DNA of 64,000 nucleotides from an uncultured Verrucomicrobiota bacterium (GTDB lineage: Bacteria > Verrucomicrobiota > Kiritimatiellia > CAIVKH01). Each line of letters begins with the position of its first letter. Within the stretch, counting starts at the first letter, position 1. Below, piece after piece: positions 1 to 64,000 of the stretch. The translations under genes were made by a program, and so were the position numbers. The stretch is from assembly GCA_937872895.1 (NCBI GenBank), contig CALMUP010000023.1, positions 62,001 to 126,000 of the forward strand, read 5' to 3'. The notes under the pieces are model-generated. The model had not been told where the DNA came from and searched no databases. It saw only the letters and a list, made by a program, of their open reading frames with translations.

Positions 1-3000
1 AGCGAGGGACATTCGTCATCGGCAATGCGAACGGTATGCTGGTTCGGGTTTCCGACCGACAGTCCCGGATCGGTGCCGAGGGTCAGGACGACGGTTTCAT
101 CACCCTCGAACGCACCGTCATCGACCGCGGTCACGGTGAAGAACTGGGTGACCGACCCGGAGGACGAGAAGACCAGGTTGGTGCCCGTGGTCGTGAAGTC
201 GCCCGGCGCGGCACTGCCGGCGATGGCCACCCGAACGGTGGTGTCCATCGGCGAGGAGACGACCACGGCAATCGAGGTGCTGCCGCCGTTTTCGCCGATG
301 ATCGAGAAGTTGTCGCCGAATCGAACGGTGGCGCCGGACACCGAGAACACCAGGCTGGTCGTCGTGGTCAGGCTGTCGCCCGGACGGTCCATATCGGCAT
401 CGGTGACGGTCACTACGGCGGTGTAGGTGCCGAACTCGGTGTACAGCGAAGCCGGGGACGTGTAAACCAGGCTGCCGAAGAAGAAGGTGTTCTGGTAGGC
501 ACCGTTGGTGGACGGGCCGACATAGAAGACGGCATTGGTCAGCAACTGCACCCCGCTGGGGCTGTACAGGTTGATGTTCGGGGCGATGGCCGGAGCGTTG
601 GTGATGGCGAGCAGGCCGCTGACCGCATCGCGGGCCTGGCCGGTGATGACGATGCCGTTCGGGAAGCTGCCGGACAGGAACACCTGGCCATCGACGGCGA
701 AGCCCTGCAGGATCGGCGGGAAGAGGTCGTCGTCCACCACGGTGAAGGTGTAATTGCTGGTGGTTCCGTTGCCGGCACCATCCACCGCGCCCACCACCGC
801 CGTGTAGGTACCGAGCACGATGCCGGCCGGGGAAACGGCGGCAACCGACTCGAGCAACGTGGAGGGAACATTCGCACCGTTCACCGGGGCGGTGTCAAAG
901 GTATTGGAGGTCTCGATGAACGAACCGTCCGGCGCGCGGATGAATACGTACGGGGTGTTCGCGTCGGACACGATCCCGCTGTAGGTCTCGAGCACCGAGC
1001 CGGTGATGACGAATCCGGAGCCGATGATCTGGTCGTTGGTGGCGCGGATGTCAAACCCGGTGATGGACGGAGGCGCGGTGTCCACGTAAGCGCCGGCCAC
1101 GCCGCTCAACTGGATGTCATCGATGTTCCAGATTTCATTGGCATTGTTGTTGGCGATGATGCGCAGGCGCACCGAGGCATAGCCGTCGGGGATGATGATC
1201 TGCGCCGTGGAGTAGTTGGCATCCCCGTTCTGGTTCGTGATGGAGTTGACCGTGATCGGCGTACCCGCAGTGGTGCTGGCGATGTTGGTGGCCGCGGCGT
1301 AGGAGTAGCGGGCGTTGTTGTCCGCGGCGCCGTTGATCTGCACATCGGGGGTGGCGGAGTAGGTGGCTTCGTTGAGCGAGACATAGATCTTCACGCTGTC
1401 GGCGAGGTCGGCACCGTTGCCGGCGGTGAACGACGTGGAGGACAGCCGGACGGTCACCGTGGCCGCGTTGTAGCCGATCAGCGAGACCGGACCGAGATCA
1501 AGCGTGGCGGTGGCGTTGCTGACCTGCCAGGAGTTGGCTCCGGTGCGGATACGGGCATTGGCCGGGGTATCGGTCGCGCCGGTGAGCGTGGAGATGCGGC
1601 TGACGCCCCCGGTAATGGCCCAGGTGTCGCAGAAGTCGCCTTCAAAGCCCTGGAAGGCGATGGTGTTGGCAACCGCGCAATCGTTGTTCTCCAGCGTCAA
1701 GGTGAAGGTGGCCGGGGTTCCGGTGGAGGCCCCGCTGATGGCATCGAGGGTCAGTACCACGGTCTCCGCCACCTCGACATCCGGATCATCGGTGATGGTG
1801 ATGATGAAGGTGGACGAGGTGGTCCCGCCGTTGAGGGTGAAGGCGGTGGTGTTGATGCTGTAGTCGGTATCGAGCACAGCGGTTCCGCCGAGGGTGACCT
1901 GGCCGCTGACGTTGTTCAGGGCACTCGCCTTGTACACGGTCACGGTGTAGCTGACCGACCCTTCCGACACGCTGGCCGCGCTGGCGGTGAATTGGACGGA
2001 GGGCTCGTTGTCGGTGATGGTAAGGACGAAATTCGTCGCCGAACCGGCGATGATGTTGGCCCCGCCGACGAGCTGGACCACCAGCGATTCCGAAGGCTCG
2101 ACGATGCTGTCGTCGATCACGTTGATAACGACATTCGAGGTGGTCGGTCCGCCGGCCGTGAATACGATGTTGGTGGTGGCGAACGTGAAGTCGCCCTCGT
2201 CGGCGGTCGAGCCGGAGGCGCGGGCAACCTGGACCGTGGCATCGGCCGAGGTGTTGAGGGTAACGGGAATGACCACGGTGCCGACCGACTCCGCGGCGGT
2301 ATCCGACGCGGTGGCGAAGTTGGCGATGGCGCTGTTGGCTGCGGTGGTCACGCTTTCCGTGGCGGAGTTGGGGCTGACGCACCCGCTGGCGCCTTCCGCG
2401 CGCACCCGGTAGTAATACACCGTGTTTTCGGCGAGGCCGGTCACCGCCACGCTGGTCCCCGCGACGGCGAGGTTCGAATAGCCGGCCACGTACGAATCGG
2501 CGCCGCCGCTGGTCACGTGTTGCAGCACGATGTCATCAACGCGCATCGAGGCCGTGCCGCTCTTGACCCAGCGGATGCTGAGGTTGGTCGTGGCCGCACC
2601 GGCGTTGAAGGCCAGGTTGGAGACGTAGTACCAGTTTGCCGCCGCACCGGCGGCGGGCAGGTTCGACACGGCGATGCTGTTCCAGGTCGTGCCGCCGTTG
2701 GTGGACCAGCCCAGGGTGAAGGTGGCGTTCACCGAACCCGACTCCTTGCGGTAGCCGAACCCCAGGCGCTGGAAGCCGTTGCCATCGGTGGTGATCCCGT
2801 GGATGGCGAATCCATACTCGCCGGAGGTGCTGGTGAAGAACAGGTTGGCGCCGCCGGAGGCCGCGTTGCCGGCGGGATCGGCATAGCCGCTGGATACGCT
2901 GGTGGCGCGGAGGTCGGCCGGATTCGCGGCGCCGCCGGCGTTCATCAGGTACGCGTCGTTGTCAAAACCATTGGCCGACTCGTGGCTGGCAATCGTGGTG

Positions 3001-5549
3001 GTGCCGCCGACCGAACCCAGGGTTTCGCGGAAGGCGAGGTTGGTGGCGGGACCCGAGCCACCGATGCCGGCGGTGGTGCCGACATCGATCCGGTATCCGG
3101 TAGCGCCGGCCAGGGCATTCCAGTTCGCGGTGAAGCTGGTGGTGTTGGTCGGGTTGGCATACAGCCCGGCCGGTCCGCTGCCGAAGCATGCGGCCGAGAA
3201 GGTCTGTTCGTTGCCATACGCGGTGCCGACGCTGTTCACGGCGTAGGCGCGCACGTAGTAGGTCTGGCCGGGCACGAGGCCGGTCAGCGAACTGGTGAAG
3301 AGTCCGCTGCCGGTTCCATCGCTTGTGGTGCTATCGCCGGTGGTGGGGGATCCGCTGGTGTTCCAGGCCACACCGCGTTGGGTCACGGAAGCGCCGCCGT
3401 TGTCGGTGATGTTGCCGCCGCTGCTGGCGCTGATGGTGGTAATCGCGGAGACGGGCGTGGTCGTGATCGACGCCAGCATGGTCACGGTGGTCACGGTGGT
3501 GGTGGCGGAGTTGCCGCTGGTCCCGGTCTCGTTCTGTGCGCGCACGCGGTAGTAGTAGGTCACGTTCGGCGACAGGCCGGTCACGCCGGAGGAGGTGACC
3601 AGCCCCATCACCCGCGCGTTGAATCCGGGCACGAGGGCCGAGAAGTTCGCGGCGGTCGCGACATCCAGCAGGTAGTTGGTCGCGCCGGTCGAGGCACTCC
3701 AGTTCGCGGTGAAGGTGATGTTCGTGACGTCGGTGGCGGCGGCGATGCCCGGAGCGGCCGGGATGGTCAGGAACGAGGATTCGGAGGAGTAGGCCGCGCC
3801 GGCGGTGTTGGAGGCATAGGCGACAAAATACATGGTGGAGCCGGACGGCAGGCCGACCGCACTGACGGTGAAGGCGCCATTCCCGAAGGTGCCGGTCTGG
3901 TTGACCTTGGTGCCGGTGCCGGGCGGCGTGAAGCCGGAAGTGGTGTGCCAGAATACACCGCGTTCGGTCACCGGCGCGTTGTTGGTGCTGTCGATCGTGC
4001 CGCCGAGGGTGGCGGTGGTAATCGCGACAGCGGCGGCGGTAGGCGTGCTGACCGAGGGGGGCGTCGGCGTGGGCGCTCCCGCGTCGGTGGTGCCACTGCC
4101 GGTGGCGCTGAACGCGGTTTCCACGTTCTCGCCGTTGCGGGCCTTCACCTGGAACTGGTAGGTGGTTTCGGGGGCGAGGCCGGTGACCGTCCTGGTACCC
4201 CAGGCGGAGGCGGTCTGCCAGACGGGTGAACCACCCAGCGCACCGCTGCCCTGAACGTACTGGCCGCTGCCGACGTCCTGGATGGCAAACTCGGTGGAGG
4301 AAGGATTGCCGTTGGCGTTGATGGCCACATCGAGGGTGGCCGGAGTCGGATTGTTTACGGTCGGCGCGGAGGGGGTGTTCGCCAGGGTCCAGAAGCTCAG
4401 CTCCGATCCGAGGGCCGAACCCGCGCTGTTGTCGGCATAGGCCCGGAAATAATACTGCTGGTTGACGGAAAGCGACGACAGGTTGACCGAATAGGAACCG
4501 GTGCCGGAGCCTTGCGCGGTTTTGTTGTCGGCGATGGTCACCCCGGCGGTGGTCTTGTACACCACGCCGCGGTTGGTCACGGCGCTGCCGCCATCCGCGG
4601 TCACGTTGCCACCCACCGTCGCGGTAGTGGTGTTGGTCGCGCTGGCGGCGACGGTGGCGACGGAGGGCGGCGCGGTGCCGATCGACGCGGGTACGGCCGC
4701 GTAGGCCACCACATCGTCCACGAAGATGTTGGCGACATTCCCGACGCTGCTGATACCGATGAAGGTCAGCGAGGTCACATTGTTGCCGGCGGCGATCCCC
4801 CCCCGGGCCAGATCGTCGCCGACCAGGCTGCCATTCACATACAAGTCCCAGGTCTGCACGGCGACGGACTGGGCGTTGCCGTTGTAGGTGTAGTTGATGG
4901 TGCCGCTGGCCTTGTTGTTGCCGACGACTTCGATGGTGTACACCGTGCCCTGGCTCAGCGAGGCCGGACTCAAGCCGGTGTTGTTGAACGCCCCGCCGTT
5001 GCGGAACGTCATGTTGATCACGCCGGATGCCGCATAGGTGAAGCGCAAACCGGTAAAGACGTCGGTGCCGGTAAAATCATTATTGTTCACAAACGTGGCG
5101 CCGGCCCCGGTCCAGAAGGTCCAGCTCCCGCTCGCGGCGGTGGTGCCAGCCGAGGCGTCACCGAACAACACCTTGAAGGACGTATAGAACTCCGGACTTC
5201 CGGCATAGCCGACAATCGGGGAGAACTTGCTGACGGACGTGGAGGAGGAGGCCACCGCGCGCACGTAGGTGTTCGCGGTGCCGAGTGGATTGTTGTTGGT
5301 GGTCAGGATGATGGGGGCGGCGGGGGCGGTTGCGCCACCGCGTGCGTAGGTCGTGCCCGACGACGGGTTGGGAATCAGGGTGGTCGAACCGGTTGTGGTC
5401 GAATTCGTCCCGGACCCGGTTCCAAAGGATTGCACGGAGGTCTGTGCATCGCTTGCGGAAACCGCGCCAAGCACCGCCACCAAGCCGGCAAACACCCGCA
5501 TCTTCACGCCATACACCGGCATCCGCTGTTTCATTGTAACCGTCATCAT
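1..5549 (-). CDS. Giant secreted FN3/Calx-beta protein, partial (C-terminus beyond window)
   Basis: The minus frame is open from 5549 to the window edge, at least 1,849 codons with no stop seen. Two adjacent ATGs (5549, 5546) and ATG 5534 are possible starts; the last gives MKQRMPVYGVK followed by a hydrophobic core and a cleavage region near SDAQ, so the protein is exported. The first ~250 residues look like a beta-sandwich recognition domain. Fibronectin type III-like units follow, recognised by YYFRAYADN, YYVRAYAVN and YYYRVRAEG strands. Calx-beta-type units (DxDY, EVAETVVLTL) occur around residues 1100-1300, and another begins at the edge (FEGDETVVLTL). Such proteins usually act as surface adhesins or matrix components; the ligand cannot be inferred. 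No sorting tail is visible because the C-terminus is missing. The strong G/C third-position bias makes long antisense frames open across the gene. Confidence 0.85.
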   Translation of the reverse strand, partial: MMTVTMKQRMPVYGVKMRVFAGLVAVLGAVSASDAQTSVQSFGTGSGTNSTTTGSTTLIPNPSSGTTYARGGATAPAAPIILTTNNNPLGTANTYVRAVASSSTSVSKFSPIVGYAGSPEFYTSFKVLFGDASAGTTAASGSWTFWTGAGATFVNNNDFTGTDVFTGLRFTYAASGVINMTFRNGGAFNNTGLSPASLSQGTVYTIEVVGNNKASGTINYTYNGNAQSVAVQTWDLYVNGSLVGDDLARGGIAAGNNVTSLTFIGISSVGNVANIFVDDVVAYAAVPASIGTAPPSVATVAASATNTTTATVGGNVTADGGSAVTNRGVVYKTTAGVTIADNKTAQGSGTGSYSVNLSSLSVNQQYYFRAYADNSAGSALGSELSFWTLANTPSAPTVNNPTPATLDVAINANGNPSSTEFAIQDVGSGQYVQGSGALGGSPVWQTASAWGTRTVTGLAPETTYQFQVKARNGENVETAFSATGSGTTDAGAPTPTPPSVSTPTAAAVAITTATLGGTIDSTNNAPVTERGVFWHTTSGFTPPGTGTKVNQTGTFGNGAFTVSAVGLPSGSTMYFVAYASNTAGAAYSSESSFLTIPAAPGIAAATDVTNITFTANWSASTGATNYLLDVATAANFSALVPGFNARVMGLVTSSGVTGLSPNVTYYYRVRAQNETGTSGNSATTTVTTVTMLASITTTPVSAITTISASSGGNITDNGGASVTQRGVAWNTSGSPTTGDSTTSDGTGSGLFTSSLTGLVPGQTYYVRAYAVNSVGTAYGNEQTFSAACFGSGPAGLYANPTNTTSFTANWNALAGATGYRIDVGTTAGIGGSGPATNLAFRETLGSVGGTTTIASHESANGFDNDAYLMNAGGAANPADLRATSVSSGYADPAGNAASGGANLFFTSTSGEYGFAIHGITTDGNGFQRLGFGYRKESGSVNATFTLGWSTNGGTTWNSIAVSNLPAAGAAANWYYVSNLAFNAGAATTNLSIRWVKSGTASMRVDDIVLQHVTSGGADSYVAGYSNLAVAGTSVAVTGLAENTVYYYRVRAEGASGCVSPNSATESVTTAANSAIANFATASDTAAESVGTVVIPVTLNTSADATVQVARASGSTADEGDFTFATTNIVFTAGGPTTSNVVINVIDDSIVEPSESLVVQLVGGANIIAGSATNFVLTITDNEPSVQFTASAASVSEGSVSYTVTVYKASALNNVSGQVTLGGTAVLDTDYSINTTAFTLNGGTTSSTFIITITDDPDVEVAETVVLTLDAISGASTGTPATFTLTLENNDCAVANTIAFQGFEGDFCDTWAITGGVSRISTLTGATDTPANARIRTGANSWQVSNATATLDLGPVSLIGYNAATVTVRLSSTSFTAGNGADLADSVKIYVSLNEATYSATPDVQINGAADNNARYSYAAATNIASTTAGTPITVNSITNQNGDANYSTAQIIIPDGYASVRLRIIANNNANEIWNIDDIQLSGVAGAYVDTAPPSITGFDIRATNDQIIGSGFVITGSVLETYSGIVSDANTPYVFIRAPDGSFIETSNTFDTAPVNGANVPSTLLESVAAVSPAGIVLGTYTAVVGAVDGAGNGTTSNYTFTVVDDDLFPPILQGFAVDGQVFLSGSFPNGIVITGQARDAVSGLLAITNAPAIAPNINLYSPSGVQLLTNAVFYVGPSTNGAYQNTFFFGSLVYTSPASLYTEFGTYTAVVTVTDADMDRPGDSLTTTTSLVFSVSGATVRFGDNFSIIGENGGSTSIAVVVSSPMDTTVRVAIAGSAAPGDFTTTGTNLVFSSSGSVTQFFTVTAVDDGAFEGDETVVLTLGTDPGLSVGNPNQHTVRIADDECPS

Positions 5550-5721
5550 CGGTACCCCGCTGTCTTTTCGATTCGAATCCTTCTTCATCACACACAAACG
5601 AATCACCATAGATGAAACCGGTTCATCGTTGGTTTAGGATTTGATTAGATGTTTATCTTGGACAGACCGGTCCGGACGGGGCGGATGCACACAGGGGCTG
5701 CGTTGTAGTGGGATGCCCAAT

Positions 5722-5752
5722 AAAAAAGAGTGCGGTTCGCAACCACACCCTT
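5722..5752 (-). terminator. Rho-independent terminator after the PEP-CTERM gene
   Basis: Read on the minus strand, a 10-bp stem (GGGTGTGGTT / AACCGCACTC, two G-T wobbles) with loop GCG is followed by a T6 run. It lies about 160 bp past the stop of the PEP-CTERM gene and before the next minus-strand gene, so it separates the two transcription units. The rest of the gap 5550-5912 shows no gene; its part nearest 5549 would be the leader of the Calx-beta gene. Confidence 0.75.
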
Positions 5753-5912
5753 GTTTCTTCATCCGGAACCTATTGACCGCCATCGATCAACATCGATTCG
5801 ACACCTTCGTCGTTCGCGCTGGTGGTTTCGATCCGGGACACGCGCCCCGGTTGACTGGTTCGGACAACAGTGAAGACATGGATTGCATGGATGGTGCCAT
5901 TCCGAACGGGGA

Positions 5913-6722
5913 TCAGCCCGCCGCTTCGGATTTTGCCTCCATGGCGCGGGAGGAGAAGCGCAGGCGGCGCAGGGTCAGGGCGACGACCGCGACCGACACC
6001 ATCAGGTTGATGGTATTCGGTTCGGGAATGGCGGAGGGGCCGCCGCTGCTGGAGCTGCTGCTCGACGAGGAGGTGTTCCCGAGCAGCGTGATGTCATCCA
6101 CGTAGAACTGCTGTGCGGCGGTGCCGTTCCGGCTCCACGTGATGTCCATGTACGTCATCCCCGACAGCGGGGTCGGGATCGACGACCCCGAACCGATCCA
6201 GCCGCTCGAGAAGTTCAGCCAGATGTCGTTCCACACCCCCGCCGAGACCTGGCTCAACGCGTTGAACAGGTACGTGTCCACCCCGTTCCCGATCGTGATG
6301 ATGAAGTCCGCCGGCACCACGCTCGCGTAGAACGCGAAGCCCAGCGAGTAGCTCGCGTACCCCGCATAGGTCGTTGCAAAGTCGGTCAGGAACCCCGCAT
6401 CGGTGATCCGCAGCGTGCCCGTTTCCGGTGAAGGCGCTCCCTGCGCCCCGAAGCTGCCCTGGAACGAACCCGCTCCGCTCGGCGACGTGCCCGGAACCCC
6501 GTCCGCCGTGGCATCCATGTCCTCGGTCGTGTTCCCGAACCCTCCGGTGAAGCCGCTCGCCCCGCTGAAGCTGCTCCCTCCCAGCACCGAGTAGCTGCCC
6601 CCCGGATTGGACGTGAAGTCCTCCTGGTGCAGCACGTCGATCACCGCGAAGGCACTGCCAGTGACGAGGAACAGCGCCGCGGCGGCGCTCGTGACAATCT
6701 GATGGTTTTTCGTGCGTTTCAT
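5913..6722 (-). CDS. PEP-CTERM sorted exported protein
   Basis: A 269-aa protein. An N-terminal signal peptide (MKRTKNHQ, then a hydrophobic stretch ending GSAFA) precedes a beta-rich domain with a WxxIWLNFSSGW segment and a DDITLLG strand typical of jelly-roll lectin-like modules. Near residue 220 a run of ten serines forms a spacer, followed by IPEPNT, a transmembrane stretch (NLMVSVAVVALTL) and an RRLR cluster: the PEP-CTERM signal recognised by exosortase. About 14 residues follow the arginine cluster, longer than usual, so either the frame runs past the typical end or the tail is a local variant. ATG 6722 lies 13 bp after the stop of the upstream FN3 giant with an AGGA-type site between, so the two are probably co-transcribed. 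The exosortase itself is not in this window. Confidence 0.88.
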   Translation of the reverse strand: MKRTKNHQIVTSAAAALFLVTGSAFAVIDVLHQEDFTSNPGGSYSVLGGSSFSGASGFTGGFGNTTEDMDATADGVPGTSPSGAGSFQGSFGAQGAPSPETGTLRITDAGFLTDFATTYAGYASYSLGFAFYASVVPADFIITIGNGVDTYLFNALSQVSAGVWNDIWLNFSSGWIGSGSSIPTPLSGMTYMDITWSRNGTAAQQFYVDDITLLGNTSSSSSSSSSGGPSAIPEPNTINLMVSVAVVALTLRRLRFSSRAMEAKSEAAG

Positions 6723-6735
6723 GGATGATCCTGTC

Positions 6736-9700
6736 CTAGAAGCTGATGTTCATGTTGCTGCCGCGCCGCTGGTAGTACACCGCGGCTCCCGGCGGGAAGG
6801 TGAAGTTCGGCGCGGCCAGCGTCGAGGCATCGCGCCACGTGCCGTCGCCGGCACGGAAGATGCGGCGGAACACCCCGCCCCCGACATCGATGGCGATCAC
6901 GTCCGCCGAGTTCTGGTTCCAGTTCGCCGTCGGAGGCGTCCCGTTGTACACCGCGCTGTTCCCGTTCGGGAAGGTTTGCGCGAACGTCCGCGTCTTGCCC
7001 TGCGACAGGCCGAGGATGTTCCAGCGACCGCCCGCGTCCCCGTTCACCGTGATCGTCGTTGTTCCGCTGTTGCCCACCGGACCGGAGAAGCGGGGCGTGT
7101 ACGAAGCGCCCAGGTTCTCGATGAAGAAGCCCTGGCCGGCGGCCGGCGTGTAGTTCGGGCTCCAGTCACCGCCCGAGAGGGTGATGGTGGTCATCGAGCC
7201 GTTGGCCTCTACGAAGTACAGCTTCGAGCCGTTGGCCAGGCCGGCCTTGAGTTCATCGCCGAACGTGCCGGACAGGCTCAGGTCGGCATAATCAACCGGG
7301 GCGCTCAGCATGCTGTATCCGGAGGGGACCGAGCGCTCGACCACGGCGTGCGGGGTGCTCGGGCTGGAGGTGACATTAGCGCCGGCGACGACGACCTTGA
7401 ACAGGCGGTGGTCGTTTTCGGAGACGGCCAGGGTCTCCGTGCTGTTTTGCGCGGTGACGGTGGTCAACGGGGTCCAGGTGGTGCCGCTGTTGTCGCTGTA
7501 ATACACGTCGTAGGTGGCACCCACGGTGGCGGTAAAGTTCAGGTTGCCCGAAGCCGGACCGGTCGGATCGATCGACTGGATCTCCACGGTCGCGGTGGCC
7601 GGGGTGACGACGGTGATCGTGCCGGAGTTGTCGCTGGCGCCGGCACCATTGACCGCGCGGACGCGGTAGTAGTAGGTCTGGCCACCGGTGAGACCGGTCA
7701 CACTGTAGGTGGTGACACCGCCCACGTTCAGGTTGTTGTAGCTGCCGACAAACGAGCTGAAGTTGTTGACCGTGGAGACGTCGAGGCGGTAGCTGGTCGC
7801 GCCGACCGAGGCGTTCCAGTTCGCGGTGAACGAGGTCGGCTGCACCGACGATGCGGCGGTAGCCACTGGCGCGACCGGCACATCGCCATCGGTGGTGGCG
7901 CTGACCGTCTGGCCGGCCGAGTAGTAGCCGAAGTTTTCGCTGTAGAAGCGGTAGTTGTAGGTGGTGCTCGGGGTCAGGCCGGTGTCGTTGAACGACGTGC
8001 CACCCGCCTTGTACACCACGGTGCCGCCGCCGGGGATCGATTGGCCGGCGCTGTACACCACGCCCGGGGTCGGGGTGCCGATCGAGCCGGTCGAGCGGAC
8101 GACCATCACATCGCGGCCTTCCCACTTGGCCCAGCTCAGGTTGACCTGGGTCTGACCGGCCACGGTTGCGTTGGGGCTGGTCGGGTTCTGGAGGGCGTTG
8201 ACCGTGACCTGCAGGGTCACGCCGGTCGGGTTGTAGTGCATGTCGTAGTAGGAAGCACTGCTGCGCACATACCAGAAGTTGTTGCTGTAGGGCGGCATGC
8301 CATAGTCGAGCTGGATGCCGTAGAAGAAGGTGCCGGCGCTGGTCATCTGGCGGGTGACCGTGCGGTTGATGGTGTTCACGAAGGAACTCCACGAGCTCGG
8401 CGTGCCGGAGAGCAGGCTGCCGGTGGTGTGGACCCACACGCGGGCGCGGCCGAAGTTGTTGACGGGCAGGGTGGCGTCGGAGTCGAGGCCGAAGGTCGCG
8501 GTATCGCCGACGTAGATCGTGGCCGGGGAGAGCTGCGGCGAGCCGGCCCCGCCGGTATTGCGGGCCTGGGCGGTCTGGGTGCCGATCTCGATCACGTTCG
8601 AGTTGTCGCTGGTGCCGCCGCCGTTCACCGCGCGGACGCGGTAGTAGTAGTGGCCGGTGCCGAAGCCGCTGACCGCGTAGCTGGTGACGTTACCGGGGTT
8701 GTGGTCGCTGACGACGAGATCGGTGAACGAGGCGTTGCGCGATACGTCGATGCGGTAGCTGGTCGCGCCGACCGAGGCGTTCCAGTTCGCGGTGAAGCTG
8801 GTGCGGCCGACCGAGGTCGCGGCGGTGGCCACCGGGGCATCCGGCTCGGGCGCGGACGCGGTGGTCTGGCTGGCATCGGCGCCGGCCGAGTAGTAGCTGA
8901 AGTTCTCGGAATAGAACCGATAGTAGTAGGTCGTGTTCGCGGTGAGGCCGGTGTCCTCGAAGGAGGTGCCGCTGCCGTTGTAGATCACGGTATCGCCACC
9001 GATGGTGTTGCCGACCGTGTAGGCTTGGCCGGGGGTCGGGGCGGTGAACACGTTATCGAGCGAACGTACGATCATCACATTGCGTCCGATCCACTTGGTC
9101 CAGGCCAGATCGATGCGTTCAGCGGGGAGCGGGCCATCCTGCACCGCGCTCACGCCGGTCGGGTCGCCGAGCGGTTGCACGGTGACGGTCAGGTTGACGT
9201 TGGTGCCGACGAACTGGAGGTTCGCCCAGGCGGCGAGGTCGCGCACCATCCAGAAGTTCGTGCCGTAGGGGCTGCCGTAATCAACCTGCATGCCCCAGTA
9301 CCAGGTGCCGGCGCTGGTGAAGCGCGGGGAGGTCTGCGTCTTCAGCTCGGAGTTGCTGAAATTGTCCGTCCAGTTTCCGCGCAGGCCGCCGTTGTAGATG
9401 TTGTCATCCGTATCGATGACCACGCGCCACTTGGCCCAGTTGCCTTCGACATCACCCCAGGTGCGGACCGAGAACGAACCGTTGTCACCAACGTACAGCG
9501 TGCTCGGGGCAACCACGGTCGCGGTGGGCGAACTGCCGCCGCCGTTGACGCCCTGGGCGATCGAGGTGCGGGCATCGCGGGTCGCGGAGTTGCCGCTGGT
9601 GCCGGACGCGTTCACCGCACGCACGCGGTAGAAGTAGAGGGCGGAGCGGGGCACGGTGACGGCCTGCGAGGTGCCGTTGACGGTCAGGTTGTTGTAGCCG

Positions 9701-12156
9701 CTGACCATGACGCTGAAGTCGGAGAAGTAGGAGACGTCGAGGCGGTAGCTGGTCGCGCCGGTCGAGGCATCCCAATTCGCGGTGAAGCCGAGGAAGTTGC
9801 GGGAGGTTTCGGCGCTGACATTGGGCGCATCCGGGATGGTCGTGGCATTGGCGCTGGAGCCGGCCGAGTAGAAGTGACCGTTCACGTTGTCATAGGAAAA
9901 CGCGCGGTAGTAGTACACGGTGCCGCCGCTCAGGCCGGTATCGGTCTGCGGCGAGGTCGACCCATTGTACACCACGGTGCCGCCGGCGAAGGCCTGGCCG
10001 ACGGAGGGCGGTGCGCCCGACGGGGTGGTGAAGGAGCCGCTGGTGTTGCGCACGATGACCACCGGCTTGCTCTGGGCGCTCAAGGTGAAGGTCAGGGTGA
10101 TCGAGCTGCTGCTGGCTGCGGCGGCGCTGAAGGCGGCGGGATTGTTCGGGGCGGTGCCGGTGCCGGTGACCGCCTTGTTCTCGGTCGCGGCGGAGGCGTG
10201 GGTATGGGCGATGTCCGCCGAGAAAGCGGCGACGTTGTTCGGGACGAAGCGGGCGTAGATCGTGGTGTCGCTCACCGTGCCGGCGGTTGGGGTCAGGTTG
10301 ACCGAGGAGCCGAAGCCGGAGCCGCTGGTCGTCGAGACCTGGAAGCCGGAGGGCGCGGTGATGACGATCGGATCGGAGCCGAGGTTGATGCCGGAGACGG
10401 TGTAGGACTGCTCCGACGAGGTCGTGTTCACGACCTGGTTGCCGAAGGCCAGCGTTCCGGGTGCCACGGTGATGGTGGGCGTGTTGGCATAGACGGTAAA
10501 ACTGTAGGTGTTGACACTGGTTTCCTGGTCGGCGGCGCCACGGTCGATGTCATAATTGCGGTTCGTCACGTACAAGGTGTAGGAGCCGACAGTCTGGACC
10601 GAACCGGCGGCAATGGTCGCCGTGAGGGTGCCGTTTCCGCCGTTGGCAAAGCTCGGGGAGAGGGTGCCGGTGGTGATGGCCACGCCGCCACGGGCCAGGC
10701 CGTACCGGCTGGCGGTGCCGGCTTCCACGCCGCTTTCCGGATCGTTCACGCTCATCGACAGCGCCAAGCCGGAGGCGAGGTCGGTGTTCAGGTAATTGGC
10801 GCCGGAGAGGGTGATGGCGTTGCCAGTCACGCTGGAGAGAACCGGGCCGGTGGTGTCGTCATCGGTGACGGTAAAGGTGGCGACCTGGGAGTCCACCAGC
10901 GCGGAACGGTCGTTGGCGGCGGTGGTCGGGTCCTCGTCGTTGTCGGTGGCCGACACCCGGATCTTGTAGGTGCCGAGGTCGATCGAGGTGCCGGCGGCGA
11001 TGGCGGGGGCGGCGGCGGAGACGGTGCCGTTGTCACCGTCGGCGGGACGGGTGGTGAAAAGTTGGTTCGCCGCCAATTCGGTATTCGCGTTGTTCAGGAT
11101 GTCGAAGTTGGGCGAGAAGTTGTCCGTCGTGACGGTGGCCCCGTTGTTGTTGATGCCGCTTCCGGCATCGGTCAGGGTGCCGCTGATTGTATAACCGCCG
11201 GCCACGATCTGGCCGTCGGTCTGGTTCGCCACCGAGAAGGCGCTGGCCACCGGGGCGGCGGTGTCGTCGTCGGTGATGGAGAGGGTGACGACGGTGGATT
11301 TGTTGATCGCGATCACATCGAAATTCAACAGGCCCCCGGTGGAGGCCGAAACCGTGCTGGTCGCGGAAGGACCGGTCAGGGCCAGCAACCAGTTGATGGT
11401 ATCACCTTCACGCAGGACCGGTGCCGAGGAGGAGAGCGGAATGCTGATGGAGTCGTTCGCGGCGATGGCGGTGTCCTGCACAAAGTACTTGGTGCCGGAG
11501 TTTGCCGAGGTCCACCACTGGTACCACAACTCCTCATTGGACCCGCTGTTTTCGGCCGTCGATGATGTTTGCAAGGTGATGGTGTTGCCCGACCGGGTGG
11601 TGGAGAGGCCGGTCGCATTGCCGTCCGGCGTCGTGACGAGCGCGGCGCTGTGATTGATCTCGGTCAACGCGAAGTTGATGACGTCATTACCGGGCGCCGG
11701 ATCAAGGGTCGTGCCACTGTCCGTGATATTGAAGATGTAGCGCTTGGAGGTCTCGATCGAGCTCACCCCGAAATTACCGGGATTGCCCCAGCCATAGGCA
11801 CTGCCGCCAATGTCCATGTCACCACGGATGATCACATCGTTGTTCGGCGAAAAGGTCGGATTGCCATAAAACGAAAACACCCGCGTGCGGCTGTTCCACT
11901 CAAAGCCCACCCACGCCGTGCTCGTTCCCGTGCCCACACCACGCCACTGGTAACGGATGTTGCCATTGGTGGTGGGGTTTACGGTTGAGGCGAAATTGAG
12001 GTTTCCGTTCACTACGCCGTTGTCCACGTTCACCGGCCCATAAAGAGACCCGCTGTACTGCGCGAAGGAGGAGGTGCCCGTAACCAGCAGAACCCCCAGC
12101 GTCGCCAACCCCGTCAGAATCGAACGTTGAAACGTACCCATACCCAACCTCATCAT
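6736..12156 (-). CDS. Giant secreted FN3-repeat protein with a distinct C-terminal domain
   Basis: An 1,806-aa product from ATG 12156, which gives MMRLGMGTFQRS and a signal peptide ending SSFAQ; ATG 12141 with AGG upstream is an alternative, and the frame extends to 12285 without signal character. From the N-terminus: an ~170-aa beta domain, cadherin/Calx-like units (residues ~300-600), a choice-of-anchor-D-like domain (~600-700), then a series of FN3 domains with YYYRVRAVN strands. A three-part module is duplicated (see the repeat entry). The last ~200 residues (from about 1,610, after a PSGYSMLSAP strand) form a separate non-FN3 domain, possibly an anchoring or sorting domain; no PEP-CTERM tail is present. 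The gene is followed after 13 bp by the PEP-CTERM protein, suggesting that the two are surface partners. Confidence 0.87.
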   Translation of the reverse strand: MMRLGMGTFQRSILTGLATLGVLLVTGTSSFAQYSGSLYGPVNVDNGVVNGNLNFASTVNPTTNGNIRYQWRGVGTGTSTAWVGFEWNSRTRVFSFYGNPTFSPNNDVIIRGDMDIGGSAYGWGNPGNFGVSSIETSKRYIFNITDSGTTLDPAPGNDVINFALTEINHSAALVTTPDGNATGLSTTRSGNTITLQTSSTAENSGSNEELWYQWWTSANSGTKYFVQDTAIAANDSISIPLSSSAPVLREGDTINWLLALTGPSATSTVSASTGGLLNFDVIAINKSTVVTLSITDDDTAAPVASAFSVANQTDGQIVAGGYTISGTLTDAGSGINNNGATVTTDNFSPNFDILNNANTELAANQLFTTRPADGDNGTVSAAAPAIAAGTSIDLGTYKIRVSATDNDEDPTTAANDRSALVDSQVATFTVTDDDTTGPVLSSVTGNAITLSGANYLNTDLASGLALSMSVNDPESGVEAGTASRYGLARGGVAITTGTLSPSFANGGNGTLTATIAAGSVQTVGSYTLYVTNRNYDIDRGAADQETSVNTYSFTVYANTPTITVAPGTLAFGNQVVNTTSSEQSYTVSGINLGSDPIVITAPSGFQVSTTSGSGFGSSVNLTPTAGTVSDTTIYARFVPNNVAAFSADIAHTHASAATENKAVTGTGTAPNNPAAFSAAAASSSSITLTFTLSAQSKPVVIVRNTSGSFTTPSGAPPSVGQAFAGGTVVYNGSTSPQTDTGLSGGTVYYYRAFSYDNVNGHFYSAGSSANATTIPDAPNVSAETSRNFLGFTANWDASTGATSYRLDVSYFSDFSVMVSGYNNLTVNGTSQAVTVPRSALYFYRVRAVNASGTSGNSATRDARTSIAQGVNGGGSSPTATVVAPSTLYVGDNGSFSVRTWGDVEGNWAKWRVVIDTDDNIYNGGLRGNWTDNFSNSELKTQTSPRFTSAGTWYWGMQVDYGSPYGTNFWMVRDLAAWANLQFVGTNVNLTVTVQPLGDPTGVSAVQDGPLPAERIDLAWTKWIGRNVMIVRSLDNVFTAPTPGQAYTVGNTIGGDTVIYNGSGTSFEDTGLTANTTYYYRFYSENFSYYSAGADASQTTASAPEPDAPVATAATSVGRTSFTANWNASVGATSYRIDVSRNASFTDLVVSDHNPGNVTSYAVSGFGTGHYYYRVRAVNGGGTSDNSNVIEIGTQTAQARNTGGAGSPQLSPATIYVGDTATFGLDSDATLPVNNFGRARVWVHTTGSLLSGTPSSWSSFVNTINRTVTRQMTSAGTFFYGIQLDYGMPPYSNNFWYVRSSASYYDMHYNPTGVTLQVTVNALQNPTSPNATVAGQTQVNLSWAKWEGRDVMVVRSTGSIGTPTPGVVYSAGQSIPGGGTVVYKAGGTSFNDTGLTPSTTYNYRFYSENFGYYSAGQTVSATTDGDVPVAPVATAASSVQPTSFTANWNASVGATSYRLDVSTVNNFSSFVGSYNNLNVGGVTTYSVTGLTGGQTYYYRVRAVNGAGASDNSGTITVVTPATATVEIQSIDPTGPASGNLNFTATVGATYDVYYSDNSGTTWTPLTTVTAQNSTETLAVSENDHRLFKVVVAGANVTSSPSTPHAVVERSVPSGYSMLSAPVDYADLSLSGTFGDELKAGLANGSKLYFVEANGSMTTITLSGGDWSPNYTPAAGQGFFIENLGASYTPRFSGPVGNSGTTTITVNGDAGGRWNILGLSQGKTRTFAQTFPNGNSAVYNGTPPTANWNQNSADVIAIDVGGGVFRRIFRAGDGTWRDASTLAAPNFTFPPGAAVYYQRRGSNMNISF
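7581..9500 (-). repeat. Duplicated protein module inside the FN3 giant
   Basis: Two copies of a ~320-residue module lie in tandem (protein residues ~885-1205 and ~1210-1525). Each holds a domain starting with xYVGDxxxF, an FN3 domain with the strand RNVMIVRS or RDVMVVRS, and a second FN3 beginning TSFTANWNASVGATSYR. A third, incomplete copy without the YVGD domain precedes them (VVIVRN strand). The copies differ at many positions, so the duplication is not recent. Confidence 0.75.
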
Positions 12157-12285
12157 GATTTGTTTCAAACCCCTGGTCCCATCGCGCAGGTAGTTCCTCC
12201 TGCATCGCGGAAAGGACCACTCAACATCACGAACACACGAATCCCCGAAAACGATTAACCGGGTTATCATTACCCCGAGGCGCAA

Positions 12286-12662
12286 CGGAAATCAACAGGA
12301 TTAAAACACGAAACTCACGTTTTTTTCGTCAAACGATTTAGCCGTTTCGGGCCGATATCCCTGATCTTTTACGCATAAGCGCGCGTCCATCGCGCCCGAC
12401 AACCAGCGTCCAGTAAAGGGGTTCACGGTCTTGTGCCGAACACCAATCGCTCGGCCAGTTCGGAAGAATCGCGTGGTGGGACCCACGGCAACCACCCACC
12501 ATCGTTGAAGCGGTTCAACGGTCGGGCCGGCTACCTGTACGAGGGGAGGACGGCTGCGCGTGTGGGACGAAGAGGAAGCGTGGTAATCCCGCGACCCCAG
12601 GAGCCGGAATCTACATACGATCAGCCGGGAGCGCCTGAATACATAACATTGCTGACACCGTT
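12286..12662. other. Intergenic stretch without a convincing gene
   Basis: Short open frames cross this stretch on both strands, but none shows a start signal, family motif or normal composition for the region. It lies upstream of the FN3 giant and left of the repeat-flanked ATPase segment, so it may hold the far upstream region of one and debris from the event that formed the other. I see no RNA gene here. Confidence 0.5.
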
Positions 12663-12801
12663 GGGACAGGGAATGCGCGGGGGCACATGCTCCAGGACGC
12701 CATCCCTATCTAGAAGCGATCGCGATGGCGACAGGTCAGGACGAAACCGGAGATTCCGGGGTGATCACTCCGGGATATAGTCCGCCCGGGTGCCGAGGTA
12801 G
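12663..12801. repeat. Left copy of a 139-bp direct repeat flanking the ATPase gene
   Basis: Aligned without gaps to 14090-14228, I count 124 of 139 identical positions. The right end carries, on the minus strand, a diverged version of the last codons of the GDSL/TPR gene (YLGTRADYIPE then TGA), although no such gene exists here. This copy is therefore a remnant of, or was copied from, the 3' end of that gene or a paralogue. Confidence 0.85.
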
Positions 12802-12868
12802 AGAGGTAGGACTGGGCATGGGGGCTGGCAAGATGGTTAAGAGGGACATAGCATGACGGATTCTGCAC

Positions 12869-12902
12869 TTGCCAGCATCATTTATGCATGCATAATATTA
12901 TC
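12869..12902 (+). promoter_or_regulatory. Promoter with overlapping palindromes before the ATPase gene
   Basis: TTGCCA (12869-12874), 16-bp spacer, CATAAT (12891-12896), then 6 nt to ATG 12903. Two perfect palindromes cover the -10 region: TTATGCATGCATAA (12882-12895) and ATAATATTAT (12892-12901). They could be an operator for a repressor, perhaps for self-control. There is no ribosome-binding site, so the transcript would be leaderless. Confidence 0.6.
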
Positions 12903-14075
12903 ATGAATCACAATATACATGGTTACATCAGGCGTGATCTGGAGGTTGCGGCTAGAAGCCGGCTGGCCGATAATCCTGCCCTCGCCTTGCTGGGGCCGCG
13001 TCAGTGTGGCAAATCGACCCTCGCTCGTCATCTCTTGGTGGACTTTCCGGAAGCCGTTTACATTGACGCGGAACTTCCATCGGACCGGAATAAACTGCGT
13101 GATCCAGAGGCTTTCTTAAGGCTGTACCGAGGCCGGTTGGTTTGTATTGACGAAGTGCAACGCATTCCCGACTTATTCCCGGTACTGCGCAGCCTGATTG
13201 ATCAATCCGGAACGAACGGGCAATTTCTCATTCTTGGTTCGGCTTCGCGTGATTTGATCCGGCAAAGCTCGGAGTCGCTGGCCGGACGCATTGCTTATCT
13301 GCAGCTGACGCCGTTTTCCGTTACGGAAGTGGCCGACCAACCAACGCGTTGGCTTCAGGGCGGATTTCCCCGAAGCTTTTTTGCCTCGCCCGATGCCAGT
13401 TTTTCCTGGCGGATTGATTTCATCCGGTCCTTTCTGGAGCGGGACATTCCCATGCTCCATATCGGGATCCCCCCGGAATCGGTTGGCCGATTGCTAACCA
13501 TGTGCGCGCACCATCACGGGCAATTGCTCAACCTGGAAAAATTGGCCGGATCGATGGGCGTGCATGCCGGCACCATCCGGAATTATCTGGATCTGCTCTG
13601 CGGAGCCTTCATGATGCGGCGGCTTCCGCCGTTTATGGCCAACGTGAAAAAGCGACTGGTCAAATCACCCAAAATCTACCTTCGCGACTCCGGCATTCTT
13701 CACGCCCTGTTGAATATCACGACCATGGACGACCTCTTTGCCCACCCCATCTATGGCGACTCCTGGGAGGGCTTGGTGATCGAGCACATCCTGGCCATGA
13801 ACCAGGACGGAATGGATGCGGGCTTCTATCGGACATCCAACGGCGCGGAAATGGACCTGGTCGTGCAAGTCGGCGCAACCAGAATTGGCATTGAATGCAA
13901 GGCTTCGTCCGCCCCGTCGGTTTCCCGGGGATTCTGGAATGCCATGGACGATCTTCAATTGACCGAGGCCTTCATCGTGGCCCCGGTGGATTCTTCCTAC
14001 CCTTATGGAGATCGCGCAACGGTATGCCCCCTCGTTGATTGCCTTGAGCGCATACGATCCTTCACGCGCATGTAG
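12903..14075 (+). CDS. AAA-family ATPase with DUF4143 C-terminal domain
   Basis: A 390-aa protein of the AAA_14/DUF4143 family. Walker A is GPRQCGKST (31-39), Walker B is LVCIDE (79-84), and a sensor-like GSASRDL follows. The C-terminal half carries the DUF4143 signature region, including an IGIECKASS-type strand like the restriction-endonuclease-fold cores often seen there. The start at ATG 12903 is preferred because the upstream ATG 12888 lies inside the promoter palindrome. Family members are abundant, patchily distributed, and of uncertain role (proposed DNA-associated or toxin-antitoxin-like functions). The gene appears less GC-rich than its neighbours and sits between 139-bp direct repeats, so it looks like an acquired cassette. 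Confidence 0.88.
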   Translation: MNHNIHGYIRRDLEVAARSRLADNPALALLGPRQCGKSTLARHLLVDFPEAVYIDAELPSDRNKLRDPEAFLRLYRGRLVCIDEVQRIPDLFPVLRSLIDQSGTNGQFLILGSASRDLIRQSSESLAGRIAYLQLTPFSVTEVADQPTRWLQGGFPRSFFASPDASFSWRIDFIRSFLERDIPMLHIGIPPESVGRLLTMCAHHHGQLLNLEKLAGSMGVHAGTIRNYLDLLCGAFMMRRLPPFMANVKKRLVKSPKIYLRDSGILHALLNITTMDDLFAHPIYGDSWEGLVIEHILAMNQDGMDAGFYRTSNGAEMDLVVQVGATRIGIECKASSAPSVSRGFWNAMDDLQLTEAFIVAPVDSSYPYGDRATVCPLVDCLERIRSFTRM

Positions 14076-14089
14076 ATGGGACGTTGATG

Positions 14090-14228
14090 GGGACAGGGAA
14101 TGCGCGGGGGTATATGCTCCTGGTCGCTGTCCCTATCCAAAAGCGATCGCGATGGCGACAGGCCAGGACGGAACCGGTGTTTCCGGGGTGATCACTCCGG
14201 GATGTAGTCCGCCCTGGCGCCGAGGTAG
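14090..14228. repeat. Right copy of the 139-bp direct repeat, with a hairpin
   Basis: Matches 12663-12801 at 124 of 139 positions without gaps. Positions 14192-14228 are the real 3' end of the GDSL/TPR gene (YLGARADYIPE then TGA). Inside this copy GGGACAG (14090-14096) and CTGTCCC (14127-14133) form perfect arms, with further partial pairing outside them. The hairpin sits after the ATPase stop (14075) and past the GDSL/TPR stop, so it could serve as a shared terminator. In the left copy the second arm is mutated. Confidence 0.8.
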
Positions 14229-16693
14229 GGTTTTCCGTCGCGGTAGGTGGCGGCGCGCTGCTGAATCGGTGTGCGGAAGGCGACGGGAACCTGGTCGGTT
14301 TGGATGCGCTCGATGAGGGCGAGTGCCTCCGGCAGCCGGTCGTTCGCGGCGGCAACGGCGGCCTGGACATCGAGGTTCATCCAGGTTTCTTCCCCGCCCT
14401 CCGTGAGCGATGCGGCGAGTTGCTGCGCGCGCGCCGGATCGCGCACCGCGTCGTCCGGATGCGTGGCGAGCAACCATGCGAGGTTGCGCCGCCATGCCGG
14501 GTAATCCGGCGCGAGCTCAACCGCCCGCCGCAGAAAGGGAACTGCGCGCACGGGTTGGTCGTTCTTCATCCACCATTGACCGGCGAGGTGTTGTGCCGTG
14601 GCATCGGTCGGTGACAACCGGGCGACCCGCTCCTGCAAGGCGGCGGCATCGGCTATCCGTTGCCCGGCGCGCGCCACGGCGATGGCGTCGTTGAGTGTCG
14701 CGACATCGAGCGGCTGGATTTCCAACGCCCGTTCAAGGCAACGCCGCGCCTCGGCGAGTTTGCGCTCCCGAAGATAGGCGACGCCGAGCGAGGACAGGGT
14801 CAGTGCGTTATCGGGATCCAGGGACGAGGCCTTCTCGAGGGCGGCGAGGCCTTCCGCAGTGTCGCCGGCCTCGAACAGTGCGCGGCCGAGGTTGGCCCAC
14901 GCCACCGCGTCCTCCGGCTTGCGCTCCACGGCGCGGCGCAGCATGGAAACCGCCTCGCGCTTTTCACCCGCGATCGCCCGACTGGCCCCGAGGTTGACGA
15001 GCACCTCCGGATTCTCCGGATTGATCAACCAGGCGCGGTGGAACATCGGTTGCGCGTAGGCGGGCTGCCCCGCGGCGAGAAGCCGGGCGGCGAAGCTGGC
15101 CCAGATCGCGTCGTCGCGCCAGGCGGCCCAGCGCGCATCGTTGCGGATCATGGCAAACGCCTCTTCCTCGCGGCCGGTCGCGGCCAGCGCGGCGGCCTGG
15201 TCGAGGCGCACATCAGTCATGTGCGGCCACAACGCGGCCGCGCGGGCGAAGGCTTCCGCCGCGCGATCCGGTCGCTGGTCGGCCAGATCGTGTTTCGCCC
15301 GCAGCCTCCACAGCTCGGCATCACGGTCGCCTCGCGCAGCAAGGGCGGCTTCCAGCACCCGCGCCTCGGCATCCGGGGAGGCCAACCGCAACGCCAGCTC
15401 GGAGGCAAGGAGGCGATCGACCCAGCGTTGCTCCACCTCGTGGCGGTCGATCTGTCCGGCAAACGGCGGACGCAACCGCCGGGCGAACATCTCGTACAGG
15501 GCTTCGCGTTCGCTGAAGGCGCTCCAGGCGAGACGCTCGGCGACCGCGTCGCGGGCGAGGCTGGCCTTCGAACCGGTCAGCGCGTCGGCAAACGCGCGGG
15601 CGAGCAGGTCCTGAGCCTCGAAGGTGAGGTGCACATGGTCATAGAACTGGGCTTCCCCGGGGAGTTCATTCGTGGACGCGGCGGCGATAACCGCTTCGCT
15701 GTCGACGAGGCGAACCGGATGACGGGAGGCCGCATCGCGAATCGCGGCGTTGATCGCGGCATCGGCGCGAAAGCGCAGTGGATCGCGCTCCATCGCCTCG
15801 CGGTACAGCGACCGCGCCGCCGGGATGTCGCCGGCGTACTCGGCCTGTTGGGCGGCGAGGAAGGCGCGCACGGATGGATGGTCCGACGTCGCCGCCCCGA
15901 GCGGCGAGCAGTCGCGCAGGTTCACCGCGACGGTGCTGAGGATGACCGGGATGGCGCGGTCGGTGAACGGCACGAGGATGGCGTCGAGGTTTTGCCGGAA
16001 TACTGCTCGCATGGTGGAGAGCCGCGGATCATCCGCCTCGATCCGGCGGTCGAGGAACATCTCCATGCCCTGCCACACCCGCGGCCGGTTCCGCATCCGC
16101 CCGGCCAGATCGGCCAGCCATTGACCGAGGTAGGTGCTTCGCGCCGCGATGGCCAGACGGATCAGCGCCGGATGTTCGGCCACCGCCGTGAACATGGTGC
16201 CGGGACCGAAGGGTCCGACCACCTCGTTATTGCCCATGTAGATGACCACGGCATCGGGTTCGAGGCGGGCGACCTCGGCGGCGATGCCACGGATGACGTG
16301 GGCATTGATGGCGGTGATCGCGGCGTTGACGACGCGGACGCGGCGGTCCGGCATGCGCTCCTGCAGCAGCACCTCGAGGATACGGGCCATGCCGTATTCC
16401 GGAATCGGATCGCCCTGGGCGGCCGATTCACCGAGCAGGAACACGCGGAATTCATCAGCCGGCTTCGGCACCGGGAATGCCGCCGGCCACGGGTCCCGCT
16501 CCAACGGTGCGCCGAAGAACGGGCGGGTGTAGTGCGGGTTCTGGGTGGCGAGCTGCACACCGTCCCACGATGCAACCGGGTACAGGCGCGGGGAGACCCC
16601 CCACCCGGCCACACGCAACCCGGATTCGATCAACAGCAGCAGGCCCACCGGGACCAGCAGGGCGAGCAACAGTCGCTTGAGCAACACCTTCAT
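14192..16693 (-). CDS. Membrane-anchored SGNH/GDSL-like hydrolase with TPR repeats
   Basis: An 833-aa protein. The N-terminus MKVLLKRLLLALLVP plus a leucine-rich stretch is a signal anchor. Residues ~80-380 form an SGNH-hydrolase fold: FLLGES places the nucleophile Ser at 90 in the GDSL position, YMGNNE (153-158) supplies the block III Asn, and DHVHLTFEAQ near 350 gives the catalytic Asp-His pair. The rest is tetratricopeptide repeats. Similar GDSL/TPR proteins are usually annotated as hypothetical acyl- or deacylating esterases of the cell envelope; the substrate is unknown. ATG 16693 is chosen because a promoter lies directly upstream and the extension to 16768 has no signal character. Its 3' end is duplicated at 12765-12801. 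Confidence 0.83.
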   Translation of the reverse strand: MKVLLKRLLLALLVPVGLLLLIESGLRVAGWGVSPRLYPVASWDGVQLATQNPHYTRPFFGAPLERDPWPAAFPVPKPADEFRVFLLGESAAQGDPIPEYGMARILEVLLQERMPDRRVRVVNAAITAINAHVIRGIAAEVARLEPDAVVIYMGNNEVVGPFGPGTMFTAVAEHPALIRLAIAARSTYLGQWLADLAGRMRNRPRVWQGMEMFLDRRIEADDPRLSTMRAVFRQNLDAILVPFTDRAIPVILSTVAVNLRDCSPLGAATSDHPSVRAFLAAQQAEYAGDIPAARSLYREAMERDPLRFRADAAINAAIRDAASRHPVRLVDSEAVIAAASTNELPGEAQFYDHVHLTFEAQDLLARAFADALTGSKASLARDAVAERLAWSAFSEREALYEMFARRLRPPFAGQIDRHEVEQRWVDRLLASELALRLASPDAEARVLEAALAARGDRDAELWRLRAKHDLADQRPDRAAEAFARAAALWPHMTDVRLDQAAALAATGREEEAFAMIRNDARWAAWRDDAIWASFAARLLAAGQPAYAQPMFHRAWLINPENPEVLVNLGASRAIAGEKREAVSMLRRAVERKPEDAVAWANLGRALFEAGDTAEGLAALEKASSLDPDNALTLSSLGVAYLRERKLAEARRCLERALEIQPLDVATLNDAIAVARAGQRIADAAALQERVARLSPTDATAQHLAGQWWMKNDQPVRAVPFLRRAVELAPDYPAWRRNLAWLLATHPDDAVRDPARAQQLAASLTEGGEETWMNLDVQAAVAAANDRLPEALALIERIQTDQVPVAFRTPIQQRAATYRDGKPYLGARADYIPE

Positions 16694-16702
16694 CGCGGAT
16701 TC

Positions 16703-16732
16703 ACTATACGGGCAGATCCAGACTTCTGGCAA
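16703..16732 (-). promoter_or_regulatory. Promoter of the GDSL/TPR gene
   Basis: On the minus strand, TTGCCA (16732-16727), 18-bp spacer, TATAGT (16708-16703), then 9 nt to ATG 16693. No ribosome-binding site is seen. Confidence 0.6.
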
Positions 16733-16805
16733 CGCCACGCCGGGACGGCCGTCGGCGAGTCGGCACACCGCACGGGCACCCGCCTGGCAATCCGGACGCG
16801 GGCAC

Positions 16806-17888
16806 TTAGATCACACCGGGTATGAACCGCCAGCGGACCCGGCGGCAATACGCCTCGTAGTCGCCGTCGACCGACCGCAAATGCGCCTCTTCGGTCAGCG
16901 CCCGCATCACATACAGGCAGTTCCACGCCGCGATGCTGCTGACGGCAAACACGAAGGCGGCGAATGACCGTTCCCAGGCCAGCCCCAGCGCCGGCAACGA
17001 GCCCAGCCACCAGGCGAGGTTTTTTGCGACGTAGGCGGGATGGCGCACGAACCGGTACGGTCCGCGGTCCACGATCCCGCGGTGGGTCAGGTTGCTGGCC
17101 TTGAGGTTCAGCGCAACCGAGGCCGAGGTGAACAGCGCCATCAACCCCAGCATCACGCCATTCACCGCGAGGTGCACGACCGGCGAGGCAAACTGGGGAA
17201 AGTCCGCGACACTGCCGCCCAGCAACCGGGCCGACACCTGGTTGAACGGCGGATAACAGGCCAGCACGACCACCCACCCCAGCAGGGTTGGATCCACCGA
17301 TCGGATGCCGTTCTTCAACGAGGGGTGCTCGACCAGGTAACCGGTCGTGTAGAAGAACACGTCGAGAAACAGGATCAACTGGAACAGGAACCAGAAGCCA
17401 TAGGCATTGAACAACGGGAGAAAATGATCGGGCAGGTCGGAAGCGAACGCGAGCAGGTAGCCGGCATTCCTGGCCATGTTGCTGGAGAACTCGAACAACG
17501 AGAGCAGCATCAGCGGGGCGAAGAACCCCTTGAGCAGCATCGCGAGCAGACCGAGCCGTTCGTCGCGGGGCAGCGGGGCGCGGGAACCGCCGGACAACTG
17601 CGCGGCCAGGCGGAACAGCCCGCGCATGGCGGCGACGGACTTCGCGACACCGGGCGCCTGCTCAGCCAGGTAGAAGACCAGCAGGGACGCGACGTAGCCG
17701 GCATAGATGCCGGTCAGGAAATCCTGACCGGAGAGGCCTGCGAACTCGTTCGTGAAGGCGCGCAAACCGGCGGTGTGCGGCGAGAAGCGATAGGCCAGGA
17801 AGGAGGCGGTGGCAAAGGCGGCGGAGGCGGCGAAGTTCGCCACGCGTTGACGTCCCGGAGCGCCGGGTTCGGTGCCGGTTTCCCCCAT
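16806..17888 (-). CDS. Multi-pass membrane protein with isoprenylcysteine methyltransferase-like C-terminus
   Basis: A 360-aa integral membrane protein with several hydrophobic spans. The C-terminal part carries the ICMT/PEMT-type signature: RGPYRFVRHPAYVAKN, a following membrane hairpin, and a late acidic/Tyr segment (DGDYEAYCRRVRWRFIPG). This family transfers a methyl group from S-adenosylmethionine to lipid-soluble thiols or amines, with the active site at the membrane face. Bacterial members act on varied and mostly unknown substrates. The N-terminal ~180 residues are longer than in short family members. The start is 5 bp after the Skp-like stop, so it is the last gene of the rmuC-Skp-ICMT operon. 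Confidence 0.78.
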   Translation of the reverse strand: MGETGTEPGAPGRQRVANFAASAAFATASFLAYRFSPHTAGLRAFTNEFAGLSGQDFLTGIYAGYVASLLVFYLAEQAPGVAKSVAAMRGLFRLAAQLSGGSRAPLPRDERLGLLAMLLKGFFAPLMLLSLFEFSSNMARNAGYLLAFASDLPDHFLPLFNAYGFWFLFQLILFLDVFFYTTGYLVEHPSLKNGIRSVDPTLLGWVVVLACYPPFNQVSARLLGGSVADFPQFASPVVHLAVNGVMLGLMALFTSASVALNLKASNLTHRGIVDRGPYRFVRHPAYVAKNLAWWLGSLPALGLAWERSFAAFVFAVSSIAAWNCLYVMRALTEEAHLRSVDGDYEAYCRRVRWRFIPGVI

Positions 17889-17892
17889 GTCG

Positions 17893-18495
17893 TTACTTGT
17901 TCAGGTTCTGGATCAGTTCCTGGGTCACATCGACCGAGTCATCCTGGTAGAGCACGGCGGGTACACCCTTGTCGTCGACCTGCGCCTTGTCGATGATGGC
18001 GAGGAATCCGCGGGCCTTGCCGTAGGCGGAAATGCGGTTGCGCACGTCGTCGATCAGGCTGCTGCGGATGCGGCGGTTCTGCTCCTCCCACCGTTTTTCC
18101 TGCGCCTGGCTGAATTGACGCATACGGTCCTCGACACGCCGCATGTCCACCAGGCGCTGGTCGGCTTCGCGGCGCAACTTGTCGCGCTCGGGTTCGGCCA
18201 GGTCCGCCGCCATGGCCTGGTCGCGCAGATCGCGCAACTGCTTCTGCAAGGTGTCGAACTCGACCTGCATGCGGGCCCGTTCGCGGTTGATGCCTTCGGC
18301 CAGCTCGAGAAGCTGGTCATTGGCCAGCCGGGTCTTGTAGTAGTTCGTGAACACCTGGCCGAAATCGGCGAAGACGATGCGTGACCGTGCCGATACCGGC
18401 GGTTGGTTGAAGTCGGGTTGGGCGAGGGCGTCCGGCGCGGCAACGCCACCGGCAACGAGCAGCAAAACGGCAACAGCAAGGGCGCGAAGGTTCAT
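17893..18495 (-). CDS. Skp/OmpH-family periplasmic protein
   Basis: A 200-aa protein with a signal peptide (MNLRALAVAVLLLVAGG, cleavage near ALAQ) and a long, charged, helix-forming body (residues ~60-160) typical of the Skp/OmpH coiled-coil prongs. IVFADFGQVFTNYY matches the start of the OmpH domain, where a conserved hydrophobic-Asp element precedes the coiled coil. Skp chaperones outer-membrane proteins through the periplasm. The gene starts inside the rmuC stop (ATGA overlap), an unusual partner; Skp genes more often lie near bamA or lpxD. An OmpH-family protein of other function is possible. Confidence 0.82.
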   Translation of the reverse strand: MNLRALAVAVLLLVAGGVAAPDALAQPDFNQPPVSARSRIVFADFGQVFTNYYKTRLANDQLLELAEGINRERARMQVEFDTLQKQLRDLRDQAMAADLAEPERDKLRREADQRLVDMRRVEDRMRQFSQAQEKRWEEQNRRIRSSLIDDVRNRISAYGKARGFLAIIDKAQVDDKGVPAVLYQDDSVDVTQELIQNLNK

Positions 18496-19775
18496 GATGT
18501 CTCTTCCGTCAGTTTCTTGCGGGCCTTGACGCCCAGTTCGACCAGCTTGTTGGCCTGTTCCACGAGGTTGCCGCGGCCGGTGGAGAGCCGGGCGCGCGCG
18601 GACTGGTATTTTTCCGCGGCGGTGTCGAGCGCGCCCCCGACTGCGTCGAGGTCCTCGACGAATCCGGAGAACTTGTCGAGGAGCAGGCGGCCGCGTTCGG
18701 CGATCTCGATGGCATTCCGGTTCTGGTATTCGGTGCGCCACATCGAGGCGATGATCCGCAGCGTGAGCAGCAGCGTGGTGGGACCGACCAGCACCACCTG
18801 CTCGCGCATGGCCTCGTCGTGCAGGGCGGCGTCCTCGGACACCGCGGCGATGAAGGCCGATTCGTTGGGCACGCACATCAGGACCAGCTCCATCGGTCGG
18901 ATGCCCTCGAGGTCCTGGTACTGGCGCGCACTGAGCCCGCGGATGTGCTGGCGCACCGCGGCGAGGTGTTCGCGCAAGGCGGCCGCCCGCGCCTCGGCAT
19001 CGGCCGCGTTGACGTACCGCTCGTAGGCGTTGAGGGTGACCTTGGCATCGATGACGACATCGCGGCCCTCGGGCAGCCGGACCACCACGTCCGGATACCG
19101 GGCGCGCACCCCGCCGTGGCGTTCGTGCAGGTGGACCTGGGTGTCGTATTCGCGGCCGTTGACCAGGCCGGATTGCTCGAGCACGCGCTCGAGGATCATC
19201 TCCCCCCAGTTGCCGCGCATCTTGCTTTCGCCCTTGAGCGCCTGGGTGAGGTCGGTGGCCTCGCGGCTGATCCGGTTGTTGAGCTCCTTGAGCTGCTTGA
19301 TCTCGGCGAGCAGGGTGGTGCGCTCGCGCCCCTCCTTGTCGTACACATCCTCGACCTTCTTGCGGAAATCGCCGAGTTGTTCGCGCAGCGGGGAGAGGAT
19401 TTCCTGGAGCCGTTCGACGCTCTGGCCGGTGAGGCGGGCGCTTTTCTCCTCGATGATCCGGCTCGCCGCGTGCTCGAACTGGGCCTGCAACTGGCGCTTG
19501 GCCTCGTCGAGCAACTGGAGTTTTTCACGGGCGGCCTCGCGCTCGTGGCCGAGGGTCGCGCGCTGGGCCTCGAGCTCGGCGGCCAGCCGGGTGCATTCGC
19601 CCTCGAGCCGGGCCTCCTCGCCGCGCAGCCGCGCGATCTCCTGTTCGCGGTCCTCGAGGCGGCGGGCCTGGGCCTCGTCGGCCTGCCGGCGCAAGGCGCG
19701 GAAAGCGAGGAGCAGCGCGGCGGTGGCAAGGAACACGCCCGCGGCAAAACCGGTCGTCAGTGATACGGCATCCAT
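18492..19775 (-). CDS. rmuC: DNA recombination protein RmuC family
   Basis: A 427-aa protein with an N-terminal membrane anchor (TTGFAAGVFLATAALLLAF), a long coiled coil to about residue 170, and the RmuC core. Core markers are MRGNWGEMILERVLEQSGL, VVIDAKVTLNAYERY and RPMELVLMCVPNESAF. The core has a restriction-endonuclease-like fold, and RmuC limits inversions at short repeats in E. coli. The upstream region has a TAGGGT box (19790-19785) 9 nt before ATG 19775 but only a weak -35. It heads the operon that continues with the Skp- and ICMT-like genes. Confidence 0.93.
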   Translation of the reverse strand: MDAVSLTTGFAAGVFLATAALLLAFRALRRQADEAQARRLEDREQEIARLRGEEARLEGECTRLAAELEAQRATLGHEREAAREKLQLLDEAKRQLQAQFEHAASRIIEEKSARLTGQSVERLQEILSPLREQLGDFRKKVEDVYDKEGRERTTLLAEIKQLKELNNRISREATDLTQALKGESKMRGNWGEMILERVLEQSGLVNGREYDTQVHLHERHGGVRARYPDVVVRLPEGRDVVIDAKVTLNAYERYVNAADAEARAAALREHLAAVRQHIRGLSARQYQDLEGIRPMELVLMCVPNESAFIAAVSEDAALHDEAMREQVVLVGPTTLLLTLRIIASMWRTEYQNRNAIEIAERGRLLLDKFSGFVEDLDAVGGALDTAAEKYQSARARLSTGRGNLVEQANKLVELGVKARKKLTEETS

Positions 19776-19864
19776 CGGACCGCTACCCTACCCCGCCCGG
19801 GCGAAAAGGAAAAGCGCGAGTTCTGGGCGACGGCCGGGGATCGCGGCGGTCACGCGCGTCGCGC

Positions 19865-20710
19865 CTACCGCACCAGCAGCAACGGGAGGGTGGCGGAGTG
19901 GAGCAGGCGGTTGGCGGTGCTGCCGATGATCATCTCGCGGATGCGGCCGTGGCCGTGCGCCCCGGCGACGAGCAGGCCACACTGCAATTCACGCGCCTTC
20001 TCGAGCAGGATCTCGTCGGTGCGGCCCTCGACGATCATGAACGCGGCCGCGCACTCGTGGGCGCGGGCGAGGCGCATGGCCAGGTCGGCGTGGTCCATCG
20101 CGCGGGCGTGGTCGCCGTGCTCGACCACGGTGCAGATGAACAGCGGCACCATCAGGCCCATGGCCAGCTCGATGGCCTCGTGCAGCGCGCGGCCGGCATG
20201 GGGGCTGCCGTCGTAGGCGACCATGATCCGGTCGATCGGCGCAAAGGTCGCGGGTACGACCAGGCAGGGGCGGACGGCGTGGCGCACCACCCGGTCGATG
20301 GTCGAGCCGGTCCAGTCGCCGCTGGCCTCGTCGTGTTCGCCGTCCTGGCCGAGCACGAGCAGTTCGGCCGGGGTCTCCTCGCGCAGGAGGGTTCGCGCGG
20401 GATGGCCCCAGACCAGCCGCGTCTCGACCGCGTCCAGCCCGCCCGCCGCACAGGTGGCCCGGGCCGCGGCGAGCACGGCTTCACCCTTCTGCTGCATGAT
20501 GGCGCGGAACTGGTTGAGGGCGTCGCTGAACGGCTCGGCCCCGAGCATGCCGGCCACGCTGGCCAGCATCGGCCCCTCGAGCATGCGGCTGTCGAGGACG
20601 TGCAGGAGGACGAGGTGCCCGTCGAGGCGGCGGGCGAGGTGCAGGCCATAGCGCACCGCCTGCTCGCCGTGGACGGAGCCATCCGTGCCAACCAGGATAC
20701 TTTTGATCAT
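19865..20710 (-). CDS. Tandem universal stress protein (two UspA domains)
   Basis: A 281-aa protein made of two Usp domains, starting ILVGTDGS and IDRIMVAYDGS. The second keeps the ATP-binding pattern G-x2-G-x9-GS (GAHGHGRIREMIIGS) near the C-terminus; the first is less complete. Usp proteins bind ATP and accumulate under growth arrest or stress. ATG 20710 follows a GGGAG site at 9-nt spacing. It is a single-gene unit just downstream of the sigma-factor gene. Confidence 0.92.
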   Translation of the reverse strand: MIKSILVGTDGSVHGEQAVRYGLHLARRLDGHLVLLHVLDSRMLEGPMLASVAGMLGAEPFSDALNQFRAIMQQKGEAVLAAARATCAAGGLDAVETRLVWGHPARTLLREETPAELLVLGQDGEHDEASGDWTGSTIDRVVRHAVRPCLVVPATFAPIDRIMVAYDGSPHAGRALHEAIELAMGLMVPLFICTVVEHGDHARAMDHADLAMRLARAHECAAAFMIVEGRTDEILLEKARELQCGLLVAGAHGHGRIREMIIGSTANRLLHSATLPLLLVR

Positions 20711-20738
20711 CGTGGAAACTCCCGTTCGCGCAATCCGG

Positions 20739-20767
20739 ATTCTAGGAAATCCCCGCCGCCGTGTCGA
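20739..20767 (-). promoter_or_regulatory. Promoter of the universal stress protein gene
   Basis: On the minus strand, TCGACA (20767-20762), 17-bp spacer, TAGAAT (20744-20739). The predicted transcript has a leader of about 20 nt with a GGGAG ribosome-binding site, unlike the leaderless promoters elsewhere in the window. Confidence 0.55.
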
Positions 20768-20794
20768 GCGCGGCGGGAGGCTTGCCGCCCCGGC

Positions 20795-21862
20795 CTACTG
20801 GAAGCCGCCCGGCTTGGAGCCAAGCAGGGAGCGGACCTTCTTGAGCGCGGAGTCCTGGATCTGCTTGATGCGGGCGCGGGTGAGGCCGAGCATTTCGCCG
20901 GTCTCCTCGAGGGTGCGGCCCTCGATGAAACGGAGTTTCATGATGTAGCGGGCGCGTTCGGGAAGTTGCTCGATGGCCGCCCAGATCTCGGCGTGCTCGG
21001 CACCGCTGGAGGAGTCGGCGGCGGAAGTGTCCTCGATGACCTCGTAGAGGCTGGTGCCGTCCTCGTTGATCAGGATGTCGAGCGAGACCGGCGGGGCGGG
21101 GATCTTCTCCCACTGGCGCACGAAGGAACGGATCTTGGCGATCCGCTCGATCGGGAGGTCGGCGATCTTGGCGACGACGTCATCGCCCGGCTCCTCGCCG
21201 TAGTCGCGCCGCCAGGTATCGACGATGTTCTTCACCAGCGTCATCTCGCGGCTCGGCTTGATGCCGAAGCTGCCGCTGCGCACGTGATCGCGGAAGAAGT
21301 TGCGCAACCGGTTCTGGATCGACTTCTGGGCGTAGGAGAAGAACGGCGTGCCGCGGGTGAAATCGAACTTGCGCACCGCGTTGGACAGGGCCTTGGAGCC
21401 CTCCTGGAGGAAGTCGGACAGCCACACCTGGCCGATCCAGAAGAACGGCTTGACGCAGTTGACCACGAGGCGGCGGTTGGCGATGAACAGCTCCTCCTCG
21501 GCGGCCTCGATATGGGAGAAGCGTTTGCGGGCCTCGACCAGCGCGGCGCGGCCGTCGGCCTCGCCCTTGAACTTCTTCGCGGCGAGGCGGCGGATGTGCC
21601 AGGCGTTCCAGTGGATCTCGGTGAAGAGATCGATGACCTGCGTGGAGTTGAGCAGTTCGACCGAACCGCGCTCGACCAGGAAACGTCCGATCGCCTGCAT
21701 GCTCGAATCGAACGAGACGTACCGGCGTTCCTGCCGGACCTGCACCGGCTGGAACGAGGCCTTCTTGAACTCGGGCAGTTCGATCGCGGGGAAGGGCAGG
21801 TTCTCCGCCATCCACTTCAGCTCGGTGACGCTCTCGTATTCGGGTTGGTTGGCGGCAGCCAT
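20795..21862 (-). CDS. Sigma-70 family RNA polymerase sigma factor
   Basis: A 355-aa protein with core-binding and -10-recognition regions 2.1-2.4 (EEELFIANRRLVVNCVKPF, LSDFLQEGSKALSNAVRKF, then FFSYAQKSIQNRLRNFFRD), a region 3-like stretch, and region 4 with a helix-turn-helix at the end (PERARYIMKLRFIEGRT, LEETGEMLGLTRARIKQIQ). A ~100-residue N-terminal segment is not typical of small alternative sigmas. It is larger than ECF factors and smaller than most RpoD, so it is probably a group 2 or 3 alternative factor. It starts 23 bp after the stop of the upstream lipoprotein gene, suggesting joint transcription. The regulon cannot be inferred. Confidence 0.92.
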   Translation of the reverse strand: MAAANQPEYESVTELKWMAENLPFPAIELPEFKKASFQPVQVRQERRYVSFDSSMQAIGRFLVERGSVELLNSTQVIDLFTEIHWNAWHIRRLAAKKFKGEADGRAALVEARKRFSHIEAAEEELFIANRRLVVNCVKPFFWIGQVWLSDFLQEGSKALSNAVRKFDFTRGTPFFSYAQKSIQNRLRNFFRDHVRSGSFGIKPSREMTLVKNIVDTWRRDYGEEPGDDVVAKIADLPIERIAKIRSFVRQWEKIPAPPVSLDILINEDGTSLYEVIEDTSAADSSSGAEHAEIWAAIEQLPERARYIMKLRFIEGRTLEETGEMLGLTRARIKQIQDSALKKVRSLLGSKPGGFQ

Positions 21863-21885
21863 GCAAGTCCCGTTCCGGCGTGCGC

Positions 21886-22596
21886 CTACAGCGACTGCGC
21901 GTCGGCGATCCGCAGGTTTTTCCCGTCGAACATGAGGCGCAGGTCAAGTTCCTGCAGCCGCTTGGCCAGGTCGGCCTGGCCGCCGTGCATCGACCACACC
22001 GCCTGCCGCCCCTCGGTACGGTCGGCATTGGTGCGCAGGATGTCACCGGGCACCGAGATGCGGAACTCGGCCTTGAACTCCTTGAGCATCATCCCGAGCA
22101 TCGGCTGCAGCGTGGCCATGTCCATCCCGGCCGGCAACGACTTGAGGCTGCGGCCGACATCCACCGACTGCTGGTAGCCGTACTGCCCGCCCGGCCCGCG
22201 GGTCAGCGCGATATGGCAGTCCTTGATCATGCCGCACTCGAAGAGGCGCTGGAGGTTGACGAAGGAGATGTCGGCGGTCATGAAACGCCAGCCGCCCTCC
22301 TGGCTGGTCGCGACCGAACGAAGGGCAACCCCCTCCTGCGCGACCTTGGCCCACTCGGTGCGGATGACCTCCTCGTCGAAGGCGGTGAGCCAGTCGACAT
22401 CCTTCGGCGCGAGCGACGGATCGATGGCGGCCATCTGCGCGGCCAGTTGACGCATCCGCTGCAGGTCCTGCTCCTTGACGCCGTAGACGACCTTCAAGGT
22501 GCCGGAACCATCAGGGTTGAGTACGAGGTCCTGTTCGACCTGCACACACCCGGTCAGGCCGGCGAGGAGCATCACCGCGAAAAGAATACGAATCAA
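21886..22596 (-). CDS. Exported lipoprotein of unknown function
   Basis: A 236-aa protein with a lipobox (LTGC, acylated Cys at 17) after a short hydrophobic signal. The N-terminal domain begins VEQDLVLNPDGSGTLKVVYG, a strand pattern seen in LppM/DUF3153-like lipoproteins. The start codon is TTG 22596, directly preceded in frame by a stop codon, so no longer start is possible; ATG 22572 would leave too short a signal. It is co-directional with the sigma factor 23 bp downstream. A role in envelope sensing coupled to that factor is conceivable but only inferred. Confidence 0.75.
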   Translation of the reverse strand: MIRILFAVMLLAGLTGCVQVEQDLVLNPDGSGTLKVVYGVKEQDLQRMRQLAAQMAAIDPSLAPKDVDWLTAFDEEVIRTEWAKVAQEGVALRSVATSQEGGWRFMTADISFVNLQRLFECGMIKDCHIALTRGPGGQYGYQQSVDVGRSLKSLPAGMDMATLQPMLGMMLKEFKAEFRISVPGDILRTNADRTEGRQAVWSMHGGQADLAKRLQELDLRLMFDGKNLRIADAQSL

Positions 22597-22716
22597 GCGT
22601 CACCCAGGGTTGGTTGGTTATGACGCAACACCTTGGCATGACGCCGCGTGGACTGTCAACGGAGGAAGCGGATTTCGCCGGATTCACAGGCGCCACGGGC
22701 CGTGGCCCTGATGACG

Positions 22717-23319
22717 TTACTTGGCGTCGAGCTTGGCCAGCTTGTCGCGGATGACGTGACGCGAGTACGGGGCGTCGGGATTCCTCCGGTAGTAGTCCTG
22801 GTGATACGCCTCCGCCGGGTAAAACACGCCGGCCGCGGTGATCTCGGTGACGATGGGCCGGGTGAACCGCCCCGCCGCGGCGGCCTTGGAGGCCTCGGCC
22901 GCCTCCCGCTGCGCGTCGCTGTGGTAGAAGATCGCCGAGCGATACTGCGTGCCGACATCGGCACCCTGGCGGTTCAGCGTGGTCGGGTCGTGCGCCTCCC
23001 ACAAGGTCTCGAGCAACCGCTCGTAACGGATGACCGACGGATCAAATTCGATACGGACCACCTCGGCATGTCCGGTGTCGCCGCGGCAGATCGCCTCGTA
23101 GGTCGGCGCCTCGGTGTGCCCGCCGGTGTAGCCGGAAATGACCGACGTCACGCCGGGCAACCGCTCGAACACCGCCTCGACGCACCAGAAGCAGCCGGCG
23201 CCGAAGGTGGCGACCTCGACCGCGGCCGGTTGTTGCTTGTTCTCCATGGGTTCCTCCGCGCGGGCCATCGGACCCGCCATCGTCAATACCATCATACCAC
23301 AAGCCAGGAAGGTTTTCAT
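22717..23319 (-). CDS. msrA: Peptide methionine sulfoxide reductase A, exported form
   Basis: A 200-aa protein with the MsrA active site GAGCFWC (nucleophile Cys43), followed by SGYTGGHTEAPTYE and GHAEVVRIEFDP, hallmarks of the family. It reduces the S-epimer of methionine sulfoxide in proteins. The N-terminus MKTFLACGMMVLTMAGPMARA is a probable signal peptide, so this copy likely works in the periplasm. ATG 23319 is chosen because the longer frame (to 23379) overlaps the upstream sulP gene and lacks signal character. It lies 31 bp after the sulP stop and is probably co-transcribed. Confidence 0.95.
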   Translation of the reverse strand: MKTFLACGMMVLTMAGPMARAEEPMENKQQPAAVEVATFGAGCFWCVEAVFERLPGVTSVISGYTGGHTEAPTYEAICRGDTGHAEVVRIEFDPSVIRYERLLETLWEAHDPTTLNRQGADVGTQYRSAIFYHSDAQREAAEASKAAAAGRFTRPIVTEITAAGVFYPAEAYHQDYYRRNPDAPYSRHVIRDKLAKLDAK

Positions 23320-23350
23320 GCCGGGATAGACCGGATCCGTCCGTTTTTGT

Positions 23351-25054
23351 TCAGGCACCGGGCGCCGCACGTTTCGCATTCACCAGGACGGTTGCCCGCT
23401 CGAGCGCCTCCTCGAGGTTGCCACAGAGGTTTTCCGTGCCGATCCGGTCGATGAACCCCGCCTTCTGCATCGCGAACAGCGGCTGGGCGTGCGGGCCGCT
23501 GAGCACGAGGTGGCGGCCCCGCGCCCGCAGCTTGTCGTGGATGTCCTCGAGCGCGTTCAGGCCGGTGGCGTCCATGGCCAGCACCTTGCGCATGCTGAGG
23601 ATCAGCACCTCGGGCTCGGATTTCGCCTGCTTGAGCGCCGTCTCCAGCTTGTCGGCCGCGCCGAAGAAGAACGAACCGAAGATCCGGTAGACCATGACCC
23701 CGGGCGGGATGACCCGGCCGACCAGCGAATGCTGCGCCCCCTCGGTGTCGTTCGACTCGTCGACCTGGGTGATCTGCGTCGTCTCGGAGACGCGCTTGAT
23801 GAAGAGCAGCGCGGCGAGCACCATGCCGACCTCGACCGCGACGGTGAGGTCGACGATCACCGTCAGCCCGAACGCGGTAAGGAACACCACCGCGTCGCTG
23901 CGCGGCCAGCGGGCGAGACGACGGAAGTTGTGCCACTCGCCCATGTTGAGGCCGACGTTGACCAGCACCGCGCTCAAGGTGGCCAGCGGGATGAAGGCGG
24001 CCAGCGGGGCCGCCGCCAGCAATACCACCAGCAGGGTGGCGGCATGGACGATGCCGGCGACCGGGGTGCGGGCACCGCACTTGATGTTGGTGGCGGTGCG
24101 GGCGATGGCCGAGGTCGCGGCGATGCCGCCGAAGAACGGCACCACCATGTTGGCCACGCCCTGGGCCATCAGCTCCTGGTTCGAGTCGTGGCGGTCGTCG
24201 GTCATGCCGTCCGCCACCACCGCGCACAACAACGACTCGATCGCGGCGAGCAGGGCGATGGTCGTGGCCGGCCGCACCAGCTCGCGCAGGTGCGCCCAGT
24301 CCACCTCCGGCGGCGCAAACGGTGGCAGCCCCTGCGGGATCCCGCCGAAGGCCGAACCGATCGTCTCCACCGGCAGGTGGAACAACGCGGCGACGAGCGT
24401 GCCGAGGACCAGTGCGACGATCGAGCCGGGCACGCGGCGCTGCCACGCGGCCGGCCACGCCAGGATCAGCGCGAGCGATCCCGCGGCCAGCGCGAACGTC
24501 GCGGGACGGATCGTTCCGAGGTGCGCGCCGAGCACGGCCATTTTTTCGACGAATTCCGCCGGGACATGCTCCACCGTCAAGCCGAGGAAATCCTTCACCT
24601 GCGTGCCGAGGATCAGCACCGCGATGCCCGAGGTGAAACCCATCGTCACCGGATACGGGATGAACTTGATCATCGACCCCATGCGCGCCGCGCCCATGAT
24701 GAACAGGATTGCCCCGGCCATCACCGTGCACACCGCGAGGCTGGCCGCCCCGTAGGTCGCGTGGATGCCGTACAGGATCACGATGAACGCGCCGGTCGGA
24801 CCGCCGATGCAAACCCGGGTGCCGCCGAACGCGGAGATGATGAACCCCGCGATGACCGCGGTGATGATGCCCGCCTGGGGCGGCACCCCCGAGGCGATGG
24901 CGAAAGCCATGGCCAGCGGTAGCGCCACGATCCCGACCGTCAACCCGGCGGTCAGGTCCGACGCGAACACCCCTCCGTGGTAGCCGCGCAGGCTGGACCA
25001 CAGGCGGGGACGAAATCCTGGAAGCTGCATACCCGTCCATCCCGTCCACGGCAC
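23351..25054 (-). CDS. SulP-family anion transporter with STAS domain
   Basis: A 567-aa protein with about 11-12 membrane spans, starting with ASDLTAGLTVGIVALPLAMAF and GGTRVCIGGPTGAF (SulP signatures near spans 1-3). The C-terminal cytoplasmic STAS domain (~440-560) holds VLILSMRKVLAMDATGLNAL. Family members carry sulfate, bicarbonate or other anions, often with Na+ or H+; the substrate is not evident. ATG 25030 (MQLPGFRPRL) is an equally possible start with GGA upstream. It is divergent from yqeY and heads a unit with msrA. Confidence 0.92.
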   Translation of the reverse strand: MPWTGWTGMQLPGFRPRLWSSLRGYHGGVFASDLTAGLTVGIVALPLAMAFAIASGVPPQAGIITAVIAGFIISAFGGTRVCIGGPTGAFIVILYGIHATYGAASLAVCTVMAGAILFIMGAARMGSMIKFIPYPVTMGFTSGIAVLILGTQVKDFLGLTVEHVPAEFVEKMAVLGAHLGTIRPATFALAAGSLALILAWPAAWQRRVPGSIVALVLGTLVAALFHLPVETIGSAFGGIPQGLPPFAPPEVDWAHLRELVRPATTIALLAAIESLLCAVVADGMTDDRHDSNQELMAQGVANMVVPFFGGIAATSAIARTATNIKCGARTPVAGIVHAATLLVVLLAAAPLAAFIPLATLSAVLVNVGLNMGEWHNFRRLARWPRSDAVVFLTAFGLTVIVDLTVAVEVGMVLAALLFIKRVSETTQITQVDESNDTEGAQHSLVGRVIPPGVMVYRIFGSFFFGAADKLETALKQAKSEPEVLILSMRKVLAMDATGLNALEDIHDKLRARGRHLVLSGPHAQPLFAMQKAGFIDRIGTENLCGNLEEALERATVLVNAKRAAPGA

Positions 25055-25322
25055 CGGTCCCGCGTGGTCCGGCGCCTACTGTTGCATCACATCCACAGGA
25101 GATTACCGGAGCCTGGTCGGTCCACGCGCACGATCCGAACACACCACAAAAGGCCCACCCGGACAATGCGAATTCCACCGCCGGAAAGGCGAAACATTGT
25201 TCGCCTGTTTCAATCTCGTTCCCCGGTAGTGGAAGGCGTACCATGAAAGAGCCTGTGCGGCACCGGCAACCCCTTCAACCCTTCCAGGCGCTGGACACCA
25301 AGGCCCGGCCGCGTTCCAATCC

Positions 25323-25351
25323 TTGGACAATTCCGCGCCTTCGCGTATGCT
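25323..25351 (+). promoter_or_regulatory. Promoter of the yqeY-family gene
   Basis: TTGGAC (25323-25328), 17-bp spacer, TATGCT (25346-25351). The -35 box overlaps a short palindrome TCCAATCCTTGGA (25315-25327) that occurs again at 48777-48789. Confidence 0.65.
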
Positions 25352-25383
25352 GGTGATCCACGTATTCCACGGAGACCCTGACC

Positions 25384-25830
25384 ATGACCACGATTGCCGA
25401 GACGTTGATGAACGACATCAAGACCGCGATGAAGGCGGGTGAAAAGGACCGCCTGACCACGCTGCGTTCGCTGCACGCGCAGATCAAGGACGCGACGGTG
25501 AATGCCGGCAAGGACATGACCGATGACGCGGTGGTCGCGGTGATCGCGAAGCAGATCAAGCAGCGCGTCGATGCCCTCGCGCAGTTCCGCGCGGCCGGCC
25601 GCGAGGACCTCGCCGCCCGCGAGGAGGCCGAGATGGCCATCCTGCGCGCCTACCAACCCGCCCAACTCTCCGAGGCCGAGATCGAGGCCTTCGTCGTCGA
25701 GGCCATCGCCGCCACCGGCGCCACCACGAAGAAGGAGATGGGCAAGGTCATGGCCGCGCTGATGCCGAAGGTGAAAGGCAAGGCCGATGGTGCCGTGGTG
25801 AACCGGATCGTCGGCGGCAAGCTGGCCTGA
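25384..25830 (+). CDS. yqeY: GatB/YqeY domain protein
   Basis: A 148-aa, helix-rich protein matching the YqeY family along its length: IKTAMKAGEKDRLTTLRSL at the N-terminus, AYQPAQLSEAEIE in the middle, and KEMGKVMAALMPKVKGKAD near the end. The family shares the tail domain of GatB, which contacts tRNA in the amidotransferase, but stand-alone members have no proven function. ATG 25384 follows a GGAG site. The gene converges on the PfkB-family gene with a 30-bp gap. Confidence 0.93.
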   Translation: MTTIAETLMNDIKTAMKAGEKDRLTTLRSLHAQIKDATVNAGKDMTDDAVVAVIAKQIKQRVDALAQFRAAGREDLAAREEAEMAILRAYQPAQLSEAEIEAFVVEAIAATGATTKKEMGKVMAALMPKVKGKADGAVVNRIVGGKLA

Positions 25831-25860
25831 TCCCGTCGTGGCGCACACCGCGGCGTGGTA

Positions 25861-26781
25861 TCACCAACCCGGGCGATCGAGCCCCGTCCAGTCTAGCTCG
25901 CCCGGGATCAGGGTGCGCGCATTGGCCGCACCGCAGGCGAGCCCGAACGGCACCGCCCGCTCCATCGGCGCTCCGCGCAACCAGGCGGCCACGACACCCG
26001 CCGTGGTGGCATCGCCGCTGCCGAGGGCGCTGACTTCCGTGATGACCGGCGGCGTGAAGGTGAAAGCTCCGTCCGCTCCATACAACGTCGCCGCGCGTGA
26101 TCCGTCGGTAACCAGCAACCACGGAACCCCCGCCGCCTGGATCGTCGCGGCAAAAGCGCCGGGGTTCTCCGGCCCGGTCAGCCGCTGCTCGTGGCGGTTG
26201 AGCTTCACGAACAACGGACGCTCGGCGCAGACGCGGCGCAAGGCCTCGCCGCTGGTATCCACAAATGCCGGTACCCCGGCTTCCGCCGCGAGGCGCAGGA
26301 AACGCGCATAGGCATCGGGCGGTGCGGCCGGCGGCAGGGCCCCGGCCAGGATCAGCGCCGAGGCCCGGTCCAAACGCGCTGCCACCCGCTCCAGCAACGC
26401 GGCCAGCGGGGCGTCGCCGGGCCAGGCCGCCTCCTCCACCAGCTCGGTGTGGCAACCCGCGCCGGCATCCACTACCGTCACACACATCCGCGTCGGTTCC
26501 GCAACCGGCACCACATCGACCTCGACCCCGCATCCGCGCAGGAAGGCATCCGCCTCGGCACCGGTCGATCCGCCACTGAAGCCCGCCAGCACCGCCTCGA
26601 TACCGAGGCCGCGCAGGACCCGCGCACAGTTGTTGGCCTTGCCGCCCTGCGACACCAGCCGGCGCGCCGCGCGGTTCACGCCACCCAGCCGCACCGAGGT
26701 GCCCACAAACGTAACCTGCAGGGCGGATGCGAGGGACACACAGACAACCGGTCCGGAAGGCCGGGACGAGGAAGATTCCAT
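25861..26781 (-). CDS. PfkB-family sugar kinase (1-phosphofructokinase-like)
   Basis: A 306-aa ribokinase-fold kinase. GGKANNCARVLRGLG (46-60) matches the substrate-side GGKGxNxA motif of the 1-phosphofructokinase/tagatose-6-phosphate kinase group. The active-site loop near residue 250 reads SALGSGDATTAG, with Ser where most members have Ala or Asp (GAGD/GDGD); the catalytic Asp is kept. KLNRHEQRLTG is the usual kinase-core strand. It probably phosphorylates a sugar phosphate using ATP. No PTS or partner enzyme gene is adjacent, so the sugar is undetermined. Confidence 0.86.
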   Translation of the reverse strand: MESSSSRPSGPVVCVSLASALQVTFVGTSVRLGGVNRAARRLVSQGGKANNCARVLRGLGIEAVLAGFSGGSTGAEADAFLRGCGVEVDVVPVAEPTRMCVTVVDAGAGCHTELVEEAAWPGDAPLAALLERVAARLDRASALILAGALPPAAPPDAYARFLRLAAEAGVPAFVDTSGEALRRVCAERPLFVKLNRHEQRLTGPENPGAFAATIQAAGVPWLLVTDGSRAATLYGADGAFTFTPPVITEVSALGSGDATTAGVVAAWLRGAPMERAVPFGLACGAANARTLIPGELDWTGLDRPGW

Positions 26782-26788
26782 GGCGTCA

Positions 26789-26817
26789 ACCCTACGTATC
26801 CCGGGAGGCCTTGTCGA
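26789..26817 (-). promoter_or_regulatory. Promoter of the PfkB-family gene
   Basis: On the minus strand, TCGACA (26817-26812), 17-bp spacer, TAGGGT (26794-26789), 7 nt to ATG 26781. No ribosome-binding site. It lies in the 74-bp gap after the hybrid kinase. Confidence 0.55.
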
Positions 26818-26855
26818 GCGACCACACGCCCGTGCACCGGGGCGTGATCCGTGCG

Positions 26856-29800
26856 TTACGCCGGCGATACTTCGCCCAGGGCCTGATTGATCGCGGCGAT
26901 CAGGTCGTCGCGGTGGTATGGCTTGGTGACCACACCGATGAAGCCGAACATCTCGTGGCGGGCCATGATTTCATCCATCGAGTAGCCGCTGGACACGATG
27001 GCCTTGACCTTCGGGTCGAGCTGCTGGAGGTTCTCGAACGTCTCTTTGCCCCCCATCCCGCCCGGGATGGTCAGGTCGAGGATGACCAGGTCAAAGGGTG
27101 TGCCATGCTCAAAAGCCTGCTGGTACAGGTTCAGGGCCTCCATGCCATGGCGGGCCACCCGCACCTGGAAACCTGCGCGCTCGAGAATGCGGGCGGTGAT
27201 CTTCAGGATCGCCTCCTCGTCATCCATCACCAGGATCCGCGCATCGCGCGCGCTGGCCCGCGGCCCATCCACCTCCGTCTCCACCAGTTTCTGGCCGGGC
27301 AGGCCGGGCAGCAGGAAGGTGAACTCGGCGCCCTTGTCCACCACCGACTGCACGACGAGGTTGCCTCCGTGCTTCTTGATGATCGAGAAGCTGGTGGTCA
27401 GGCCCAGTCCGTTGCCGGTGGACTTCGTGCTGAAATACGGATCGAAGATCTTGCCGATGTTGCGTTCCGGGATCCCCACGCCGTGGTCCTTGACCGAAAC
27501 CGACACGTAGGTGCCGGAGGGTAGCGAGAACCGGTTGCCCTGCTTCAACTCCAGGTTCTGTGCGGTGATCTCGATCACGCCGCCGTTGGGCATGGCCTGG
27601 TCGGCATTCAGGACAAGGTTCTGCACGACCTGGCTGATCTGGCCGCTGTCGATGTCGGCGATCCACAACGCGGGCGGTATGTCCAGCTCCAGGCGGGAGG
27701 CTGATCCGCGCACGGCGAAACGGGCGGCATCGGACACCACGCGCCCAACATCGGCCGGCCGCTTCACCGGCAAGCCGCCCTTGGCGAAGGTCAACAGTTG
27801 CTGGGTCAACTCGCGGGCGCGGATCACCGCCTGCTCCGCCTCGGTGATAAGCTCCACATTCTCCGGCAGGACCCCGTCGCGCGACTGGCGGATCATCGTG
27901 ATGTTGCCGAGGATCGAGGTCAGGATGTTGTTGAAATCATGGGCGATGCCACCAGCCAGCAAGCCGAGCGACTCGAGTTTCTGCGCCTTGATGCGTTCCG
28001 CCTCGATGTGGTGCTGGTCGGTCACGTTGCGGCCGATGACCACGAGGCCGATCGTCTCGCCGAACTCGTTCTTGAGCGGCATGCGGCTGAACGAAAGGAT
28101 CGTTGTTTCGCCGGCCTCATTGACGATGGTCGACTCCTGGTTGATGTCCGTCGATCCCGCCAGCACCCGTTGCTCGATGTGGTGGCTGACCGCCGCCGTG
28201 GCCGAAGGGAACAGGTCGAAATCGGTGCGCCCGAGCAGGGCCCCCTCCCCGCCCACACCGAGGTAGCGCGCGGCCGCCGCATTCGCCGCCAAATACTGGT
28301 GGCGCTTGTCCTTGATGAAAATCACATCGGACAGGTTCTCGATCAGCGTTCGGAGCAGGTTCCGCTCGCGCGCCAGCTCCTCGCTGTGCCGCGAACGCTC
28401 GATGGCGATGCCGGCGATGTAGCCCGCCCGCTCGAGCAGGGCGACCTCCTCCACCGTCGGACGGAAAACATGGTTGTGGTAGATCGCGAAGGTGCCGAGG
28501 ATGCCACCGTGGCGGGTGTGGATCGGCTTCGACCAGCACGAGCGGAGGTTGAAGCGGGTGGCCACCTCCCGGAACTGTTCCCACAAGGGATCCGTGTGGA
28601 TGTCCGCCACAATGACCATGCGGTTCTCCGCCACGGCCGTTCCGCAGGATCCGACCCCCGAACCCACCGCCAACCCGTCGATCAGGGCGGTGTATTCCTC
28701 GGGCAGGTTCGGGGCGATGCCGCGAAGGAGATGCTTGCCCTCCTCATCGACGAAGAGGATCGAGCACAAGGCCCCCGGCATCAGCTTCTCCATGTCCAGC
28801 ACCAGGCGGTGCAGCACGGAGGCCAGCGGTTCGCTGCGGCTGATCATCGCCAGCAATTCCTTCTCGGTCTGGGACATGACTTCCGCGCGGTGTCGCACGG
28901 TGATATCCTCGAAGCTCGCCACGCCGCCGATTACCGCGCCCGTCGCATCGCGCAGCGGACCGGCCAGCACCTCGATCCAGGCATCGCGCATCGTCTCGTC
29001 GTCGTGGTAGGCCCCCAGATAGGTGGCGTTCTCGCCGGTCAAGGCGCGGCGCAACGCCGGTGCAAAGCGCGTGTCGGCCAGACGGTTCATGTCGAAACCG
29101 AGCATCGCGCTGCCCGGAGCATGCACCAGCTCGGTGAACTGGCGGTTGAAATGGGTGATCCGCAGGTCGCGATCGAAATTGACCACGCCGATCGGCACCT
29201 GGTCAAACAGTTGCTGGTAGCGCGACTCGGCCAGGTTGCGTGCCTCGAGCGCCTGCCACACGTCGCGCCGGGCCAGACGGTTCCGGCGACTCAGCGCCCA
29301 GACCCCGACACCCAACGCCATGGCCAACAGGGCGGCCAACCCGTAACCGACCCAGCCGGCCCGGTGAAGCGAAGCCATGCGCTGCAGGAATTCCTCCATG
29401 CGCATCGTCACCCCCACAACGCCCGCGACCCGGCCATCGCGATCACGGAAAGGCGCATAGGCCACCCGCACCAAACGGCCATCGCGGGATTCGATGTTCG
29501 CGCCCACCGCGCTGACACCGCCGCGCAACGCCCGCACCAACGCCGGGTCCGGCCCGCTGACCTCCTCCATGATCCGCCTTCCGGACGCTCCGGGCCCACT
29601 GATCGTCCGCTCCGACGACTGGACATCGAAGATGAAGCGGAAGCTTTTTCCCTCGGCCTCGACAAAACTGCTGACCCCGAGGAGGCGCGGGTTCTTGGCC
29701 AGGAACCGGCGCAACTTGGCCGCCTCGCTCTGAAAGACCGCTTCGTTTTCCTGATCCGCCGAGACCAGCATGCGGTGGAGGTCGCCATCAACCAGCAACG

Positions 29801-30005
29801 CGGCGGATTCCGCCGATTCGCGCATGGACACCTCGATCTCGGCGTGGAGCGCATTCCCTGCGGATTGACCGAGGTAGGCGAGCGGAATGCAGGACGAGAC
29901 GAAGACGAACAGGGCGGTAAACACGCCGTCGCGTACGGGATGCTCGCGGATCGGCCACGCCAGACTTCCCCCCGGCGCGTCCGTGGCTTTTGAATCGGAC
30001 GTCAC
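26856..30005 (-). CDS. Hybrid sensor histidine kinase (periplasmic sensor, PAS-GAF-PAS, kinase, receiver)
   Basis: A 1,049-aa protein. A first membrane span (near residue 30) and a second (WVGYGLAALLAMALGVGVWAL, ~220) bracket a periplasmic domain with a CHASE/Cache-like layout. Cytoplasmic order: PAS (QLFDQVPIGVVNFDRDL), GAF (~410-570), PAS (ENLSDVIFIKDKRHQY), HisKA with phospho-acceptor His in GGIAHDFNNIL (~685), HATPase (GVGIPERNIGKIFDPYFSTK), and a C-terminal receiver whose Asp lies in DLVILDLTIPG (~977). GTG 30005 is chosen because a promoter with a 6-nt gap precedes it; the longer TTG start at 30041 coincides with the -35 box. No cognate regulator is adjacent, so output probably goes through phosphorelay. 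Confidence 0.92.
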   Translation of the reverse strand: MTSDSKATDAPGGSLAWPIREHPVRDGVFTALFVFVSSCIPLAYLGQSAGNALHAEIEVSMRESAESAALLVDGDLHRMLVSADQENEAVFQSEAAKLRRFLAKNPRLLGVSSFVEAEGKSFRFIFDVQSSERTISGPGASGRRIMEEVSGPDPALVRALRGGVSAVGANIESRDGRLVRVAYAPFRDRDGRVAGVVGVTMRMEEFLQRMASLHRAGWVGYGLAALLAMALGVGVWALSRRNRLARRDVWQALEARNLAESRYQQLFDQVPIGVVNFDRDLRITHFNRQFTELVHAPGSAMLGFDMNRLADTRFAPALRRALTGENATYLGAYHDDETMRDAWIEVLAGPLRDATGAVIGGVASFEDITVRHRAEVMSQTEKELLAMISRSEPLASVLHRLVLDMEKLMPGALCSILFVDEEGKHLLRGIAPNLPEEYTALIDGLAVGSGVGSCGTAVAENRMVIVADIHTDPLWEQFREVATRFNLRSCWSKPIHTRHGGILGTFAIYHNHVFRPTVEEVALLERAGYIAGIAIERSRHSEELARERNLLRTLIENLSDVIFIKDKRHQYLAANAAAARYLGVGGEGALLGRTDFDLFPSATAAVSHHIEQRVLAGSTDINQESTIVNEAGETTILSFSRMPLKNEFGETIGLVVIGRNVTDQHHIEAERIKAQKLESLGLLAGGIAHDFNNILTSILGNITMIRQSRDGVLPENVELITEAEQAVIRARELTQQLLTFAKGGLPVKRPADVGRVVSDAARFAVRGSASRLELDIPPALWIADIDSGQISQVVQNLVLNADQAMPNGGVIEITAQNLELKQGNRFSLPSGTYVSVSVKDHGVGIPERNIGKIFDPYFSTKSTGNGLGLTTSFSIIKKHGGNLVVQSVVDKGAEFTFLLPGLPGQKLVETEVDGPRASARDARILVMDDEEAILKITARILERAGFQVRVARHGMEALNLYQQAFEHGTPFDLVILDLTIPGGMGGKETFENLQQLDPKVKAIVSSGYSMDEIMARHEMFGFIGVVTKPYHRDDLIAAINQALGEVSPA

Positions 30006-30011
30006 GCACCC

Positions 30012-30041
30012 AGTATAGGTCGGGACGCCGCGGTTTGCCAA
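30012..30041 (-). promoter_or_regulatory. Promoter of the hybrid kinase gene
   Basis: On the minus strand, TTGGCA (30041-30036), 18-bp spacer, TATACT (30017-30012), 6 nt to GTG 30005. The -35 box directly abuts the dnaE stop codon, so the kinase has its own promoter and probably a leaderless mRNA. Confidence 0.65.
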
Positions 30042-33000
30042 TCACGATTGAGCGGCACGGCGCGGCCCGCCGAACGGACGCGGCGGCCGCAGGCACGGCG
30101 CGGGATTGATGGCGAGGAAGACCGTGTTTTCCCCGAGGATCTTCTCCACCGCCCGGACCACCTGCTCCTTGGCCGTGACCTTGAAGCTGTGATCCGCCTC
30201 GATGAAGATCTTTTCGCCGCCGGGCTGTTCGACGCACAACCCCACCGGAGTGTCGCCCGGATACGAACGCAACACGCCCTTGATCTCGCGCAACACCTGC
30301 TCGTCGGCCCGTGCCGCGCTGATGTGGATGTGGAACTTGCGGCAGAAATGCCGGTGCACCTCGGTCAACGGGTAGATCTCCGAGGCGTACATCTTGAGCC
30401 CGCCGTCCTCGTTGATCGCCTCGCCGCACACCAGCACCGGCGCCTCCTCGCGCAGGTACACGCCGAACTCGCTGAACGCGGCCGGAAAAACCACGACCTC
30501 GACCACCCCGTCGAGCTGCTCGAGCACGAACACGCCCATCGGCTCCTGCTTGGTCTTGGTGAATTTCTTCGCGAACTGGGTGACCAGCCCGCCGATCCGG
30601 GTGCGCGTCTTCTCGGTCAGCTCGCGCAACTGCTCGGTCCCGGCCAGCGCATACCGGTCCAGCGTCCACTGGTGCGCGGCCAGCGGATGCCCCGACACGT
30701 AGAACCCGAGCAGCTCCTTCTCGGCGGCGAGCTCGACGCTCTGCGGCCACGGCTCGGCCGCGGGCAGGTCGTCGACCACACCGCCCCCCGGCCCCGCCGC
30801 CACCGCATCGCCGAACAGCGAGAACTGCCCGACCGCCCGGTCGCGCTGCAGCGCCGCCGCCCGCCCCACCGCGCCCTCGATGCCCGCGAACAGCCGGCTG
30901 CGCGGCATGCCGGTGAAATCAAACGCCCCGCTGCGCACCAGGCTCTCCAGCGTCTTCTTGTTCGCCGCCTGCCCGTCGATGCGGTTGCAGAAATCGGACA
31001 GCCCCTTGAACGGACCGCCCTTCTCGCGCTCCTCGACGATGGCCCGGGTCGCCGCCTCGCCGACGTTCTTGATGCCGGACATGCCGAAACGGATCGCGTT
31101 CTTTACCGGCGTGAACAGCACCCCGCTCTCGTTGACGCTCGGTGGCAGCAACTGGATCCCGAGCAACTGGCACTCCGCGATGAACAGCTTCATCCGGTCG
31201 GAATTGCCGATTTCGAAGGAGAGCGAGGCCGCCATGAACTCGGTCGGGTAATGCGCCTTCAGGTACGCGGTCTGCCACGACACGATCGCGTAGGCCGCGC
31301 TGTGCGACTTGTTGAACCCGTAGCCGGCGAAGCGCTCGATGTTATCAAAGATCGCCCCGGCCTTGTCCTTGGGGATCTGGTTGGCGGTGGCGCACCCCTC
31401 GACGAACTTGGCCCGCTGGTTGGCCATCTCCTTCGCGTCCTTCTTGCCCATCACGCGGCGCATCATGTCGCCTTGGCCGAGCGAGAACCCGGCGAGCACG
31501 TTGGTCGCGGCCATGACCTGCTCCTGGTACACCATGACCCCGAAGGTCTCCTCGAGCGTGTCCTTGAGCAGCGGATGGTCGTACTCGATCTTGACCTGCC
31601 CGTGGCGGCGCTTGATGAAGTCGTCGAGCATGTTCATCGGGCCCGGCCGGTACAGCGCGATCATGGCGATCAGGTCCTCGAACTTGGTCAGGATGAACTT
31701 GCGCAGCAGGTCGCGCATGCCCTTGCTTTCCACCTGGAACACCCCGACCGTGTCGCCACGGTTGAGCAGGTCGAAGGTCGGCTGGTCATCCATCGGGATG
31801 GTATCCATGTCGAGCTCGACCCCGAAGTTCCGCTTCACGTGCCGCACCGCCTCGACGATCACCGTCAGCGTCTTCAACCCGAGGAAGTCCATCTTGAGCA
31901 GGCCGATGTCGCCGAGCGGCGTCATCTCGTACTGCGTCACCGGCTCCTTGTCCTTGTCGCGGGTGAGCGGGACGATCTCGATCAGCGGCTTCTCGCCGAT
32001 CACCACGCCGGCCGCGTGGGTGCCCGGATTGCGGGCCAGCCCCTCGAGCACCGGCGCGTACTTCATGATGCGCATCGCATTCGGATCGGTCGCGCAGGCC
32101 TGGCGGAACTCCGGGCTCTCCTTCATCGCCTTCTCGAGGGTCATCTCCGGATCCTCCGGCACCATCTTGGCCAGCTTGTCGGCCTCGGACAGCGGGATCT
32201 CGAGCACGCGGGCGAGGTCGCGGATGACCGTCTTCGTGCCCAGCGTGCCGAAGGTGATGATCTGGGCGACGTTGTCGCGCCCGTACTTCCGCTTCACGTA
32301 CTCGATGACCTCGCCGCGCCGGATCTGGCAGAAGTCGATGTCGAAGTCCGGCGCCGACACGCGCTCGGGATTGAGGAACCGCTCGAAGAACAGGTTGTAC
32401 CGCAACGGATCGATGCCGGTGATGAACAACGCATAGGCGACGATGCTGCCCGCGCCGGACCCGCGGCCCGGCCCGACCGGAATGCCGCTGTCGTGCGCGA
32501 ACTTGATGAAGTCCCACACCACCAGGAAGTAGTTGATGAACCCGGTCTTCTCGATGATGCCCAGCTCGTAGTAGAAGCGGTCGGCGATGCGCCGCTCCTC
32601 GTCGTTGCGCGGCGCGTCGAGGTTCTCCACCCCGTAGCGGACCTTCAACCCCTCCTTGCCCAGCTTGATCAGGTACTGCTTCTGGGTGTAGCCCTCGGGC
32701 ACCTCGTAGGTCGGGAAATGCAGGTCCTTGCCCAGCTTGAACTCGACGTTGCACCGCTCGGCGATCGCCACCGTGTTGGCCAGCGCCTCCGGGAACTCGC
32801 GGAACAACGCGAGCATCTCCGCGCCCGACTTCAGGTAGAACTCCTCCGACCCGTACCGCAGCCGGTTCGGATCGCTCATCACCGTGCCCATCTGCATGCA
32901 CAACATCACGTCGTGCGCCTCGGCATGCTCCTTCTTCAGGTAGTGCACGTCATTGGAGACGATCAGCGGCAACCCGGTCTTGCGCGCCAACTCGACCAGC

Positions 33001-33584
33001 CCGCGGTTGGCCGCCTGCTGCTCCTCCAGCCCGTGGTTCTGCAACTCGAGGTAGAAATTGTCCGGCCCGAACAGGTCGCTGTACGCCCCCGCCAGCTCCA
33101 TCGCCAGCTTCATGTTCCCGCGCACGATCGCCTCGGGGATCTTCCCCTTCAGGCACGACGAGGTCGCGATCAACCCCCTGGCATGCTGCGACAACAGCTC
33201 CATGTCGATGCGCGGCTTGTAGTAGAAACCATTGAGCCAGCCCTCGGAGACCAGGCGGATCAGGTTCTGGTACCCCTCGTTGGTCGCGGCGAGCAGGACC
33301 TGGTGGTTGGTCTGCGAACCGGTCCCCTCCTCGACCTTCTTCTCGAACATGCGCCCGTGCGACATGTAGGCCTCGCAGCCGATGATCGGCTTCAGCCCCG
33401 CCTTCTTCGCCTTCTTGTAGAAGTCGATCGCCCCGTACATCACCCCGTGGTCGGTCAACGCCATCGCCGGCATGCCCAGCTCCACCGCCCGCGCCACCGC
33501 CTTGTCCAGGTGGTTCGCGCCATCCAGCAGACTGAAGTCGCTGTGGACATGCAGGTGGACGAATGGAATGTTCGGGTCGGTCAT
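30042..33584 (-). CDS. dnaE: DNA polymerase III alpha subunit (DnaE)
   Basis: A 1,180-aa replicative polymerase. The N-terminal PHP domain starts FVHLHVHSDFSLLDGA, then the pol III palm with the catalytic aspartates in PDFDIDFCQIRRGEVIEYV, followed by the fingers (GYGFNKSHSAAYAIVSWQT), a helix-hairpin-helix region, and an OB-fold near the C-terminus (RIGGLVTQFAKKFTKTKQ). The length is normal for DnaE1. ATG 33584 (MTDPNIPFVHLH) is chosen because a promoter lies just upstream and alignment with the family begins there. It is transcribed divergently from the archaemetzincin-like gene. Confidence 0.97.
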   Translation of the reverse strand: MTDPNIPFVHLHVHSDFSLLDGANHLDKAVARAVELGMPAMALTDHGVMYGAIDFYKKAKKAGLKPIIGCEAYMSHGRMFEKKVEEGTGSQTNHQVLLAATNEGYQNLIRLVSEGWLNGFYYKPRIDMELLSQHARGLIATSSCLKGKIPEAIVRGNMKLAMELAGAYSDLFGPDNFYLELQNHGLEEQQAANRGLVELARKTGLPLIVSNDVHYLKKEHAEAHDVMLCMQMGTVMSDPNRLRYGSEEFYLKSGAEMLALFREFPEALANTVAIAERCNVEFKLGKDLHFPTYEVPEGYTQKQYLIKLGKEGLKVRYGVENLDAPRNDEERRIADRFYYELGIIEKTGFINYFLVVWDFIKFAHDSGIPVGPGRGSGAGSIVAYALFITGIDPLRYNLFFERFLNPERVSAPDFDIDFCQIRRGEVIEYVKRKYGRDNVAQIITFGTLGTKTVIRDLARVLEIPLSEADKLAKMVPEDPEMTLEKAMKESPEFRQACATDPNAMRIMKYAPVLEGLARNPGTHAAGVVIGEKPLIEIVPLTRDKDKEPVTQYEMTPLGDIGLLKMDFLGLKTLTVIVEAVRHVKRNFGVELDMDTIPMDDQPTFDLLNRGDTVGVFQVESKGMRDLLRKFILTKFEDLIAMIALYRPGPMNMLDDFIKRRHGQVKIEYDHPLLKDTLEETFGVMVYQEQVMAATNVLAGFSLGQGDMMRRVMGKKDAKEMANQRAKFVEGCATANQIPKDKAGAIFDNIERFAGYGFNKSHSAAYAIVSWQTAYLKAHYPTEFMAASLSFEIGNSDRMKLFIAECQLLGIQLLPPSVNESGVLFTPVKNAIRFGMSGIKNVGEAATRAIVEEREKGGPFKGLSDFCNRIDGQAANKKTLESLVRSGAFDFTGMPRSRLFAGIEGAVGRAAALQRDRAVGQFSLFGDAVAAGPGGGVVDDLPAAEPWPQSVELAAEKELLGFYVSGHPLAAHQWTLDRYALAGTEQLRELTEKTRTRIGGLVTQFAKKFTKTKQEPMGVFVLEQLDGVVEVVVFPAAFSEFGVYLREEAPVLVCGEAINEDGGLKMYASEIYPLTEVHRHFCRKFHIHISAARADEQVLREIKGVLRSYPGDTPVGLCVEQPGGEKIFIEADHSFKVTAKEQVVRAVEKILGENTVFLAINPAPCLRPPRPFGGPRRAAQS

Positions 33585-33597
33585 GGGCGCAGGTTCT

Positions 33598-33625
33598 CTT
33601 ATAACGAACGGAAGATGGGATGCAA
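33598..33625 (-). promoter_or_regulatory. Promoter of dnaE
   Basis: On the minus strand, TTGCAT (33625-33620), 16-bp spacer, TATAAG (33603-33598), then 13 nt to ATG 33584. The expected leader is about 6 nt, with no ribosome-binding site. Confidence 0.55.
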
Positions 33626-33798
33626 CCATGGAGGAAGGCAAACCGAAGCAGCCAACCGAACCCATTCACCCGCACCGCATTGCACGGCACGCCTTTACGC
33701 TGCAGCCATGCACGATTCCGGCAGTTGAAGCCGGAGGGAACCCGACCTCCCGCCGAGCATCACCACGACGACCAGGTGCATCCACGCGACATCCGTCA

Positions 33799-33827
33799 TT
33801 GATACCATCCGCACGCCCCCCTACACT
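33799..33827 (+). promoter_or_regulatory. Promoter of the archaemetzincin-like/ankyrin operon
   Basis: TTGATA (33799-33804), 17-bp spacer, TACACT (33822-33827), then 6 nt to ATG 33834. Transcription should begin at or next to the ATG, giving a leaderless mRNA. The remaining bases between this site and the dnaE promoter (33626-33798) show no gene. Confidence 0.7.
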
Positions 33828-33833
33828 GCGTCC

Positions 33834-35096
33834 ATGCACGCCCGCACACGACACCTGACGCTGCTGGTCGCGGCCCTGTCCGCCTGCATCATGCCGGATG
33901 CCGGAAGCCAACACCCGGTCATGGAGAACCAGGGAAACACCGTCGCGGCGGAGGATGTTTCCGGAATCGTGGATGCCCGGCTCGAACAGGACGTGGCGAC
34001 GATCATTTCAGGCAATACCGTCTCCATCCGCCGCAACATCGACAAGCTCCACCTCCTGATCGGGCAATACCTTTCCGCTGGAAGAAAACCCGAGGCCATC
34101 GCCTTGCTGCGGACCGTCCTGACCGTCGAATCCAGCAACCTCGAGGCGCGCGTCACCCTGGCCGAACTGCTGGACAGCATCGGACAACCGGACGAAGCAC
34201 GACGCATGGCCATGGACGTGCTCAACGTCGCCGAGACGGAAACGCACCTGGCGCGCATCGATGCCATCGATCCATCGCTGCGCGACAACCTGGAAGCCAA
34301 CAACGCCTGGAACGCGTTCGACGCATCCACGAATGGACCGCGCATCGTGCTGGTTCCCGCAGGAGAGCACGACGGCTTTATCCTCCGGGAATTCGGAAGC
34401 CGCCTGAACAAGCTCCTCAAGATTCCGGTATCCATCAAGGAACCCGGGATCGATCAGGGAATACCGGAACGCGACCCCGGCGCGAAGTGGCTGGACACCT
34501 ATTACCGCCGCCTGGTCTACCGCCTGACCCTTGCGCAACAAGCCCTGCTCGGCCTCGATTTTGAGCCGACATCCGCCACGAAACCGACACGTGCGCAGAT
34601 GGAGACGCTGATCGACCGGTACCTGGAACTCGGCGGCATCACCACCAGCAACACCCTCGTCGCATTCCGGTCCACCCTGGCCGGATACGACTCCCGGATG
34701 CAATACGACGCCGACCGCCTCATCGCCGACACCAAACGGGCCTTCACGCCCGAACCCGGCGAGCAGATCCTGATCATCGCCGCCGGAGACATTTTCAGCG
34801 GAAACGCCAATTTCGTGTTCTGCTCCCCTCAACCACCCTTCGCCTGCATGTCGAATGCACGCTACTTCGGCGCCTACTGGAACGAGCCCGACTACCGTCC
34901 ACGCTTGATCAACCGTATGCTGCAAGCCGCCGTCTGGGGTGCCTTTGCCAACGCCGGCCTGCCGATGTGCACCACCCCGTACTGCATGCGTTCGTATGTC
35001 CATAATCTGCAGGAGCAGGATCGCAGCGAAAACCGGCTTTGCGAACCCTGCCGAAACCTCTGGAAAACCTATTCCGGCCATGAACCGACGCATTAG
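33834..35096 (+). CDS. Lipoprotein with an archaemetzincin-like domain lacking the zinc-protease site
   Basis: A 420-aa protein with a lipobox (LSAC, Cys18), so it is membrane-attached outside the cytoplasm. Residues ~70-140 form a TPR-like helical region. Residues ~168-410 follow the archaemetzincin pattern: PRIVLVPAGE start, SRMQYDADRL, GDIFSGNANFVF, and the cysteine set C379-x4-C384-x18-C403-x2-C406 that binds the structural zinc in that family. The catalytic HEXXHxxGxxH is gone: its five core positions read WGAFA (368-372), the glycine is kept, and the third His is Met. It should therefore be an inactive relative, perhaps a binding or scaffold protein. The stop overlaps the start of the next gene by 17 nt, so the pair is co-translated. 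Confidence 0.78.
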   Translation: MHARTRHLTLLVAALSACIMPDAGSQHPVMENQGNTVAAEDVSGIVDARLEQDVATIISGNTVSIRRNIDKLHLLIGQYLSAGRKPEAIALLRTVLTVESSNLEARVTLAELLDSIGQPDEARRMAMDVLNVAETETHLARIDAIDPSLRDNLEANNAWNAFDASTNGPRIVLVPAGEHDGFILREFGSRLNKLLKIPVSIKEPGIDQGIPERDPGAKWLDTYYRRLVYRLTLAQQALLGLDFEPTSATKPTRAQMETLIDRYLELGGITTSNTLVAFRSTLAGYDSRMQYDADRLIADTKRAFTPEPGEQILIIAAGDIFSGNANFVFCSPQPPFACMSNARYFGAYWNEPDYRPRLINRMLQAAVWGAFANAGLPMCTTPYCMRSYVHNLQEQDRSENRLCEPCRNLWKTYSGHEPTH

Positions 35097-37407
35097 ACCC
35101 GCCACAACCCGCCCGCCGACACGGCACGCCCGCCTCGTCCTCGGAGCCACTCTCGTGGCGATGCTCACCGCTCCGGTCCATTCTGTTTTCGCCGATGAAC
35201 CGGGCGATCCGGCGCGACGGGATATCCTCGCCGTCGTTGGACTCGCGCCGGATATCCAAAGCAACCGCCTGTTTACAACCATCCGATCGACCAACCTCAC
35301 CGAGTCGATCGAGGCAGGCCGCGAAGCCTTGGCTGCCGGCTATTCGTTGGGCGGACTCGGAGTCCTGCAACTGGCCGCCCTGTTCGGTGATCGCGACACC
35401 ATCGAACGGTTGATCGGACTGGGAGCCGATCCCGACGACCGGGCAGACCACCGGATGCCAACCCCGCTGCACCTCGCCCTCATGACCGGCGATAATGACA
35501 CCGCAACCCTCCTGCTGGATCACGGAGCGGCGATGGACACGGGCATCGGACGGGGCCGGTCAACGTTATCCCTGGCCGCCATGTTCGGCCACAACCCGAT
35601 CCTCGCCCGGATGCTCGCCGCAGGCATTTCAGTCAACCAGCCCGACCCCGGAGGTATGACGCCGCTCGCATGTGCCGCCAAAGCCGGACAGTACGACACC
35701 GCGGCCTGGCTGATGGCCCAGGGAGCCGACGTCCATGCCCGGGACCCGCAGGGGTTGACCCCGCTGCATTATGCCGCCATCGGGAACCACAGCAACGTCG
35801 TCACCCTGCTGCTCGACAACCAGGCCGACCAGGGCTTGCCGGACCGCGATGGACGCACCCCCGTATGGCTGGCCGTGCGACTGGCCCGGCTCGATGCCCT
35901 GCGCGCACTGCTGGCCCAACCCGGATTCCTCGGGATGGCGGATAACGAGGGCCGGTCGCCCCTGATGACGGCAGTCACGTTTGGACGCCATGACGTTCTC
36001 AACCTGCTCCTCGAGTCCGGCGCGGACTTCGCCGTCCGTGACGATCTACAACAAACCCTCCTTCACCATGCCGTGCGCATGCAGGCAACCAATTCCGTGG
36101 CCTGGCTGGCTGATCACACGGACCGGGATGCGCAGGACTCCGAAGGTTATACACCGCTGGCCCGGGCCATCAGCATGAAGCACGGCGAACTAGCCCGCCT
36201 GCTCATCCAGCGAGGGTCCGATGTGAATCGCACAAATAACGCGGGGTACTCCCCCCTGATGCTGGCCATCGATGCTCGCGGCCTCAGCCTTGTCCGCCCG
36301 CTTCTCAAGGCCGGCGCGGATCCGAACACCTCCCTGCCCGACGGCCAGACCCCGGTCATGCTGGCCGCCTACGCAGCAAACTGCCAAACCCTGGACCTGC
36401 TTTTTGCGGCGGGTGCCTCCGCAACCGGATTCACCCAGCGTGGCCACGGAATCTTTGATTTTGCGCTGGAGCAAACGAGCACGAAGAACATGGAGTGCCT
36501 GCTCGCGCACGGCGTCGATCCGTCGGTTCGTGCCCATCCGGAAAAGTGGCCGGTCGTGCTAACCGCCGCCTGGCGCGGCCGGGAGGACGTGGTCAACCTG
36601 CTGCTTGATCACGGTGTCGACATCAACACCGCCGATTACACCGGACAGACCATCCTGATGGTCGCGCTGCGCCGCGGACACACCGCCCTCGTCCATACCC
36701 TGCTTCAGCGAGGCGCGAATCCGGCCAAGCGGGCGCTCGGGTTCACGGCATGGCATTATGCCGTCGACCGGCAAATGACCGGGCTGGCGGAAACGCTGGC
36801 GGCACTGACCACCCCCGAACAACGCATGCCCACCAACCGCATCATGGTGTACTTCGATCTCGATGCCCCCCAGGCCAGCCAGGTTTCCGTGGCCGGGTTC
36901 TTCAGCGAGTGGAACAGCGAAACCCACCCGATGCGGAAACGGGAGGATGACGGATGGTGGTACACCGAGGTCGAGGTCTTTCCGCTCGAGTACAAATACA
37001 AGTTCGTCGTGGACGGCGATTGGATCCTGGATCCGCTCAATGACAACGAAACCAAGGACGGCAACGCCGGCTACACCGACTCGTCCTTCGTCGCCACGGA
37101 ACGCACACCGGACCAACGACCGGACAGGCCGGTCTCCCGACCCGACACATTCAAGGAAATCACCTTTGAACTTGTAACCAACGCCATCCGCAGCGCATCG
37201 GTGGCCGGCACCTTCAACGGGTGGAACACCCAGGCCCTGCGACTTACCCCGGTTTCAGACGACACGTGGCGCGGCACCATCCCGTTGAAGCCAGGGGACT
37301 ACGCATACAAGCTGGTCGTGGACGGCCGATGGATACTCGACCCCGCAAATCCGGATACCCTGGAGGTCGATGGCGTCACCAATTCGATGCTCCGCGTCGA
37401 TCCTTGA
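35080..37407 (+). CDS. Secreted ankyrin-repeat protein with two C-terminal CBM48/AMPK-beta-like domains
   Basis: A 775-aa protein. ATG 35080 yields MNRRIRPATTRPPTRHARLV, a hydrophobic core and VHSVFA cleavage site: a signal peptide with a long basic n-region. About 15 ankyrin repeats fill residues ~85-585 (units such as GLTPLHYAAIGNHSNVVTLL). Two immunoglobulin-like E-set domains of the CBM48/AMPK-beta glycogen-binding type follow: VSVAGFFSEWN with YKYKFVVDGDWILDP, and ASVAGTFNGWN with YAYKLVVDGRWILDP. The Trp and the VDGxW loop are the sugar-contact features of that family. Ankyrins with tandem E-set tails suggest an extracytoplasmic protein- and glucan-binding scaffold, coupled to the dead archaemetzincin upstream. 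The ligand is inferred, not shown. Confidence 0.85.
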   Translation: MNRRIRPATTRPPTRHARLVLGATLVAMLTAPVHSVFADEPGDPARRDILAVVGLAPDIQSNRLFTTIRSTNLTESIEAGREALAAGYSLGGLGVLQLAALFGDRDTIERLIGLGADPDDRADHRMPTPLHLALMTGDNDTATLLLDHGAAMDTGIGRGRSTLSLAAMFGHNPILARMLAAGISVNQPDPGGMTPLACAAKAGQYDTAAWLMAQGADVHARDPQGLTPLHYAAIGNHSNVVTLLLDNQADQGLPDRDGRTPVWLAVRLARLDALRALLAQPGFLGMADNEGRSPLMTAVTFGRHDVLNLLLESGADFAVRDDLQQTLLHHAVRMQATNSVAWLADHTDRDAQDSEGYTPLARAISMKHGELARLLIQRGSDVNRTNNAGYSPLMLAIDARGLSLVRPLLKAGADPNTSLPDGQTPVMLAAYAANCQTLDLLFAAGASATGFTQRGHGIFDFALEQTSTKNMECLLAHGVDPSVRAHPEKWPVVLTAAWRGREDVVNLLLDHGVDINTADYTGQTILMVALRRGHTALVHTLLQRGANPAKRALGFTAWHYAVDRQMTGLAETLAALTTPEQRMPTNRIMVYFDLDAPQASQVSVAGFFSEWNSETHPMRKREDDGWWYTEVEVFPLEYKYKFVVDGDWILDPLNDNETKDGNAGYTDSSFVATERTPDQRPDRPVSRPDTFKEITFELVTNAIRSASVAGTFNGWNTQALRLTPVSDDTWRGTIPLKPGDYAYKLVVDGRWILDPANPDTLEVDGVTNSMLRVDP

Positions 37408-37439
37408 TCGACCAGCACCGACCCGCCCGCGGGGATGCG

Positions 37440-40025
37440 TCAAACCAGCGGGTTGCGCACCCGCAACCGCCCGGCATGCCCGGAAACGCCGGTGACCATG
37501 CGCCGGATCATCGCGCCGAGGCTTTCGATGTTGGGCGACTCGAAGAACTGGCCGTGCGCGCCGTCGATCAAACCGACCTCGTACCCTCCGGGATAGGCTG
37601 CACGAAAGTCCGTATCGGGATCCACCCCGGGCACGGTGTACGGGTTGAGGTGGCTCTCCCGGCCGAAGACCAGCGCAACCCGTCCCGCATACGGACGGAA
37701 ATCCCGCAGCTCCATCAGGATCAATAACCCGATCTCCCGCCCCTCCGCCTGCAGGACATCCGCGACGGCACGCATGATCATCCCGCCCTGGCAATTGCCG
37801 CCGAGCACAAGCGGACCTTCCGGCTGGATGGCGTTGATCTCGGCGGCGTACCGGCGGGCCAGGGTCTCGATGTGCGTTGCGTCGTCGTAGGTGATGATCA
37901 GGTACCCCGAGCGCATCCCGTGCACCGGGATGTCCGCCCCGAGATGACCCGCCAGTTGCGTGAACTCGCGGTAACCCTGCAGGCACCAGAACAATCCGGG
38001 CGATGCCCCGCCGGCGTGCAGGGTCACCACCAGACCATCGTCGCGCCACCGGTGCCCGACCCAGGTATCCACGAAGTCGTGCTGCCGCGGGAGGATCATC
38101 GCCGGATCGGTAACCGGTACGTGCGTCTCCGCCACCGGCACCGCACCGGCAAGCGGCGCGATCATCCCGGACGCGGCGGGCGGTTCCGGTCCGCGACGAC
38201 GCGTCCACCAGGCCGCGATGCGCCCGCGCCAACCACCCCCCGCCTTCCGCTCGCTGCGCCGATCAAGCTCCGCGGCGAAATCAGCCAGCACCGGATACCG
38301 AAACACCTCCTGCACCGGAAGGATCACGCCGAAGACCGATTCCACCAGAGCCAGCATTCGCACCGCGGCCAGCGAATCACCGCCCGCCGTGAAGAAGTGG
38401 CTGTCCGGCCGGAGTCGATCCACCGGCAAGATCCGCGTCCAGACCTCTGCCAACGACCGCTCGGTCGGCGTGAACGACATCCCGCCCACCGCCGGCACAA
38501 CCTCGGCCGGCATGGCCCGAATCGCCCCGCGATCCACTTTGCCGCTGGGCGACAACGGCAGGACGGCAAGGAACACATACCGCGAGGGCAACATCGGGTC
38601 GGGCAACCGCTCCTGCAACCAGGTGTGCAATGCGGCCGAATCCGGGGCCCCGCCGCCTTTCGGCACGATGGCCACGACGATCGAGCGCATGCCCTCCGGC
38701 GTCGCGTACCAGGTTGCCGACGCCTGCGCCACCGCGGGGTGCTCCACCAGCACCGACTCGATCTCGGCCGGATCGATGCGCACACCGCGGATCTTCATCT
38801 GGTCGTCGTTCCGCCCGTGGTACAACAACAACCCTTCGCGCGACCACGACACCGTGTCGCCCGTGCGGTACACCCGCACCCCGTCGAACACCACGAACCG
38901 CTCGCGCGTCAGCGCCTCGTCGCCGTGATACCCGCGCGCCACCCCGAGCCCGCCCAGGTACAACTCACCCTCCACACCCTCGGGCACGCGCCGGCCCTCC
39001 GCATCAAGGATCAACACCTCGGTGTTGAGGAGCGGCTGACCGATCGGCACCGATATCGCCGACGCCGCATCGTGGGCGAGCCCTTCGGCGGTGATCCGGT
39101 AGCCGGTGGACCAGATCGTCGTCTCGGTCGGCCCGTACAGGTTCCACACCTGATCGGCCCGACCCGCCAGCACACGGGCCAGCGGCACCGAGATCGCCTC
39201 CGCCGTGCTGACCAGCACACGCAAGCGCGGAAAGTCCGGGACCCGGGCCAGCAACACCGACCACATCGACGGGCCGGTCTGCATGCAGGTCACGCCATAC
39301 CGGCCGATCTCCGCGGCGAGCCGCGCCGGATCCAGCAAGTCGGTCCGACCCCGCAACAACAACCGCCCCCCGGACACCAGCGGCAGGAAGATCTCCACGA
39401 CCGAGATATCAAACCCGATCGTCGAGACCGCGAGGTAACAATCGTCCGGCTGGAATCCGAACAGGCTGCGACTGGCCTGCAACAGGTTCACCACGCTGCG
39501 GTGCTCGATCCCCACCCCTTTCGGCCGCCCGGTACTGCCCGACGTGAACAGGATGTAGGCCAGGCGATCGCCGCCGGAGGCCACCCCGGCATACGGATCG
39601 ACCGCGGCATGCGGGATGTGATCGACATCAACGAGGTGTTTCGCCGCCCACGCATCACCACCGGATGCCTCCGGGTTCAACGTGGCGATCCGGGCACGGT
39701 GCGCGATCACCAGGCGGCAGCCCGACTGATCGAGGATCACCCGCTGGCGCGCCGGCGGATCATCCGGATCGACCGGCACATACGCCGCACCGTGCTTCAG
39801 GATGCCCAGCAACACCGCGATCATGTCCGGCGTGCGCGCCATCATCACCCCGACCGGCTCCTCCGCCCGCACCCCGTGCGCTGCCAGAAACGCCGCCACC
39901 TGCGCGGCGCGTTCCGCCAACGCCCCGTACCGGCACACATGGCCCTCGTCGACCACCACCGCCACCGCATCCGGCCGGACGCGCGCCACTGCGGCAAACA
40001 AGGCATACAGGTTCTCGTCGATCAT
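37440..40025 (-). CDS. Single-module NRPS-like protein (A-T-TE) with Cys-type thioesterase
   Basis: An 861-aa protein with no condensation domain. The adenylation domain (~1-505) has A3 FTSGSTGRPKG (160-170), A5 NLYGPTETT, A7 YRTGD, A8 GRNDDQMKIRG and A10 Lys496. Residues at the specificity positions read D-I-V-Q-V-T-L-I-W-K, closest to published glycine-type codes. The carrier domain has Ser551 in FFTAGGDSL. The thioesterase (~660-855) has GGNCQGG, with Cys745 in the nucleophile position, and His824 in DGAHGQ; the usual Asp position looks like Glu772. The ATG overlaps the P450 stop (ATGA). It is the last gene of a four-gene unit, so the tethered amino acid is probably modified by the enzymes encoded upstream, then released. 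Confidence 0.9.
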   Translation of the reverse strand: MIDENLYALFAAVARVRPDAVAVVVDEGHVCRYGALAERAAQVAAFLAAHGVRAEEPVGVMMARTPDMIAVLLGILKHGAAYVPVDPDDPPARQRVILDQSGCRLVIAHRARIATLNPEASGGDAWAAKHLVDVDHIPHAAVDPYAGVASGGDRLAYILFTSGSTGRPKGVGIEHRSVVNLLQASRSLFGFQPDDCYLAVSTIGFDISVVEIFLPLVSGGRLLLRGRTDLLDPARLAAEIGRYGVTCMQTGPSMWSVLLARVPDFPRLRVLVSTAEAISVPLARVLAGRADQVWNLYGPTETTIWSTGYRITAEGLAHDAASAISVPIGQPLLNTEVLILDAEGRRVPEGVEGELYLGGLGVARGYHGDEALTRERFVVFDGVRVYRTGDTVSWSREGLLLYHGRNDDQMKIRGVRIDPAEIESVLVEHPAVAQASATWYATPEGMRSIVVAIVPKGGGAPDSAALHTWLQERLPDPMLPSRYVFLAVLPLSPSGKVDRGAIRAMPAEVVPAVGGMSFTPTERSLAEVWTRILPVDRLRPDSHFFTAGGDSLAAVRMLALVESVFGVILPVQEVFRYPVLADFAAELDRRSERKAGGGWRGRIAAWWTRRRGPEPPAASGMIAPLAGAVPVAETHVPVTDPAMILPRQHDFVDTWVGHRWRDDGLVVTLHAGGASPGLFWCLQGYREFTQLAGHLGADIPVHGMRSGYLIITYDDATHIETLARRYAAEINAIQPEGPLVLGGNCQGGMIMRAVADVLQAEGREIGLLILMELRDFRPYAGRVALVFGRESHLNPYTVPGVDPDTDFRAAYPGGYEVGLIDGAHGQFFESPNIESLGAMIRRMVTGVSGHAGRLRVRNPLV

Positions 40026-41311
40026 GCGGGCTCCTCCCTCGGATACAAGCGCACGGTGAAGGTCGGCGCGGGCTCCCAGCCGTACGCCCCGCGAATCGGC
40101 GCGCCATCACCCACGGATTCGATCCGGTACCGGCGCGCCACCTCGCGCACCAGCAGCACCCCCAACCGGATCGCCACGTCAGCCAGCGGACAGTAATGCT
40201 CATCCAGGCCGAACGGCGCGAACCGGTCCGCCGGAAGATCGCCGTCGCGGAAACGCTCGGGATTGAACACGAAGGGCTCGGGAAAGTACACCTCGCTCTT
40301 GTGCGACTCCCACAGGCACAGCCGAATCATGGCATGCCGGGGAATGATGAACCCGTCAAACACGAGATCCTGCTCCGCCCTCCGGATCAACCGCTCGCTC
40401 TGGTCCATGCGGAAGGTCTCGAGTACGAAGGCGCGGGCCCGTGAATTGCCCGCGGCCGGTTCGGCATCCGGCTCGTCGGCGATGCGGTCGATGGTTGCCG
40501 GGTGCTGCCCCGCATACCGGAGCAGCCAGCGGTAGAAACCCTTCATGTCGTACCGGCCCATCTCGACCATCATGATCGCATGGCCGAGCATCGCCTCGTC
40601 CAGCGCCCCCGCCGCATGCAGGCGCCGCACCACCCCGCCAACGGCCGCAGGCCGCTCGCGCAGGTCGTCGCGGATCATCGTCCGGAGCGCATGGAACGCG
40701 GCCTCCTGGCGCGGTCCCTGGTTCCACACGAGCCCGTGCGGCCCCAACGCGCGGAACCCCGCAAGCAGACGCTCGGCCAAGGGCGAGCCGTCCGGCTCAC
40801 CGAAGAACACGCGGATCAACTGCACGCTCGCGATCTCGCTCAGGGTGGCGATCAACGCCTCCACCGACAGAGCCGATCCCGCAGGAAAACGCCGCGCATA
40901 ACCGGCCAGCCGCGTCGCGGCGATGCCGGCCAGGGCATCGGTTTGCTGCGCAACCGCCTCGTCCCGCAACGCAAGCACCAGGGCCTTGCGTGAGCGCCGG
41001 TGCGCCTCGCCGCGCATCTGGCGCAGAAAGCCCTCCGGATACAGGCGGGTCACGTCGATGGTCGCCGGGCGGATCCGCCCCTTGTGCTCGTGGATGAACC
41101 GCGTACACCGGTCGAGTCCGACCACGCACACCCACAACTGACCCCACGCCACCGCCTTGAACACCGGACCATGCCGCGCCGCCAGCTCCAGCAACAGGCG
41201 CTGGTTCTTCCTCTCCTCCGCATCGAGGGCGATCAGCCTGCCGGGCGGCAGCGGATGACGGGAAACAACTCCGCGCGCCAGGGCGTTTACCATCGGCCAG
41301 CACGTCGTCAT
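40022..41311 (-). CDS. Cytochrome P450 with atypical I-helix
   Basis: A 429-aa protein. The ExxR motif is E298-T-F-R301, and the heme loop reads PFGLDEHYC with Cys374 as thiolate ligand at normal spacing from FG. The I-helix, located by spacing from the following HP, reads EMGRYDM (250-256) where most P450s have AGxET; the acid/alcohol pair used for O2 activation is replaced by Tyr-Asp. This suggests peroxide use, isomerase-like chemistry, or carrier-bound substrates with substrate-assisted proton transfer. No ferredoxin or reductase gene is adjacent. Both ends overlap neighbours by ATGA, so it is made together with the GNAT and NRPS proteins. Confidence 0.88.
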   Translation of the reverse strand: MTTCWPMVNALARGVVSRHPLPPGRLIALDAEERKNQRLLLELAARHGPVFKAVAWGQLWVCVVGLDRCTRFIHEHKGRIRPATIDVTRLYPEGFLRQMRGEAHRRSRKALVLALRDEAVAQQTDALAGIAATRLAGYARRFPAGSALSVEALIATLSEIASVQLIRVFFGEPDGSPLAERLLAGFRALGPHGLVWNQGPRQEAAFHALRTMIRDDLRERPAAVGGVVRRLHAAGALDEAMLGHAIMMVEMGRYDMKGFYRWLLRYAGQHPATIDRIADEPDAEPAAGNSRARAFVLETFRMDQSERLIRRAEQDLVFDGFIIPRHAMIRLCLWESHKSEVYFPEPFVFNPERFRDGDLPADRFAPFGLDEHYCPLADVAIRLGVLLVREVARRYRIESVGDGAPIRGAYGWEPAPTFTVRLYPREEPA

Positions 41312-41913
41312 GCCGACCGCTCCGGTACCGCACGCAAACGTTCCGGACGGGCGCGCGAGCCAACGGTCCAGCGACCCAGCACGCGCAGGGTGAACCCCCG
41401 GTCCACCTCGCGTCCGTTCATTTTATCCTTGAAGCGCAAGGCGGATTGGTTGTCGTTCAGCGTGACGCTGTAGCATCGTGTGCGGCCCTTTGCCGCGAGG
41501 TCCCGGTGGAGACGGCGGCGAATCCTGCCGGCGAGACCCAGCCCCCGGTATTCCGGAAGGGTGTAGGCGTCGAACAGGTACGCCTCGCTCTCCAGCAGGG
41601 GGAAACAGTAGGTTTCAAACTGGAAGAGCCCGAACGAGGCCCACGAGAAGGCGACAACGCGGCGGTTCTTCAAGGCCGCCAGGCAGATATTGCGGCAAAG
41701 GAATCGCGCGCGAAGATCCTCGGCGCTGGTGGCGCGGCCCGGCAGGCACAACAGCTCATCCGTCCGCTCCTCGCCGATGTAGGCGAACTCGAAACCGGAA
41801 GGTGCTTCGCCTGGAGCCGCGGCATCCCCGGCCTGCACATCCTCCCGGAAAACCTTGTACCTTGCCAAGGAAACCGGGAACCGCACAACGGACGTTGGGC
41901 GCCGGCTCGTCAC
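41308..41913 (-). CDS. GNAT-family N-acetyltransferase
   Basis: A 201-aa protein starting at GTG 41913, overlapping the DUF849 stop (GTGA). The GNAT core is in the C-terminal half: AYLFDAYTLPEYRGLGLAGR is strand 4 plus the acetyl-CoA pyrophosphate loop (R-G-x-G-x-A/G), and YSVTLNDNQSALRFKDKM matches the motif B region. It lies between the DUF849 and P450 genes in the coupled unit, so it probably acylates an amine or amino acid on the pathway. No protein-modification homologue is obvious to me. Confidence 0.83.
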   Translation of the reverse strand: MTSRRPTSVVRFPVSLARYKVFREDVQAGDAAAPGEAPSGFEFAYIGEERTDELLCLPGRATSAEDLRARFLCRNICLAALKNRRVVAFSWASFGLFQFETYCFPLLESEAYLFDAYTLPEYRGLGLAGRIRRRLHRDLAAKGRTRCYSVTLNDNQSALRFKDKMNGREVDRGFTLRVLGRWTVGSRARPERLRAVPERSA

Positions 41914-42746
41914 GACGGCAACCCCAGCAGCGCACGGGCCTCCCGATGCGTGCAGGGGGCCAGACCCATGCGCGAGGCGATTTCAAGGATGCGCACGAGC
42001 AGCTCGCGGTTGGAGGCCGGCTGCGACCGCGCGTCATCGATCCACAGGTTGTCCTCCAGGCCGATGCGCACCCCGCCGCCGGAGGCCAGGGCCATCACAT
42101 TCATCGGGAGTTGCGCCCGTCCCACGCCGCCCGCCGACCACAGCGATCCGGACGGAAGATCCCGGATCATCACGCCGAGGTGGAGCGGATCGGCCTGGGC
42201 GCACGCGATGTTCCCCAAGATAAGGTTGAAGTAGAATGGAGGCTTCAGGATGCCTTTGCGCTCGAGGTATTTCGCGTAGTTGATCATGCCGGCGTCGAAC
42301 ACCTCCAGCTCCGGCGTGATGCCGCGCTCGTGCATGCGCCGGGCGAGGGATTGGATCATGTCGGGGCTGTTGACGCTGGCCCCGGTGTTGAAGTTCAGCG
42401 AGCCCAGGGTCAGGCTCGCCATATCGGGCTTCTCGATGCCCTCGAGATTAAGGACCTCGGCCCGCTTCTCGAACTCCGGCCAATGGCGCCCGCTGGTGGA
42501 CACGCCGATGACCAGGTCGGGAAATGCGGAGCGGATGGACCGGATGATCGACCCGTACACCTCCTTGCGGTGGGTGGGGTGTCCGGTTTCCGGATCGCGC
42601 GCATGCACATGCACCATGTTCGCACCCAGCGCGACGGCGTCCCGCACATCGCGCAGGATTTCGTCCGGCGTGATCGGCACATGCGGGTTCATCTCCCGCG
42701 AGGGAATCATGCCGTTCGGGGTGAAGTTGAGCAGGAATTTTCGCAT
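41910..42746 (-). CDS. Beta-keto acid cleavage enzyme (BKACE, DUF849)
   Basis: A 278-aa TIM-barrel enzyme. The zinc-binding HxH is MVHVHARD (His46, His48); VIGVSTSGR, FNTGASVNSP and ELEVFDAGM are further family markers. Known members such as Kce cleave a beta-keto acid with acetyl-CoA, giving acetoacetate and a CoA ester. Substrate type varies widely in the family. The gene heads the tightly overlapped unit with GNAT, P450 and the A-T-TE protein; it starts 59 bp after rlmN. A TTGACG lies in that gap but without a good -10 box, so read-through from rlmN is possible. Confidence 0.9.
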   Translation of the reverse strand: MRKFLLNFTPNGMIPSREMNPHVPITPDEILRDVRDAVALGANMVHVHARDPETGHPTHRKEVYGSIIRSIRSAFPDLVIGVSTSGRHWPEFEKRAEVLNLEGIEKPDMASLTLGSLNFNTGASVNSPDMIQSLARRMHERGITPELEVFDAGMINYAKYLERKGILKPPFYFNLILGNIACAQADPLHLGVMIRDLPSGSLWSAGGVGRAQLPMNVMALASGGGVRIGLEDNLWIDDARSQPASNRELLVRILEIASRMGLAPCTHREARALLGLPS

Positions 42747-42805
42747 GATGCCTGCAACCCTTTCACAGGGTGGACACGACCGTCAAGGTTGGTTGAACCA
42801 CACGG

Positions 42806-43903
42806 TCAGGTGGCGGCCGAACCGGCCAACTGCCCGCAGGCCGCGGCGATGTCGCCGCCGCGCTCGACGCGGACCGTGCAGGGCACCCCGCGGTCGAGCA
42901 GGACCTGCTGGAACGCGTTGACGCGCTGGCGGCCGGACCGGCTGAGCGGTGTGCCCGGCACCGGGTTCCACGGGATCAGGTTGACGTGGCACAACAGGGG
43001 GTTCGGGCCGCGCAGCAGTTTCGCCAGCCGCTCGGCGTGCTCGGGCAGGTCGTTCTTCTCCTGCAGCAGCACGTACTCGAAGGAGACGCGGCGGTTGGTC
43101 TTCTCGACGTAGGTGCGCACCGCGTCGATCAGGTCTCGGATCGGATACCGCTTGTTCACCGGCATCATGTCGGCGCGCAGGTCGTCGTCGGGCGAATGCA
43201 GCGAGATGGCCAGGTTGACCTGCAACTTCTCCTCGGCGAGCTTGAGGATGCCGGGCACGAGGCCGACCGTGGAGACGGTAAAACTGCGCGCGCCCATGTT
43301 GAACCCGTTCGGATCGTGCAGCCGCTCCACCGCCGCCCACCAGTTCGCGTAGTTGTTGAACGGCTCGCCCATGCCCATGAACACGACGTTGCCGAGCGCC
43401 TTGGGCAGGTCGTCCGCGATCGCCGCCTTCTCGGCGCGGATCGTGCGCAACTCGCGCACCGCCCAGTACACCTGCTCGACGATCTGCCCGCTGGTGAGGT
43501 CGTGCAGGAAACCGAGCTTGCCGGTGGCGCAGAAGGTGCAGGCCATCGGACACCCCGACTGCGAGGACACGCAGACCGTCGCCCGGTCGCGGTACACCAT
43601 CAGCACCGACTCGACCGGTGACCCGTCGGCCATCTGGAACAAGGCCTTGCGGGTCAGGCCGTCGTCGCCGTGCTGCTGGCCGACATGCTTCAGCGTGAAC
43701 AGGTCCGCATCGCGAACCAGCCGCTCGCGCAACGCCTTGGGCAGGTCGGTCATCTCCTCGACCGAACCGACCACGTTGACGTGCAGGTGGCGGTAGATCT
43801 GCTTCGCCCGGAACCCGGGCTCGCCCCACGAGGCCAGCAACGCCGCCAGTTCGGGCGGGGTGAGATCGTACAGCGCGGGACGCGCATGGGCTGTTTCCGT
43901 CAT
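42806..43903 (-). CDS. rlmN: Dual-specificity 23S rRNA/tRNA methyltransferase RlmN
   Basis: A 365-aa radical SAM enzyme. The cluster motif is C118-PMA-C122-TF-C125, and the two catalytic cysteines align at C111 (VCVSSQSG) and C356 (AAACGQLAG). Further family markers are [22 protein letters not shown] and [10 protein letters not shown]. It methylates C2 of A2503 in 23S rRNA and A37 in some tRNAs. It begins 19 bp after the nucleotidyltransferase stop, so it may share that gene's transcript. Confidence 0.97.
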
Positions 43904-43922
43904 GCTATGCCATGCTCCATGC

Positions 43923-44378
43923 TCAACCCTTCGGTCTCCGTTGCTTGAGAACCTCGACGTCGGCCAGATCCTTCAACCGTCCGGACGCCGTCTTGTTGAT
44001 GATCAGGTCATCCACCGAAGGGACGCGGATCGTCAAACCATCCACATCGACCGACTCGGATCGGGCATAGGTTTCCTCAAAGACCAGACCCGTCGCCCCC
44101 GTGATGATGTCAATGCGGCGAGGCGCGACGCCGATCTGGAAAAGCGTGTCATCGCGTTGAAGGTCGGCGTTGCTGATGCTGTGGAGTGGCGCACCAAACC
44201 GTCCCAGGGCCCGGATGACCGCCTCGGCATTTTCCGGAGATGGCATCACCCATACATCCATGTCCATGGTTGCCCGCGGATAACCATGGACCGCGAGGGC
44301 AAAGGCTCCCACCAGCATGAACTTAACGTTCTCTGCGGCCAAGCACCGCAACATGTCGTTGTAATCTTCGTTCAACAT
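43923..44378 (-). CDS. Nucleotidyltransferase-fold protein
   Basis: A 151-aa protein. [25 protein letters not shown] (split by function: helix with G-x3-A-x4-G, then D-x-D) is the start of a minimal nucleotidyltransferase domain with the catalytic DMD pair; RRIDIITG supplies the third acidic strand. Such proteins are often part of MNT/HEPN- or AbiE-like toxin-antitoxin modules, or act alone. Its 5' end overlaps the small upstream gene by 56 bp, implying coupled expression. No HEPN gene is adjacent. Confidence 0.8.
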
Positions 44379-44514
44379 CGAAGTTCTTGTTCAGCGAGGC
44401 CGTATCCCGGGTCAATGCCCAGACCATGGCCAACCGTTCCGCCTTGGTGCCGGTAACGTAGTCATCGTCTTTCCGGTCGGTGATTTTACCCACATGAATC
44501 CGGGTTTTATCCAT
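44323..44514 (-). CDS. Small conserved partner of the nucleotidyltransferase
   Basis: A 63-aa protein beginning MDKTRIHVGKITDRKDD and containing AERLAMVWALTRD and a C-terminal VERRLQRHV segment. This resembles small proteins that commonly precede nucleotidyltransferase genes (the ERL...LxR...RLQR layout), recalled from family patterns, not searched. Evidence that it is real: a well-formed promoter 6 nt before its ATG and the long overlap with the next gene. Its role may be antitoxin-like or structural. Confidence 0.68.
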   Translation of the reverse strand: MDKTRIHVGKITDRKDDDYVTGTKAERLAMVWALTRDTASLNKNFDVERRLQRHVAVLGRRER

Positions 44515-44520
44515 ACACGC

Positions 44521-44549
44521 ACCCTAACATGCACCCCGGACGGTGGCAA
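44521..44549 (-). promoter_or_regulatory. Promoter of the small protein/nucleotidyltransferase unit
   Basis: On the minus strand, TTGCCA (44549-44544), 17-bp spacer, TAGGGT (44526-44521), 6 nt to ATG 44514. Leaderless arrangement. It is divergent from the promoter at 44569-44596. Confidence 0.65.
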
Positions 44550-44568
44550 TGCACGATCGGAGGGTTGC

Positions 44569-44596
44569 TTGTAAAACGGCATGGGTTTGCTACGTT
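44569..44596 (+). promoter_or_regulatory. Promoter of the MscS-like gene
   Basis: TTGTAA (44569-44574), 16-bp spacer, TACGTT (44591-44596), 6 nt to ATG 44603. Moderate match to consensus, leaderless arrangement. Confidence 0.5.
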
Positions 44597-44602
44597 TTCG
44601 CC

Positions 44603-46273
44603 ATGACCACCATTTTCTTCCGCGCTGGCCTGCTGTGCCTTATCCTTTCCGCCGCGACACACCACCCAGCCGACGCGAATCCGCCCGACCCCATCCCGTC
44701 GGAAACGCCCATTGCCGTGGACCAGAGCACCATCCAGTCGCTGGAGGCGCTGGAGCGGTCGCTGGCCGCGAAGGAACAGGAACTCGCCGCGCTGCAGAAC
44801 CGCCTGGCCGCCGCCACGGATGACCTGTCGCGCGAGGAGCTGCGCGCCCAGGTCGTCGCGTTGCGCAAGGACCTCGATGACCAGCGCCGCCAGTTCGAGC
44901 GGTTCGCGGTGGACATCGACCTCGCCCCGTTCATCCCCGCGAGCGAGCCGCAGAAGTTCGACTGGCAGGAGAAGGTGAACGAGCTGCTCGAACCGATCAT
45001 GGCCGAGATCGAGAGCGCAACCGCCGAGTCGCGCGCGATCGGCGAGCTGCGCGGCCAGTTGAACGAAGTGGGCAAACGCCGCGACCTCGCCGCCGAAGCC
45101 GTGGCGAACCTCGATAGCCTGCTCCAGCAACCCGCCTCGCCGGAATTGACCTCCCGCCTGACCACCCGCCGCGCCGCCTGGGTCCGCACCCTCGAGGACG
45201 CCAACAACGAATTCACCGCCCTCGACCTCCAGCTCCAGAGCCGCCTGGCCACCCGTTCCTCGGTGCTCGACCAGAGCACGAAGTACGCGCGGCGGTTCTT
45301 CCAGACCCGCGGCCTGAACCTGCTGCTCGGCGTGCTCGCCTTCTGCGCGGTGTTCTTCGCCTTCCGGCTGGCCGAACGCCTGCTCCACCGCGCCCGCGCC
45401 GCCTCGACAAAAAAGAGTTTCAGCTCGCGCCTGAGTGCGCTGCTGTTCCACCTGTTCAGCGTGCTCGGCGGCCTGCTGGCCATGATGGCGGTGTTCAACC
45501 TGGTTGGCGACTGGTTCATGCTCGGCATCATCGTGATCTTCCTGATCGGCGTGGCCTGGGCCGGTGTGAACACGCTGCCGCAGCAGATCGAGACCATCAA
45601 GCTGATGCTGAACATCGGCGCGGTGAAGGAAGGCGAGGCACTGGTGGTGGAGGGCCTGCCCTACCGCGTGGAGTCGCTCGGCTTCGCCGCGAAACTGGTG
45701 AACCCGCTGCTCGACGGCGGCACCCGCATCCTGCCGGTGAAGTACCTGGTCGGCCAGCACTCGCGCGCCCCCGGCACCGACGAAGCCTGGTTCCCCTGCC
45801 GCACCGGCGACTGGGTGTCGCTGCCCGACGGCGTGACCGGCCGCGTCGCCATCCAGACCCCCGGCCACGTCACCGTCATCCAGCCCGGCGGCGCCCATGC
45901 CGTCTACCCCACCACCGACTTCCTCGCCCGCCGCCCGGTGAACCTCTCCCGCGGCTTCCGCCTCGAATCCACCATCGGCCTCGCCTACCGCCACCTCGGC
46001 GAAGCGACCGACACCATCCCCGCCCTGCTGACCGGACACCTGCGCACCGGCCTCGCCGCGCTGCTCCCGGCCGACCAGATCGCCGCCGTGCGCGTGGACT
46101 TCGCCGCCGCCGGATCCTCCTCGCTCAACCTGGTCGCCACCGTCGACCTGCACGGCCCCGCCGCCGAACGCGAACGCGACCTGCGCTTCGCCCTGCAACG
46201 CCTGCTCGTCACCGCCTGCCGCGACCACGGCTGGGAAATCCCCTTCCCGCAACTCACCATCCACCAGGCCTAG
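44603..46273 (+). CDS. MscS-like mechanosensitive channel family protein with periplasmic coiled coil
   Basis: A 556-aa protein. A signal peptide (MTTIFFRAGLLCLILSAATH, cleavage near ADA) precedes a ~200-residue coiled-coil region (SLEALERSLAAKEQELAAL...), then three hydrophobic spans (~245-340) and a soluble C-terminus. The latter contains TGRVAIQTPGHVTVIQPGG followed by HAVYPTTDFL, which fits the MscS beta-domain, although the core is diverged. Large MscS homologues relieve turgor or have signalling roles. ATG 44603 is chosen because the promoter ends 6 nt upstream. Confidence 0.75.
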   Translation: MTTIFFRAGLLCLILSAATHHPADANPPDPIPSETPIAVDQSTIQSLEALERSLAAKEQELAALQNRLAAATDDLSREELRAQVVALRKDLDDQRRQFERFAVDIDLAPFIPASEPQKFDWQEKVNELLEPIMAEIESATAESRAIGELRGQLNEVGKRRDLAAEAVANLDSLLQQPASPELTSRLTTRRAAWVRTLEDANNEFTALDLQLQSRLATRSSVLDQSTKYARRFFQTRGLNLLLGVLAFCAVFFAFRLAERLLHRARAASTKKSFSSRLSALLFHLFSVLGGLLAMMAVFNLVGDWFMLGIIVIFLIGVAWAGVNTLPQQIETIKLMLNIGAVKEGEALVVEGLPYRVESLGFAAKLVNPLLDGGTRILPVKYLVGQHSRAPGTDEAWFPCRTGDWVSLPDGVTGRVAIQTPGHVTVIQPGGAHAVYPTTDFLARRPVNLSRGFRLESTIGLAYRHLGEATDTIPALLTGHLRTGLAALLPADQIAAVRVDFAAAGSSSLNLVATVDLHGPAAERERDLRFALQRLLVTACRDHGWEIPFPQLTIHQA

Positions 46274-46323
46274 CCCGGAAATTCCGGATCACAGTTGTCA
46301 TACCATGTGACCGTGCTCTGATC

Positions 46324-46395
46324 TGGAGGGACGCGCTCCCGCGCGTCCGCACGGCGTATATCGCGACTGCGGGCACGCGGAAGCGTGCCCCTCCA
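46324..46395. repeat. Nested double hairpin (REP-like element)
   Basis: Two perfect hairpins lie inside outer arms. Hairpin 1: GGACGCGC (46329-46336), loop TCCC, GCGCGTCC. Hairpin 2: GGGCACGC (46371-46378), loop GGAA, GCGTGCCC. Outer arms: TGGAGGG (46324-46330) and CCCTCCA (46389-46395). It lies between the MscS-like stop and the TRAP operon, in a 270-bp gap otherwise empty except for the promoter. It may act as a terminator or as a dispersed REP-type element. Confidence 0.8.
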
Positions 46396-46504
46396 TGTGC
46401 ATAGCTATTTCCGGGACAGGAGACTAGCACCACGCAGTTACACCGGGACATCTTCGGGAGGGCGAGACTCCCGTCGAGCCGCGCCGGCACCACCGTTTCC
46501 AAGC

Positions 46505-46534
46505 TTGTGCGCCTCGCGGAGGCGCTACTACACT
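46505..46534 (+). promoter_or_regulatory. Promoter of the TRAP transporter operon
   Basis: TTGTGC (46505-46510), 18-bp spacer, TACACT (46529-46534), 9 nt to GTG 46544. The -35 overlaps the palindrome CAAGCTTG (46500-46507). No ribosome-binding site. Confidence 0.6.
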
Positions 46535-46543
46535 GCGCCCCAC

Positions 46544-47178
46544 GTGAAACCCGGAGCCGACAACTGGATCGACCGCCTGAACGAGCGCATCGGCCGCCTC
46601 GCCGCGTGGCTGGTGGTCGTCGTGATCCTGCTCGGCGCATGGAACGCCCTCGCCCGCTACATCAGCCGCTTCACCGAGCTGAACATCAGCTCGAACGCCT
46701 ACCTCGAACTCCAGTGGTACCTGTTCAGCATGATCTTCCTGCTCGGCGGGGCCTACACGCTGAAACGCGATGAACATGTCCGCGTCGACGTTCTGTACCA
46801 GCGCTGGTCGCCGCGCATCCGGGCCCGCATCGACGTGGCCGGCACGCTGGTGTTCCTGATTCCGTTCTGCGTGTTCATCCTGATCACCTCGTGGTTCCCG
46901 GTGCGCAACGCCTGGGCCATCCGCGAAATGTCGCCCGACCCCGGCGGCCTGCCCCGCTACCCGATCAAGACCCTGATCCCGATCGCGTTCGCCCTGGTGC
47001 TGCTGCAGGCGGTGTCGCAATTGATCAAGCGCTGGCGGGTGATGAAGGGGATGGGGATGGGAATGGGGATGGGGATGGAATACGCAACGTCCAACGTCCA
47101 ACCTCCAACATCCAGCAAGGAAGAGGCGACTCGTCCTCCTTCAATCGCAACTCAGCGAAACACCGAAGGCGGCTCGCG

Positions 47179-47182
<4 letters not shown>
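46544..47182 (+). CDS. dctQ: TRAP transporter small membrane subunit (DctQ type)
   Basis: A 212-aa protein with four membrane spans (AAWLVVVVILLGAWNALARY; LYLF-type second; LVFLIPFCVFILI; ALVLLQAVSQLIKRW). ELQWYLFSMIFLLGGAYTLKRDEHVRVDV is the DctQ signature region (helices 2-3). Together with DctM it forms the membrane part of a tripartite periplasmic-binding transporter. GTG 46544 is chosen from the promoter position; upstream codons do not look coded. The last ~40 residues after span 4 come from DNA microsatellites (GMGMGMGM, then TSNVQPPTSSK), an abnormal tail. The stop overlaps the dctM start (ATGA). No DctP gene is in the window. Confidence 0.87.
47046..47114. repeat. Microsatellites inside the 3' end of dctQ
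   Basis: A GGGGAT-type hexamer repeat (47046-47078, one unit altered to GGGAAT) is followed by a CCAACNT-type repeat (47083-47114). Both are translated as the C-terminal tail of DctQ. Confidence 0.8.
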
Positions 47183-48498
<1,316 letters not shown>

Positions 48499-48510
48499 GG
48501 GAAGAAGAGG

Positions 48511-48742
48511 GGTGTCGGGTGTCGGGTGTCGGGTGTCGGGGAAGATAAAGGTGTCAGGTTTCAGTGTTCAGGGAAGATCGGTCTCCAAACCAACGCACCG
48601 TAAATCCTATATGCCTGAAGACTGAAACCCCTCTTCTCCGACACCCGACACCCGACACCCGAAACCCCTCTTCTCCGACACCTGAAACCTGACACCCGAC
48701 ACCCCTCTCGCCTGACACCCGAAACCCCTCTTCCCCGACACC
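48511..48742. repeat. Minisatellite with two opposite-facing arms
   Basis: Four GGTGTCG-type units (48511-48538) are followed, after ~90 bp of related GTGTCAGGTTTCAG/TGAAGACTGAAACC text, by many CGACACC-type units (48638-48742). At least 24 bp of the left arm is complementary to the right arm, so the strand can fold into a long stem. It starts 13 bp after the dctM stop and fills most of the 330-bp gap before aroE; no gene is seen there. Confidence 0.85.
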
Positions 48743-48828
48743 CGCTTCGCCACCCGATTTCCTGCTTCCCTAATGGTCCAATCCTTGGAAAACTGCGCGC
48801 GGTTGATTTCCAAACCCTGGACAAAACG

Positions 48829-49695
48829 ATGACACACCTTTCCGGACACACCAAACCGTACGCCGTGCTGGGCCACCCGATCGGCCACACCCTGTCGCCG
48901 GTGATGCACAACGCATCGATCCGGGCGCTCGGCCTCGACGCGATCTACCTCGCCTTCGACGTCGCCCCCGACCGGCTGCTCGAGGTGCTGCCCGCGATGC
49001 AGGCGATGGGCTTCGGCGGCGTGAACCTGACCATCCCGCTGAAGGAGGTCGCGTTCCGCGGCCTGAAACACCTCGACGCCTCGGCCCGCCTGCTCGGCGC
49101 GGTGAACACGGTGGAATTCGCCGCGAACGGCGACCTCGTCGGCCACAACACCGACGGCTTCGGCTTCCTGAAGGCGATGGAGGAGGCGTTCGGCGACGGC
49201 GTCGCCGGCGCCTCGGTGTTCGTGCTCGGGTGCGGCGGAGCCGGTCGCGCCGTCGCGCTGATGGCCGCCGGGGCCGGCGCCGCGCGCCTCGCCCTCGCCG
49301 ACGTGGACCAGGCCAAACGCGACGCCGTCGCCGCCGAACTCGCCAAGCTCCATCCCGGCCTGTCCGTGCAGCATGCCGCCACCCCCGCCGACCAGGCCGC
49401 CGCCTGCCGCGCCGCCGACGTGGTCGTGCAATGCACTCCCGTCGGCATGAAGCCGACCGACCGGCCGCTGCTCGGCCCCGACGCCTTCCGCGCCGGCCAG
49501 CGCGCCTTCGACCTGATCTACATGACCCCCGAAACCGTGTTCATGGAACAGGCCCGCCTCGGCGGCGCCCGATGCGCGAACGGCCTCGGCATGCTGCTCC
49601 ACCAGGGCGCCCGCGCCTTCACCATCTGGACCGGCCGCGAGCCGGACGTCGCGGCCATGCGCGCCGCCCTGCAAGCCGCCGTGTACAAGGCATGA
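48829..49695 (+). CDS. aroE: Shikimate dehydrogenase
   Basis: A 288-aa enzyme. The substrate-binding N-domain has VLGHPIGHTLSPVMHN and VNLTIPLKE with the catalytic Lys; the catalytic Asp lies in GHNTDGFGF. The Rossmann nucleotide loop is VLGCGGAGRAVAL, and GMLLHQGARAFTIWTG closes the family pattern. It reduces 3-dehydroshikimate to shikimate with NADPH. It overlaps the prepilin peptidase gene by ATGA and shares an operon with aroK two genes on, so two shikimate-pathway steps are co-expressed. Confidence 0.97.
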   Translation: MTHLSGHTKPYAVLGHPIGHTLSPVMHNASIRALGLDAIYLAFDVAPDRLLEVLPAMQAMGFGGVNLTIPLKEVAFRGLKHLDASARLLGAVNTVEFAANGDLVGHNTDGFGFLKAMEEAFGDGVAGASVFVLGCGGAGRAVALMAAGAGAARLALADVDQAKRDAVAAELAKLHPGLSVQHAATPADQAAACRAADVVVQCTPVGMKPTDRPLLGPDAFRAGQRAFDLIYMTPETVFMEQARLGGARCANGLGMLLHQGARAFTIWTGREPDVAAMRAALQAAVYKA

Positions 49696-50507
49696 ACGCG
49701 GAATTCCTCGCCCTGTTCGGAACGGTCTTCGCGCTGCTGATCGGCCTGTGCATCGGCAGCTTCCTGAACGTCTGCATCTACCGCAGCCCGCTCGACCTCT
49801 CGATCGTCGCACCGCGCTCGTTCTGCCCGGCCTGCCGCACCCCGATCGCCTGGTACGACAACCTGCCGGTGTTGAGCTACCTGCTGCTCGGCGGGAAATG
49901 CCGCCACTGCCGCACCGCCATCTCACCGCGCTACCCGCTGGTCGAACTGCTCACCGGCGCCCTGTTCGTGGCGGTCTGGAACCGGTTCGGCCTCGATCCG
50001 ATGACCCTGGTGTTCTGGGCGATGATGGGCGGCCTGATCGTCGCGACCTTTGTCGATTTCGACCACATGATCATCCCCGACGGCGTGTCGATCGGCGGCA
50101 TGGCCTTCGGTCTCGCCGCCAGCGCCCTCGTGCCCGCGCTGCACGGCATGGAAACCTGGAGCGCCGCGCTGATCCGCTCGATGATCGGCCTCGCCGCCGG
50201 AGCGGGCTCGTTGTGGGCCGTCGCCATCGTCGGGCGCTGGGTATTCAAGAAGGACGCCATGGGCATGGGCGATGTGAAGCTGCTCGGCGCGATCGGCGCG
50301 CTGCTCGGCGCCCCCGCCGTGCTCTACACCATCCTGATGTCCTCCCTCGCCGGCACCATCATCGGCCTCGGCCTGATTGCCGTCGGCGGCCACCGCTGGC
50401 GCAGCCGCCTGCCCTACGGACCGTACCTCGCCGCCGCCGCCGTCTCCTGGGTGCTCGGCGGCGACCAACTCTGGAACTGGTACATCGCCTTCATCACGGG
50501 AACCTGA
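49692..50507 (+). CDS. Type IV prepilin peptidase/N-methylase (PilD/GspO family)
   Basis: A 271-aa multi-span membrane enzyme. GSFLNVCIYRSP and the zinc-type cysteine pairs FCPACRTPIAWYDNLP and CRHCRTAIS form the cytoplasmic methylase domain. The two aspartyl-protease motifs are ATFVDFDHMIIPD (first Asp) and GMGDVKLLGAIGA (second, GxGD). It cleaves and methylates type IV pilin-like signal peptides in the inner membrane. It starts in the aroE stop and ends 1 bp before aroK. Confidence 0.96.
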   Translation: MNAEFLALFGTVFALLIGLCIGSFLNVCIYRSPLDLSIVAPRSFCPACRTPIAWYDNLPVLSYLLLGGKCRHCRTAISPRYPLVELLTGALFVAVWNRFGLDPMTLVFWAMMGGLIVATFVDFDHMIIPDGVSIGGMAFGLAASALVPALHGMETWSAALIRSMIGLAAGAGSLWAVAIVGRWVFKKDAMGMGDVKLLGAIGALLGAPAVLYTILMSSLAGTIIGLGLIAVGGHRWRSRLPYGPYLAAAAVSWVLGGDQLWNWYIAFITGT

Positions 50508-50508
50508 C

Positions 50509-51033
50509 ATGAGCAACCACCCCAACCTCGTCCTCGTCGGCTTCATGGGCACTGGCAAGAGCAGCGCCGGCCGCATCCTCGCCGAACGCCTCGGCATGAC
50601 CTTCCTCGACATGGACGACGAAATCGTCCGCCGCGAAGGCCGCTCGATCCCCGACATCTTCCGCGACAGCGGCGAACCCGCCTTCCGCGCCCTCGAACGC
50701 GCCCTCGTGGTCGAACTGGCCGGCCAGACCGGTTATGTCGTCTCCACCGGCGGCGGCATCGTGCTGAATCCCGACAACGTCCGCGACTTCGCCCGCACCG
50801 GCCGCGTCTTCTGCCTGCACGCCACCCCGGAAGCCATCCTGAAACGCGTCGAACACGACACCAACCGGCCGCTGCTCCAGGGCGGCGACAAGCTGGCCCG
50901 GATCTCCGAACTCCTCGCCAAACGCCAGGCCCTCTACGACGCCATTCCCGACCGGATCGACACCGACGGCCATAAACCCGCCGACACCGCCGCCGCCATC
51001 CTCGCCCGGCTGGCCGGACCCGGCCGCCAATAA
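50509..51033 (+). CDS. aroK: Shikimate kinase
   Basis: A 174-aa P-loop kinase. Walker A is GFMGTGKSS (11-19), the shikimate-binding Asp lies in FLDMDDEI, VVSTGGGIVL is the second substrate loop, and RPLLQGGD lies in the lid region. It phosphorylates shikimate at the 3-hydroxyl. The start is 1 nt after the prepilin peptidase stop. The length is standard for AroK. Confidence 0.97.
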   Translation: MSNHPNLVLVGFMGTGKSSAGRILAERLGMTFLDMDDEIVRREGRSIPDIFRDSGEPAFRALERALVVELAGQTGYVVSTGGGIVLNPDNVRDFARTGRVFCLHATPEAILKRVEHDTNRPLLQGGDKLARISELLAKRQALYDAIPDRIDTDGHKPADTAAAILARLAGPGRQ

Positions 51034-51036
51034 CAC

Positions 51037-51065
51037 TTGCGTTTTCCGCCTCCAACCGCCATAAA
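51037..51065 (+). promoter_or_regulatory. Promoter of the YfgM-like gene
   Basis: TTGCGT (51037-51042), 17-bp spacer, CATAAA (51060-51065), about 15 nt before ATG 51081. The leader would be only about 8 nt, with no ribosome-binding site. Confidence 0.45.
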
Positions 51066-51080
51066 TCCCCCCCACTTGCC

Positions 51081-51815
51081 ATGAAAAACGAAGAACAAGC
51101 CCCCGTCGAAGAAACCCCGGCCAAACCGGCCCCCACCCTGCTCGCCGACGATGATTCGGACGTCGAAAACGCCCTCGATTTCGTGAAGGAGAACGGGGTG
51201 GCCATCGTCGTCGGCGCCGCGATGGTCGTCGCCGCCTTCGTCGGCTATTCCGCCTGGCAAGGCAGCAAGGCCACCCGCGAGCAGACCGCCTCGTCGATGC
51301 TGGCCAACGCCCAGACCGCCCCGCAGCTCCAGGAAATCGTCGCCAACTACGGCGACACCAAGGCCGGCCCGATGGCCAAGCTGTCCCTCGCCGCCGCCTA
51401 CTTCGACCAGGGCCAGTACGACCTCGCCCGCCAGACCTTCCAGCAGTTCGAGACCGACCACCCCGGCCATTCGATGGCCGCCGTCGCCGTGCTCGGCAAC
51501 GCCCAGGTCCTCGAAGCCGTCGGCAACAACACCGAGGCCCTCGCCGCCTACGACACCTTCATCAGCCGCTTCCCCACCCACTACCAGCTCCCCTCCGCCA
51601 CCTTCGGCAAGGCCCGAGTGCTGGAATCGATGGGACGTTTCGACGACGCCCGCGCCGTCTACGAGGACTTCATCGCCGCGAACCCGGAAAGCCGCTGGAT
51701 CAGCCGCGCCGAGACCGGCCTGGAATTCGTCGGCAAACAACAGCGCGCCCAGGGCGGAAGCCCCGCCCCGGCCACCACGCTGGCCCCGCTCGCCCCGGCT
51801 CCCGAAACACCCTAG
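51081..51815 (+). CDS. Membrane-anchored TPR protein, YfgM-like
   Basis: A 244-aa protein with an acidic cytoplasmic N-terminus, one membrane span (GVAIVVGAAMVVAAFVGYSAW, ~40-60) and a periplasmic TPR region (LSLAAAYFDQGQYDLARQTF and following units). This matches the layout of YfgM, an accessory protein of the Sec translocon working with periplasmic chaperones. The C-terminus is Pro/Ala-rich. It may also belong to the broader TolA-box or CpoB-like TPR groups, so the specific role is uncertain. Confidence 0.75.
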   Translation: MKNEEQAPVEETPAKPAPTLLADDDSDVENALDFVKENGVAIVVGAAMVVAAFVGYSAWQGSKATREQTASSMLANAQTAPQLQEIVANYGDTKAGPMAKLSLAAAYFDQGQYDLARQTFQQFETDHPGHSMAAVAVLGNAQVLEAVGNNTEALAAYDTFISRFPTHYQLPSATFGKARVLESMGRFDDARAVYEDFIAANPESRWISRAETGLEFVGKQQRAQGGSPAPATTLAPLAPAPETP

Positions 51816-51834
51816 GCGGATTTCGATGTTGATC

Positions 51835-51869
51835 AGGGCTGTGGGGCACGACGTGTCCCCACCAGCCCT
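51835..51869. terminator. Bidirectional hairpin between the YfgM-like gene and mazF
   Basis: AGGGCTG (51835-51841) pairs with CAGCCCT (51863-51869), and inner GGGGCACG/CGTGTCCCC segments extend the stem. It lies between two convergent stop codons. No T-run follows, so strength is uncertain. Confidence 0.5.
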
Positions 51870-51884
51870 ATGTCAGGGCCACCG

Positions 51885-52208
51885 CTACTTCGTGAACATC
51901 TCTACAAGAACATCCGAGATTTGATCGCCTGTTCTGGTGGATAACGCGCCAAGGCGTTTCACCAACCGGCTCTTGTCCACGGTTCTGATTTGGTCAAGAA
52001 CAACCTGCCCTCGCTTGCCTTGGAATGTGCACTCGATACGAGATGGATAGCCGCGCCCTTTCGTGGTCATCGGGGCGATAATCACGGTACCGATATGTCG
52101 ATTCATTTCGTCAGGCGAAACCACGGTACATGGACGCGTTTTACGGATCTCACGCCCCTGCGCTGGATCAAGCGTTACGAGATAGACATCAAATCGATTT
52201 ATCTCCAC
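51885..52208 (-). CDS. mazF: MazF-family endoribonuclease toxin
   Basis: A 107-aa protein of the MazF/PemK family. RFDVYLVTLDPAQGREIRKTRP is followed by CTVVSPDEMN, the loop with the catalytic Arg region, and VIIAPMTTKG holds the catalytic Thr region; DQIRTVDKSRL is the usual third motif. It should cleave mRNA at short motifs. GTG 52208 is chosen because it overlaps the mazE stop by 10 nt; GTG 52214 is an alternative. It is the second gene of a standard mazEF pair. Confidence 0.95.
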   Translation of the reverse strand: MEINRFDVYLVTLDPAQGREIRKTRPCTVVSPDEMNRHIGTVIIAPMTTKGRGYPSRIECTFQGKRGQVVLDQIRTVDKSRLVKRLGALSTRTGDQISDVLVEMFTK

Positions 52209-52453
52209 TCCCACTCCTCCGAATCCCAAAGCGTAGACGTTGCTTCAGCCTGGATCAGTGCGTCATCCTTTAAACGAGCCATTTGAGCAAATGCATTGTC
52301 CCATCCAGCTCGAGTTGTTTTTGGTGAATGGATGATGATGGTCTTGTCGCGCACATCAAGCTCGACTTCATCATGCAAGCCACACTGCTCGATAAGCGGC
52401 TTCGGTATGCGAATGCCGCGAGAGTTGCCAATGGATATCAGCGCCGTTTTCAT
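52199..52453 (-). CDS. mazE: MazE-family antitoxin
   Basis: An 84-aa protein. The N-terminus TALISIGNSRGIRIPKPLIEQCG is the SpoVT/AbrB swapped-hairpin DNA-binding domain; the acidic C-terminus (STLWDSEEWEW) would wrap the toxin. It neutralises MazF and represses the operon. The promoter region contains a perfect palindrome that is a likely MazE operator. Confidence 0.95.
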   Translation of the reverse strand: MKTALISIGNSRGIRIPKPLIEQCGLHDEVELDVRDKTIIIHSPKTTRAGWDNAFAQMARLKDDALIQAEATSTLWDSEEWEWR

Positions 52454-52460
52454 GGTGATG

Positions 52461-52489
52461 ATGTAATCACATTGTGATCACGCCGTCAA
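52461..52489 (-). promoter_or_regulatory. mazEF promoter with embedded operator palindrome
   Basis: On the minus strand, TTGACG (52489-52484), 17-bp spacer, TTACAT (52466-52461), 7 nt to ATG 52453. The perfect palindrome ATCACA-T-TGTGAT (52466-52478) lies in the spacer, so a dimeric repressor such as MazE would block RNA polymerase. The -10 box is weak. Confidence 0.6.
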
Positions 52490-52577
52490 GCTGCCTCAAC
52501 CGGACGGCATGACAAGGGAAGGGAAGACCGCGGCCCTCCCGCGCACGCCGGAAACCGACCACCGGAACCCGCCCCGG

Positions 52578-53291
52578 CTACAGCTCGTCCTGCTCCATCC
52601 GGTCGGTCGCGTCCGGATCCTCGAGGAACAACCGCCGCGCACTGATGTACGGGCCGGGAAAAAGCTCCATCAGGTCCGCCGACTTCTCCCCGTCCGCGAA
52701 CATCGCGTCGAGCGCGTCGTAGGTCTCGCGCTGGTACTGCAGGACCGCCTCGAACTTGCGCGTCGCCACATCCTGCACCACGAAGCACAGGGTCTCGTCG
52801 GTGGAGTCCTGCGCGTTGAACAGGATCGCCTTCTGCTGGGCCGGGATCTTCGACCCGTTCTGCGTGTAGATCGTGTGCTTGATGTACTCGATGATGCGCG
52901 GATTCAACCCGGCCTCGATCAGGAAGATCCGCTCCACCAGCTCGACCCGGTTGAACACCAACTGCACCTCCGGCGCACGGAAATCGACCGGCAGCAACCC
53001 GAGCATGTTGCGCAGGAACTCGTTGAACTGGTCCTCCCCGGTGTCGTACTGCGCCTCCGACGCCGGGATCAGGTAGATCATCAACGCATGGTCCTGGTCG
53101 ATGTACAACAGCGGCTTGTCCACCCGGAAGGCGAACCCGCAGGCCGCACAGGTCACCTCGTTGATCTTGTTCGCCATCAACTGGTCGCGCAGCTCGGGCT
53201 CCTTGCGCACGTTGATCGACTCGAACAGCTGGGTCTCCTGCTGCTCACCGCACTTCGGACACTTGATGGTATAGGGCTTTTTCTCGGACAT
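52578..53291 (-). CDS. CpXC-domain protein
   Basis: A 237-aa protein with two zinc-ribbon cysteine pairs, IKCPKCGEQQ (11-14) and VTCAACGFAF (48-51), matching the CpXC domain. The domain body continues with FRVDKPLLYIDQDHALMIY. The function is unknown in the family. The remaining ~120 residues are mixed helix/strand with no motif I recognise. It is a single-gene unit with its own promoter, divergent from the ABC-F gene. Confidence 0.85.
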   Translation of the reverse strand: MSEKKPYTIKCPKCGEQQETQLFESINVRKEPELRDQLMANKINEVTCAACGFAFRVDKPLLYIDQDHALMIYLIPASEAQYDTGEDQFNEFLRNMLGLLPVDFRAPEVQLVFNRVELVERIFLIEAGLNPRIIEYIKHTIYTQNGSKIPAQQKAILFNAQDSTDETLCFVVQDVATRKFEAVLQYQRETYDALDAMFADGEKSADLMELFPGPYISARRLFLEDPDATDRMEQDEL

Positions 53292-53300
53292 AGGGGGCGC

Positions 53301-53329
53301 ATCCTACCGGGGAAACCGCACCCGATCAA
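53301..53329 (-). promoter_or_regulatory. Promoter of the CpXC gene
   Basis: On the minus strand, TTGATC (53329-53324), 17-bp spacer, TAGGAT (53306-53301), 9 nt to ATG 53291. Leaderless arrangement. Confidence 0.6.
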
Positions 53330-53506
53330 CAACAGAGGCATGCGCCGCACGGCGTGGCCGCGATCCCCGTCCTCGTACACCGCCCCGCGCATCGCTTCCG
53401 ATGTCCCGTCATCCGTGTCCATTCGTGTCTATCCGTGGTTGGCCCCTCCGCCCCGCATCATTTTCCCCTGCCCTTGCTCACCATCCATGCTATACCTGCC
53501 CGCCTC

Positions 53507-55303
53507 ATGGCCCTGATCGGATTGAACAACGTGACCATCGCCTACGGCGGACCGCTACTGCTCGACGGCGCGACGATGCACCTGGAGCGGCGCGAACGCG
53601 TCTGCCTGATCGGCCGCAACGGCGAAGGCAAGTCGACCCTGATGCGCATCCTGACCGGTGCGGAGAAACCCGACACCGGCGAACGCATCATCCAGGCCGG
53701 CGTGCGCGTCGGCTTCCTACCCCAGGAGGTTCCCGGCTCGCTGCCCGGCCGCGTGCGTGACGTGGTGGAGGCCGAGGCCCCGCGCCACGAGGACGAGTGG
53801 GAACGCCACGAACGGGTACGCCTGCTCGTCGAACGCCTCGGCCTCGACCACGAAGCCGTCTACGACACCCTCTCCGGCGGCCAGAAACGCCGATGCCTGC
53901 TCGCCCGCGCCCTGGTCAGCGAACCGGACGTGCTGCTGCTCGACGAACCGACCAACCACCTCGACCTCGCCTCGATCGAATGGCTCGAGACCCTGCTGCT
54001 CCGCTACCCCGGCGCGATCCTGTTCGTCACCCACGACCGCGCCTTCCTGCGTCGCCTCGCCACCCGCATCGTCGAACTCGACCGCGGACGCCTGACCAGC
54101 TGGAACCATCCCTACGACCGCTACCTCGAACTGCGCGAGGAAGCCGCCCTCGCCGAGGAGAAGGCCAACGCCCTCTTCGACAAGAAACTCGCGCAGGAGG
54201 AAGTCTGGGTCCGCCAAGGCATCAAGGCCCGCCGCACCCGCAACGAAGGCCGCGTGCGCGCCCTGAAGAAACTGCGCGAGGAACGCCGCGCCCGCCGCGA
54301 GGTCTCCGGCACCGCCACCCTCGAGATCAACCAGGCCGCCCTGTCCGGCCGCAAGGTCATCACCGCCGAACGCGTCTCCTATGCCTGGGGCAGCCGCCCG
54401 GTCGTCCGCGACCTGTCCACCCGCATCATGCGCGGCGACAAGATCGGCATCATCGGCCCGAACGGCTGCGGCAAATCGACCCTGTTGAAACTGCTGCTGA
54501 AGCAACTCGCGCCGGACGCCGGCACGGTCGAACACGGCACCCAGCTCCAGATCGCCTACTTCGACCAGCACCGCGAAGCGCTCGATGAAACGAAATCGGT
54601 CGCGGAAAACGTCTGCGGCGAGGACACCCACGTCGTGCTCAACGGCGCCCGCCGCCACGTGCTCAGCTACCTGCAGGATTTCCTGTTCGCCCCCGACCGG
54701 TCCCGCACCCCGGTGCGCGCCCTCTCCGGCGGCGAGCGCAACCGGCTCCTGCTCGCCAAGCTCTTCACCCGCCCGGCCAACCTGCTCGTGCTCGACGAAC
54801 CGACCAACGACCTCGACATGGAAACCCTCGAACTGCTCGAGGACCTGCTCGTCGAATTCCCCGCCACCATCCTGCTGGTCAGCCACGACCGCGCCTTCCT
54901 GAACAACGTGGTCACCAGCACCCTGGTCTTCGAGGAGCACGGTGTCGTCCGCGAATACGTCGGCGGCTACGACGACTGGCTGAACCAGCGCGCCACCCCC
55001 GCCTCCGCGACCGCGACGAACCCCGCAATCCCCGCCGCCGCCCCCGCCGCGAAACCCGCCGCGCGCGAGTCCAGAAAACTCACCAACCGCGAACGTCAGG
55101 AGCTGGACACCCTCCCGGCGCGCATCGAGGCGCTGGAGACGGAACTCGCCGCGCTGCAGGAGAAGCTCAACGACCCGGCCTTCTACAAGTCGCCGGCCGA
55201 CGAGGTGAAGGCCGCCGCCGACCGCCTGCCCGCCCTCACCGCCGACATCGAGGCCGCCTACGCCCGGTGGAGCGACCTGTCCGAACGGTCCTCCGGCGTG
55301 TAA
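53507..55303 (+). CDS. ABC-F family ATPase (Uup-like)
   Basis: A 598-aa soluble protein with two ABC cassettes. Cassette 1: Walker A GRNGEGKST, signature LSGGQKRR, Walker B LLLDEPTNHLDL. Cassette 2: Walker A GPNGCGKST, signature LSGGERNR, Walker B LVLDEPTNDLDM. A linker helix pair between them and a coiled-coil C-terminal domain (ESRKLTNRERQELDTL onward) match the Uup subgroup, which binds DNA or ribosomes. ABC-F proteins act on the ribosomal E site. ATG 53507 is chosen because the first cassette starts there; a TATACC box is 10 nt upstream but without a clear -35. Confidence 0.95.
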   Translation: MALIGLNNVTIAYGGPLLLDGATMHLERRERVCLIGRNGEGKSTLMRILTGAEKPDTGERIIQAGVRVGFLPQEVPGSLPGRVRDVVEAEAPRHEDEWERHERVRLLVERLGLDHEAVYDTLSGGQKRRCLLARALVSEPDVLLLDEPTNHLDLASIEWLETLLLRYPGAILFVTHDRAFLRRLATRIVELDRGRLTSWNHPYDRYLELREEAALAEEKANALFDKKLAQEEVWVRQGIKARRTRNEGRVRALKKLREERRARREVSGTATLEINQAALSGRKVITAERVSYAWGSRPVVRDLSTRIMRGDKIGIIGPNGCGKSTLLKLLLKQLAPDAGTVEHGTQLQIAYFDQHREALDETKSVAENVCGEDTHVVLNGARRHVLSYLQDFLFAPDRSRTPVRALSGGERNRLLLAKLFTRPANLLVLDEPTNDLDMETLELLEDLLVEFPATILLVSHDRAFLNNVVTSTLVFEEHGVVREYVGGYDDWLNQRATPASATATNPAIPAAAPAAKPAARESRKLTNRERQELDTLPARIEALETELAALQEKLNDPAFYKSPADEVKAAADRLPALTADIEAAYARWSDLSERSSGV

Positions 55304-55360
55304 TGTCGGAGCCGGGAGGGGAACCCATCTACGGCGTAGAGGGATGACGGTTTTCTGTAG

Positions 55361-55481
55361 TTCCGGCGTTATACGCCGGAAGAAGCCCGTGCCGATACGA
55401 AACCGCGACGGTGGGCGAACAAGAGCCATGCCTTGTCCCACTCCTGGTTGATCGGGGTGTAGTAGCCGCTCCGCGAGCGGC
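55361..55481. repeat. Two hairpins between ABC-F and DUF503 genes
   Basis: Perfect hairpins TTCCGGCGT-TAT-ACGCCGGAA (55361-55381) and GCCGCTC-CGC-GAGCGGC (55465-55481) lie between convergent stop codons, in a 244-bp gap with no gene. The first could terminate both transcripts, although no T-run follows. Confidence 0.65.
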
Positions 55482-55547
55482 AGGACGCAGGCGTGAGCGG
55501 ATGGCGATGGAGGCGCGGCCCTCGCCGCGTTTCGGACCCGCGACCGA

Positions 55548-55829
55548 TCAGATCATCTCCACCATCATGTCGAGCACGACGATGGCGGGGTTGCTGCGGA
55601 TGAAGTCGCTGACCTCGGAGATGCGCGACTCGACGATGTGTTTCTCCGCGGCCACGGTCACGATGGTCAGGCCGCACGACTTCCACACGTCCTGGTGGTC
55701 CGTCTCGGCCACGCTCACGTTCATCTTGTTCAGCATCCGGTCCTTCAGGCTGCGCAGCACCATGCGCTTGTCCTTCAGCGAATTCGCGTCGGGGATGCTC
55801 AGCTTGAACTGGACGCAGCCGATGACCAT
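55548..55829 (-). CDS. DUF503 family protein
   Basis: A 93-aa protein matching DUF503 along its length: SLKDKRMVLRSLKDRM at the N-terminus and VSVAETDHQDVWKSCGLTIVTVA in the middle. The family has a ferredoxin-like fold and often neighbours rbfA/nusA; its function is unproven. It begins 11 bp after the stop of the outer-membrane protein gene, so the two are probably co-transcribed here. Confidence 0.92.
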   Translation of the reverse strand: MVIGCVQFKLSIPDANSLKDKRMVLRSLKDRMLNKMNVSVAETDHQDVWKSCGLTIVTVAAEKHIVESRISEVSDFIRSNPAIVVLDMMVEMI

Positions 55830-55840
55830 GCGCGGCGGAC

Positions 55841-56617
55841 CTAGAAGTGGTAGGCGATGCCGAAGTTGATCACCGGGTAGATCTTCAGGCGGTTGATCTC
55901 GTCCTCGATGTCCTTCTGGAGTTGAGCAAGATCCTGCTGGAACGTCGGGTCGTTGGCCGCCGTGCCGGAGCTGGAGATGCTGACATCATAGGTCTGGAAG
56001 ATGACGCCGAAGTCCACCACGAAGGTCAATGAGTAATCGGGACGCACCGCGTTGCCATACCCGATCCCGATATACGGGGCCACTTCGTCGAATTCCGCCG
56101 CCCCGCTGATTGTACCGATTTGCTCCGGCGTGTATTCGTTGTCGCCGATCTCCTCGTTTCCTTCCGGTGTGCCGTCGATGCCCAGCTCATTGTCCAGCAG
56201 GGCCACACCAGCCGAGATGCGGAAGTTCCCCCCTTCGAACGGATAGAAATCGAGCAGGAACATCGCCGTCTGGAAGTTCAGGTCGAGATCGAAGTCGATG
56301 TCGTCGATCGTATCCTTGTAAGTGAAGTCTAGGTAGCCGACATTGCCGCGAAAGCTCACCCAGTCGGAGAGGTAGATGCTGGCATCGGCCCCAATACCGA
56401 GGGTACCAACCTTCAGGCCGAGTGCGAACCCGGACCACTCGAACGCATCCGGATTGGGATTGCCTTCGCTATCATACGGCTGGATATCGGTCGCTCGCGG
56501 GCCGGCGAACTGGACCTGCTGCTGCGGCGGCGGGGCCGAACGGGTTTGCTGGGCGTTGGCTGACACGACGGCGGCGGCCAGCAGGGCAGCGGCAATGGAC
56601 ATAAAACGACGGTTCAT
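55841..56617 (-). CDS. Outer-membrane beta-barrel-like protein
   Basis: A 258-aa protein with a signal peptide (MNRRFMSIAAALLAAAVVSANAQ) and many alternating-hydrophobicity strands, ending NFGIAYHF: the C-terminal Phe is the sorting mark of outer-membrane barrels. Strands such as SFRGNVGYLDFTY and FVVDFGVIFQTYDV are consistent with a small 8-strand barrel. The role is unknown. ATG 56617 has a clear AGGAGA site at 9-nt spacing; the longer frame to 56671 has no export signal. Confidence 0.8.
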   Translation of the reverse strand: MNRRFMSIAAALLAAAVVSANAQQTRSAPPPQQQVQFAGPRATDIQPYDSEGNPNPDAFEWSGFALGLKVGTLGIGADASIYLSDWVSFRGNVGYLDFTYKDTIDDIDFDLDLNFQTAMFLLDFYPFEGGNFRISAGVALLDNELGIDGTPEGNEEIGDNEYTPEQIGTISGAAEFDEVAPYIGIGYGNAVRPDYSLTFVVDFGVIFQTYDVSISSSGTAANDPTFQQDLAQLQKDIEDEINRLKIYPVINFGIAYHF

Positions 56618-56642
56618 GATGGCGTTCTCCTGAATGCGCCGA

Positions 56643-56671
56643 ACACTACCGCCACCCACCAGACCGGTCAA
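56643..56671 (-). promoter_or_regulatory. Promoter of the outer-membrane protein gene
   Basis: On the minus strand, TTGACC (56671-56666), 17-bp spacer, TAGTGT (56648-56643), then a 25-nt leader containing AGGAGA. A leadered promoter, unlike the leaderless group. Confidence 0.7.
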
Positions 56672-56716
56672 CGACGTTCGGCCACGAATCGGTCAACCGC
56701 AAGCCCCGGCCCATCC

Positions 56717-56745
56717 TTGACATCCAGGGGCGGAAGCAGTACATG
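56717..56745 (+). promoter_or_regulatory. Promoter of tRNA-Val
   Basis: TTGACA (56717-56722), 17-bp spacer, TACATG (56740-56745), about 18 nt before the mature 5' end. The -35 is consensus; the -10 is weak. Confidence 0.5.
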
Positions 56746-56763
56746 CTACCACTTCCACTAGGC

Positions 56764-56840
56764 GGACATTTAGCTCAGTTGGTCAGAGCACTGCCCTCAC
56801 ATGGCAGGGGTCGCAGGTTCAAATCCTGCAATGTCCACCA
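56764..56840 (+). tRNA. tRNA-Val (anticodon CAC)
   Basis: A 77-nt cloverleaf with encoded CCA. Acceptor GGACATT/AATGTCC, D stem GCTC/GAGC, anticodon stem CTGCC/GGCAG with loop CTCACAT (anticodon CAC, decodes GUG), 5-nt variable loop, T stem GCAGG/CCTGC with loop TTCAAAT. All stems are perfectly paired. Confidence 0.98.
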
Positions 56841-57077
56841 GCCTTCGCTCTCCAGGCTCAACGGGCTCAACACCAAAAACGGGGGCGCGACGCACCGGCA
56901 AGCGGTTAGGCACATAGCACACACACCCTCAATCGGTAGTTTTCAACGTTTCTGAATCCGTAGGCTCTCCGGGAGATGCGTTTCGTTTGGTCTGGACCCT
57001 CTGCGCGAAGTCACCATACTGGTGCGCGTCACGGCGCGTTCGGTCGGATCGTCGCGCCAGGTCTTGGAGGTCGCGCG

Positions 57078-58259
57078 TTGCATTCCGCCATTCACATCTG
57101 GCCCGAAGCCGTCCGGATCGTGGATGGCCGCGTCCGGCGCGAAGCCCGGATCGAGCGGTCCGGCCTTTCGCCGTTTACCGTATGGTACGAAGGACCCGAA
57201 GCGCTACTGCCGCATGTCGCCGCGCAGGACGATGCCTTCCTGCTCGCCGGCATCTACCAGGGCATGACCCGGGGCGAGGCGATCCACCTGCACGGCACGG
57301 TTTCCTCCGGACTGCTGGGCAACCTGGATGAATTCATCGCCGCCTGGTCCGACCTGAAACCCGATACCTACCGCCGCGTGGATGTCATGGCGGATGAAGA
57401 ACGGTCCGCGTCCCCGCTCCCGACCGGCGCCATCTCCGCCTTCACCGGCGGGGTGGACTCGGCCTTCACCCTCTGGCGTAACGCCCGCCTCCCGCACCGC
57501 ACCACACCGATCACCGCGGCCCTGTTCGTGCACGGCTTCGATATCCCGCTCACCCAGCCGGGGGTGTACGCGCGGGCGGCCGCCCGGGTTGGTCACATGA
57601 CATCCAGCCTCGGCATCCCGCTGTTCACCGTTGCCACCAACTACCGCGCGCTCGAGGACGATTGGCGCGACACGCACGGCCTCGGCGTGACCTCCGCCCT
57701 GATCCAGTTCGGCGCACGCCACCGGCAGGGACGCATCCCCAGCACCCACGCCTACGCGGAACTGCGCATCCCCTTCGGCTCCAATCCGCTGACCGATCCG
57801 CTGTTGTCGAGCGAGCGTTTCCTCCTCCGGTATGACGGCGCAACCCACCGCCGCACGGACAAGATCGCCGCGCTGGCGGAATGGCCGGAGGCGATGCACC
57901 ACCTGCGCGTCTGCTGGGCGGGACCGCACCTCGACCGCAATTGCGGGGCCTGCCGGAAATGCGTCGGCACCGCCATCTGTTTTGCCGCCATGGGCCTGTC
58001 CCTGCCCCCGGCCCTGCCCATCCCCGACCTCGCGGCCGCCATTCGCGCACTCTCCGGCGAACCCATGAATCCGTACGGCATGCGCCGCATCGCCGATGCG
58101 GTCCGAATCGCCCGCGAACAAGGCCGGATCGCGCCGTGGATCGAGGCGGCCGAAACCTGGATCCAACGCTCCACCCCGATCCCGACGACGAAACCCGACG
58201 CGGCACCACTCCCGGGATGGATGGCCCGCTGGCGGGCGCGGCGAGGAGGTACGGCATGA
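57078..58259 (+). CDS. PP-loop ATPase-fold protein with Cys cluster
   Basis: A 393-aa protein. FTGGVDSAF (PP-loop TGGVDS at 123-128) places it in the adenylating N-type ATP pyrophosphatase superfamily. RNCGACRKCVGTAIC provides Cys289, 292, 295 and 301, a likely zinc site similar in spirit to QueC. The N-terminal ~110 residues form a separate domain with no motif I know. The start is TTG 57078, preceded by GGAGG at 7-nt spacing; ATG 56976 has its purine run too close to the codon. It is coupled by ATGA to a GH18-motif protein, so it may modify a glycan or a glycan-linked base or amide. The gap 56841-57077 shows no gene. Confidence 0.75.
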   Translation: MHSAIHIWPEAVRIVDGRVRREARIERSGLSPFTVWYEGPEALLPHVAAQDDAFLLAGIYQGMTRGEAIHLHGTVSSGLLGNLDEFIAAWSDLKPDTYRRVDVMADEERSASPLPTGAISAFTGGVDSAFTLWRNARLPHRTTPITAALFVHGFDIPLTQPGVYARAAARVGHMTSSLGIPLFTVATNYRALEDDWRDTHGLGVTSALIQFGARHRQGRIPSTHAYAELRIPFGSNPLTDPLLSSERFLLRYDGATHRRTDKIAALAEWPEAMHHLRVCWAGPHLDRNCGACRKCVGTAICFAAMGLSLPPALPIPDLAAAIRALSGEPMNPYGMRRIADAVRIAREQGRIAPWIEAAETWIQRSTPIPTTKPDAAPLPGWMARWRARRGGTA

Positions 58260-59188
58260 TACCCGGCCGCAACCATGCCACCTGGTGCCGGAGCCTCTTT
58301 TTCCGCGGCCACGCCCCCACGTCGGGCGAGCCACTGACCGAACAGCACCTCGCGGCCTTCGGGCAAGCCATGGTCGCCGGGGGCGTGCGGTATGCCTACC
58401 TGTTCTCCGGGCCCTTCGATCCGGACGGCGCGCTTCCCGACTGGGCGTTTTCGCAACGGGCGAAGGACAGCCTGGCCCGCATCCGCGATCACGCCCCGTC
58501 GCTGCGCCTGCTCCCCTGGGTGGGCGGCGTGTTTGGAAAAACCGTAGCCGTGGACCGTCGGTCCTGGCGCGACCGCGCGGTCGCATCCACCCTCCGCTTG
58601 TGCGAGACCCTGCCCGTGGACGGCATCCATGTAGACTTCGAATGCATCACCCATCCCGCACATCCGGATGCCAACCGCGACCCCGCTCGCCAGCGCGGAT
58701 ACGGCCCCGGCGTCTGCGCCTTCCACCGCGCCCTGCGGAACGCGCGCAGCGACCTGTTCACCTCCTCGGTGGTGGTAACCACCGCGACCCGGGCGCAACC
58801 GTGGAAGCGTCAACACTCCCTGGAGGAAATGGAGCTGCTCTACCGGGACATCGACCAGATCGCCTATCTGTTGTACGATACGGGGATCTCCTGCCGCCAC
58901 ACCTTCGCCGCCGCAGCGAACGAACAACTCGCCCATCTCGCGACGCTCCAGGACCGGGTCGGCTCCCGCGCCCCGGACGTCCTGCTCGGCGTCGGGACGT
59001 TTGTCAACGAACCGAACCTGCGCCCCTTCCGCGACTTGCGCGTTGAAAACCTCACCCACAGCCTCCACACCTTCCGCGAAGCGCTCCAGACCTCCGGCCG
59101 CCCGGACCTGCGCATCGGCGGCCTGGCCGTCTACTGCGAATGGCACACCAGCCCCCTCCAATGGCGGATCATCCGCGAACGCTGGTGA
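58256..59188 (+). CDS. GH18-like TIM-barrel protein (DGxxxDxE motif)
   Basis: A 310-aa cytoplasmic protein (no signal peptide). VDGIHVDFECI contains D122-G-x-x-x-D-x-E129, the catalytic signature of glycoside hydrolase family 18, in which Glu is the acid and the reaction uses substrate N-acetyl assistance. VRYAYLFSG, LRLLPWVGG and YLLYDTG are plausible barrel strands. ATG 58256 has GGAGG at 5-nt spacing and overlaps the PP-loop stop. The pairing with an adenylating enzyme is unusual for a chitinase-like fold, so the substrate may be an intracellular amino-sugar compound. The fold is inferred from the motif and strand order. Confidence 0.65.
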   Translation: MIPGRNHATWCRSLFFRGHAPTSGEPLTEQHLAAFGQAMVAGGVRYAYLFSGPFDPDGALPDWAFSQRAKDSLARIRDHAPSLRLLPWVGGVFGKTVAVDRRSWRDRAVASTLRLCETLPVDGIHVDFECITHPAHPDANRDPARQRGYGPGVCAFHRALRNARSDLFTSSVVVTTATRAQPWKRQHSLEEMELLYRDIDQIAYLLYDTGISCRHTFAAAANEQLAHLATLQDRVGSRAPDVLLGVGTFVNEPNLRPFRDLRVENLTHSLHTFREALQTSGRPDLRIGGLAVYCEWHTSPLQWRIIRERW

Positions 59189-59192
59189 CGAC

Positions 59193-60131
59193 CTACCCCT
59201 CCGGTGCACGGGCGAACTCGGCGTCGTCGCCGGGCGGCAGGGTGAATTTCCCGTTCCGCCAGTCACCGCGCCGCCACGCCTCCTTCGCCTCGTCGATCTT
59301 CTCCTTCGACGAGGCGACGAAATTCCACCAGATGTAACGCGGCCCGTTCATCGTGTCGCCGCCGAGCAGCATCAGCCGCGCCCCCTCCGCACCCGCCTGC
59401 ACCGCAACCTTGTCGCCCGGCCGGAACACCATCATCCGGTGCCGCTCGAAGACCTGTCCGGCCACCCGGATCGACCCCTCGACCACATACACCCCGCGGT
59501 CCTCGTGGTCGTCCGGCATCGGCAGCACCGCCCCCGGCGCCAGCACGGCATCTAGGTAGAACATCCGCGAGAAGGTCTTCACCGGCGAGGTCTGCCCGTA
59601 GGCCGATCCGACAATCAACCGCACCTGCTTGCCCTCGGCATCAAGGAACGGCAGGTCCGCCTTGCCGCGGTGTTCGAAGTCCGGCGCGACGTCCTCGGCG
59701 TGCTCCGGCAACACCACCCAGGTCTGGATGCCGTACAGCCCGTGCGGGGTGGCCCGCGTCGCCGCGCTGGTGCGCTCGGAATGCGTGACCCCGCGTCCGG
59801 CGGTCATCCAGTTCACCTCGCCGGGAAAGATAATCTGGTTCGTGCCCAGCGAATCGCGGTGCTGGAACTCGCCCCGGTACAGGTAGGTCACGGTGGCGAG
59901 GCCGATGTGCGGATGCGGCCGCACGTCGATGCCCTGGTTGGTGAGGAATTCGGCCGGCCCCATCTGGTCGAAGAAGATGAACGGACCGACCATCTGCCGC
60001 GCCGGGGCGGGCAAGGCCCGCCGCACCTCGAACCCGCCGAGGTCGCGCGACCGCGGGATGATCAACGTCTCGATCGCATCGATCGCACCCTCATCCGGAC
60101 ACACCGGCTGCAACGCGGGATTCCAACTCAT
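59193..60131 (-). CDS. Pirin family protein
   Basis: A 312-aa bicupin. The metal site is in the N-terminal cupin: VRPHPHIGLATVTYL and MTAGRGVTHSER, with GPFIFFDQMGP upstream. Pirins bind Fe(II) and some have quercetinase activity or act as redox sensors. The C-terminal cupin and NGPRYIWWNFVASS complete the family pattern. A GGAGG site lies 8 nt before ATG 60131. It converges on the GH18-motif gene with a 4-bp gap. Confidence 0.95.
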   Translation of the reverse strand: MSWNPALQPVCPDEGAIDAIETLIIPRSRDLGGFEVRRALPAPARQMVGPFIFFDQMGPAEFLTNQGIDVRPHPHIGLATVTYLYRGEFQHRDSLGTNQIIFPGEVNWMTAGRGVTHSERTSAATRATPHGLYGIQTWVVLPEHAEDVAPDFEHRGKADLPFLDAEGKQVRLIVGSAYGQTSPVKTFSRMFYLDAVLAPGAVLPMPDDHEDRGVYVVEGSIRVAGQVFERHRMMVFRPGDKVAVQAGAEGARLMLLGGDTMNGPRYIWWNFVASSKEKIDEAKEAWRRGDWRNGKFTLPPGDDAEFARAPEG

Positions 60132-60157
60132 GGCTCGTCCTCCGTGTTACGGATACC

Positions 60158-60319
60158 CTACCTTCCAGCGACGGCCGTGCCGACTTTTTTCCGCCGGCAC
60201 CGGTCGCTGCAGTAGCGGACCTCGTTCCAGACGCGTTCCCACTTCTTGCGCCAGGCGAACGGGCGGCCGCAGGCCGCGCAGGTTTTTTCCGGGAGGTGTT
60301 GTTTCTTCACGCCACGCAT
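60158..60319 (-). CDS. DUF2256 zinc-ribbon-like small protein
   Basis: A 53-aa protein with [20 protein letters not shown] and [10 protein letters not shown], matching DUF2256 end to end: two Cys pairs flanking a WRKKW core. The function is unknown. ATG 60319 or GTG 60310 could be the start. It is divergent from the DUF429-like gene, with only 15 bp between the two starts. Confidence 0.88.
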
Positions 60320-60334
60320 GGCGTAGTGTACCCC

Positions 60335-61114
60335 ATGCCGCCGGATTTTCAGGAGTTCATCGCCGTGGACTGGTCGGGCGCGAAAAGCCCGCGCCTGCCC
60401 GGCCTGCAGGTCGCGTCGTGCCGCCCCGGGCGGGCCACCCCGCGCCTGGTCCGGCGCACGCCCTCGTGGACGCGCTGCGGCGTGATGGACTACGTCGGCA
60501 CCCGCGCCCGCGAACAGGGTCCGGTGCTCGCCGGCTTCGACTTCGGGTTCGCCTACCCGTTCCACGACGCGCAGGCGTACTTCCCGGCCATCGAAGGTTC
60601 GCCATCCGACGCGAAAACCGTCTGGGCCTTGATCGATACCCTGGCCGGGGACGCGCCCGATCTCTACGGCGGCGCGGCGGCACGCCCCCCCTCGCCCCTC
60701 GCTCCGTTGTTCAACGTGCACAAACACCGCGGCCGCTGGTTCAGCAACCGCCGCCTGCGCCGCACCGAACGGGCCTGCCCAACCCGCCCCTCCTGCATGT
60801 TCAACGGGGTCGGCCCGGCCTCGGTCGGGGTCGGCTCCCTCGCCGGCATGCGGATGCTGCACCGGCTTTCGCAACGGCGCGACCTGCGCATCGCGGTGTG
60901 GCCGTTCGACCCCATCGACGGCGCCGACCTTGTCGTCGTGGAAATCTTCCCGCGCCTGTATGCCCGTACCACATCCATCGACCGCGCCGCTTATCGCACG
61001 GAAGACGAATTCGACGCCGTGCTGGCCGCCGACGCCCTGCGCTCCCTCGCCGGCCATGCAGCAATCTGGACGTCCGGCGATCCGCTCGAAGGCTGGATCT
61101 TCGGCGTCGCCTGA
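60335..61114 (+). CDS. DUF429-like predicted RNase H-fold protein
   Basis: A 259-aa protein. [30 protein letters not shown] and [14 protein letters not shown] give the Asp-Asp-Glu-Asp order of the RNase H-like fold found in DUF429 and related families. Nuclease activity is predicted for the fold but not shown. ATG 60335 is chosen because the frame upstream lacks family character and a TAGTGT box sits 5 nt before it. Confidence 0.7.
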
Positions 61115-61192
61115 GAGTGCCGGGCTGCTCCACCCCCGCTCTGTTTACGGTAGTCGCCGCAGCATATTCCGGCTAGTCTTGTCGGGTATCGC

Positions 61193-62395
61193 ATGGAACC
61201 CTTGGACCAGAAAACAACCGAAGAGCGGTGGAGGCTGCTGTTCGAGCAGAGTCCGTTGAGCATCCAGATCTTCTCGCCCGAGGGTCAGACCATCCGCTTC
61301 AACCGCGCCTGGTCGAACCTGTTCGGCCTGAGCGACGAGGAAGCCTACGCCTTCAACGTGCTGCAGGATCCGGTGCTGGAGCAGACCGGCGCCCTGAACC
61401 ATATCCGGCGGGCGTTCGCCGGAGAAATCGTCTTCGTTCCCCCGGTGAAGTTCCCCGTGCGCAACCACCCGACCGCGATGCGCTGGATTGGCGGCACGGT
61501 GTTCCCGGTCATCACCCCGGACGGCATCCTCCGCGAAGTGGTCGTGGTCCACCACGACATCACCGAGCTCAAGCAGGCCGAGGAGACCCTGCGCGACCTG
61601 AACCAGATCCTCGAGGCCCGCGTGGCCGAACGCACGGAGGAACTGCGCACGTCGGAACAGGAGCTTCGCACCGCCCTCGATGCCGAACGTCAACTGAACC
61701 AACTCAAGACCAGCTTCGTCGGCATGGTCAGCCACGAGTTCCGTACCCCGCTGGGTGTGATTCAGACCGCGACCGATTTGCTGCAACGCCACGGCGAACG
61801 GCTGGAACCCGGCGAGCGGGACAAACAATTCGTCTCGATCCAGACCGCGGTACGACGCATGGCCGGCATGATGGAGCACATCCTGCTGCTCGGGCGTCTC
61901 GACGGTCGCCACTACCACCTGAAATCCACGGAACTGGACCTGCCGATCTGGATCACCGAACACCTGGAACAGTTTTGCCCCGCCCCGGACGACCGCACCC
62001 GCGTCGCGATCGAACACACCGGGTGGCCATCCTCCGGCCGCACCCGCCTCGACGAAGCCCTGCTGCTGCACATCCTCGGCAACCTCGTGTCCAACGCCTG
62101 CAAGTACTCTCCGCCGGATGCGCCAGTGGTCATCCGCCTGTCCCGCACGGCGAATGCCCTGACCATCGCGGTCGAGGACCAGGGCATCGGCATTAGCGAG
62201 GCCGACCAACGCCACCTGTTCGAGGGATTCTTCCGCGCCTCGAACGTGGGCTCCCGGCCCGGCAGCGGCCTCGGTCTGGCCATCGCCCGACGCTGCGCTG
62301 AACGCATGGGCGGCACCCTGACCCTGACCAGCGAACCGAACCGTGGCAGCACCTTCCGGGTCACGCTGCCAACCACCCCTCCGGAAGTATCATGA
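61193..62395 (+). CDS. PAS-domain sensor histidine kinase
   Basis: A 400-aa soluble kinase. A PAS domain (~10-130: WRLLFEQSPLSIQIFSPEG) is followed by a coiled coil (EETLRDLNQILEARVAERT), HisKA with phospho-acceptor His in GMVSHEFRTPLG (~180), and HATPase with N box NLVSNACKYSPP, G1 VEDQGIGIS and G2 GSGLGLAIARR. No membrane span, so it senses a cytoplasmic signal. The stop overlaps the response-regulator start by ATGA, giving a cognate pair. Confidence 0.95.
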   Translation: MEPLDQKTTEERWRLLFEQSPLSIQIFSPEGQTIRFNRAWSNLFGLSDEEAYAFNVLQDPVLEQTGALNHIRRAFAGEIVFVPPVKFPVRNHPTAMRWIGGTVFPVITPDGILREVVVVHHDITELKQAEETLRDLNQILEARVAERTEELRTSEQELRTALDAERQLNQLKTSFVGMVSHEFRTPLGVIQTATDLLQRHGERLEPGERDKQFVSIQTAVRRMAGMMEHILLLGRLDGRHYHLKSTELDLPIWITEHLEQFCPAPDDRTRVAIEHTGWPSSGRTRLDEALLLHILGNLVSNACKYSPPDAPVVIRLSRTANALTIAVEDQGIGISEADQRHLFEGFFRASNVGSRPGSGLGLAIARRCAERMGGTLTLTSEPNRGSTFRVTLPTTPPEVS

Positions 62396-63000
62396 CCTCG
62401 TTGGTCCTGATCGAGGACGAACCCGACCTGCGCCACAGCCTGGTCCTGTTGCTGCGTCTGGAGGGGTTCACCGTTCACGAGGCGATGACCGGACCAGATG
62501 GCTTGGCCATCATCCACCAACACCACCCCGATCTGGTGGTGTGCGACATCCAGCTTCCCGGCATGGATGGCTTCGGGGTACTCGCCGCGCTGCGCGCCGA
62601 TCCCGCGATCGCCCCGATCCCGTTCATCTTCCTCACCGCCCGAGGCGAGAAGAGCGACATCCGCCTGGGCATGGTCACCGGTGCCGACGACTACCTCGTC
62701 AAACCGGTCGCCTTTGACGACCTGCTCCAGGCCATCCAGACCCGCCTGGCCCGGTTCGCCGGGTACCGCCAACCACCCAACTTCGCCGACCCGCGTCCGC
62801 TCGAGGCGCTCGGCCTCTCCCCCAAACAGGCGGAAACCCTGCTCTGGGTCGCCCAGGGCAAAAGCAATGCCGAGGTCGCCGCCATCCTCGACGTCGCCGA
62901 GGCGACGGTCAAAAAACACCTCGAACACATCTATGCTAAACTCGGGGTCGAAAAACGCGGCGCGGCCAGCCTGATCGCCATCGAACACCTCAGCCGCTGA
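62392..63000 (+). CDS. Response regulator with LuxR-type output domain
   Basis: A 202-aa protein. The receiver has phospho-acceptor Asp52 in LVVCDIQLPGMDG and the conserved Thr/Lys (LTARG, DYLVKP). The C-terminal LuxR/GerE helix-turn-helix reads LSPKQAETLLWVAQGKSN then TVKKHLEHIYAKLGV. It is the partner of the upstream kinase. A palindrome at 63107-63122 before the next gene could be one of its binding sites. Confidence 0.95.
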   Translation: MTSLVLIEDEPDLRHSLVLLLRLEGFTVHEAMTGPDGLAIIHQHHPDLVVCDIQLPGMDGFGVLAALRADPAIAPIPFIFLTARGEKSDIRLGMVTGADDYLVKPVAFDDLLQAIQTRLARFAGYRQPPNFADPRPLEALGLSPKQAETLLWVAQGKSNAEVAAILDVAEATVKKHLEHIYAKLGVEKRGAASLIAIEHLSR

Positions 63001-63106
63001 ACCGGCCCTCCGGCCGCCCACAACACATCACATCCCGTTGTCCGGCAAACAATTAGATCGTCCGCAGCCCGCCATTCCCGACACAGGCCTCCCGGGATCA
63101 CCCCCC

Positions 63107-63122
63107 TACGCCAAACGGCGTA
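63107..63122. promoter_or_regulatory. Palindrome between response regulator and beta-helix gene
   Basis: TACGCC-AAAC-GGCGTA is a perfect inverted repeat with 6-bp arms, about 100 bp upstream of ATG 63221. Its size suits a dimeric LuxR-type regulator or a small hairpin. The rest of 63001-63220 holds no gene. Confidence 0.45.
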
Positions 63123-63220
63123 TGGCGCAACGGACTAGAGGCCCCTACTGTTAACCCCTATGCGCGCCGGCCCGTCCCGGATGTGTTCGGGGCGGTTGCG
63201 TGGTTGAACAAGGAGTCGGT

Positions 63221-64000
63221 ATGAAATCTACGTTTGTTGCCATGGGTTTGTGTCTGGGTCTGTTGGTTGCCACGAATCAGGTCCACGCCGCGACCTATAC
63301 CGTGATCAACACCAACGACTCGGGCGGCGGGTCATTGCGGTGGGCGATCACCAGCGCCTTGTCCAGCGCACCGCCGAATGTGGTCGCATTCAACATCCCC
63401 GGCGCGGGTCCGCACGTGATCACCATCACCGGCGCGCAACTGCCGAACATCACCAATGCGACCTCGATCCGCGGTGATTCGCAACCGGGGTATACCAACA
63501 CCCCGTTGATCGTGATCCGGGGGCCCTCGACCAGCGTGTTCGGCACCGGCTTGATCGCCCAGCACAACAGCGCCCACATCCGGGGTGTGCGGGTGACCGG
63601 CTTTTTCCAGGGCATCGGCAGCCAATCGATCGTCAATGGATGCGTGATTGACGACAACGGGGTCGGCATCGTCGCCACCGCCGGCGTGATCGGCGGCTCG
63701 CACGTGACCAACCGGAACATCATCATCAACAACCACACCAACGGCATCTCCATCTTCACCAACAGCTCCGTGATCATCCGCGGCAATTTCATCGGCGTCG
63801 AGGCCGACGGCGTCACGCCGGCCCCGAACGGTGAAAACGGCATCCGCCTGAACTATGCCAGCGGGATCACCATCGAGGGCCATCCGGATTACCCGCAGGT
63901 CATCTCCGGCCACACCAACGGTGCCGGCATCCTGCTCGCCCCGAACGGCGGGTACGTCTGGATGTCCTCGGCCAACACCATCCGCGGCAACTTCATCGGC
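63221..64000 (+). CDS. Secreted parallel beta-helix protein, partial (C-terminus beyond window)
   Basis: The frame runs from ATG 63221 to the window edge (260 codons). An AGGAG site precedes it by 5 nt. The signal peptide is MKSTFVAMGLCLGLLVATN with cleavage near VHAA. TVINTNDSGGGSLRWAI is the CSLREA-type start found on large adhesin and polysaccharide-binding beta-helix proteins. Repeating turns with NIIINNHTNGISI, IIRGNFIGVEADG and TIRGNFIG indicate a right-handed parallel beta-helix. The ligand or enzyme activity is unknown. Confidence 0.9.
   Translation, partial: MKSTFVAMGLCLGLLVATNQVHAATYTVINTNDSGGGSLRWAITSALSSAPPNVVAFNIPGAGPHVITITGAQLPNITNATSIRGDSQPGYTNTPLIVIRGPSTSVFGTGLIAQHNSAHIRGVRVTGFFQGIGSQSIVNGCVIDDNGVGIVATAGVIGGSHVTNRNIIINNHTNGISIFTNSSVIIRGNFIGVEADGVTPAPNGENGIRLNYASGITIEGHPDYPQVISGHTNGAGILLAPNGGYVWMSSANTIRGNFIG

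Follow-up and report, generated by a model that had tools for sequence, protein, structure and literature searches.

Four overlapping genes and their genomic setting

The window, a stretch of 64,000 nucleotides from an uncultured Verrucomicrobiota bacterium, contains a unit of four genes on the minus strand. These genes, the protein domains that they encode and the surrounding features are listed below.

42806..43903, minus strand: rlmN, upstream neighbour of the BKACE gene, outside the pathway
41910..42746, minus strand: BKACE gene (PF05853, DUF849; ORF calling and Pfam)
41308..41913, minus strand: GNAT acyltransferase gene, CoA-binding motif RGLGLA at residue 123
40022..41311, minus strand: atypical cytochrome P450 gene, heme Cys374 (FGLDEHYCP), E298TFR301, I-helix E250MGRYD255
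37440..40025, minus strand: gene for an 861-aa A-T-TE protein without C domain
38511..40025, minus strand: adenylation (A) domain, glycine-type pocket D206, Q249, W305, K496
38256..38483, minus strand: carrier (T) domain, phosphopantetheine Ser551 in GGDSL
37443..38198, minus strand: thioesterase (TE), Cys745 nucleophile (GGNCQGG), proposed acid Glu772, His824
33666..42805, no strand: 9.1-kb block between dnaE and rlmN, missing here in genome G002

The three junctions (CGTGACG, CATGACG and CATGATC) correspond to overlaps of 4 nt each, GTGA, ATGA and ATGA, and their letters agree exactly with the coordinates given in an earlier, sequence-only reading of this DNA. All four ORFs are full-length and have intact catalytic motifs; four such overlapping ORFs are not a product of chance. 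The overlaps indicate translational coupling, although the further claim that the products are made in a fixed ratio goes beyond what 4-nt overlaps can support. Pfam matched BKACE over its full length (residues 4-276, E 3.5e-85), Acetyltransf_1 in the GNAT protein (E 5e-5) and p450 in the C-terminal part only of the P450 protein (E 2e-15). In the 861-aa protein, AMP-binding, AMP-binding_C, PP-binding and Thioesterase domains were detected and a condensation domain was absent, in agreement with its earlier description as a condensation-free A-T-TE protein.

Upstream, the end of rlmN is separated from the BKACE gene by 59 nt, and the four-gene unit may be co-transcribed with rlmN. An ankyrin/CBM48 gene lies downstream in convergent orientation. 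In G002, the one further genome from this genus, dnaE and rlmN are adjacent and the 9.1-kb block is absent between them; in the window this block comprises the four genes, the ankyrin/CBM48 gene and a gene with TPR repeats. GC content of the block is host-like, while its GC3 is 0.75-0.86 versus 0.94 for rlmN and dnaE. This lower GC3 fits acquisition of the block, with the direction of change unproven. No second genome with the complete four-gene set was found among those searched. Since the whole order is thus known from one genome only, the link between the four genes depends on their overlaps. The sequence-only reading had named a gene order unique to this genome, with the genes unlinked in relatives, as evidence against a joint pathway: the full order indeed had no second occurrence among the genomes searched, but the BKACE and GNAT genes are linked in relatives. 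The same genome also encodes an Sfp-like PPTase, a second A-T-TE protein with a Ser TE and a second P450.

BKACE and its acyltransferase neighbours

Characterised BKACEs are mostly degradation enzymes. With Kce as the active-site reference (H46, H48, E230, R226, D231), the zinc ligands H46, H48 and E231 of the window BKACE are kept, as are R227 and D232. Glu14 of Kce, the residue that binds the substrate amine, is replaced by Ile. Position 85 is Ser in 24 of 25 members of the subfamily, whereas 7 of the 8 distant controls have Gly there. Phe150 occupies the site of the catalytic Tyr145 of Kce, a replacement found in 25/25 subfamily members and 7/8 of the distant controls. BsfD, the DUF849 enzyme of flavophos, also has Phe at this site (PMC12871164). 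The idea that the Tyr145-to-Phe replacement marks acetyl transfer of the BsfD kind was dropped, because 7/8 distant BKACEs have Phe as well. In the literature on DUF849/BKACE proteins in biosynthetic clusters, flavophos was the relevant case, and no link between BKACE and glycans was recognised.

Among 346 genomes of the class, analysis of the BKACE-ACYLTRANSFERASE pair showed BKACE at 45-61% identity in six other genomes. The window-type GNAT family occurred in exactly 3/346 genomes, always after BKACE, and in all three, which belong to three families of the class, the GNAT start and the BKACE stop share 4 nt. GNATs next to BKACE in the two genomes from other families (G110 and G038) start with ATG and are homologous to the window GNAT (33-37% identity over the matched part); those following BKACE in three phage contigs belong to the same family. 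Other BKACE relatives in the class have different neighbours: an unrelated GNAT-like ORF, assigned by eye (L053); a hexapeptide acyltransferase and a DegT aminotransferase, with glycosyltransferase-like and ABC-2-transporter-like ORFs, both labelled by eye (L050); an adjoining hexapeptide acyltransferase (L054); and flippase-like and Mur ligase-like ORFs, again labelled by eye, on either side (L055). The window GNAT family was found neither on plasmids nor in the other 154 genomes drawn from the phylum, nor in viral contigs with query alignment A3; a viral scan with the phage GNATs matched only the three BKACE contigs. An AlphaFold model of the GNAT protein (pLDDT 36) was of no use.

When viral contigs were scanned with the BKACE alignment, where one search pattern included a motif conserved in the BKACE subfamily, 18 loci with 41-59% identity were obtained. 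Some of the contigs exceed 200 kb, and two loci carry genes consistent with a phage origin, for a terminase (L067) and for PhoH (L074). BKACE was not found in named phages or in PHROGs. An acyltransferase, either a GNAT or a hexapeptide/NeuD-like protein, lies directly beside BKACE in 15/18 viral loci; because L063-L065 are near copies, the independent count is 13/16. The direct neighbours listed below were assigned to a class by Pfam in L063, L067, L069, L071, L074, L076, L078 and, for a gene at one remove, L080, and by sequence likeness in the others.

L063-L066, viral: 323-aa GNAT
L067, L070, L071, viral: GNAT of the window's family (hhalign 99%, E 1.5e-18)
L069, L072-L076, L078, L079, viral: hexapeptide/NeuD-like protein

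A hexapeptide-type gene is found one gene away from BKACE in L077 and L080, and an acyltransferase near BKACE is absent from L068. At their junctions, the BKACE and acyltransferase genes share 4 nt in L066, L072 and L078, while in others the overlap is 7-35 nt. Glycosyltransferases are often found near the viral loci. The contrast group consisted of eight distant plasmid BKACEs (35-38% identical), rather than of phage genes at large, and 0/8 had an annotated acyltransferase neighbour; several of these controls are located near pca, fumarylacetoacetase or hydroxyacyl-CoA dehydrogenase genes. When mapped on the BKACE tree, partner type (6 states) requires a minimum of 9 changes but is still more clustered than in all 200 shuffles, so the partner was swapped more than once. 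Because an acyltransferase adjoins BKACE in 15 of 18 viral loci versus none of the eight distant BKACEs, and a GNAT follows it in all three genomes of the class that encode this GNAT family, BKACE most likely supplies the donor for the neighbouring acyltransferase.

The A-T-TE protein and the P450

The adenylation domain contains core motifs A3-A10 and equivalents of Asp235 and Lys517 of GrsA, onto which its residues were mapped as D206 (D235), Q249 (278), W305 (331) and K496 (517). Structural matches to the pocket region were led by the DhbF glycine A domain (5u89, 100.6 bits), followed by 8www (71.3) and 4zxh, the glycine-bound AB3403 (67.6). In DhbF, a Gln/Trp pair (positions 278 and 331) closes the glycine pocket, which also contains an Asp (PMC11253843); this Asp and the Gln/Trp pair are present in the window protein as D206, Q249 and W305. 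The A domain is therefore predicted, from its pocket residues, to load glycine.

The TE nucleophile, Cys745 in GGNCQGG, is shared with TEs of Rhodobacter sp. CZR27, Paracoccus aminophilus and Methylomagnum ishizawai, which are 42-48% identical and also carry the GNCQG motif. No BKACE or P450 was annotated near the three synthetases to which these TEs belong. In Rhodobacter (L009), the synthetase gene is flanked by genes for a glycosyltransferase and a polysaccharide pyruvyl transferase, and in P. aminophilus (L012) the synthetase is fused to a Mur ligase. The Cys-TE of ObiF holds a thioester that is attacked by a nucleophile (PMC6668435). By analogy, the Cys nucleophile of the window protein points to acyl transfer over simple hydrolysis.

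The acid-alcohol pair in the I-helix motif AGx(D/E)T is usual, though not universal, in P450s, and some P450s that lack it use peroxide or catalyse non-standard oxidations. In the window P450, heme-thiolate Cys374 and E298-R301 (ExxR) are present and the acid-alcohol pair is missing, in keeping with its earlier designation as atypical. The I-helix instead reads EMGRYD, which is kept as ExxRYD in relatives from Mesorhizobium. Of 1614 Foldseek matches of an AF2 model (mean pLDDT 64) at E <= 0.001, 50/50 of the matches listed were P450s. Its similarity to ApyO, with a score of 55.9 bits versus a cut-off of 525, reflects superfamily likeness only. No relative of this P450 was found in the other 345 genomes of the class, in the other 387 genomes drawn from the phylum, or in phages and viral contigs. 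A scan of the genome collection with two peptide patterns, which was not exhaustive, located relatives only in four Mesorhizobium loci (32-34% identity). A glycosyltransferase follows the P450 in both of the Mesorhizobium loci that were read and on two Mesorhizobium plasmids.

Proposed pathway, alternatives and comparison with known systems

A far-reaching reading compatible with these results is that BKACE and a neighbouring acyltransferase form a widespread, as yet undescribed module for generation and transfer of acyl groups, which would place unusual acyl groups on amino sugars in bacteria and large phages and which, in the window, would have become linked with a non-canonical P450 and a Cys-TE synthetase that loads glycine. 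We assign this reading a probability of roughly 45%. For the window itself, we tentatively infer a single-carrier pathway to an N-acylated, oxidised glycine unit, with odds somewhat short of even. In this pathway, BKACE would convert a beta-keto acid and acetyl-CoA to an unusual acyl-CoA and acetoacetate, as its family and linkage suggest, after which the gene-linked GNAT would use this acyl-CoA to acylate an amine, in the simplest case the amino group of free or carrier-bound glycine. Glycine would be loaded by the A domain on the fused carrier, which the Sfp-like PPTase would arm, and the P450, which lacks the acid-alcohol pair, would oxidise the carrier-bound acylglycine either in its acyl part or at the alpha-carbon of the glycine. 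Finally, the Cys-TE would take over the unit as a thioester and pass it to a nucleophile, resulting either in release of a small amide or ester or in decoration of a larger acceptor, for example a glycan. The proposal does not fix the order of acylation, loading and oxidation.

The sequence-only reading, that a small amino-acid-derived metabolite is built on one carrier and released by the TE, agrees with the coupled unit and its single-carrier A-T-TE protein; its release step is less certain, as the Cys-TE suggests transfer and glycan decoration is a live alternative. In that alternative, the TE would attach an acyl-glycyl group, in oxidised form or not, to a lipid or amino sugar in the cell envelope, much as AlmE-type glycine activation serves lipid A, with AlmG as the known glycine-to-lipid A acyltransferase. 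Occurrence of BKACE relatives in polysaccharide loci (L050, L054, L055), glycosyltransferases beside BKACE in phages, the gene context of the nearest Cys-TE synthetases (L009, L012) and the glycosyltransferases adjoining the P450 relatives all argue for such a role, but neither the 9.1-kb block nor its immediate surroundings in the window contain a gene recognised as a glycosyltransferase or sugar gene, and we consider surface-glycan decoration unlikely, if still a serious contender. Several observations count against the proposed acylglycine pathway. Among BKACE relatives, linkage to glycan genes is at least as frequent as linkage to GNAT genes; the nearest P450 relatives, in Mesorhizobium, adjoin a glycosyltransferase gene, with a sulfotransferase-like gene in one locus, and have no adjacent NRPS; and BsfD illustrates that other chemistry is possible for DUF849 proteins (PMC12871164).

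The remaining alternatives are less probable. BKACE and GNAT could be self-contained, with the P450 and A-T-TE genes as an unrelated pair in the same operon. Consistent with such chance proximity, locus L052 has a BKACE-GNAT pair without P450 or A-T-TE genes downstream, and the Mesorhizobium P450 occurs without the other three genes. However, all three junctions in the window show a 4-nt overlap, and these overlaps, together with the similar GC3 of the four genes (0.78-0.86 versus 0.94 for rlmN and dnaE), make them look like one acquired unit, and a chance association appears improbable. Still less credence is given to hydroxylation of a carrier-bound amino acid by the P450 followed by release of a free beta-hydroxy amino acid derivative, as in systems of the NikP1/NikQ and NovH/NovI type, an elaboration of the remark in the sequence-only reading that P450s often hydroxylate carrier-bound amino acids. 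Presence of A-T and P450 genes in one operon, along with a TE, matches such systems, but glycine, for which the pocket is predicted, has no beta carbon, the P450 lacks the acid-alcohol pair, and BKACE and GNAT would be left without a role. An enzyme that dimerises aryl-pyruvates, as in ralfuranone or terrequinone formation, would share the A-T-TE architecture of RalA, TdiA and EchA. Aryl-pyruvate A domains of the RalA/TdiA type typically lack the amino-binding Asp235, while the window protein has this residue (D206) and a small glycine pocket, neither of which an amino-free aryl-pyruvate calls for; this option is very remote.

If a BKACE subfamily does work with acyltransferases in bacteria and phages, its members would act in biosynthesis, by making acyl donors, and uncommon N-acyl groups on glycans of bacteria, or on glycans encoded by phages, could be traced back to a gene. 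To this, the unit in the window would contribute a small pathway based on glycine, whose P450 is devoid of the residues that normally activate oxygen.

In line with the sequence-only reading, no published pathway was found to contain this gene set, nor was a glycine-loading pathway with BKACE and P450 found for comparison. Parts of the unit do resemble known systems. The Asp/Gln/Trp pocket and the full set of A motifs are shared with the glycine A domains of DhbF module 1 and AB3403, whereas the window A-T-TE protein is free-standing and has no condensation domain. Absence of this domain is a trait in common with the ralfuranone and terrequinone enzymes, which act on aryl-pyruvates rather than on an amino acid such as glycine. 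The Cys-TE synthetases of Rhodobacter CZR27, Paracoccus and Methylomagnum have the GNCQG Cys motif in different architectures (C-A-T-TE, Mur ligase-A-T-TE and C-A-T-TE-sulfotransferase-TPR, respectively). BsfD is likewise a DUF849 enzyme with Phe at the site of Kce Tyr145 that is encoded within a biosynthetic cluster, but it acetylates a phosphonate. The Mesorhizobium P450-glycosyltransferase pair shares, beyond the overall P450 similarity, the ExxRYD I-helix and the GLDxHxC heme motif, and has no BKACE, GNAT or A-T-TE gene nearby. Finally, the BKACE-acyltransferase pairs of bacteria and phages resemble the window pair in BKACE sequence and in the usual presence of an acyltransferase neighbour; they differ from it in lacking P450 and A-T-TE genes, and many combine BKACE with a hexapeptide acyltransferase and glycosyltransferases.

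Genes around the four-gene unit

Features in and next to the dnaE-rlmN interval were:

33666-42805, 9.1-kb block between dnaE and rlmN, including the four-gene unit
33834-35096, TPR gene inside this block
34939-37407, ankyrin gene with two CBM48-like domains, inside this block
43923-44378, AbiEii/DUF6036-like nucleotidyltransferase gene beyond rlmN

The dnaE-rlmN site of G002, another genome of the host genus, lacked all content of the 9.1-kb block. The AbiEii/DUF6036-like gene, possibly a mobile gene, was missing in G002 between rlmN and the neighbour of rlmN.

Other A-T-TE synthetases and atypical P450s

A second A-T-TE was encoded on the same contig as the four-gene unit, immediately preceded by an ExbD-like and a membrane-protein-like gene:

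G000:C23:28553-31054 (L057 8554-11055), 833 aa, Ser TE (GTSFGG)

On Paracoccus aminophilus pAMI4 (L012), an A-T-TE with the same Cys-TE as that in the window was fused to a Mur ligase, with DUF218 and GH3 genes adjoining; this protein is possibly a peptidoglycan-related synthetase. In two Mesorhizobium loci (L014, L016), the atypical ExxRYD P450 gene overlapped or abutted a glycosyltransferase gene, and in L014 it adjoined a sulfotransferase-like gene.

BKACE on phage contigs and plasmids

On viral contigs of uncultivated phages (L063-L080), some of them >200 kb, an acyltransferase gene adjoined BKACE in 15 of 18 loci, often together with glycosyltransferase genes. BKACE matched neither PHROG families nor named phages. 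Riboflavin-related clusters on Salmonella pRSE21 (L058) and a Streptomyces camelliae plasmid (L059) carried BKACE (46-47% identity) among genes for RibA, SAM methyltransferase, riboflavin synthase and gamma-GT, with rosB in L059. These clusters are reminiscent of that for flavophos, a lumazine synthase inhibitor whose synthesis uses another DUF849 enzyme (BsfD; PMC12871164).
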